From positions 1 through 32,542 of the forward strand of contig CAJXVL010000003.1 of NCBI GenBank assembly GCA_913061205.1: a stretch of DNA of 32,542 nucleotides, written 5' to 3'. Position 1 is the first letter of the stretch. Each line of letters opens with the position of its first letter. Below, one piece after another: positions 1 to 32,542 of this stretch. The notes beneath the pieces are model-generated. The model did not search any database and was not told where the DNA came from. It saw nothing but the letters and a program-made list of their open reading frames with translations. This DNA comes from an uncultured Flavobacteriaceae bacterium (GTDB lineage Bacteria; Bacteroidota; Bacteroidia; Flavobacteriales; Flavobacteriaceae). The translations under genes were made by a program, and so were the position numbers.

Positions 1-47
1 GAGATTCCTCTACGTCTCGTGGGCTCGGAGATGTGTATAAGAGACAG
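1..47. other. Illumina Nextera adapter contamination
   Basis: Bases 14-47 read as the Nextera read-2 transposase adapter: GTCTCGTGGGCTCGG followed by the mosaic-end AGATGTGTATAAGAGACAG. Bases 1-5 (GAGAT) are the 3' end of the P7 primer and bases 6-13 (TCCTCTAC) sit exactly where an 8-base i7 index belongs; I recall this as index N712. Genomic sequence starts at 48. Read in reverse, the adapter gives the peptide VSYTHLRAHET, a known translation artefact, and this is what ends the first reading frame. Confidence 0.98.
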
Positions 48-858
48 CTTTTATATTGGTCATTTCAAAATTACCAATACTCATTTTAGGAATTTTGGAT
101 CGTTTACCAAAAATATCTCCACTCAAACCTTGACCAAGAAAGTCATCAAACCATTTATTATTAAGATTTATTTCAAGAATAGCGTTATCAAATAACCAAA
201 TGGCATCACTAGATCCAGAATCTATAAGTAACGTAAAAACATCACTCTCATTTCCATAGATATTCGTAACATTTAAATATGGCTTTTTATTGTGAAAAGT
301 TAAATCAAAAACTTCACATTTTTTACATTCTTTTTCGATGTAGTTTTCTGGTGCATACAAAAATATTTTCCTTGTATTATAGTTTGTTTTGACTACTAAA
401 TTTTTAAAAAAATCGTGACCTATGATTCCATGAATTGGTATTCCCATTCGTTTGGAAAGACTAAGTGATTTATCAAAAACAACAAATATTGTATGGTTAA
501 CATCTGTAACCTTACCAATCTTTATTTTATTAAGACTACTTTTCAAAGCTGGAATACTACCTCCTTCGCCTAATCCTCTTAAACGAATAAGTTTTGAATC
601 GTTAAGTGCTAAAGAATCAATCTCAGACAAACTAAACATTATGGTTGAGCTTACCCCGGTATCTAATAAAAAAGTAAGTTTTGTTCCGTTAACTTCAACA
701 GGTATAACCACCAAATTATTAATTAATTTGAATGATATTTTATCTTTTTTTTTGTCTTCAGAAAAAAAAAAACCACTTTGAGCAATTCCCTTAGTGATAA
801 CACATAAAAGAATACTTAATAGAATGATTTGGCGATTTATTTTAAAAGATGTTTTAAT
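48..858 (-). CDS. Secreted retropepsin-like aspartyl protease (3' truncated by adapter)
   Basis: The protein has two aspartyl-protease half motifs, FLLDTGVSS (D66 if counted from position 858) and LLIDSGSSD (D213). This matches the bacterial retropepsin-like (gag-asp) proteases common in Bacteroidota, which often carry a C-terminal PDZ domain; any such domain would lie beyond the contig edge. The N-terminus reads as a signal peptide (INRQIILLSILLCVITKGIA) with likely cleavage before QSG. No ATG, GTG or TTG lies between the upstream in-frame stop (916-918) and that signal peptide. The first canonical start, TTG at 714-712, would discard the signal peptide, so I place the start at ATT 858-856, giving MKTSFKINRQ; ATA at 840-838 is the alternative. 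The last 12 or so codons of the open frame come from adapter and are excluded. Divergent from the aminotransferase gene. Function is by family; the substrate is unknown. Confidence 0.75.
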
Positions 859-948
859 ATTGTTAATATAAGTAATTTTATCAAAAGACTCTTTAATAGA
901 ACTAAAATTTAAGAATTATTTTGCAACTTTGCTTTTAAATACAAAACG

Positions 949-2139
949 ATGCCATCAATATCTTCTAAAGGATTAAAAATGCCAGAATCACCAATTAGAA
1001 AATTGGTCCCATATGCTGAAAAAGCAGCTAAATCCGGCAAAGAAATATATTATTTAAATATTGGTCAGCCCGATATTAAGTCGCCAAAAGTTGCCTTGGA
1101 TGCTGTAGCCAATCATCAACTTGAAACATTAGCTTATAGCCGATCAGAGGGCTCAGAGGAATATCGTGAAAAAATTGCTGCATACTACAATCGAAATAAT
1201 ATTCCAGTAGCTGGCAACGATATTATTGTAACCACTGGAGGAAGTGAAGCATTATTATTTGCCATGGGAACCATTTGTGATCAAGATGATGAAATCATAA
1301 TTCCTGAGCCTTTTTATGCAAATTATAATGGATTTGCCACTGCATCTGGAGTAAATATTGTGCCGGTAATTTCAAAAATTGAAGATAATTTTGCATTACC
1401 TCCTATTTCAGAATTCGAAAAATTAATTAGTCCAAAGACTAAAGCAATTATAATTTGTAACCCTGGTAATCCAACTGGTTATTTATACTCAAAAGAAGAA
1501 ATAAAAAAACTGGCTTCTATCGTATTAAAACATAATTTATTTTTAGTCGCAGATGAAGTATATCGTGAATTCACTTATGATGGAGAAGCTCATTATTCAA
1601 TTTTACAAGAAGAAAGTCTTGCAGATAACGGAATTATTATAGACTCTGTATCTAAACGATATAGTATGTGTGGTGCTCGTATAGGATGTTTAGTTTCAAA
1701 AAATAAAGAAGTTATTTCAACTGCTTTAAAATTTGCTCAGGCAAGATTAAGCCCGCCCACTTTTGCACAAATTGCCAGTGAAGCAGCTCTAGAAACACCA
1801 CAAAGTTATTTTGATGAGGTAATTTTAGAGTATAAAGATCGAAGAGATACATTGATTAATAAATTAAAAGAAATTCCTGGTGTAAAAGTTGGAGTTCCCA
1901 AGGGGGCATTTTATTGCATTGTAGAATTACCTGTAAAAAATAGCGACAATTTTTCACAATGGTTATTGGAAGAGTTTGATTATAATGGAAGAACAATAAT
2001 GGTGGCACCTGCTGCAGGATTTTATTCTTCTAAAAATACTGGATTAAATCAAATTAGAATTGCATATGTACTTAAAAAAGAAAGCTTAATAAATGCAGTG
2101 GAAATTTTAAAAGAAGCCTTAAAAAAATACCAAGATTAA
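949..2139 (+). CDS. PLP-dependent class I aminotransferase (aspartate aminotransferase-like)
   Basis: 396 aa, full length for fold-type I class I/II aminotransferases. Visible signatures are the N-terminal YLNIGQPDI, NPGNPTGYLYS in the PLP/substrate region, DEVYREFTYDG, and the Schiff-base lysine K236 in SVSKRYSMCGARIG. It should transfer amino groups between an amino acid (aspartate is the usual annotation) and 2-oxoglutarate in the cytoplasm; substrate specificity cannot be read from sequence. The ATG at 949 follows a weak -7-like CAACTTTG at 924-931. Its TAA stop shares one base with the ATG of murB (TAATG), so the two genes are probably translationally coupled. Confidence 0.9.
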   Translation: MPSISSKGLKMPESPIRKLVPYAEKAAKSGKEIYYLNIGQPDIKSPKVALDAVANHQLETLAYSRSEGSEEYREKIAAYYNRNNIPVAGNDIIVTTGGSEALLFAMGTICDQDDEIIIPEPFYANYNGFATASGVNIVPVISKIEDNFALPPISEFEKLISPKTKAIIICNPGNPTGYLYSKEEIKKLASIVLKHNLFLVADEVYREFTYDGEAHYSILQEESLADNGIIIDSVSKRYSMCGARIGCLVSKNKEVISTALKFAQARLSPPTFAQIASEAALETPQSYFDEVILEYKDRRDTLINKLKEIPGVKVGVPKGAFYCIVELPVKNSDNFSQWLLEEFDYNGRTIMVAPAAGFYSSKNTGLNQIRIAYVLKKESLINAVEILKEALKKYQD

Positions 2140-3152
2140 TGCATATTGAAGAACATAAATCTTTAAAAACATACAACACTTTTGCAATTGATTGTACTGC
2201 GCGATATTTTGCTTCTATTCAATCAATTAGTGACTTAAAAAAAATATTAAAATCTAAAATTCATTCCGAAATATTTATTTTAGGAGGAGGTAGTAATCTG
2301 CTTTTAACTCAAGATATTGATGCTTTAGTTATTCACATAAATATTAAAGGAATTGAAATTATATCTGAAAATAAGAATACCATATCTCTTAAAGTTATGG
2401 CGGGTGAAAACTGGCAAGAGTTTGTCGAATATTGTATCGACCATAATTATGGAGGTGTTGAGAATTTATCGCTAATTCCAGGCAATGTTGGCACAGCACC
2501 TATTCAAAATATTGGAGCCTATGGAGTTGAATTGGAAGACATTTTTAATAGTTGTAATGCCATTTCTTTAAACAACCATTCTGAAAAAGAATTCACTAGA
2601 GAAGCATGTAAATTTGGTTATCGAAGTTCTATATTTAAAAATGAAGAAAAAGGTGAATTTATCATAACAAGTGTAGTTTTTAATTTAACAAAGACCAATC
2701 ATAATAAAAATATTGGGTATGGAGCTATTAAAGAGGAATTAAATAATCTTCAAATAGAAAATCCAACCTTAAAAGAAATATCTGAAGTAGTTATAAAAAT
2801 TAGGAAGTCCAAATTACCAGATCCAAAAAAATTAGGAAATAGCGGAAGTTTTTTTAAAAATCCAATTATTAATGATCTTGAATTTAAAAAATTTCACAGA
2901 AACTATCCAGAAGCTCCGTATTACAAAATATCAAATTCAGAATATAAAATTCCAGCTGGCTGGCTAATCGAACAATCCGGGTTTAAAGGAAAGCGAATTG
3001 GTGATGCTGGTGTGCATAAAAAACAAGCATTAGTATTAGTTAACTACGGAAATACAACTGGAAAAGAAATAGTTTCTCTCTCTAAAAAAATACAAGCCAA
3101 AGTGAAAGAAGAATTTGGAATCTTTATTAAACCTGAAGTTAATATTATCTAG
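2139..3152 (+). CDS. murB: UDP-N-acetylenolpyruvoylglucosamine reductase
   Basis: 337 aa, type I MurB length. It reduces UDP-GlcNAc-enolpyruvate to UDP-MurNAc with FAD and NADPH, the second committed step of peptidoglycan precursor synthesis, in the cytoplasm. The FAD-binding segment ILGGGSNLLL is at residues 47-56, and NLSLIPGNVGTAPIQNIGAYG is the conserved FAD/substrate loop. Catalytic Ser237 lies in GNSGSFFKNP and the C-terminal Glu333 in KPEVNII, both expected proton-relay positions. The start overlaps the aminotransferase stop by one base. Nothing is atypical. Confidence 0.96.
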   Translation: MHIEEHKSLKTYNTFAIDCTARYFASIQSISDLKKILKSKIHSEIFILGGGSNLLLTQDIDALVIHINIKGIEIISENKNTISLKVMAGENWQEFVEYCIDHNYGGVENLSLIPGNVGTAPIQNIGAYGVELEDIFNSCNAISLNNHSEKEFTREACKFGYRSSIFKNEEKGEFIITSVVFNLTKTNHNKNIGYGAIKEELNNLQIENPTLKEISEVVIKIRKSKLPDPKKLGNSGSFFKNPIINDLEFKKFHRNYPEAPYYKISNSEYKIPAGWLIEQSGFKGKRIGDAGVHKKQALVLVNYGNTTGKEIVSLSKKIQAKVKEEFGIFIKPEVNII

Positions 3153-3277
3153 TTGATAGTTAATACTAGTCATCTATCGCTAAACAAAGAAGATAATTTA
3201 TCTTTTACAATTCTATAAAACATCATTAAAGAGAGCAAAAACTGCTAAAATCAATATTAAAAAAGCAATAAAGATTG

Positions 3278-3285
3278 TATTTTTG
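3278..3285 (+). promoter_or_regulatory. Bacteroidota -7 box (TATTTTTG) for the 3303 gene
   Basis: TATTTTTG matches the flavobacterial -7 consensus TAnnTTTG 17 bases upstream of the ATG at 3303. No TTG -33 element lies at the usual spacing. Such AT-rich octamers occur by chance, so support is positional. Confidence 0.4.
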
Positions 3286-3302
3286 TATTTCAATTATTTA
3301 CT

Positions 3303-3506
3303 ATGGGAATTTATGTAATAACTATTGTATTACTACTTCTTGCTTTTGCAGGAATCGCTATAAAGATATGGGCTCAAAAAGATGGTGAATTTGGTGGTAC
3401 TTGCGCAAGTCAAAGTCCTTTTTTAAATAAAGAAGGTGAATCTTGTGGTTTTTGTGGAAAAACACCTGAACAATTTGAAAATTGTTCTGAAGAACCTCAT
3501 AAATAG
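3303..3506 (+). CDS. Small membrane protein with four cysteines (CGFCG), NqrM-like layout
   Basis: 67 aa. Residues 3-23 form one transmembrane helix, followed by a short soluble tail with Cys34 (GGTCAS), Cys48 and Cys51 (SCGFCGKTP) and Cys61. Proteins like this are usually labelled membrane or secreted protein in flavobacteria. The layout of one N-terminal helix, a G(S/T)C motif and then a CxxC near the C-terminus resembles NqrM/DUF539, the small protein needed to mature the iron centre of Na+-NQR. That comparison is from memory of the pattern and is only an inference; no nqr genes are in this window. Followed 12 bases later by a 35-aa membrane peptide gene and then a sigma factor gene, all on the same strand. 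Confidence 0.8.
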   Translation: MGIYVITIVLLLLAFAGIAIKIWAQKDGEFGGTCASQSPFLNKEGESCGFCGKTPEQFENCSEEPHK

Positions 3507-3518
3507 GCTTTTGTAACT

Positions 3519-3626
3519 ATGGTGTTACTTTACCTGTTTGCACTTGTAGTAATTTTAATTGTTGCGATTTTAGGAATAATTTTGATTATCTTTCAATTCA
3601 CTACATTTATTTCAAATAGCTCATAA
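3519..3626 (+). CDS. 35-aa single-helix membrane peptide
   Basis: An ATG-to-TAA frame encodes 35 aa: MVLLYLFALVVILIVAILGI followed by ILIIFQFTTFISNSS. It is almost entirely one transmembrane helix. It sits 12 bases after the 67-aa membrane gene and 11 bases before the sigma factor gene, on the same strand. Tight packing and uniform hydrophobicity favour a real gene, but a frame this short could arise by chance in AT-rich DNA. Function unknown; possibilities are a small membrane regulator of the neighbouring sigma factor or a partner of the 67-aa protein. Confidence 0.5.
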   Translation: MVLLYLFALVVILIVAILGIILIIFQFTTFISNSS

Positions 3627-3637
3627 AAAACAGCTTA

Positions 3638-4210
3638 GTGGAAATATCAAAAAAAGACATTATAATTCAGATTCAAAAAGCAAAAGAAGGCTCACAAATA
3701 GCTTTTAATTTTTTGCTAGATCATTATTGGAATGATGTTTATGGCTTTCAATTAAAAAGAGTACAAAACGAATATGAAGCAGAAGATATAACAATTGAAA
3801 GTTTTTCCAAAGCGTTTGATAAAATACATACTTTTAAGGATGAGTTTGAGTTTGGCACTTGGTTAATTACTATTTCTAAAAATATTCAGATCGATAAAAC
3901 AAGAAAAAAAAATGCTTCTATACATTCTCAATCTTCAACTACTTCAGATGAACAAGTGAAAAGAATCCCAGATGACTCTCCAACACCTGAAGATAAGCTA
4001 ATTACTAAACAAAATTTAGCAGAATTATTAAATTTTATAAAATTATTAAAACCACATTATCAGGATGTTATCAATCTACGTTATTTTCAAGAAATGAGTT
4101 ATTTAGAAATTTCTAAAAAACTTAACGAACCTCTTAATAATGTAAAAGTAAGGTTACTAAGAGCGAGAAAATTATTAGCAGAAATCATTAAAGAAAATCA
4201 CTCCAATTGA
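3638..4210 (+). CDS. Sigma-70 family RNA polymerase sigma factor (ECF type)
   Basis: 190 aa. Region 2 spans about residues 20-95 (FNFLLDHYWNDVYGF, YEAEDITIESFSKAF, FGTWLITISKNIQIDKTRKK) and region 4 about 135-187 (HYQDVINLRYFQEMSYLEI, NNVKVRLLRARKLLAEII). Regions 1 and 3 are absent, as in ECF sigma factors. It should direct RNA polymerase to a specific promoter set. The start is GTG at 3638. No recognisable anti-sigma gene follows; the next gene is lipA with its own promoter. Regulation may therefore be transcriptional, or involve the small membrane proteins just upstream. Confidence 0.92.
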   Translation: MEISKKDIIIQIQKAKEGSQIAFNFLLDHYWNDVYGFQLKRVQNEYEAEDITIESFSKAFDKIHTFKDEFEFGTWLITISKNIQIDKTRKKNASIHSQSSTTSDEQVKRIPDDSPTPEDKLITKQNLAELLNFIKLLKPHYQDVINLRYFQEMSYLEISKKLNEPLNNVKVRLLRARKLLAEIIKENHSN

Positions 4211-4278
4211 AATTTTACTGCAAAAAATTAGCGCTGTTTTCTATTTCTTGGATCAATTATAGGCGTCTCTCATCTATT

Positions 4279-4306
4279 AAAATCTACCAGAGCTGAAGTA
4301 GATTTT
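4279..4306 (+). terminator. Inverted repeat after sigma factor gene, possible terminator
   Basis: AAAATCTAC (4279-4287) and GTAGATTTT (4298-4306) form a perfect 9-bp stem with a 10-base loop, 68 bases after the sigma factor stop and before the lipA promoter. The stem is AT-rich and the right arm ends in TTTT, but GGG follows rather than a longer T tract. It is therefore a weak terminator candidate or a regulatory hairpin. Confidence 0.35.
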
Positions 4307-4354
4307 GGGTTTGGACTTCTTTGAGCTTTATGAGAATAATATCATGAAACTTCT

Positions 4355-4362
4355 TATCTTTG
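4355..4362 (+). promoter_or_regulatory. -7 box (TATCTTTG) for lipA
   Basis: TATCTTTG matches TAnnTTTG exactly and ends 9 bases before the lipA ATG at 4372. A start site 6-7 bases downstream of the box would leave a leader of only about 2-4 bases. No TTG is visible at the usual -33 spacing. Confidence 0.5.
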
Positions 4363-4371
4363 CGCTTAATT

Positions 4372-5244
4372 ATGAGAATAGAAACTACAGAAAAAAAACA
4401 ATTCACACCGAAGCCAAAATGGCTTAGAGTAAAGCTTCCAACCGGTAAAAAATACACCGATTTAAGAGGACTGGTTGACAAATACAATCTAAATACCATT
4501 TGCACATCTGGCAGTTGTCCAAATATGGGCGAATGTTGGACTGAAGGTACTGCTACTTTTATGATTTTGGGTAATATTTGCACCCGTTCTTGCGGCTTTT
4601 GTGGCGTTAAAACTGGCAGACCAGAAACAATAGACTGGGATGAACCAGAAAAAGTAGCAAGATCTATTAAGCTCATGAACATTAAACATGCGGTAATAAC
4701 TTCAGTAGATCGAGATGACTTAAAGGATATGGGATCTATACTCTGGGCGGAAACTGTAAAATCTATTAGACGCATGAACCCAAACATAACCTTGGAAACC
4801 TTAATTCCAGACTTTCAAGGCAATACTACTAATATTGATCGCATATTAGCAGTACATCCAGAAGTTATTTCTCATAACATGGAAACTGTTAAGCGTCTTT
4901 CTAGAGAGGTAAGAATTCAAGCAAAATACGAAAGAAGCCTAGAGGTTTTAAATTACTTAAAAAAACAAGGAGCAAAAAGAACTAAAAGTGGAATTATGCT
5001 TGGACTTGGTGAAACTGAAGAAGAAGTTATTCAAACAATAAGAGACTTAAGCAAGGTAAATCTTGATATTATTACAATTGGACAATATTTACAACCGTCC
5101 AAAAAACATTTGTCTGTAAAAGAATTTATTACTCCTGAACAATTTAAAAAATACGAAACTATTGGATTAGAGTTAGGATTCCGTCATGTAGAAAGTGGAG
5201 CTTTGGTGCGTTCATCGTACAAAGCTCAAAAACACCTTACTTAA
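4372..5244 (+). CDS. lipA: Lipoyl synthase (radical SAM)
   Basis: 290 aa from ATG 4372; an in-frame TTG at 4360 overlaps the -7 box and is rejected. LipA inserts two sulfurs into octanoyl-E2/GcvH to make lipoyl groups. The auxiliary-cluster cysteines are C44, C49 and C55 ([12 protein letters not shown]). The radical-SAM CxxxCxxC is C70, C74 and C77 (CTRSCGFC). The C-terminal RSSY (280-283) holds the serine that ligates the auxiliary cluster. All catalytic elements are present. The gap gene follows after 10 bases, so they probably share a transcript. Confidence 0.97.
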
Positions 5245-5254
5245 TTTTACATTA

Positions 5255-6253
5255 ATGGAGAAAACTATTCAAATAGGAATCAATGGTTTTGGAAGAATAG
5301 GAAGAACTCTTTTTAGATTATTAATAAACCATCCAACAATAAATATCAACATCATTAATGATATTTCAGATGCACAAACACTATGTCATTTATTAAAATA
5401 TGATAGCATTCATGGTGTTTTAAAAGAAGAAGTCAAAGCCACGAATAACGGTATTTCAATTGCGAATCAAACCATTCGTTTTTCTTCAGAAAAAAACATA
5501 AAAAAAATAGATTGGGGCAAATTAGATTTTGTCATCGAATGTTCTGGAAAATATAAAACTAGAAAGCAATTACAACATCATATTACTAATGGCGCAAAGA
5601 AAGTTATTCTTTCAGTTCCACCTGAGGATGAATCTATAAAAACGATTGTCGTTGGCGTAAATGATTCCATCATAAATTCTGAAGATATTATTATATCAAA
5701 TGCTTCTTGTACAACCAATAATGCAGCTCCAATGCTTCAGATCATAAATGACTTATGTGGCATAGAGCAAGCATATATCACTACCGTACATTCTTACACA
5801 ACAGATCAAAGTTTACACGATCAGCCTCATCGAGATCTAAGAAGAGCACGAGCAGCAAGTCAATCTATTGTACCCACTACTACAGGCGCTGCAAAAGCTT
5901 TGACAAAAATCTTTCCTGAACTTGAAAATGTAATAGGAGGATGCGGAATTAGAGTACCGGTTCCGAATGGTTCCTTAACCGATATTACCATAAATGCTAA
6001 AAAAGAAGTTAGTATTACTGAAATAAATAATGCTTTTAAAAATGCCTCAGAAACACATTTTAAAAACATACTTCAATATACCGAGGACCCCATAGTATCG
6101 ATAGATATAAAAGGAAACAATCATTCTTGTATTTTTGATGCTGGTATGACTTCAGCTATTGGTAAAATGATTAAGATTATTGGTTGGTATGATAATGAGG
6201 TAGGATATTCATCGAGAATAATAGATTTAATTCACTTAGTGCCTAATAAATGA
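5255..6253 (+). CDS. gap: Glyceraldehyde-3-phosphate dehydrogenase, type I
   Basis: 332 aa from ATG 5255. The longer frame starting at 5195 lies inside lipA and is rejected. The N-terminal Rossmann motif is INGFGRIGR, the catalytic Cys152 is in NASCTTNNAAPML, and YTTDQSLHDQPHRDLRRARAA and WYDNEVGYSSRI are diagnostic. The NAD-type acidic residue follows strand 2 (NIINDISD). It oxidises glyceraldehyde-3-phosphate to 1,3-bisphosphoglycerate in glycolysis. Many flavobacteria have more than one gap paralogue, so whether this is the main glycolytic copy is unknown. A hairpin with a T9 tract follows. Confidence 0.95.
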   Translation: MEKTIQIGINGFGRIGRTLFRLLINHPTININIINDISDAQTLCHLLKYDSIHGVLKEEVKATNNGISIANQTIRFSSEKNIKKIDWGKLDFVIECSGKYKTRKQLQHHITNGAKKVILSVPPEDESIKTIVVGVNDSIINSEDIIISNASCTTNNAAPMLQIINDLCGIEQAYITTVHSYTTDQSLHDQPHRDLRRARAASQSIVPTTTGAAKALTKIFPELENVIGGCGIRVPVPNGSLTDITINAKKEVSITEINNAFKNASETHFKNILQYTEDPIVSIDIKGNNHSCIFDAGMTSAIGKMIKIIGWYDNEVGYSSRIIDLIHLVPNK

Positions 6254-6260
6254 GTATATT

Positions 6261-6316
6261 TATCCCTTAAACAGTGACATTATTTTTAAAACAGGGACAG
6301 GGATATCTTTTTTTTT
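6261..6316 (+). terminator. Probable intrinsic terminator after gap
   Basis: TATCCCT (6261-6267) pairs perfectly with AGGGATA (6299-6305), followed after TC by nine T bases (6308-6316). An inner CCCT/AGGG pairing (6264-6267 with 6293-6296) is an alternative fold. The T tract ends just before the first residues of the histidine kinase signal peptide. Confidence 0.5.
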
Positions 6317-6319
6317 AAA

Positions 6320-8536
6320 ATTCAAATAAAGTTAATTTTTACAATTATTTGCTTCTTTATACTGCATCATTCTAATGCACAAGAAGTGAAGCAGGATACC
6401 CTATCTCAATTTTATAACTATCAAACAATAGCTAATAATGCTATTTTAGATCAAGACTTTGAATCAGCTATCATTCATTTAAACGAAGCACTTCAATTAG
6501 TAATCAATTCTGATGACAATATTCTTAAATCAGATGTCTATTTAAATTTCGCCAAACTACAATACCAAATTCATAATTATAAAAAAGCGGCAGCTGAAGT
6601 TTTAAATGCAATAATATTTTTAAAAAAAGAAGACAATCAATTAAAACTCGGTCAGGCTTATAATCTCTATGGATTGGTATTAACTAAATTAAAAGATTAC
6701 AAAAAAGCAGAAACATACTTAAAAGATGCAGATATAATTTTCACATCACTAAATAATGAAAAAAATCAAGCAATAACTATCTATTACTTTGGTCTTCTTG
6801 AATTAGAAAAAAACAATCCAAGCGTAGCTATCAACTATCTTGAAGCAGCTTTACCACTATTAAAATCTAATAATTTAAAATACAAACAAGCTGAATTATA
6901 TTTATACGAAGCTTTTGCATTTCTTAAATTAAACAACTTAAACAATGCCAATAATCTTTTATCAGCAAAAGCAGCTTTTAATAATTACAATTTATTGGTG
7001 ACTAAGAATTCATTTTCAAATTTAAAAATAGAAGGCTACCGAGTTGAATCTCAAATAGCTTCTAGAGAAAATAAGCCTCAAGAAGCCTCCACCTTATTGG
7101 ATACATATTTACAAGAGAAAGAATTACTTTATGCCCTTTATATTCAAGCCATTTCTAAAAGTTCTGGCTATGATTCAAACATTGGTGATAAAGATGAAAT
7201 TATAGCATCTCAGCAAAAAGAAATTAACAAAAACCAGAAGTCAATATATTTTAGTAAAATGACTACTGGATTAAGTATTGCCCTTATTATTATACTTTCT
7301 TTATTGGCATTATCATTATTTAAAAACAATAATTTAAGAGCCAAAGCTAATGACTTATTAAAAGATAAAAACGTTGAACTTACGATAGCAAAAGAGAAAG
7401 CAGAAAGAGCTTCTTTGGCCAAAGCTGAATTTTTATCGACCATTACACATGAGCTAAGAACCCCACTTTATGCAGTTACAGGTTTAACACATTTATTATT
7501 AGAAGAAGATCCAAAACCCAACCAAAAAGAACATTTAAATTCTCTTAAATTCTCTGGTGAATACCTATTATCCCTTATCAATAACATATTAGATTTAAAC
7601 AAATTAGAAGCCAATAAAGTAGAAATTGAAAAAACAACTTTTAGCCTTAAAAAACGAATCAATGATGTGTTAATTACACTTAAAAAAACTGCAGAGGACA
7701 GAAAAAATAGTTTGACTCTTGAATACGATGAAAGCATCCCTGAAAAATTGATTGGTGATCCACTTAAACTTTCTCAAGTACTTATCAACTTGATCGGTAA
7801 CTCCGTAAAATTCACACAAAATGGAGAAGTAACTATTCGCATCAATAAGCTGAGTAGTGTTAAAGATAAAGTAAATCTTCATGTTGAAATTGAAGATACT
7901 GGAGTAGGAATATCCATGCAAAAACAGAAAAGTATTTTTGAGACCTTTAATCAAGGATCACTTCAGATTAATAGGAAATTTGGAGGTTCTGGTTTGGGAC
8001 TTTCTATTGTAAAAAACTTACTAGAATTGATGAATAGTAAGGTTTATTTAGAAAGTGTTCTTGGACAAGGTTCTAAATTTTGGTTTGATATTTCGTTTAA
8101 CATCTCAGAAGATACTTTTGGAGACACTGATTTAGGTAATAAAGCCTATAATATTGATTATAAATCTTTGGAAAAGGTTTCTATTTTAGTGGTTGAAGAC
8201 AACAAAATCAATCAAATGATTACCAAAAAAATACTAGAAAAGCACAAGATAATTTGTAAAGTAGCAGATAACGGATTGGACGCTATTAAAATGGTTAAAG
8301 AAAATGATTTTAAACTTATTTTAATGGATATACATATGCCAGGGATTAGTGGTATTGAAACCACTCAACTAATACGTGAATTTGATAAAAAATTGCCAAT
8401 TATAGCTTTGACAGCAGTTACCATTGATGAAAATTTAGACGAATTTTACAAAGCAGGCTTTAATGAAATTATCCCAAAACCTTTTAAACCTGAAGACTTC
8501 TTTGAGAAAATATCCTATACCCTTAAAGCAAGCTAA
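6320..8536 (+). CDS. Hybrid sensor histidine kinase/response regulator with TPR sensor domain
   Basis: Numbered from ATT 6320 (738 aa). Residues about 1-21 are a signal peptide ending HHSNAQ. Periplasmic TPR-like helical repeats run to about 270, a transmembrane helix lies at 317-335 (GLSIALIIILSLLALSLF), and a coiled coil follows. HisKA has phospho-accepting His377 (FLSTITHELRTP). HATPase_c shows the N box NLIGNSVKF, the G1 box DTGVGIS and the G2 box GGSGLGLSIV. The receiver domain has phospho-acceptor Asp670 (LMDIHMP) and a conserved Lys in IIPKPF. It should sense a periplasmic or envelope signal and relay phosphate internally; no DNA-binding partner is adjacent. The only canonical in-frame start, GTG 6386, lies after the signal peptide, so the start is uncertain (non-canonical ATT, or a one-base error in the T9 run). 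Its stop is 11 bases from the convergent lpxK stop. Confidence 0.93.
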   Translation: MQIKLIFTIICFFILHHSNAQEVKQDTLSQFYNYQTIANNAILDQDFESAIIHLNEALQLVINSDDNILKSDVYLNFAKLQYQIHNYKKAAAEVLNAIIFLKKEDNQLKLGQAYNLYGLVLTKLKDYKKAETYLKDADIIFTSLNNEKNQAITIYYFGLLELEKNNPSVAINYLEAALPLLKSNNLKYKQAELYLYEAFAFLKLNNLNNANNLLSAKAAFNNYNLLVTKNSFSNLKIEGYRVESQIASRENKPQEASTLLDTYLQEKELLYALYIQAISKSSGYDSNIGDKDEIIASQQKEINKNQKSIYFSKMTTGLSIALIIILSLLALSLFKNNNLRAKANDLLKDKNVELTIAKEKAERASLAKAEFLSTITHELRTPLYAVTGLTHLLLEEDPKPNQKEHLNSLKFSGEYLLSLINNILDLNKLEANKVEIEKTTFSLKKRINDVLITLKKTAEDRKNSLTLEYDESIPEKLIGDPLKLSQVLINLIGNSVKFTQNGEVTIRINKLSSVKDKVNLHVEIEDTGVGISMQKQKSIFETFNQGSLQINRKFGGSGLGLSIVKNLLELMNSKVYLESVLGQGSKFWFDISFNISEDTFGDTDLGNKAYNIDYKSLEKVSILVVEDNKINQMITKKILEKHKIICKVADNGLDAIKMVKENDFKLILMDIHMPGISGIETTQLIREFDKKLPIIALTAVTIDENLDEFYKAGFNEIIPKPFKPEDFFEKISYTLKAS

Positions 8537-8547
8537 GCTCTAAATAG

Positions 8548-9564
8548 TTAATTCTTAGTACTGAAATTTTCAATTTCGTTTATAATATATTCTTTAAAGA
8601 AATTCTCTTGTGATTTTAAAATAGCAATTTTAATAGGAAGATAATAAATAGCAAATTTATTTAATCTAGGTTGTAACCTAACAAAATCTTTTTCAGTAGT
8701 CAAAATAATCTCTTTTTCTTTTAAATTTTTAATTTCAGAATTAGAGAAATAATGATGATCTGGAAATTTTTTATGTTCAAAATTAAACTGATTTTGTTTT
8801 AAAAATTCAACAAGAGGTTTTGGATTAGCTATTCCAGTAACTAAAGAAAAATTCTTATCTAAAAGATAATTTAATGGCAACGTTTCAGATATACCATAGA
8901 TAGATTCATCATAACTAATTTTTGAAAAATAGATTTTTTGTTCAGATCTTAAATTTAATATATATTGAATTTCCTGAAGTTTAGCATACGAATGCTTTTC
9001 AGGACATTTAGTTACCATCACTAAATCTGCACGTTTAGCTCCTCTTATAGACTCCCTTAGGTTTCCTGCTGGCAAGATCATATCATGAACATATAAATCA
9101 TTAAAAGTGGTTAACAAGACATTTGTAGAAGCGCTAACTTTTCGGTGCTGAAAAGCATCATCTAATAAAATAACATCTGCTTTAATTCTTATTTTCTCAA
9201 TTCCTTCTTGTCTATTTGCACATACTACAACCATTATTTCAGGAAATTTTTGTTTAAATTGTAATGGCTCATCCCCAACATCTTCAGCCTTACTATTAAT
9301 TTTTACTTCTCTAAAGCCATTGGTCTTTCTTTTATATCCACGACTTAAAACTGCTACTTTATAATCTTCTTTTAGAAAACTAATAAGGTATTCAATCATT
9401 GGAGATTTTCCTGTTCCTCCAACAGAAAGATTACCTATACATATGATTGGCGTAGCATATGATTTACTTTTAAACCATCCCTTATCGTAAAATAAATTAC
9501 GTAAAGCTAAAATACTTCCATACACTATAGAAAAGGGCAAAAGTAGTTTTCGTAGTCTGTTCAT
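8548..9564 (-). CDS. lpxK: Tetraacyldisaccharide 4'-kinase
   Basis: 338 aa from ATG 9564-9562 (MNRLRKLLLPFSIVYGSI). The 22-codon upstream extension contains the -7 box and is rejected. LpxK phosphorylates the 4' position of the lipid A disaccharide at the inner membrane. A hydrophobic N-terminal segment is followed by the Walker A loop GNLSVGGTGKSP (44-55). RGYKRKTNGF, GDEPLQF and LLDDAFQHRKV, conserved in the family, are all present. Divergent from the Nif3 gene and convergent with the histidine kinase gene. Confidence 0.95.
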   Translation of the reverse strand: MNRLRKLLLPFSIVYGSILALRNLFYDKGWFKSKSYATPIICIGNLSVGGTGKSPMIEYLISFLKEDYKVAVLSRGYKRKTNGFREVKINSKAEDVGDEPLQFKQKFPEIMVVVCANRQEGIEKIRIKADVILLDDAFQHRKVSASTNVLLTTFNDLYVHDMILPAGNLRESIRGAKRADLVMVTKCPEKHSYAKLQEIQYILNLRSEQKIYFSKISYDESIYGISETLPLNYLLDKNFSLVTGIANPKPLVEFLKQNQFNFEHKKFPDHHYFSNSEIKNLKEKEIILTTEKDFVRLQPRLNKFAIYYLPIKIAILKSQENFFKEYIINEIENFSTKN

Positions 9565-9568
9565 ATCA

Positions 9569-9576
9569 CAAAAATA
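9569..9576 (-). promoter_or_regulatory. -7 box (TATTTTTG) for lpxK
   Basis: On the minus strand TATTTTTG is followed by TGAT and then the lpxK ATG, so only 4 bases separate the box from the start codon. A normal start-site distance would make the mRNA leaderless or nearly so. The same arrangement precedes the TatA gene at 21093. Confidence 0.45.
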
Positions 9577-9766
9577 CAACTTCCCTTTAAAATGAGTTTC
9601 ACAAATTTTTATTTCAAAATAGGAATGCATTATATTTACCTTAAATTATATTTTATAAAACGAACATGATAAAATATTCAACATAAAAGAAAGATGATTG
9701 ACAGCGAAAAGAATGCTTGTATTCAGCTTTAAATTGATGAGTATAAAAAAATCTAAACATAGACCT

Positions 9767-10861
9767 ATGAAAATTAATGAAGTCATCTCCATATTAGAAG
9801 AATTATCGCCATTATCCTACTCTGAAGACTTTGACAATACAGGTTTGCTTGTAGGAGACTATAATACTGAAGTTAAAGGAATATTAGTAACATTAGACAC
9901 ACTTGAAAGCATAGTTGATGAAGCTGTTAAAAATGGCTGTAATTTAATAGTAAGCTTCCATCCTATTATTTTTTCAGGATTAAAAAAGTTGACAGGTAAA
10001 AATTATATTGAAAGAGTAGTTATGAAGGCAATTAAAAACAATATTGCTATTTTTTCGATGCATACTGCCCTAGATAATTCTTGGAATGGAGTAAATGCAA
10101 TGATTTGTGAAAAATTAAAATTAACAAATCGAAACATATTAATTCCTAAAAATGAAACTATAAAAAAACTTACTACTTATGTTCCTTCAGATAGTGCTGA
10201 AAAACTTCTTGAACAATTATTTAAAGCTGGAGCTGGTTCTATTGGAAATTACAGCAATTGTAGTTTTTCTTCAAATGGAAACGGAACGTATCGTGGAAAC
10301 GAAAATTCAAATCCCGTTAAAGGGATTAAAGGCGAATTACATTTTGAAAAAGAAGTACAGATAAATATTACCATACAAAAACACAAAGAAGCTTCCGTTT
10401 TAAGAGCACTTTTCAATTTTCATCCTTATGAAGAAGTTGCTTATGAAATAATAACTTTAGAAAACACAAATCAACATATCGGAATGGGAATGACAGGAGA
10501 ATTAGAAAATCCAATGACAGGAATTGAATTTTTAAATTATCTTAAAAAAAATATGAACACCTATTGTATTCGCCATTCTAAATTAATGAACAAATCCATC
10601 CATAAAGTTGCTGTATTAGGAGGTAGCGGAAGCTATGCTATCGAAGCTGCAATAAGTTCTGGAGCAGATGCTTTTGTTACAGCAGATTGCAAATACCATG
10701 ATTTTTTTAAAGCAGAAAACAACATCCTTTTAGCAGATATTGGTCATTATGAAAGTGAGCAATTCACAAAAGAGCTATTAGTTGCTTTCCTTAACAAAAA
10801 AATTAGTACTTTTGCAATCGTTTTATCGCAAAAAAATACCAACCCAATTACCTATATTTAA
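9767..10861 (+). CDS. Nif3-like dinuclear metal centre protein (YbgI/DUF34 family)
   Basis: 364 aa from ATG 9767 (MKINEVISILEELSPLSYSEDFDNTGLLVG), the family start. An upstream TTG (9698) adds 23 non-conserved residues and is rejected. Two Nif3 halves flank an inserted PII/CutA-like domain (about 125-235), typical of the long form. Metal-ligand positions are H65 (SFHPIIF), D103 (MHTALD), and H327 and E331 (GHYESE). The usual HH pair reads FH, so the first His is Phe64. The precise reaction of the family is unresolved; it is often misnamed GTP cyclohydrolase I type 2. The next gene starts 3 bases after the stop and is a common partner of nif3 in Bacteroidota. Confidence 0.9.
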   Translation: MKINEVISILEELSPLSYSEDFDNTGLLVGDYNTEVKGILVTLDTLESIVDEAVKNGCNLIVSFHPIIFSGLKKLTGKNYIERVVMKAIKNNIAIFSMHTALDNSWNGVNAMICEKLKLTNRNILIPKNETIKKLTTYVPSDSAEKLLEQLFKAGAGSIGNYSNCSFSSNGNGTYRGNENSNPVKGIKGELHFEKEVQINITIQKHKEASVLRALFNFHPYEEVAYEIITLENTNQHIGMGMTGELENPMTGIEFLNYLKKNMNTYCIRHSKLMNKSIHKVAVLGGSGSYAIEAAISSGADAFVTADCKYHDFFKAENNILLADIGHYESEQFTKELLVAFLNKKISTFAIVLSQKNTNPITYI

Positions 10862-10864
10862 AAC

Positions 10865-11644
10865 ATGGCAAAGAAAACCGAAATCACTGTAGAAGAGAAG
10901 TTAAGAGCTTTATTTGATTTACAACTTATCGATTCTAGAATTGATAAAATTCGCGACATCCGTGGAGAACTTCCTTTAGAAGTTGAAGACCTTGAAGATG
11001 AATTAGCAGGTATGAATACTCGACTTGAAAAATTAAATGATGGGGTTGATGTTGTAATGAATAGTGTTTCAGATAAGAAAAATCAGATTGAAGAATCTAA
11101 GGAGCTTATCAAAAAATACACAAAACAACAAGATAATGTTCGTAACAATCGTGAATACGATTCTTTAAGTAAAGAAGTTGAATTTCAAACATTAGAAATT
11201 GAATTAAACGAAAAGCATATTAGAGAATTCAAAGCACAGATCGAACAAAAGAAAGTAGTAGTTGAGGAAACTGGTGAGCGTCTTAAAAAACGTCAAGATC
11301 ATTTAACTCACAAACAAGGAGAATTAGATGAAATTTTAGCTGAAACTGAAAAAGAAGAAAAAGCATTAATCAAAAAATCTGCTGATTATGAGAAAAAAAT
11401 CGAAGAACGTTTAATTAAAGCTTACAAGAGAATTCGTAGTAATGTTAAAAATGGTTTGGCAATTGTTGCTATTGACCGTGGAGCATCTGGAGGGTCATTC
11501 TTTACTATTCCACCACAAATACAAATGGAAATTGCAGGTCGTAAAAAAATTATTACAGATGAGCATAGTGGAAGAATATTAGTAGACATCGACCTAGCAA
11601 CGGAAGAAGAAGCGAAAATGGAAAAAATGTTTAATAAGCTTTAA
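10865..11644 (+). CDS. Coiled-coil protein of the zinc-ribbon (zf-RING_7/CT398) family with lost cysteines
   Basis: 259 aa. Residues about 12-190 form a long charged coiled coil, and residues 204-240 correspond to the family's C-terminal zinc ribbon. In canonical members the ribbon reads like RGxCGGC then CExCGRIL. Here it is RGASGGS (205-211) and DEHSGRIL (232-239), so the four expected zinc ligands are S208, S211, D232 and S235. The protein has no cysteine at all. The surrounding sequence FFTIPPQIQMEIAGRKKIIT is well kept, so the fold appears to be maintained without zinc. Function is unknown; homologues have been linked to nucleic-acid binding. Co-transcribed with the Nif3 gene and followed by a strong terminator. 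Confidence 0.88.
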   Translation: MAKKTEITVEEKLRALFDLQLIDSRIDKIRDIRGELPLEVEDLEDELAGMNTRLEKLNDGVDVVMNSVSDKKNQIEESKELIKKYTKQQDNVRNNREYDSLSKEVEFQTLEIELNEKHIREFKAQIEQKKVVVEETGERLKKRQDHLTHKQGELDEILAETEKEEKALIKKSADYEKKIEERLIKAYKRIRSNVKNGLAIVAIDRGASGGSFFTIPPQIQMEIAGRKKIITDEHSGRILVDIDLATEEEAKMEKMFNKL

Positions 11645-11663
11645 TCCAATTTTAAATATAAAT

Positions 11664-11698
11664 AAAAAAAGCCTTCAAAAAATTTGAAGGCTTTTTTT
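11664..11698. terminator. Strong bidirectional intrinsic terminator
   Basis: A perfect stem GCCTTCAAA (11671-11679) / TTTGAAGGC (11683-11691) with an AAA loop is flanked by seven A and seven T bases that extend the pairing. It ends the nif3/coiled-coil operon 20 bases after the stop. Confidence 0.9.
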
Positions 11699-11714
11699 AT
11701 TGTAAAAAGAAAAG

Positions 11715-11722
11715 TATTTTTG
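11715..11722 (+). promoter_or_regulatory. -7 box (TATTTTTG) for msrA
   Basis: TATTTTTG matches TAnnTTTG 25 bases upstream of the msrA ATG and immediately follows the terminator of the preceding operon. A -33 TTG at proper spacing is not seen. Confidence 0.4.
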
Positions 11723-11747
11723 ATTATTACGATCTAAAAAAAAAACT

Positions 11748-12425
11748 ATGAAAAAGTCACTTACAATTTCTATTTTAGTTTTATTAGTTATTTTACAAGT
11801 AACCTGTCAAAATCCTAATAAAAATAATGCCCATTCTGAAAATCAAAAAACATTAGAACCTGTTCAAGTAGAGCGTAAAGATGGTTTTAAAAGCGCCTAT
11901 TTTGCAAGTGGTTGTTTTTGGTGTGTGGAAGCTATTTATGAAAGTGTAAAAGGAGTAGAAGAATCTATTTCTGGATATAGCGGAGGCCATACTGAAAATC
12001 CAACATATAAGAAAAGTAACACAGGTAAAACGGGTCATGCAGAAGCTGTAGAAATTATTTATAACGCTGAAATTATCAGTTTTAAACAATTGGTCACTAT
12101 TTATTTTGGGTCACAAAACATTTCTCAATTAAATGGTCAAGGAAATGACAGAGGTTCTCAATATCGTTCTATTATTTTTTATCAAAATGAGGAAGAAAAG
12201 AAAATTATTAATGATCAAATAGAAGCTTTATATCAAGAAGACAAAAACAGAATTGTTGCTGCTGAAGTGATGCCTTTTCAGAAATTTTGGAAAGGTGAAG
12301 AATACCATCAAAATTATGAAAGATTACATCCAGATAATTCATATATTAAAAATGTATCTATCCCTAGATTAAAGAGGTTTCAAAAAAAGTTTCCAGAATT
12401 ACTTAAAGAAAATTCAAAGCATTAA
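11748..12425 (+). CDS. msrA: Peptide-methionine (S)-S-oxide reductase, exported
   Basis: 225 aa. It reduces methionine-S-sulfoxide in oxidised proteins. An N-terminal hydrophobic segment (4-19) ends at Cys20 (LQVTCQ), so the protein is exported; the lipobox is imperfect, making lipoprotein status possible but unsure. The MsrA signature GCFWC is at 55-59 with catalytic Cys56, followed by GYSGGHTENPTY and GHAEAVEI. No second MsrB domain is fused. Its TAA is directly followed, with no spacer, by the complement of the stop codon of the opposing methyltransferase gene. Confidence 0.94.
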   Translation: MKKSLTISILVLLVILQVTCQNPNKNNAHSENQKTLEPVQVERKDGFKSAYFASGCFWCVEAIYESVKGVEESISGYSGGHTENPTYKKSNTGKTGHAEAVEIIYNAEIISFKQLVTIYFGSQNISQLNGQGNDRGSQYRSIIFYQNEEEKKIINDQIEALYQEDKNRIVAAEVMPFQKFWKGEEYHQNYERLHPDNSYIKNVSIPRLKRFQKKFPELLKENSKH

Positions 12426-13223
12426 TTAAATTTTTGTTGCTTTTAATTCAAATAATAAAGGATATAATTTATTTGAAAGCTCATACATTCCATCATTATT
12501 AATTTTTAATTCAGGGAAAATATTATAAGGAGAAGCATCATATTCATTTAAATAATCAATAGTTAATCCAGCATTTGTAAGTGATGTAATAATTTCACCC
12601 AAACTATGATTCCAAGCATATTCCTTACTAATCATTTTTGATTTTTCATCTGCATAAGTTCCTTCATATTCTTCATAAATATATTCTTTTTGATGGTAAC
12701 CGTAAGCCAATTTTGGAGGGTTGCTGGTATAATCGAACATCCAAACAATTGGATGAAAATCTACTATATAAAAAATACCACCTTTTTTTAATCTTTCAGA
12801 TATCATTTGTGCCCAAGGTTTTAGATCAGGCAACCATCCTATCGTTCCATAACTTGTAAAAACAATATCAAATTTGGTGTTGAGGTGCTTTGATACATCT
12901 AAAACATTACAGCAAATAAAATTGGTGTTCATACCTAACTCTTTATTTAATTCTTTAGCTAATTTTATTCCTTCCTCTGACAAGTCAATCCCTGTACAGT
13001 CTGCTCCCATCCTAGCCCAACTTAAAGTATCTTGACCAAAATGGCATTGTAAGTGAAGTATCGACTTATTTGCAACATCTCCTAAAGCAGCTATCTCGTA
13101 ATTATTAAGTGAAGACTTACCATTTTTAAATTCTTTTAAGTTGTAAAAATCACTTTTTGCATGAACCGCTACCTTATTATTCCAAGTTTCACGATTTATC
13201 TCAAATGCTTTTTTAATATCCAT
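12426..13223 (-). CDS. Class I SAM-dependent methyltransferase
   Basis: 265 aa. The motif I region is ILHLQCHFGQDTLSWARMGA (residues 55-74), followed by the acidic end of strand 2 (TGIDLS) and FDIVFTSYGTIGWLPDL as motif II/post I. This belongs to the small-molecule Methyltransf_11/25 type; the substrate is not evident. It lies 4 bases downstream of a 53-aa secreted peptide gene on the same strand and converges stop-to-stop with msrA. Confidence 0.88.
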   Translation of the reverse strand: MDIKKAFEINRETWNNKVAVHAKSDFYNLKEFKNGKSSLNNYEIAALGDVANKSILHLQCHFGQDTLSWARMGADCTGIDLSEEGIKLAKELNKELGMNTNFICCNVLDVSKHLNTKFDIVFTSYGTIGWLPDLKPWAQMISERLKKGGIFYIVDFHPIVWMFDYTSNPPKLAYGYHQKEYIYEEYEGTYADEKSKMISKEYAWNHSLGEIITSLTNAGLTIDYLNEYDASPYNIFPELKINNDGMYELSNKLYPLLFELKATKI

Positions 13224-13227
13224 ATAA

Positions 13228-13389
13228 TTAATCTTTTAACATCTTATAAATAGCAACTTCATTATTAAAATCATCAACTAAGTATATAATATAAAATCCT
13301 TGTTCGTTCCATTCTCTTGCAATAGAACGATTTTGGGATTCACATAAGGAAGAAACAAAAAATAATAAAATCAAAACTATTTTTTTCAT
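13228..13389 (-). CDS. 53-aa secreted peptide, unknown function
   Basis: ATG at 13389-13387 opens MKKIVLILLFFVSSLCESQN followed by RSIAREWNEQGFYIIYLVDD and FNNEVAIYKMLKD. The first 19 or so residues are a clear signal peptide (KK, then a hydrophobic core) with probable cleavage near ESQ. The mature part is about 34 residues with no motif I recognise. The stop is 4 bases before the methyltransferase ATG, so they are probably one operon. Confidence 0.7.
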   Translation of the reverse strand: MKKIVLILLFFVSSLCESQNRSIAREWNEQGFYIIYLVDDFNNEVAIYKMLKD

Positions 13390-13487
13390 TCTTATTAAAA
13401 ATTTTACCTAAATATAAATTATAAATTAGTATTATATTAAAAAAATCAATTTATTATTAATTGAGAATTAATTAATTTAATAATCCT

Positions 13488-13495
13488 TATTTTTG
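13488..13495 (+). promoter_or_regulatory. -7 box (TATTTTTG) for the kynurenine cluster
   Basis: TATTTTTG lies 24 bases before the kynU ATG. A TTG at 13461-13463 is 24 bases upstream of the box, slightly longer than the usual spacer. It is the best promoter candidate for the catabolic operon. Confidence 0.45.
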
Positions 13496-13519
13496 TTTGA
13501 GTTCAAAACAACCAATTAA

Positions 13520-14782
13520 ATGTATGAAAATAATTTAGCTTTCGCTATCCAAAAAGATCAAGCCGATCCATTAAAAAACTACCGAAAAGAATTTTTAATC
13601 CCAACAAATAATGAGGGTATAGAATTGGTGTACCTTTGTGGAAACTCTTTAGGTTTACAACCAAAAAAAACATCGAATTATTTACAACAAGAGCTTAATG
13701 ATTGGGCTAAATTTGGAGTTGAAGGACATACAGATGCTAAAAACCCGTGGTTGCCTTATCATGAATTTTTAACAAATTCTATGGCAAAAATAGTGGGTGC
13801 GAAGCCAAGTGAAATTGTGATCATGAATAGCCTTACTACCAACCTTCATTTAATGATGGTTTCTTTTTATCAACCAACAAAAAGTAAGTACAAAATAGTT
13901 GTTGAAAGTGATGCTTTTCCATCCGATAAATATGCGATGGAAAGCCAGTTAAAATTTCATGGCTATGATGCAAATGATGGATTAATTTTATGGAAACCCC
14001 GTGAGGGCGAAAATTTATGTCGATTAGAGGATTTAGAAAAAATAATGGAAGACCAAGGTGATGAAATTGCATTATTAATGATTGGAAGCACTAATTATTA
14101 CTCAGGTCAATTATATCCATTAAAAAAAATTACTGAATTAGGACATAAACACAATAGCCTAGTAGGTTTTGATTTAGCTCACGGTGTTGGAAACATCCAA
14201 CCTAATTTACATGAAACTGGAGCAGATTTTGCAGTGTGGTGTACTTATAAATATTTAAATAGTGGTCCAGGGAGTTTAGGTGGTTGTTTTGTTCACGAAC
14301 GTCATGCTAATAATACCGATTTAAATCGATTCGCAGGCTGGTGGGGACACAATAAACAAACTCGTTTTAATATGCGCCATGAATTTGACGCGATACCTGG
14401 TGCTGAAGGATGGCAATTAAGCAATCCTGCCATACTATCAATGGCTGCAATTAGAGCTTCTTTAGATTTATTTGAAGCTGCAGGTTTTAAGAACATCATC
14501 AAAAAATCTAAATCACTTACTGGTTTTTTAGAGTTTTTAATTAACGAATTAAATGACGACAGAATAAATATCATCACTCCTGAAAATCCAGAAGAAAGAG
14601 GCTGTCAATTATCAATTCAGGTGAAGAGTGCCAATAAAAATTTACATACGCAACTAACAAAGAATGGTGTGATAAGTGATTGGAGAGAACCCGATGTTAT
14701 AAGAGTAGCACCTGCACCACTTTATAATAGCTATCAAGATGTATTTGAATTTGTTCAACGATTAAAAAAAGTGTTAAATTAA
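13520..14782 (+). CDS. kynU: Kynureninase
   Basis: 420 aa, typical length. It is a PLP enzyme that cleaves kynurenine or 3-hydroxykynurenine to (3-hydroxy)anthranilate plus alanine. Family signatures are YLCGNSLGLQPKKT near the N-terminus, FDLAHGVGN (PLP Asp/His region), WCTYKYLNSGPG with Schiff-base Lys244, and a conserved FAGWWGH. First gene of the seven-gene cluster; a 134-base gap separates it from kmo, so kmo may have an extra promoter. Confidence 0.96.
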   Translation: MYENNLAFAIQKDQADPLKNYRKEFLIPTNNEGIELVYLCGNSLGLQPKKTSNYLQQELNDWAKFGVEGHTDAKNPWLPYHEFLTNSMAKIVGAKPSEIVIMNSLTTNLHLMMVSFYQPTKSKYKIVVESDAFPSDKYAMESQLKFHGYDANDGLILWKPREGENLCRLEDLEKIMEDQGDEIALLMIGSTNYYSGQLYPLKKITELGHKHNSLVGFDLAHGVGNIQPNLHETGADFAVWCTYKYLNSGPGSLGGCFVHERHANNTDLNRFAGWWGHNKQTRFNMRHEFDAIPGAEGWQLSNPAILSMAAIRASLDLFEAAGFKNIIKKSKSLTGFLEFLINELNDDRINIITPENPEERGCQLSIQVKSANKNLHTQLTKNGVISDWREPDVIRVAPAPLYNSYQDVFEFVQRLKKVLN

Positions 14783-14916
14783 TAAGACTAGTAAATTAAT
14801 TTTTTTTCACCCAAAGAAACCGAAGATTTGTTAAAACTAATAATAAAATAAAAAAATAAGTAGATGACTAATAACGAGCAGCAATTGACCTTTGAAAAAA
14901 CAATAAATATAGATCC

Positions 14917-16317
14917 ATGAAAACTAAAAAAGAACAAGTTTTAATTATTGGAGCAGGATTATGTGGCAGTCTACTCGCATTACGTTTAGGCCAAAGAGGC
15001 TATGATGTAACCTTAGTAGAAAAACGCCCAGATTTAAGAATGGTAGGTCAAGATGCAGGACGCTCTATAAATTTATCTCTTTCTGATCGTGGAGTGAAAG
15101 CAATGAGAATGGTAGGTCTGCAAGATGAAATAGAAAAACTATGCATACCTATGATTGGTAGGATGATTCATGATATTAGCGGTCATAAATTTATGAGTCT
15201 TTATAGTGGTAAAGAAGATAAATATATTAATTCTATATCGCGTCCTGGATTAAATATGTTATTACTTGATACTGCAGAAAAATTACCAAATGTACAATTG
15301 CATTTTAATAAAAGTTGTGAGTCTATAGATTTTAAAAACACGATGGCAGTTTTTGAAGATTATGATACTAAAGAAAAAATTACCTACAATGCTGATCTTA
15401 TTTTTGGCACTGATGGAGCAGGCTCTGTAGTTAGAAACAATATGTTTGTGAATAAAGATCTTAGATTAAGTTTTTCGATTGATTGGTTGAGCCATAGTTA
15501 TAAAGAGTTAACAATACCAGCAACAGAAAACGGTGACTTCAGATCAGAACAAAATGCACTACACATTTGGCCTAGAGGGGAAAATATGTTGATATCATTA
15601 CCTAATCTTGACGGTAGTTTTACGGTTACCCTATTTTTAGCTCATGAAACTGGAAAAGATAATTTTGAAAATTTAAATACTCCAGAAAAAGTTTCTAACT
15701 ATTTTGAAAGAGAATATCCCGATGCAAAAGCATTAATGCCTAATTTAACAGAGGAATTTTTTGAAAACCCAACAGGTCGATTAGGTACTGTAAAATGTCA
15801 TCCTTGGAATACTTATGGAAAAACACTACTTATTGGAGATTCTGCTCACGCAATTGTACCTTTTTATGGTCAAGGAATGAATGCTTCTTTTGAAGATGTT
15901 GTTGTTTTAGATAAATTTATTGAAAAGTATGAAGGAGATTGGGGAAAAACTTTTTCTGAATTTCAAAAAGAAAGAAAAGTAGATGCCGATGCCATTGCAG
16001 ATCTTGCTATTGATAATTTTTATGAAATGAAAGAGCATACCGCAAACCCTTTATTTCAGAAAAAAAGAAAATTAGAAGTAGCTTTTGAAGATCATTATCC
16101 AGGCAAATACAATTCGAAATATTCCTTAGTAACTTTTAATGCAGACATTCCTTATTCTGAGGCTATGAAAAGAGGAAGAGCACAAGATAAAGCAATTTTA
16201 AAATTATTAGACGGTGGCAAATTAACAGATTCTGTGAGTTTAGAAGAAAAACTTAGTTTGGTATTAAATGAGACAAAAAATATTTTACAAGATGATGATG
16301 CAGCAAAAAAATTATAA
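14917..16317 (+). CDS. kmo: Kynurenine 3-monooxygenase (FAD)
   Basis: 466 aa. The N-terminal FAD motif is GAGLCG (12-17) with E35 at the end of strand 2. The second FAD motif is LLIGDSAHAIVPFYGQGMNA with D308. ISRPGLNMLLL, in the conserved substrate/FAD region, is also present. It hydroxylates L-kynurenine with NADPH and oxygen to 3-hydroxykynurenine, the substrate of the kynureninase encoded upstream. Eukaryotic enzymes carry C-terminal membrane helices; the C-terminus here is soluble. The RidA gene starts 3 bases after the stop. Confidence 0.95.
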   Translation: MKTKKEQVLIIGAGLCGSLLALRLGQRGYDVTLVEKRPDLRMVGQDAGRSINLSLSDRGVKAMRMVGLQDEIEKLCIPMIGRMIHDISGHKFMSLYSGKEDKYINSISRPGLNMLLLDTAEKLPNVQLHFNKSCESIDFKNTMAVFEDYDTKEKITYNADLIFGTDGAGSVVRNNMFVNKDLRLSFSIDWLSHSYKELTIPATENGDFRSEQNALHIWPRGENMLISLPNLDGSFTVTLFLAHETGKDNFENLNTPEKVSNYFEREYPDAKALMPNLTEEFFENPTGRLGTVKCHPWNTYGKTLLIGDSAHAIVPFYGQGMNASFEDVVVLDKFIEKYEGDWGKTFSEFQKERKVDADAIADLAIDNFYEMKEHTANPLFQKKRKLEVAFEDHYPGKYNSKYSLVTFNADIPYSEAMKRGRAQDKAILKLLDGGKLTDSVSLEEKLSLVLNETKNILQDDDAAKKL

Positions 16318-16320
16318 TCC

Positions 16321-16737
16321 ATGAAAAATAAAGAATTAGAAAAAAAAGTTACTCCAAGAGGAGCCTATCCACATGTTAAAAGAGCAGGTGATTTTATATT
16401 GGTTTCAGGAACTAGTTCACGTAGACCAGACAACACCATAGCAGGAGTCGATATCATTGATGAAATGGGAACTAAACATTTAAACATTGAAGCCCAAACA
16501 TGCGAAGTGCTTAACAATATTAATAATAATTTAAAAAAAGTTGGAGCTTCATTAAAAGACATCGTAGATGTATCTACTTTTTTGGTAAATATGAATGATT
16601 TTGCTGGATATAATAAAGCCTATGCAAAATTTTTTGATAAAGAAACGGGACCAACAAGAACAACTGTAGCTGTTCATCAATTACCACATCCAGATTTAGT
16701 GATAGAAATTAAAGTGATGGCATATAAACCTTTATAA
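16321..16737 (+). CDS. RidA/YjgF-family protein, probable 2-aminomuconate deaminase
   Basis: 138 aa. The N-terminal [21 protein letters not shown] and the C-terminal [25 protein letters not shown] mark the RidA fold, with the arginine of the TRT motif expected to bind the substrate carboxylate. In this setting it most likely hydrolyses 2-aminomuconate to 4-oxalocrotonate plus ammonia (the NbaF/AmnD role). The family assignment is strong; the specific reaction is inferred from the neighbours kmo and the semialdehyde dehydrogenase. Confidence 0.87.
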
Positions 16738-16742
16738 TATTT

Positions 16743-18197
16743 ATGGGTATGAAAAAAATACTAAACTATATTGACGGATCATATTGTGAACCATTCACAC
16801 AAGATTGGTTAGATAATTATAATCCTTCAAAAGGAGCGGTATATTCAAAAATTGCATCTTCCTCTTCAATAGATGTAGATAAGGCATATCAAGCTGCAAA
16901 AAAAGCATTTCCTTCGTGGTCTAACACAACTATCGATGAGCGCAGTGCTATTCTTTTAAAAATAGCGAATCTAATTGACGATAATTTAGATATGCTTGCA
17001 GAAGCAGAATCATTAGACAATGGAAAACCATTGAGCTTAGCAAAAACTGTTGATATTCCAAGAGCATCTAGTAATTTTAGATTTTTCGCACATGCCATTA
17101 CACAATTTGCTAGTGAAGCACATGAAAGTGTTGGATTAGATACCATGAACTTTACTTTAAGACAAGCTATTGGAGTTGTAGGATGTATTTCCCCTTGGAA
17201 TTTACCATTGTACTTATTTACTTGGAAAATTGCTCCGGCCATTGCCGCAGGGAATACTGTTGTTGCAAAACCCAGTGAAGTTACTCCTATGACGGCATTT
17301 TTATTAGGAAAAATTTGTACTCAAGCTGGATTACCAAATGGGGTTTTAAATATTATTAATGGAACTGGCCCTTCTGTAGGTCAAGCTATTGTTGAACATC
17401 CAAACATTAAAGCAATTTCATTTACAGGTGGAACTAAAACTGGTGAATCAATTGCGAGAACAGCAGCACCTATGTTTAAAAAATTATCATTAGAACTAGG
17501 TGGTAAAAACCCAAACATCATTTTTGCAGATTGTAACTATGAAAAAATGCTTTCAATTACTGTAAAATCATCTTTTGCAAATCAGGGACAAATTTGCTTA
17601 TGTGGAAGTAGAATTTTTGTAGAAAAATCAATCTATTCAAAATTTAAAAATGATTTCATTTCCAGAGTTAAACAATTAAAAATAGGGAATCCATTTGATT
17701 CTTCTACTCAAATTGGTGCTTTGGTATCAAAACCTCATCTTGATAAAGTAATGTCTTATATTGATTTAGCTAAAGAAGAAAATGGAAAAGTTTTATATGG
17801 TGGTAATAAGGTGATAGTTAAGGGATCTGAAAATGGATATTATCTTGAGCCTACTATTATAGAGGTTACAGATAATAATTGTCGTGTAAATCAAGAAGAA
17901 ATTTTTGGTCCCATGGTAACTATCATGTCTTTTGATACTGAAAAAGAAGTTTTAGAAATGGCAAATAATGTCAAGTACGGGCTTTCGGCTACCTTGTGGA
18001 CTAGTAATTTGGATAGAACTATGAGAATGTCAAAACAAATAGAATCTGGAATTGTTTGGGTAAACACTTGGCTTAATAGAGATTTAAGAACTCCTTTTGG
18101 CGGAGTTAAAAACAGTGGTGTAGGTCGCGAAGGGGGCTTTGAAGCTTTAAAATTTTTTACAGAATCTAAAAATATTTGCATTAAATATGATAATTAA
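16743..18197 (+). CDS. 2-aminomuconate 6-semialdehyde dehydrogenase (ALDH family)
   Basis: 484 aa; an ATG at 16749 is an equally possible start. Catalytic residues are N153 (SPWNLP), E251 (LELGGKNP) and C285 (NQGQICLCGSRIFV). The CLC around the nucleophile resembles human ALDH8A1 and bacterial aminomuconate/hydroxymuconate semialdehyde dehydrogenases. It should oxidise 2-aminomuconate semialdehyde with NAD+ to 2-aminomuconate, the substrate of the RidA protein encoded 5 bases upstream. 2-hydroxymuconate semialdehyde dehydrogenase is the main alternative, but the gene context favours the amino compound. Confidence 0.9.
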   Translation: MGMKKILNYIDGSYCEPFTQDWLDNYNPSKGAVYSKIASSSSIDVDKAYQAAKKAFPSWSNTTIDERSAILLKIANLIDDNLDMLAEAESLDNGKPLSLAKTVDIPRASSNFRFFAHAITQFASEAHESVGLDTMNFTLRQAIGVVGCISPWNLPLYLFTWKIAPAIAAGNTVVAKPSEVTPMTAFLLGKICTQAGLPNGVLNIINGTGPSVGQAIVEHPNIKAISFTGGTKTGESIARTAAPMFKKLSLELGGKNPNIIFADCNYEKMLSITVKSSFANQGQICLCGSRIFVEKSIYSKFKNDFISRVKQLKIGNPFDSSTQIGALVSKPHLDKVMSYIDLAKEENGKVLYGGNKVIVKGSENGYYLEPTIIEVTDNNCRVNQEEIFGPMVTIMSFDTEKEVLEMANNVKYGLSATLWTSNLDRTMRMSKQIESGIVWVNTWLNRDLRTPFGGVKNSGVGREGGFEALKFFTESKNICIKYDN

Positions 18198-18213
18198 TTA
18201 TTGAAATAAATAT

Positions 18214-18996
18214 ATGAATCTTAATTTAAAAAACAAAAATGCATTAATCTGTGGAAGCACAGCTGGTATTGGAAAAGCAACTGCAATGGAATTAGCTGAT
18301 CTTGGCGCAAACATAACATTGATTGCTCGCAATGAAGATAAACTAAAGAAAGTACTCTTTGAATTACCAACTAATCAAGGTCAAAACCACAATTATATGA
18401 AAGCTGATTTTAATGATCCAAATTCATTAAAAGAAGCGCTATCAAATAATTCCTCTAGGAAGTATCATATTCTTTTAAATAATACCGGTGGACCAAAAGG
18501 AGGACCTATACTTAATGCCGATCTTTCAGAATTTACGAATACTTTTTCGCAACATTTACTTTGCAACCATTTATTAGTTCAAGCAGTTGTTTCTGGAATG
18601 AAAGAAAATGGATATGGAAGAATTATCAATATAATATCTACTTCAGTAAAACAACCCATTGAAGGATTAGGAGTTAGTAACACCATACGTGGAGCTGTTG
18701 CAAATTGGAGTAAAACTTTAGCTTCTGAACTAGGACCATTTGGAATTACAGTTAACAATGTCTTGCCTGGAGCTACAGCTACAGAACGTTTGGATCAAAT
18801 TATGGTAAACGTTGGTAAAAAGATTGGAAAATCTCCTGAAGAAGCGGGTGAGATCATGAGAAGTACTATTCCAGCTAGAAGATTTGCCCAACCTGAAGAA
18901 GTAGCATATGCAGTTGTATTTTTAGCAAGTGAAGCAGCAGGATATATCAATGGTATTAATTTACCAGTTGATGGCGGTAGAACTAAAAGCTTATAG
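18214..18996 (+). CDS. Atypical short-chain dehydrogenase/reductase in the kynurenine cluster
   Basis: 260 aa. The cofactor motif CGSTAGIGKA (13-22) and the structural LLNNTGGPKGGP are intact. The catalytic region is unusual: Ser142/Ser144 are present, but the YxxxK position reads SNTIR (155-159), so the general-base Tyr is Ser and the Lys is Arg. This fits a known divergent SDR subgroup that departs from the standard tetrad. Its role in the pathway is not established; possibilities are reduction of a muconate-type intermediate or a non-redox function. It lies 16 bases after the dehydrogenase and 50 bases before ACMS decarboxylase. Confidence 0.85.
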   Translation: MNLNLKNKNALICGSTAGIGKATAMELADLGANITLIARNEDKLKKVLFELPTNQGQNHNYMKADFNDPNSLKEALSNNSSRKYHILLNNTGGPKGGPILNADLSEFTNTFSQHLLCNHLLVQAVVSGMKENGYGRIINIISTSVKQPIEGLGVSNTIRGAVANWSKTLASELGPFGITVNNVLPGATATERLDQIMVNVGKKIGKSPEEAGEIMRSTIPARRFAQPEEVAYAVVFLASEAAGYINGINLPVDGGRTKSL

Positions 18997-19023
18997 AAAA
19001 CTCATATAACGAACATTAAAAGA

Positions 19024-19042
19024 TACCGGATCAAGTTCGGCA
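19024..19042. repeat. Single GC-rich palindromic element (REP-like remnant)
   Basis: CCGGA (19026-19030) / TTCGG (19036-19040) around TCAAG, with an outer T/A pair, is clearly more GC-rich than its surroundings. It resembles the CCGAACTTGATTCGG type of dispersed palindrome that I recall from flavobacterial intergenic regions. No second copy is visible in this window, so the identity is tentative. Confidence 0.35.
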
Positions 19043-19046
19043 ATTT

Positions 19047-20129
19047 ATGGAACGAAAATTAAGAATCAACGGACACTCACACCTCCTTCCTTATCCAGAA
19101 GAAATCCCTCAGTTTATGAAAGATAATGGTATTTTTTGGGTTGATAAGGATCGTAATTTCATGCTTCAAAAAAATTGGAAACGACCTGTAACAGACTCTA
19201 GTTTCTTTTTAAATGAAAAACTAGAATGGATGGAAAAATTTAAAATTGATCATGCAGTCGTTTTAAATCTATCTCAACTTTATGGAAATGGATTGCGATT
19301 AGAAGAGATGAAGAAAGCACTTCGATTTCAAAATGATTTTAATGCTAAAGTTCAACAAAATCATCCTTCAAAATTTACCTGCGGTTTTGTAGTACACCCT
19401 GGCTATGGAAGAGGTGCCTTGTTGGAAATAGAAAGATGTGTGGAGCAATTAGGTTTAAATTTACTTTGTTTACCAACCCATTATATGGACACCATAGGTA
19501 CTTGGCGGTGTATTTTTGATAAAGAAAATGAACCTATTTTTGAATTGGCCAATAAATACAATCTTGCTTTAGAAATTCATCCTTATGATGGTGAAAAATT
19601 TATAAAATTAGAAAATACTGCTTGGCGTTTTCATTTAATATGGATGTTAGCTCAATGTGCTGATGCTTATCATTTTTTTACATTAAATGGATATGCTGAT
19701 AAATTTCCAAATATGAGAACTTGTTTTGCTCATGGAGGTCAGTTGGCTCAAATGAACTTAGGAAGACGTATTCAAGGGTTTGATGGAAGACCTGATTTAT
19801 TTGAGGGTAAAGTACATCCAAGGAAATCGGTTGCTCATAAAAATATTTTCTTCGACACATTAGTCCACGATACAGGTTCTTTACAATTAATGGTAAAAAA
19901 CCAAACTTCAAAGCAAATAATTATGGGCTTAGATGATCCTTATCCTTTGGGTGAAATGGAAAGTGAAAATCAATCCTCGTATCCAGGAAAAATTTTAGAT
20001 TTAGCACAAGAACAAAAAATATTAACCACAGAAGAATGTGATGCAATATGGGATCATAATGTACTGCAATGGTTATTTGGTGAAAATAAAAAAAAGAAAC
20101 AAGATTTAATCAATAAAATACTGAGTTAA
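19047..20129 (+). CDS. 2-amino-3-carboxymuconate-6-semialdehyde decarboxylase (ACMSD)
   Basis: 360 aa amidohydrolase-fold enzyme. Metal and catalytic residues are H10 and H12 (NGHSH), H178 (LEIHPYDG), H229 (CFAHGG) and D296 (GLDDPYPLGE). These positions agree within one or two residues with the Pseudomonas fluorescens enzyme as I recall it (H9, H11, H177, H228, D294). It decarboxylates ACMS to 2-aminomuconate semialdehyde and diverts flux away from spontaneous quinolinate formation. Its substrate comes from 3-hydroxyanthranilate dioxygenase, whose gene is not in the window. Confidence 0.95.
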   Translation: MERKLRINGHSHLLPYPEEIPQFMKDNGIFWVDKDRNFMLQKNWKRPVTDSSFFLNEKLEWMEKFKIDHAVVLNLSQLYGNGLRLEEMKKALRFQNDFNAKVQQNHPSKFTCGFVVHPGYGRGALLEIERCVEQLGLNLLCLPTHYMDTIGTWRCIFDKENEPIFELANKYNLALEIHPYDGEKFIKLENTAWRFHLIWMLAQCADAYHFFTLNGYADKFPNMRTCFAHGGQLAQMNLGRRIQGFDGRPDLFEGKVHPRKSVAHKNIFFDTLVHDTGSLQLMVKNQTSKQIIMGLDDPYPLGEMESENQSSYPGKILDLAQEQKILTTEECDAIWDHNVLQWLFGENKKKKQDLINKILS

Positions 20130-20133
20130 TTTA

Positions 20134-20775
20134 ATGCATTTTATATCAGAGAAACTAGATGATTATGTGATTTCTCATTCTCAAGAAGAACCAGAATTAT
20201 TACAAGAATTAAGTCGCGAAACTTGGCGAAAAGTTTTAGCACCTAGAATGTTAAGTGGTCATTTTCAAGGAAGGGTTTTAAGTATGATTTCCAAATTAAT
20301 CAATCCAAAAAACATATTAGAAATAGGGACTTATACGGGATATTCTGCTTTGTGTTTAGCAGAGGGGATGCAATCAAAAGGAAAATTACACACCATTGAC
20401 ACCAATGAAGAATTGTATGATTTACAACGAAAATATTTTAATAAGTCCAATTACGGCGATCAAATAATTCAACATGTTGGTAATGCTTTAGCTATAATCC
20501 CTAATTTAGAAGAAACTTTTGATTTAATTTTTATAGATGCTGACAAGCAAAATTATCCCAGTTATTTAGATACCTTACTACCAAAACTTAAAACTGGATC
20601 TGTTATATTAAGTGACAATGTATTATGGACAGGAAAAGTAATAGAACCATTAATTAAAGGAGATAAAGATACCGCAGCACTTTTAAAATATAATAAAATG
20701 GTAAATGATCACCCTCGACTAGAAACTGTGTTATTACCTATTCGAGACGGCTTGACGATAACAAGAGTAAAATAG
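20134..20775 (+). CDS. O-methyltransferase family 3 (COMT-like)
   Basis: 213 aa, full length for Methyltransf_3. The SAM motif is LEIGTYTGYSALCLAEGM (62-79). FDLIFIDADKQNY (with D135) and ILSDNVLW (with D161) are the metal-binding acidic positions of class I catechol/caffeoyl-CoA O-methyltransferases. It is the last gene of the cluster, 4 bases after the ACMSD stop. An ortho-hydroxylated aromatic such as 3-hydroxyanthranilate or 3-hydroxykynurenine would suit this fold, but the link may be positional only. Converges with the TatA gene with no base between stops. Confidence 0.87.
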   Translation: MHFISEKLDDYVISHSQEEPELLQELSRETWRKVLAPRMLSGHFQGRVLSMISKLINPKNILEIGTYTGYSALCLAEGMQSKGKLHTIDTNEELYDLQRKYFNKSNYGDQIIQHVGNALAIIPNLEETFDLIFIDADKQNYPSYLDTLLPKLKTGSVILSDNVLWTGKVIEPLIKGDKDTAALLKYNKMVNDHPRLETVLLPIRDGLTITRVK

Positions 20776-21093
20776 TTAAAACTTTCTCTTTATAGATCCA
20801 GTAATATCATCTACTGCATCCTTCACGTTTTTTATTTCAGGGGATATATCTTTGGTGAAATTATGCTTAAAATCATCTTTTAATTTTTCAGGAGATTCTA
20901 AATCAATTCCCTCTTTTTTTGCACTTTTATTAATTTCACTTTTAATATCGTTAGTTGCATCTTTGATTTGGCGAATACCTTTTCCCAAACCTCTAGCAAT
21001 TTCTGGAACTTTATCTGCACCAAAAACCATTACCACAATAAAAACAATGAAAAATATCTCTGCCCCACTAATAAATAAAGGAAATGTAATCAT
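20776..21093 (-). CDS. tatA: Sec-independent translocase protein TatA/TatB family
   Basis: 105 aa. A single N-terminal transmembrane helix (AEIFFIVFIVVMVFG) is followed by the conserved FG hinge and the amphipathic helix KVPEIARGLGKGIRQIKDAT, then a long acidic/basic tail. It forms the export pore or adaptor for folded proteins with twin-arginine signals. The tail is longer than in minimal TatA, so TatB-like function is possible. The start ATG lies 4 bases after a -7 box. Confidence 0.92.
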   Translation of the reverse strand: MITFPLFISGAEIFFIVFIVVMVFGADKVPEIARGLGKGIRQIKDATNDIKSEINKSAKKEGIDLESPEKLKDDFKHNFTKDISPEIKNVKDAVDDITGSIKRKF

Positions 21094-21097
21094 ATCA

Positions 21098-21125
21098 CAA
21101 ATATAAGTGTTTTGAAACTAAGCAA
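21098..21125 (-). promoter_or_regulatory. Flavobacterial promoter of the TatA gene (TTG-N17-TATATTTG)
   Basis: On the minus strand TTG (21125-21123), a 17-base spacer and TATATTTG (21105-21098) match both promoter elements. The box ends 4 bases before the ATG, so transcription should start at or within the start codon, giving a leaderless message. Confidence 0.6.
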
Positions 21126-21148
21126 AGCAATCAAAAAAGGTTCAGTTA

Positions 21149-21176
21149 TTGTATCATTATAAAAGTTCTATATTTG
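21149..21176 (+). promoter_or_regulatory. Flavobacterial promoter of the haem_bd gene (TTG-N17-TATATTTG)
   Basis: TTG (21149-21151), 17 bases and TATATTTG (21169-21176) match the -33/-7 consensus exactly. The box ends 24 bases before the ATG at 21201. It is the mirror of the TatA promoter, 23 bases away. Confidence 0.65.
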
Positions 21177-21200
21177 TATGTGACCTAAATTTAAAAATTA

Positions 21201-21683
21201 ATGAAATTTTTGAAATTAAAGAAAAAAAGAAAACTTATAATAGTCTATATAATTGCAACCAAGTTACTATTTGTTGGATTACAATTTTTACCTGTAAATA
21301 AACCTAAAATAATAGTTGATAATCCTAATGATTTAATAGCAGCTACTAACATACCAAAAAATATAGCTTTAAAATTAAAAACTTCATGTTACGACTGTCA
21401 TTCTAATGAAACAAAACTACCCTGGTATTCCTCTATTGCTCCAACAAAATGGTTTATTTATAAACATGTAAATGAAGGGAGAAAAGAGTTGAATTTTTCT
21501 ATTTGGAATACTTTAAATAAAGAGGAAAAAGCAGAAAAGCTAAATGAAATATCAACTGTTGTATATGGTGATGAAATGCCTTTAAAAAAATATACTATTG
21601 TACATCGCACAGCAAAATTATCTAAAGAAGATAAAGAAGATATTATTAATTGGGCTGATCAACTATTAGGATCATTCTATTAA
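21201..21683 (+). CDS. Membrane-anchored haem-binding domain protein (haem_bd family)
   Basis: 160 aa. An N-terminal Lys-rich stretch and a transmembrane helix (12-30) anchor a periplasmic domain. The c-type haem motif CYDCH (Cys63, Cys66, His67) sits in SCYDCHSNETKLPWYSSIAP, the recognisable core of the haem_bd family, and DEMPLKKYTIVHRTAKLSKEDKEDIINWA completes the domain with a Met that could be the distal ligand. Probably a small redox or sensing cytochrome; the electron partner is unknown. Own promoter and terminator. Confidence 0.9.
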   Translation: MKFLKLKKKRKLIIVYIIATKLLFVGLQFLPVNKPKIIVDNPNDLIAATNIPKNIALKLKTSCYDCHSNETKLPWYSSIAPTKWFIYKHVNEGRKELNFSIWNTLNKEEKAEKLNEISTVVYGDEMPLKKYTIVHRTAKLSKEDKEDIINWADQLLGSFY

Positions 21684-21721
21684 TAGTACCTCAACTATAA
21701 GAGATTAAGTCTCCTTAAATC

Positions 21722-21760
21722 AAAAAGCCACTAATCAAGTTTTAATTAGTGGCTTTTTTT
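21722..21760. terminator. Bidirectional intrinsic terminator
   Basis: AAAAAGCCACTAAT (21722-21735) pairs perfectly with ATTAGTGGCTTTTT (21745-21758) around a 9-base loop, and the T run continues to 21760. It serves both the haem_bd gene and the convergent M1 peptidase gene. Confidence 0.9.
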
Positions 21761-21790
21761 AATATCGATTTAACTCTACAAGATTTAATG

Positions 21791-24097
21791 CTATCCTTTT
21801 ATTTTCTTTTCTTTAAAAGAATTAAATGCACCTAATTTTTTACGTTTAGGCCAGGTATTATTTGAAGTATCTACATCTGCTGTTTCTTCATCTGGATCTA
21901 CTACAATTTTAGTGATTTCTTTATCGGAAGCAATTACCTTCCCTACAGACTGATCACTTGTTTTCCATATTTGTACAGGATAGGTAACTCTTTCAGTACT
22001 ACCATCACTATAGGTGTATTCAGCAATGATTGGCATCGGTAATCTTCCTGGTTTCTCAAAAGTTACTTCATAGAAAAATGTAGGCTTTTTTAGTTTTGCT
22101 ATTTCTTCGGGACTAAAATTATCCATGATGTATTCTTGCAATGTAGAAACATCGTCTAAACTAGAAGTACGCATACTCTCTTCAAAATCATCACTACCTT
22201 CTTCTACTAAATATACCAATGGAGGAAGATCACTTTCTTTCATTCCCCTAGCGGTCATCATTTCTTCAACTTCTTTAGTCATTTTTGAAGTAACAAAGTA
22301 TTTCTTGACCTCTCCTACTCCAATATCTACCACATTAGTGGTATAAAACCATCCTCTCCAAAACCAATCTAAATCCATTGCCGAGGCGTCTTCCATGGTA
22401 CGGAAAAAATCTTCAGGTGATGGATGTTTAAACATCCATCTTTGGGCATATGTTTTAAATGAATAATCAAATAATTCTCTGCCCATTACGGTTTCTCTTA
22501 ATATATTTAATCCCGTTCCGGGTTTAGAATAACCATTCGCACCAAAATTATAAGTATTTAATCCTTTTGTCATAATTGGAGCAATCGAATTTTGATCTCC
22601 GGACATATAACTTACAATATTTTTTGCAGGCCCTCTTCTTGATGGATATTTTTTATTAGGAGCTATTGCATCAGGGTATTTTTCGCCAAAATCTTGTTCT
22701 GCTATATATTGCACAAAAGTATTGATTCCTTCATCCATCCATGTCCACTGACGCTCGTCACTATTTATAATCATTGGAAAATAATTATGTCCTACTTCAT
22801 GAATTATAACTCCAAACATACCATATTTTGTGCGTTCGCTATAGGTCCCATCTTTTTCTGGACGGCCATAATTCCAACATATCATTGGATATTCCATTCC
22901 TTGATTTTTAGCGTGTACTGAAATTGCTTTTGGATAGGGGTAATCAAATGTCATTCTTGAATATGTTTCTAAAGTACTAGCAACTAATTTAGTTGACCAA
23001 TCTTCCCATAAAGGATTTCCTTCTTTAGGATACATTGAAACTGCCATCACTTCTCTTTCTCCAACTTTAACTGCCATCATATCCCATATAAATCTTCTTG
23101 AACTTGCAAATGCATAATCCCGAACATTTTTTGCTTTGAATTTCCAAGTTTTTTTATTCGCATCAAAACTTGTTGAAGCTTCATCTGCTTCATCTTGAGT
23201 TACAATTATTACTGGCTCATCATAAGACTTTTTAGCCTTATCATAACGGCTCATCATTTCTTTACTAAAAACTTCTTTTCTGTTTTGAAGCACTCCAGTT
23301 CCATCTAAAATATGGTCTGCAGGTACTGTGATATTTACTTCATAATCTCCAAATACTAAAGCAAATTCATCTCTTCCCCAAAACTGACTATTTTGCCAAC
23401 CTTCAACGTCACTATATACTGCCATTCTTGGAAAAAATTGAGCAATTACATATGCGCGATTTCCATCTTCGAATTCTTCATAACCACTACGACCACGATT
23501 GTTTACATGATTGTTTATGTTATACCACCAACGAATAGAAAAAACAAATTTATCTCCGTTATTCATACTTTCTGGCAATTCAATCCGCATCATAGTGCGA
23601 TTTATCATATAGTCTAAATCATTTCCATTGTTATCCTTTACAGATTGTATGTTAAATCCACCATCAAATCCTTCTCCCATATATTGATTTACAAAGTTTC
23701 CAGCCATATCTGCTGGAGCTGCACCACTAGATTCGATTAAAGGAGTTTTAGAGTCTTTAGCTCGCATATTTTGATCTAACTGAACCCATATATAGTCCAA
23801 AACATCTGGAGAGTTATTGGTATAAGTAATCGTTTCGTAACCTGAAAGTTTCTTGTTTTTATCATCAAGTTCTATATCCATAACATAATCTGCTTGTTGC
23901 TGATAATAAGCTGGCCCTGGGGCTCCACTTGCAGATCTGTATTGGTTAGGAGTTGAAAACTCTTCATATAATTGTTTAAAAGGATTGTTATTGTAGTGCC
24001 CTGGGACACGTTCTTCCTTTTGATCTTCTTCTTGGGAATAACTAAATCCAGTTGCTAAGAATAAAACAACTAAAGTTAAAGTTTTGAATGATTGCAT
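21791..24097 (-). CDS. M1 family zinc metallopeptidase, secreted
   Basis: 768 aa with signal peptide MQSFKTLTLVVLFLATGFSYS, cleaved before QEED. The gluzincin motif HEVGH (433-437) and Glu456 18 residues on (WMDEGINTF) bind zinc, with E434 catalytic. The N-terminal beta domain carries DIELDDKNKKLSG and TYTNNSPDVLDYIWVQLDQN, typical of M1 enzymes. It should remove N-terminal residues from peptides in the periplasm or at the surface. There is no T9SS tail. It is the last gene of a three-gene minus-strand set with the DUF6702-like and carboxypeptidase-regulatory-like genes. Confidence 0.94.
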   Translation of the reverse strand: MQSFKTLTLVVLFLATGFSYSQEEDQKEERVPGHYNNNPFKQLYEEFSTPNQYRSASGAPGPAYYQQQADYVMDIELDDKNKKLSGYETITYTNNSPDVLDYIWVQLDQNMRAKDSKTPLIESSGAAPADMAGNFVNQYMGEGFDGGFNIQSVKDNNGNDLDYMINRTMMRIELPESMNNGDKFVFSIRWWYNINNHVNNRGRSGYEEFEDGNRAYVIAQFFPRMAVYSDVEGWQNSQFWGRDEFALVFGDYEVNITVPADHILDGTGVLQNRKEVFSKEMMSRYDKAKKSYDEPVIIVTQDEADEASTSFDANKKTWKFKAKNVRDYAFASSRRFIWDMMAVKVGEREVMAVSMYPKEGNPLWEDWSTKLVASTLETYSRMTFDYPYPKAISVHAKNQGMEYPMICWNYGRPEKDGTYSERTKYGMFGVIIHEVGHNYFPMIINSDERQWTWMDEGINTFVQYIAEQDFGEKYPDAIAPNKKYPSRRGPAKNIVSYMSGDQNSIAPIMTKGLNTYNFGANGYSKPGTGLNILRETVMGRELFDYSFKTYAQRWMFKHPSPEDFFRTMEDASAMDLDWFWRGWFYTTNVVDIGVGEVKKYFVTSKMTKEVEEMMTARGMKESDLPPLVYLVEEGSDDFEESMRTSSLDDVSTLQEYIMDNFSPEEIAKLKKPTFFYEVTFEKPGRLPMPIIAEYTYSDGSTERVTYPVQIWKTSDQSVGKVIASDKEITKIVVDPDEETADVDTSNNTWPKRKKLGAFNSFKEKKIKG

Positions 24098-24160
24098 ATT
24101 TTAATAATTATTATTTTTAGTTTCGAAATATAGTTTTCTTATGGATATTTTAAAGCTTGT

Positions 24161-24670
24161 TTAATTAAATTTTAACAGTCCATCGGGATGGTTTTTATCT
24201 AAAATCATGTTTCTGTTAGCATCTGGTGTGATCATATGAATAATATTTTGTTGTTCTGGAAACATATCAAAAAGAATTTTATTTTTAATTTCAATAGAGG
24301 TAAGTTCTGAAATATTTTCAATTTCAAAATACATATTCACAATATCAATATCGTATTCTTTTCCTATATAAATAAGTTCAACAGGCTTATTATTTACACT
24401 AATTTTAAGTTTTTGATCAACGTATTTTTTTAAATAATTAATATCAGCCTTTGTTTCTTTTTTTGGGTTTAAAACTATTAAAGGACTATACCTTTCTTGA
24501 AGAACTTTTTCTAGATCTTCAACAAATATTTTTGAAATAATTTGAATTGTTTGCATTTCTGGAACATATTCTACATTCGTTGTACTCACATAAAACTTAT
24601 GAGATATGGAGCTTATTAATATTGGAAATAAAATCAGTACAAGAGTAGTTTTAAAAAATTTCATATTCAT
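24161..24670 (-). CDS. DUF6702-like exported protein
   Basis: 169 aa; ATG at 24664 is an alternative start two codons in. An N-terminal hydrophobic segment (FFKTTLVLILFPILISSISH) is followed by HKFYVSTTNVEYVPEMQTIQI, then a beta-rich region ending in the acidic TPDANRNMILDKNHPDGLLKF. This matches the flavobacterial DUF6702 proteins usually found beside M1 peptidases. No catalytic motif is visible; function unknown. Confidence 0.85.
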   Translation of the reverse strand: MNMKFFKTTLVLILFPILISSISHKFYVSTTNVEYVPEMQTIQIISKIFVEDLEKVLQERYSPLIVLNPKKETKADINYLKKYVDQKLKISVNNKPVELIYIGKEYDIDIVNMYFEIENISELTSIEIKNKILFDMFPEQQNIIHMITPDANRNMILDKNHPDGLLKFN

Positions 24671-24701
24671 AAGACTGTTTATATAAAAAATAGTTACACT
24701 A

Positions 24702-25469
24702 TTATTTTTTTATTATTTTTATTCTTGGAACATATATCTTAGATTTTTCATTAAATATTTGCAGAACTCCTGCAAAATTTTGTCTATTGTAATCAGAATT
24801 TAATGTGGTGGTTTCGATACAAAATAACAGAAAATCATATAATTTATTATTTGGAATACGGTAAGCATCCTCAAAAAACTTAAACCCATAATAATCTATA
24901 ATTTCTACAACTGTTAAATTTTCCTTAGTCCACTTTCGTTGAATTTTTAATTTTTTATAGTAACCTCCAATATGTTTGTATAATGCCTCTATATTAACAC
25001 TTAAAGGAAATGCCGCAGCTGCTAGAGGTACTATTTTTTCTTCGGGTTCTCCTTTAAAACCAGGTATTCCTACATCATCAAAATTAAACGTTTCTTCTAC
25101 TTTTATATTTTTTAAATCTGTAGAAAGATCCCCTGTTAGTGTATTTCCGATAAACACCTCATCTAATTCATTAACTAGTTCGTTTAAGTTAATATTGATT
25201 ATTTTTTTATGGTAAATATCTTCTGTAATTATCAATTCTTTAATCTGATATTTTACAGAAGAAAATATAATGGTATCAAAAACTTGTATTCTAATAACGA
25301 ATTCTCCAAATTCATTAGTAACTGTATTATATCTAGATGTTTTATTTAATATATGAATTCCTTCAATATCAAAAGCATTGGTAATCTTACCTTCTAAATC
25401 GATTTGTTGACTACTTGCTATATTAAATACAAAGAGGAATAGACCCAGTAACAAATAAGCATTTTTCAT
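24702..25469 (-). CDS. Carboxypeptidase-regulatory-like domain protein, secreted
   Basis: 255 aa. The signal peptide is MKNAYLLLGLFLFVFNIASS, cleaved before QQID. Residues about 23-100 (DLEGKITNAFDIEGIHILNK, TVTNEFGEFVIRI, ITEDIYHKKIININL) form a CarboxypepD_reg-like beta domain of the kind found at the N-terminus of TonB-dependent receptors, but no plug or barrel follows. The remaining 150 residues (NFDDVGIPGFKGEPEEKIVP onward) are family-specific. Probably an envelope protein acting with the two genes downstream. Confidence 0.83.
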   Translation of the reverse strand: MKNAYLLLGLFLFVFNIASSQQIDLEGKITNAFDIEGIHILNKTSRYNTVTNEFGEFVIRIQVFDTIIFSSVKYQIKELIITEDIYHKKIININLNELVNELDEVFIGNTLTGDLSTDLKNIKVEETFNFDDVGIPGFKGEPEEKIVPLAAAAFPLSVNIEALYKHIGGYYKKLKIQRKWTKENLTVVEIIDYYGFKFFEDAYRIPNNKLYDFLLFCIETTTLNSDYNRQNFAGVLQIFNEKSKIYVPRIKIIKK

Positions 25470-26152
25470 TACGCTATTTTATATTTATAAATTTAAGTTT
25501 TAATTTAACAACGACAGAAGTAACGATTCTTTTTTGAAGTGGTTTATTAATAAAAAATTAATTCTCATACGATTTTATGGCACCAACAATAATAGTAATT
25601 AATACGTCTTTATCTTATAAACTATTCAAATTAACTTTATATTGATTTCGCAAATTTTGATCAATTTATTATTTTATACACTAAAAAAAATCTTATTTGA
25701 AATAGACTCCTTCCACACAAAATTAAAACCAAATATAGAATTATTTTAATTATTGAAACTGATAAATCAACATACAGAATTGTTTAAAAGAACATCATGA
25801 ACAAAAAATAACTAAGCGCTTAAAATACATTGTACTTGTAGGTAAGTTCTTCCATACCTAAACCATATAAAATTCATATATTGCACTATCCCCACTTTTA
25901 GCCGATTTATTATTATATGGTAAGTTGGCTTTTTTTATGTTTTTTTTAAAATTTCATTAATCCAATTAAGGCAAAATAATACTTAGATATACTACTTAAA
26001 TGGGTATTTACATAAAAATCATTAAAAACTAATGAGAGATTTTTTAGAAATTTGAGCATTGATTTACAAACCAGATATGTGGAAATATTCTTGTATTTTC
26101 AAAAATGAAAACAGTAATAAGTAGAATGTATAGGATATAATTTCAATACAAT

Positions 26153-26168
26153 TTATTGACGTCAATAA
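26153..26168. promoter_or_regulatory. Perfect 16-bp palindrome, possible operator
   Basis: TTATTGACGTCAATAA is perfectly self-complementary, with the TGACGTCA core in the middle of AT-rich non-coding DNA. This is the form expected of a dimeric regulator site, but no adjacent regulator gene or promoter ties it to a target. Confidence 0.35.
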
Positions 26169-26242
26169 CTACAAGTATTTTATTTGTTTTTTCGACACAA
26201 ATCCAATAATAGCATATTCTATATTTGTTTTAAGCAACATTT

Positions 26243-26290
26243 AAAAGAGGTAATTTTTCTGAAAAACTCAGATAAATCACCTCTTTTTTT
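26243..26290. terminator. Terminator downstream of the T9SS cargo gene
   Basis: Outer stem AAAAGAGGT (26243-26251) / ACCTCTTTT (26279-26287), inner stem TCTGA (26258-26262) / TCAGA (26268-26272) around AAAAC. T run 26284-26290 on the plus strand and a shorter U tract on the minus strand. It lies 26 bases beyond the stop of the minus-strand gene ending at 26317. Confidence 0.8.
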
Positions 26291-26316
26291 GTAAAATAAA
26301 AATTATCGATAAATTT

Positions 26317-27606
26317 TTATTGTTTGATAAACTTTACAGTTTTACTTCCTTTTTCTGTTGATAGCTTTGCAAAATAAATACCCGCGTCTAAATTAGAGGT
26401 CTCCATAGAGAAATTAGTTGCATCTGGAGATGCACTCTTTACCATTTGTCCAAGCGTGTTGTAAACTACAACATTTGTAATTTGCTCATCCGACTGGATA
26501 TTTATGTTATTAATTGTAGGGTTTGGATAAACAGAAACATTAATAGCATTAACGTCGTTAACAGCAAAAATTTCAGTACCTGTTACAACAACTCCTCCTA
26601 ATGCAGCCTCATCTAAAGGATTTGCATTTAATCCGAATACTTGAAATCCATATTGAACAACAGCATCATCACTTTCAACATTGTCATAAACTAAAGAAAA
26701 GTCAGATCCTTCAAAATCAAGTAGAACTTTTTCTTCCTTTAGTACACTAAAGTCAGAATTAAATACTTTAATAAATGCATAAACATTATAATTTGCTAAA
26801 GATAATGTGGTATTGATACCAGAACCTGTTGATTCATCTATAATAAGTTGACCAACAACATCACTTACCATAAACACAGGAATAGTAACTAATTCTCCTT
26901 CAGCTCCAGGAGCCATAACAATAGGTGCACCTTCCACATTATTAACTACAATAACTGCAACAGCACCTGCATTTTCAGCATTTAATGCTTTTGTGCCAAA
27001 CTCACATGCTCCTCTTCTAAGTATAGCTATTTTTCCTTCTAATGCTCCTGCATTAGTAATAGGTTCACAAGCATCATTCTCATCTGGATCAACACCTTCA
27101 TCGGTTACTAAAACTACGTCTGCTGTTACTCCTTCAGGAGTAAATATTCCTCCAAATTGTGCAGGAACAGCTTGATGACCACCATCTAAAGGTCCACCAT
27201 TTACGTTAAATTTTAGATACCCAACACCTGGTAACATCAACGTATTAGAATTAACAGACCCTTCAAATGTAAGTTCACTGCCAACTAAGGTATTGTCTTC
27301 TACATAAGTATTCCCTTCAAAATTTTTGTTACCAAGTAATGTTGTTTGGTTTACCCAAAATGGATCAGTTCCATCATCCCAAGTATTAAAGTTAGGTTGC
27401 AGGGTTAAGGTATTGTTTTCTGTATCTACTATAGTTTGTAAATCCGTTACACCCCAAGGTTCACCGAAAACAAAGTCTCCATTTGTTTCAAATACATTTG
27501 CATAACCATTTTGTGTAGCATTTGCATCAACTGTTACTGTATTTTGAGCTATACCCATAGAGCTTAGGCAAAATACTAAAGCAATTGTAAAATAATTTTT
27601 TTTCAT
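26317..27606 (-). CDS. T9SS type A sorting-domain protein with PA domain
   Basis: 429 aa. Signal peptide 1-20 (cleaved before QNTVTVDA). Residues about 22-125 form a beta-rich domain. A protease-associated (PA) domain spans about 128-270 (GVTADVVLVTDEG, GKIAILRRGACEFGTKALNA, AGAVAVIVVNN, IPVFMVS). A second beta segment lies at 271-342 (YNVYAFIKVFNSDFSVLKEE, AVVQYGFQVFGLNANP), and the C-terminal Por secretion tail at 352-429 (VYPNPTINNINI, LGQMVKS, LDAGIYFAKL, KTVKFIKQ). The tail directs export through the type IX system and surface attachment or release. There is no peptidase catalytic domain, so it is probably an adhesive or binding surface protein rather than an enzyme. Own terminator; an inverted repeat lies in its 5' region. 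Confidence 0.92.
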   Translation of the reverse strand: MKKNYFTIALVFCLSSMGIAQNTVTVDANATQNGYANVFETNGDFVFGEPWGVTDLQTIVDTENNTLTLQPNFNTWDDGTDPFWVNQTTLLGNKNFEGNTYVEDNTLVGSELTFEGSVNSNTLMLPGVGYLKFNVNGGPLDGGHQAVPAQFGGIFTPEGVTADVVLVTDEGVDPDENDACEPITNAGALEGKIAILRRGACEFGTKALNAENAGAVAVIVVNNVEGAPIVMAPGAEGELVTIPVFMVSDVVGQLIIDESTGSGINTTLSLANYNVYAFIKVFNSDFSVLKEEKVLLDFEGSDFSLVYDNVESDDAVVQYGFQVFGLNANPLDEAALGGVVVTGTEIFAVNDVNAINVSVYPNPTINNINIQSDEQITNVVVYNTLGQMVKSASPDATNFSMETSNLDAGIYFAKLSTEKGSKTVKFIKQ

Positions 27607-27641
27607 CTTTTTTAATTTTAATTAATATTTAATAATCTGCA

Positions 27642-27668
27642 ATATACTGAATTTAAATATCAGTATAT
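27642..27668. promoter_or_regulatory. Inverted repeat upstream of the T9SS cargo gene
   Basis: ATATACTGA (27642-27650) and TCAGTATAT (27660-27668) are a perfect 9-bp inverted repeat around a 9-base spacer that itself contains ATTTAAAT. It lies 36 bases upstream of the minus-strand ATG, so it could be an operator or a 5' leader hairpin. Confidence 0.4.
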
Positions 27669-27870
27669 TTTTGTTTTTATTCTTTTAACATTTTAAATAA
27701 ATAAATTAATGTAGGATTATTATTTCTCAAGAAAAAGTGAAGCTATCAATCTTCTTTTTGAAAACAGAAAATCTTGTTTTCTGATTATTTGAAGTTAAAA
27801 AAATCATTTCTTATAAAATTCTTAAACGTTATGTTATGGTTTGTTAAATTTACCTTTTAATTCTTAACTT

Positions 27871-28572
27871 ATGAAAAATTTGATTGTTGCAAGTACTTCA
27901 ACTATTCATGGAGGAACTTATTTATCTTATTTATTACCTGAAATAGCTAAACTTTTTTCTGAAACAGAAGAGATTCTTTTTATACCTTATGCAAGACCAG
28001 GTGGAATTTCGCATGATAAATACACAGAAATTGCTCAAGAGGCCTTCACAAAAATCAAAAAAAAAATTGTTGGCATTCATACATTAGAAAATGCTATCGA
28101 GGCAATTAAAAATGCAAAAGCTATTTTTATTGGTGGAGGAAATACTTTTGTATTGGTTTCCGAACTATATAAAAAAAACACGCTGGAGGTATTAAGAAAA
28201 GCTATATTTGAAGGACTTCCTTATCTTGGAACAAGTGCTGGTAGTAATATTTGTGGAATAACAATGAATACGACCAACGATATGCCGATAATATATCCAC
28301 CATCATTTAAAACGCTAGGTATTATTCCTTTTAATATAAATCCGCATTATCTTGATCCAGATCCTTCCAGTAAACATATGGGTGAAACTAGAGAAACAAG
28401 AATTAATGAATTTCATACACAAAGTACCATTCCAGTAATTGGTATAAGAGAAGGTAGCTGGTTACAAGTAAAAGGGAATACTATTATTTTAAAAGGAACT
28501 CATACTGCTCGAGTTTTTAAACAAAATAAAGATCCGTATGAAATTGAAGCAGAAACTACTTTAAAATTATAA
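27871..28572 (+). CDS. pepE: Dipeptidase PepE (peptidase S51, alpha-aspartyl dipeptidase)
   Basis: 233 aa, no signal peptide, cytoplasmic. The catalytic triad by comparison with Salmonella PepE is S122 (LGTSAGSN), D137 (NDMPI) and H159 (NINPHYLDPD). IFIGGGNTF is the conserved preceding strand. It hydrolyses Asp-Xaa dipeptides. Divergent from the T9SS gene with a 264-base gap and 65 bases before the M15 peptidase gene. Confidence 0.94.
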   Translation: MKNLIVASTSTIHGGTYLSYLLPEIAKLFSETEEILFIPYARPGGISHDKYTEIAQEAFTKIKKKIVGIHTLENAIEAIKNAKAIFIGGGNTFVLVSELYKKNTLEVLRKAIFEGLPYLGTSAGSNICGITMNTTNDMPIIYPPSFKTLGIIPFNINPHYLDPDPSSKHMGETRETRINEFHTQSTIPVIGIREGSWLQVKGNTIILKGTHTARVFKQNKDPYEIEAETTLKL

Positions 28573-28637
28573 TTATTAATTTAATAACAATTTTTTTTAA
28601 GTACTAGAGTTTTCATCTACTAATAATCTAGAATAAT

Positions 28638-29378
28638 ATGAATAGAAAACACTTTTTTAAAACTACTATTTTAAGTGGATTATCAATTGTATTTCTTCCA
28701 TTAAATTCTTTCTATTTAATTCAGAAAAAGTATAGTAAAAATCAATTATTAGGAAAAGGAAATCCAGATTTGACAGGTGATACTTATACTTCAAAAATGA
28801 ATAAAGAAGCTAAGGTCGCTTTTGAAAAAATGAAAACTGCTGCATTAAAAGATGGCATTAACATTGAAGTTGTTTCTGCTTATAGAAGCTTTCAAAAACA
28901 AAAAAACATTTTCGAAAATAAATATAAAAGATTTACCAATGAAGGACTTACCCCCATTCAATCTGTCGAGAAAATTATTGAATATTCCACAATACCTGGA
29001 ACATCAAGGCATCATTGGGGTACTGATATTGATATTATTGATGCCAATTACCCAAAACCAATAAGTGTTTTAGAAGAAGAAAATTTTTATGGCAATGGTC
29101 CCTATTGTCAACTAAAAAATTGGATGGATCGGTACTCCGAATCTTATGGTTTTTATGAAGTTTATACCAAAAACCCAAACCGAAAAGGAGTAAAGTATGA
29201 ACCTTGGCATTTTAGTTATGCACCTGTATCAATACCAATGCTAAAAGAGTATCAAAAATTAGACATAAAAAGTATTCTTAAAGAAGAAAAGATATTGGGG
29301 CATGAATGTTTTACAGAAGAATTTATATTTAACTACAAAACTGAAAATATTTTAGATATCAACCCCCAATTATTTTAA
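28638..29378 (+). CDS. M15 family (VanY-type) D-Ala-D-Ala carboxypeptidase
   Basis: 246 aa. The zinc motif SRHHWGTDID (123-132) gives H125 and D132, and EPWHF gives catalytic E188 and ligand H191. The N-terminus (FFKTTILSGLSIVFLPLNSF) is an export signal or membrane anchor; it has RK rather than RR, so Tat use is unlikely. It is expected to trim D-alanine from peptidoglycan stem peptides in the periplasm. Probably co-transcribed with pepE. Confidence 0.9.
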   Translation: MNRKHFFKTTILSGLSIVFLPLNSFYLIQKKYSKNQLLGKGNPDLTGDTYTSKMNKEAKVAFEKMKTAALKDGINIEVVSAYRSFQKQKNIFENKYKRFTNEGLTPIQSVEKIIEYSTIPGTSRHHWGTDIDIIDANYPKPISVLEEENFYGNGPYCQLKNWMDRYSESYGFYEVYTKNPNRKGVKYEPWHFSYAPVSIPMLKEYQKLDIKSILKEEKILGHECFTEEFIFNYKTENILDINPQLF

Positions 29379-29524
29379 GTAATTTTCTTATTTAAGGAAG
29401 AATCGAGAAGGGATACTCAGGTTACAAATATAGAATCGAAGAAATAAAGGAATCCAATATTAAATATCAAAGCCAAGAAAATAAATTTCTATTTTATAAA
29501 CGATATCTCCACATTTTTTGTTTC

Positions 29525-29532
29525 TATCTTTG
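29525..29532 (+). promoter_or_regulatory. -7 box (TATCTTTG) for gpmI
   Basis: TATCTTTG fits TAnnTTTG and ends 15 bases before the gpmI ATG, giving a short leader. No -33 TTG at normal spacing. The 169-base gap before it shows no gene. Confidence 0.45.
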
Positions 29533-29547
29533 TGTTTAAATTAAGTT

Positions 29548-31068
29548 ATGAATAAAAAAGTACTTTTACTTATACTAGATGGTTGGGGAATTACTCAAGA
29601 CCATAAAACTTCTGCTATAGCTCAAGCAAAAACACCCTATATAGATTCACTTTATAAAAAATATTCCAATGCCCAAATTCGAACTGATGGATTAAATGTT
29701 GGCCTACCTGAAGGTCAAATGGGAAATAGTGAAGTTGGACATATGAATTTAGGTGCAGGTCGAATTGTATATCAAGATTTGGTGAAAGTTAATTTGGCTA
29801 TTAAAAATAATACCCTCCAAAAAGAACCAATATTACAACAAGCATTTAATTATGCTAAAAAATATGATAAAAAAGTCCATTTTCTAGGCTTATTATCTAA
29901 TGGGGGTGTTCATTCACATATAGAACATTTAAAAGGCTTAGTAAGTGCAGCAAATGAAGAAGGACTTGATAAAGTGTTTATTCATGCATTTACAGATGGA
30001 CGTGATGTTGATCCGTATTCTGGTGCTGGATTTGTAAATGAATTACAGGATCACCTAGATAAAACCACTGGTAAGATTGCTTCTGTAATTGGAAGATATT
30101 ACGCAATGGACCGAGATAAACGTTGGGAAAGAGTTAAAATAGCTTATGATTTATTGCTTTCTGGTATCGGAGAAAAATCTACCAATGCAGCTGAAAGCAT
30201 TCAAAAAAATTATATTCAAGGAATTACAGATGAATTTATCAATCCAATTATTATAACTGAAAACAATCAACCCATAGGTATTATTGAAAAGGATGATGTT
30301 GTAATTTTCTTTAATTTCAGAACGGATAGAGGAAGGGAGTTAACAGAAGTGTTAACACAAAAACCTTTTAAGAATTTTGATTTGAAACCAATCTCACTTT
30401 ACTTTGTAACACTTACCAATTACGATCATACCTTTAGTAACATCAAGGTGATTTATAACAAAGATAATCTAAAGGATACACTGGGAGAAGTATTGGAAAA
30501 AAATAATAAAAAGCAAATTCGAATTGCTGAAACTGAAAAATATCCTCATGTAACTTTTTTCTTTTCTGGCGGAAGAGAATTGCCATTTAAAGGAGAAAGT
30601 CGAATTCTTTGTCCTTCGCCTAAAGTAGCTACTTATGACCTTCAACCAGAAATGAGTGCTTATGAAATTCGGGATAAAATTTTACCTGAAATTAATTCAC
30701 AATCTGCAGATTTTATTTGTTTAAATTTTGCGAATACAGATATGGTTGGTCATACTGGAATCATAGAAGCAGCAATAAAGGCATGTGAAACTATCGACTC
30801 TTGTACTAAAAGTGTTGTTGAAGCTGCTTTAGAAAATGGATATACGACCATTTTATTAGCAGATCATGGAAACTGTGAAATGATGATTAATCCAGATGGC
30901 TCTCCAAATACGGCCCACACTACCAACCCAGTTCCAGTAATATTAATTGATAAAAATAACTATTCAATAAATAATGGTGTTTTAGGAGATATTGCTCCTA
31001 CTATTCTTGATTTAATGGGAATAGAAAAACCAAAAACAATGACACAACATTCAATTTTAATAAAATAA
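29548..31068 (+). CDS. gpmI: 2,3-bisphosphoglycerate-independent phosphoglycerate mutase
   Basis: 506 aa, standard length. Alkaline-phosphatase superfamily motifs are LLLILDGWG (metal ligand D11), MGNSEVGHMNLGAGR (phospho-acceptor Ser61), HAFTDGRD, RYYAMDRDKRW and the C-terminal LLADHGNCE and NTAHTTNPVP. It interconverts 3- and 2-phosphoglycerate with two Mn2+ ions in glycolysis/gluconeogenesis. The thioredoxin-like lipoprotein gene starts 2 bases after the stop, indicating an operon. Confidence 0.97.
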   Translation: MNKKVLLLILDGWGITQDHKTSAIAQAKTPYIDSLYKKYSNAQIRTDGLNVGLPEGQMGNSEVGHMNLGAGRIVYQDLVKVNLAIKNNTLQKEPILQQAFNYAKKYDKKVHFLGLLSNGGVHSHIEHLKGLVSAANEEGLDKVFIHAFTDGRDVDPYSGAGFVNELQDHLDKTTGKIASVIGRYYAMDRDKRWERVKIAYDLLLSGIGEKSTNAAESIQKNYIQGITDEFINPIIITENNQPIGIIEKDDVVIFFNFRTDRGRELTEVLTQKPFKNFDLKPISLYFVTLTNYDHTFSNIKVIYNKDNLKDTLGEVLEKNNKKQIRIAETEKYPHVTFFFSGGRELPFKGESRILCPSPKVATYDLQPEMSAYEIRDKILPEINSQSADFICLNFANTDMVGHTGIIEAAIKACETIDSCTKSVVEAALENGYTTILLADHGNCEMMINPDGSPNTAHTTNPVPVILIDKNNYSINNGVLGDIAPTILDLMGIEKPKTMTQHSILIK

Positions 31069-31070
31069 TT

Positions 31071-31658
31071 ATGAAAAATTTAAGCTATTTACTTTTTGTA
31101 TTTATGATCATTTCATGCAAACAATCTTTCGAAAAAAAACAAGATATTAAAGGAGTTTCGGAAAATAATGAAATTAAATCAGAACTTAATTTAATGGTTC
31201 CTGATACTATTGGTGAAAATATGATGCTAATTGGAGTGATAAATGAAGAAGGTTTAAAGAAGCAAGAATTTATAGATTGGTATCAAGAAAACTATAACGA
31301 TCATATCCTAGATACCGTTACCATTAAACTGATAAAACCAAAGTTAAATAAGCTTAGGATTATAGTTTTTATGGGAACTTGGTGTAGTGATAGCCAAAGA
31401 GAAGTTCCTGCCCTTTACAAGGTATTAAAAAAAGCTGATTTTGACACTAATCAATTAGAAGTTATAGCGCTTTCTCAAGAAAAGGATACACCTAACCACC
31501 TAGAAAAAGGATTTAATATAGAATTTGTACCTACCATCATTTTTTATAAAAACGACAAAGAAATTGGTCGTTATGTAGAATTTGCAAGAGATACCTTAGA
31601 GAAAGATATATTGGCTATTTTAAACGAAACTGGTTATAAGCATTCTTATGAAGAATAA
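31071..31658 (+). CDS. Thioredoxin-like lipoprotein with CxxS active site
   Basis: 195 aa. Good lipobox IISC with Cys16 as the lipidated residue. The thioredoxin fold covers about 90-190: MGTWCSDSQREVP holds the active site, and the FVPT cis-proline loop is intact. The active site is C105-S-D-S108, so the resolving cysteine is serine; the only other cysteine is the lipidated C16. A classical two-cysteine redox cycle is not possible. Monothiol chemistry or a non-redox binding role is more likely. Envelope location. Linked to gpmI by a 2-base gap. Confidence 0.88.
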   Translation: MKNLSYLLFVFMIISCKQSFEKKQDIKGVSENNEIKSELNLMVPDTIGENMMLIGVINEEGLKKQEFIDWYQENYNDHILDTVTIKLIKPKLNKLRIIVFMGTWCSDSQREVPALYKVLKKADFDTNQLEVIALSQEKDTPNHLEKGFNIEFVPTIIFYKNDKEIGRYVEFARDTLEKDILAILNETGYKHSYEE

Positions 31659-31694
31659 TTTATTTGTAATTTTGTGAATTAATTTTTTTTTAAA

Positions 31695-31736
31695 ACACTT
31701 GTTGTAGCAGTGAATTTTGACGAATCTAACAAGTGT
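31695..31736. promoter_or_regulatory. Inverted repeat in the map leader
   Basis: ACACTTGTT (31695-31703) and AACAAGTGT (31728-31736) pair perfectly around 24 bases. A -7-like TAATTTTG lies at 31667-31674, which would put the hairpin near the start of a leader of about 145 bases before map. There is no T tract after it on either strand, so a terminator is unlikely. Confidence 0.35.
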
Positions 31737-31824
31737 GTAATATAAGGTTGGGTAATCATTATAAAATCTACTAAAAGAAAAAAATCTACTACAAAAAAAC
31801 GGGTTCAGTTTTTAATAACAATAT

Positions 31825-32542
31825 ATGATTATAGCAAAAACCAAAGAAGAAATAGAATTAATGCGTGAAGCCGCTCTCGTGGTTTCAAAAACATTAGGAA
31901 TGTTAGCAAGTGAGGTGAAGCCTGGAGTAACCACTTTATATCTTGATAGACTTGCAGAAGATTTCATTAGAGAACAAGGTGCCATTCCAGGATTTTTGGG
32001 ATTATACGATTTCCCAAATACACTTTGCATGAGCCCTAACGCTCAAGTAGTACATGGAATACCGAACAACACACCATTAAAAGAAGGAGATATTATTTCT
32101 ATTGATTGTGGTGCCATAAAAAATGAATTTTACGGTGATCACGCCTATACCTTCGCTATAGGTGAAATAGCTCCAGAGGTTCAAAAGTTACTTCGCATTA
32201 CTAAAGAATCTTTATACAAAGGCATTAAAGAGTTGAAAATTGGGAAACGAACTGGTGATGTAGGTTATGCGATTCAACAGCATTGTGAAGCAGAAGGTTA
32301 TGGTGTTGTAAGGGAATTAGTAGGTCATGGTCTTGGAAGGACTATGCATGAAGATCCTGAAATGCCAAACTATGGCCGACGTGGAAAAGGCAAGAAATTT
32401 ATTGAAGGAATGACAGTTGCTATAGAACCTATGATCAATTTAGGTACCAAACGTATTGAACAATTAGAAGATGGCTGGACCATTTTAACTAAAGATAGAA
32501 AACCCAGCGCACATTTTGAACATGATGTAGCAATTGTAGATG
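31825..32542 (+). CDS. map: Methionine aminopeptidase type I (3' end cut by window edge)
   Basis: 239 codons from ATG 31825, open to the edge; probably 30 or so residues missing. It removes initiator methionine from nascent proteins. The five metal ligands are visible: the two Asp in SIDCGAIKNEFYGDHAYTF, His in VGHGLGRTMHEDP, Glu in VAIEPMI and Glu in SAHFEHDVAI. LCMSPNAQVVHGIP is the conserved substrate-pocket region. Type I without an N-terminal zinc-finger extension. Confidence 0.95.
   Translation, partial: MIIAKTKEEIELMREAALVVSKTLGMLASEVKPGVTTLYLDRLAEDFIREQGAIPGFLGLYDFPNTLCMSPNAQVVHGIPNNTPLKEGDIISIDCGAIKNEFYGDHAYTFAIGEIAPEVQKLLRITKESLYKGIKELKIGKRTGDVGYAIQQHCEAEGYGVVRELVGHGLGRTMHEDPEMPNYGRRGKGKKFIEGMTVAIEPMINLGTKRIEQLEDGWTILTKDRKPSAHFEHDVAIVD

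Follow-up and report, generated by a model that had tools for sequence, protein, structure and literature searches.

The window analyzed here, a 32,542-nucleotide stretch of DNA from an uncultured Flavobacteriaceae bacterium, encodes a protein of 429 residues in which a PA module lies between two parts of a beta domain, and the question it raises is how a module of secreted peptidases came to interrupt a surface protein that has no peptidase domain. The reading we favor, to which we give a probability of about 0.7, is that of a nested-domain surface protein: a single capture of an M36-type PA at one turn of a CBM-like, putatively glycan-binding T9SS protein. The parts of the protein and the evidence for each are collected in table 1.

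Table 1. Features of the 429-residue protein, with positions in the window
Feature	Position	Strand	Evidence or remark
ORF, 429 aa	26317-27606	(-)	Putative T9SS cargo
Predicted signal peptide, residues 1-21 (MKKNYFTIALVFCLSSMGIAQ)	27544..27606	(-)	Read from sequence
Beta domain, first part, residues 22-123	27238..27543	(-)	Uninterrupted-domain profile positions 1-107, 142-145 bits
Inserted M36-type PA module with lead-in and exit strands, residues 124-272	26791..27237	(-)	NF038113, M36 identity, fixed insertion point
PA core, residues 160-254	26845..27129	(-)	PF02225, 66 bits, E 3.5e-18
Beta domain, second part, residues 273-342	26581..26790	(-)	Uninterrupted-domain profile positions 103-178, 80-82 bits
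T9SS type A C-terminal sorting domain, residues 359-427	26326..26532	(-)	PF18962 Por_Secre_tail, 52 bits

With 66 bits against a Pfam gathering cut-off of 23.9, the PF02225 match places the central piece in the PA family, and NCBIfam likewise finds a T9SS type A tail at the end of the chain (TIGR04183, 58.8 bits on residues 359-429 of 429); beyond the PA and the Por_Secre_tail, Pfam returned nothing for the 429-residue protein up to an E value of 10. The M36 catalytic domain PF02128 is absent from the protein according to Pfam, which sets it outside the M36 peptidases and bears out the remark of an earlier note on this DNA, made from the sequence alone, that no protease is present. The NCBIfam model for T9SS-dependent M36 metallopeptidases (NF038113) matches the protein with 154 bits over two stretches, the better of which (residues 135-271) corresponds to profile positions 416-551, the PA region of the peptidase, and exceeds the Pfam core; the interrupting piece is therefore best read as a PA of the M36 type that brings its own lead-in strand. 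The boundaries that the same note had drawn for the two halves of the beta domain (residues 22-125 and 271-342) and for the PA (128-270) are correct to within a few residues, as the paralog described below aligns to residues 1-122 and 271-342. The signal peptide is kept across nine orthologs with a mean identity of 79%.

Elsewhere in the genome of the window, contig C42 encodes the beta domain once more, here with both parts contiguous and without the PA. This paralog is 70% identical to residues 1-122 and 63% identical to residues 271-342, and its two halves are encoded in neighboring DNA (C42:12079-12453 and C42:12460-12672). The earlier note had described the two halves as contiguous in other T9SS proteins, and this holds across the family: a beta-domain query matched 20 of 199 genomes, 19 of which encode the whole domain and three the split form, two of these three encoding both. 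A scan of relatives with a 17-row profile matched 16 of 197 genomes (12 whole, six split, two both), while the beta domain was found in four of 395 genomes of an order sample and in two of 395 of a phylum sample, counting the window's own genome in each, and both phylum matches had already appeared in the earlier scans. It should be noted that the scans of 199, 395, and 197 genomes overlap, and the pooled counts refer to distinct genomes: 23 encode the whole form, seven the split form, and three both. Joined, PA-less forms thus occur in the window's own genome and in 23 genomes overall, with a constant insertion point, and the seven genomes with the split form fall into two genera. A search of MAG contigs returned one M36 peptidase and nine full-length split orthologs, the latter on contigs named Flavobacteriaceae, Flavobacteriales, Bacteroidetes, Aequorivita or Ulvibacter.

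Fifteen of the 24 retained whole rows are proteins of 284-317 residues, consisting of a signal-peptide-like start, the domain, and a tail, and are to all appearances the same protein minus the PA; the T9SS tail was confirmed with Pfam in two of the whole-form proteins (L022 and L054). This unnamed family of uninterrupted Flavobacteriaceae proteins (C42, L022, and L054, among others) shares the signal peptide, the beta domain, and the tail with the 429-residue protein, but lacks the PA and has a turn of eight residues at the site. We found no sequence relative of the beta domain in Pfam, NCBIfam, or the PDB: the whole-domain profile reached a best E value of 0.26 against solved structures, and the 17 whole domains gave no convincing family in Pfam or NCBIfam (best E values 0.011 and 0.045, one member of the 17 each). 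No CBM model of either database scored meaningfully on these domains or on the 429-residue protein. Neither of two viral-contig scans yielded a confirmed relative, and a plasmid scan gave a single partial PA match, inside a metallopeptidase gene.

PA-less beta domains also occur in larger proteins. A 952-residue frame (L052/L116, G582:C97) comprises two tandem PA-less beta domains followed by other repeats and adjoins a GH3-cluster gene; judging by these tandem copies, the beta domain is a modular unit. Another PA-less copy lies within an open frame of 2623 residues (L033/L060, G085), apparently a long repeat protein. The window genome itself has, on C42, a frame of 731 residues cut by the contig end (L019:4080-6272), with a PA-less beta domain and repeats, immediately preceded by genes for GH16 and GH3 enzymes and for a T9SS-tailed protein; it has no match in Pfam or NCBIfam.

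The insertion point is the turn L-D-x-x-Y, flanked by two conserved strand-like segments. The spacing from the motif (N)T to the motif xFIKVF is eight residues in all 13 whole rows caught by this pattern and 151-155 residues in 12 of 12 split rows, and the whole rows missed by the pattern have turns of eight to about 14 residues, again without a PA. As far as the alignments tell, there is one site, a tight turn, and the M36-type PA module inserted there measures about 145 residues. A plain chain of three domains, with the two segments as separate domains flanking the PA, is hardly credible on this evidence: in the whole proteins the segments occur only as parts of one conserved unit of 179 positions, the position of the PA is taken by the fixed turn of eight residues, and the 15 whole rows of 284-317 residues are too short for a linker domain. 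What such a chain has on its side is the weakness of the AF2 models, which taken alone could not speak against separate domains.

These models have a mean pLDDT of 47.0 for the whole protein and 53.8 for residues 21-342, from inputs of 10 and 11 sequences. The 50 solved chains listed for the cropped model align 110-137 of its residues, starting at residues 1-5 and ending at 322, on single beta-sandwiches. Many of these matches are beta-sandwich CBMs, with Z scores of 7.5-10.2 (2c26, the best with 10.2, CBM15, CBM16, CBM22, CBM4, and CBM11), where a Z of 7-8 is the usual best for models this weak according to the structure-search tool's own note; a Bacteroides surface glycan-binding protein is matched as well, and the matches that are not CBMs include phage tailspikes, Elapor1, and meprin. 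With Foldseek, the cropped model first returns PA-bearing aminopeptidases (8ack, E 3.7e-4) and then sugar-binding Fbs1 chains. The matched stretches of the solved structures are about 110-175 residues long, whereas the model has 322, so that the PA would be largely skipped and both halves would lie in one sandwich. Provisionally, we therefore regard the beta domain as a CBM-like beta-sandwich built from both parts. Its likeness to the CBMs is one of modeled fold, with no sequence relationship found, and glycan binding by the 429-residue protein is putative. Two separate domains are not what the predictions show, as the single-sandwich matches span both halves, although with models this weak the support is provisional; together with the contiguous paralog and the constant insertion point, these matches support the earlier note's reading of a PA inside a beta domain. 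Trp51 and Trp84 are invariant across 10 split rows and have counterparts in 16 of 17 and 17 of 17 whole rows, respectively; a role of these residues in ligand binding is a guess.

Where the inserted module came from is indicated by the only other PF02225 gene of the window genome, an M36 peptidase, whose PA is 55% identical to that of the 429-residue protein. When 59 relatives were searched with the PA, the six matches belonging to the beta-domain family were followed by 13 in frames of 682-889 residues, the length of an M36 peptidase; L003, L076, and L085 are M36 peptidases by Pfam (PF02128, 463-470 bits), and L003 also by NCBIfam (1098 bits). In a tree of 33 PAs without a non-M36 outgroup, the 12 distinct inserted PAs form one clade (95/92) among the flavobacterial M36 PAs, and a variant tree, likewise without a non-M36 root, recovers them again as one clade (95/91). 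The intended outgroup consisted of further PA genes from the relatives, in frames of 467-617 residues that we take to be M28-like peptidases; these scored below 8 bits against a profile of the inserted and M36 PAs and stayed out of both trees. The first tree left out PA rows below 60 bits (L093 and L094) and the second a fragment of 78 residues (L090), and identical rows were merged and counted once (the G576/G582 copies being L013/L011, G188 L009, and G161 L017).

The 12 inserted PAs forming one clade, one capture is the likeliest explanation, and the direction from the M36 peptidases to the beta domain is read not from rooting but from the wider spread of two states, the beta domain without a PA and the PA borne by an M36 peptidase. 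A single capture of the PA from the lineage of T9SS-dependent M36 metallopeptidases is thus the most likely origin on sequence evidence. These peptidases (NF038113, PF02128 interrupted by PF02225) share with the 429-residue protein a homologous PA with its lead-in strand, nested in another domain, and a T9SS tail at the end; they differ in the host, which in the 429-residue protein is the beta domain without an M36 catalytic domain, and the match is confined to the PA region and the tail.

In several relatives the split and whole genes occupy the same operon slot. Upstream of it lie genes for T9SS-tailed repeat proteins and, where the contig is long enough, GH3 and GH16 genes; downstream follow a sodium:solute symporter or MFS transporter, phosphofructokinase, GAPDH, a BadF-type ATPase, and phosphoglucose isomerase. 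The slot gene is PA-less in G568 and G584 and PA-bearing in G580, G583, G188, G582, and G576, and shorter versions of the slot are seen in G161, with phosphofructokinase directly after the PA-less gene, and in G118, with the symporter after the gene. A GH16- or GH3-cluster gene is present at 9 of 15 PA-less loci and at 2 of the 8 distinct PA-bearing loci that were read; contig ends truncate three of these eight (G580, G188, and G582). Around the PA-less genes of G109, G167, G163, and G045 the neighbors are different. The enzyme set of the slot suggests the use of beta-glucan. The available text of a study of Formosa describes laminarin loci that carry GH16 and GH3 enzymes and an increased abundance of nine peptidases with laminarin (PMC6246565).

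The window copy has no glycan genes alongside, and the same applies to L010, L012, and L014-L017. The window genome may hold a further copy in the operon slot; the phosphofructokinase of the operon was not found in this assembly of 273 contigs, which is 87% complete, in a search run without a positive control. Adjoining the 429-residue gene in the window (21791-25469, minus strand) are, in series, genes for an M1-type peptidase, a DUF6702 protein, and a CarboxypepD_reg-like protein.

Phylogenetic analysis of the beta domain (36 rows) gave two changes of state, with the split rows in two places and the G580/G583 pair apart, and the tree of the full-length proteins without the PA (29 rows) also shows two. 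Read literally, the best beta-domain tree would favor at least two separate insertions of one PA type at the same turn. We consider this very improbable, as the inserted PAs form the one clade described above, with G583 and G580 branching first, and a single host clade of split rows is compatible with the data (p-AU 0.286 for the beta-domain tree and 0.374 for the full-length tree). The reverse history would start from a PA-bearing ancestor and derive the PA-less proteins by repeated clean loss. It gains from the slot genes without a PA in G568 and G584 (L054), which nest in the split clade once the signal peptide and tail are included and so make one or more losses or replacements plausible. 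As an account of the whole family it seems quite improbable, given that PA-less rows make up the deep branches of the domain tree, with a genome of another family (G456) among them, that the whole form is found in 23 genomes versus seven with the split form, and that close PA-less copies have the turn of eight residues without a scar.

We therefore keep to a single capture, with the possibility of local replacement afterward. The tail of L054 is 89% identical to that of the PA-bearing gene L011, while its domain is closest to the PA-less tandem domains (72%, vs. 69% for the nearest split gene); this is a hint, and only that, of a recombinant in which a PA-less copy replaced a PA-bearing gene. 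The corresponding gene of G568 (L053/L097) is a frame of 224 residues with an early stop within the T9SS tail, compared with 289 residues in the near-identical G584 gene (L054/L098), suggesting a frame break or an assembly error.

The PA is about as conserved as its host, with a mean identity among orthologs of 65% compared with 69% and 64% for the host halves. Among the diverged pairs, purifying selection acts on the PA: its dN/dS is 0.04-0.15 in the three pairs with a PA dS above 0.4. Four closer pairs, where the estimate is noisier, give 0.16-0.51. These values bear on whether it might be a neutral passenger, a functionless insertion tolerated in an unimportant loop. PA-less forms fill the same slot in sister genomes, which makes the PA dispensable to the operon, but a passenger would be unlikely to be conserved as strongly as the host halves, to be under purifying selection, and to be retained in seven genomes of two genera, and we consider this explanation unlikely.

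Under the single-capture reading, a PA of the M36 lineage would have entered a whole beta domain once, at the L-D-x-x-Y turn, followed by descent and by duplication to new places, leaving the window copy outside the glycan operon, and perhaps by replacement of some PA-bearing genes by PA-less copies. The protein would be exported by the T9SS and retained at the cell surface, and may there bind a beta-glucan such as laminarin; we infer this ligand from the orthologous slot, which lies among GH16/GH3 and T9SS-tailed repeat genes and is followed by genes for a sugar-type transporter and for glycolysis. Beside the glycan-binding fold, the PA would offer a second contact face, for a protein-linked glycan or a partner protein, and would carry out no proteolysis itself. 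This second, perhaps peptide-recognizing, face of a surface glycan-binding accessory protein is the least certain part of the proposal and is drawn by analogy with other PA proteins. A further extension, which we find doubtful, would make the PA a portable recognition cassette that moves in and, by recombination with PA-less copies, out at one fixed turn, some lineages capturing protein-bound beta-glucan (glycoprotein debris) and others the free glycan.

PA insertion as such is known; the host here is a CBM-like surface domain, not a peptidase. In the accessible part of a study of peptidase PA and PA-like inserts (M28 and S8; DUF2172 in DUF4910), these lie within another domain and are proposed to serve as lid and in recognition, and the hosts described there are peptidase or peptidase-like domains, in contrast to the CBM-like sandwich of the 429-residue protein (PMC4000134). 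A PA in a glycan-handling protein that is not a protease is found in zebrafish Ngly2, an acid PNGase for which a glycopeptide was modeled in the cleft between the PA and the jelly-roll PNGase domain; Ngly2 is, however, an enzyme, and the text available to us does not describe its PA as inserted into the jelly-roll domain (PMC12753239). The plant vacuolar sorting receptor VSR1, another non-protease, binds peptides with its PA according to the available portion of the source (PMC11052993), and its PA has a weak sequence match to that of the window (4tjv, E 0.057), but there the PA is N-terminal, beside thioredoxin and EGF-like domains, and serves eukaryotic sorting (PMC11052993). In the accessible text of open-licence papers, we found no description of a PA nested in a CBM-like T9SS beta domain.

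Domain insertions are common, but few offer all of the following at once: sister genomes with the site filled or empty in one operon slot, an empty paralog in the same genome, and a recognizable source family. Two natural proteins that differ by one module make the role of a PA without a protease testable, and the case links a module of secreted peptidases to what is probably a glycan-capture protein of marine bacteria. G210 encodes a further, distinct PA protein that is not a protease (L093:1258-3042): this T9SS-tailed protein of 595 residues has a PA at 57.6 bits and no peptidase domain in Pfam, and its PA resembles that of the M36 peptidases (NF038113, 93 bits over two stretches).
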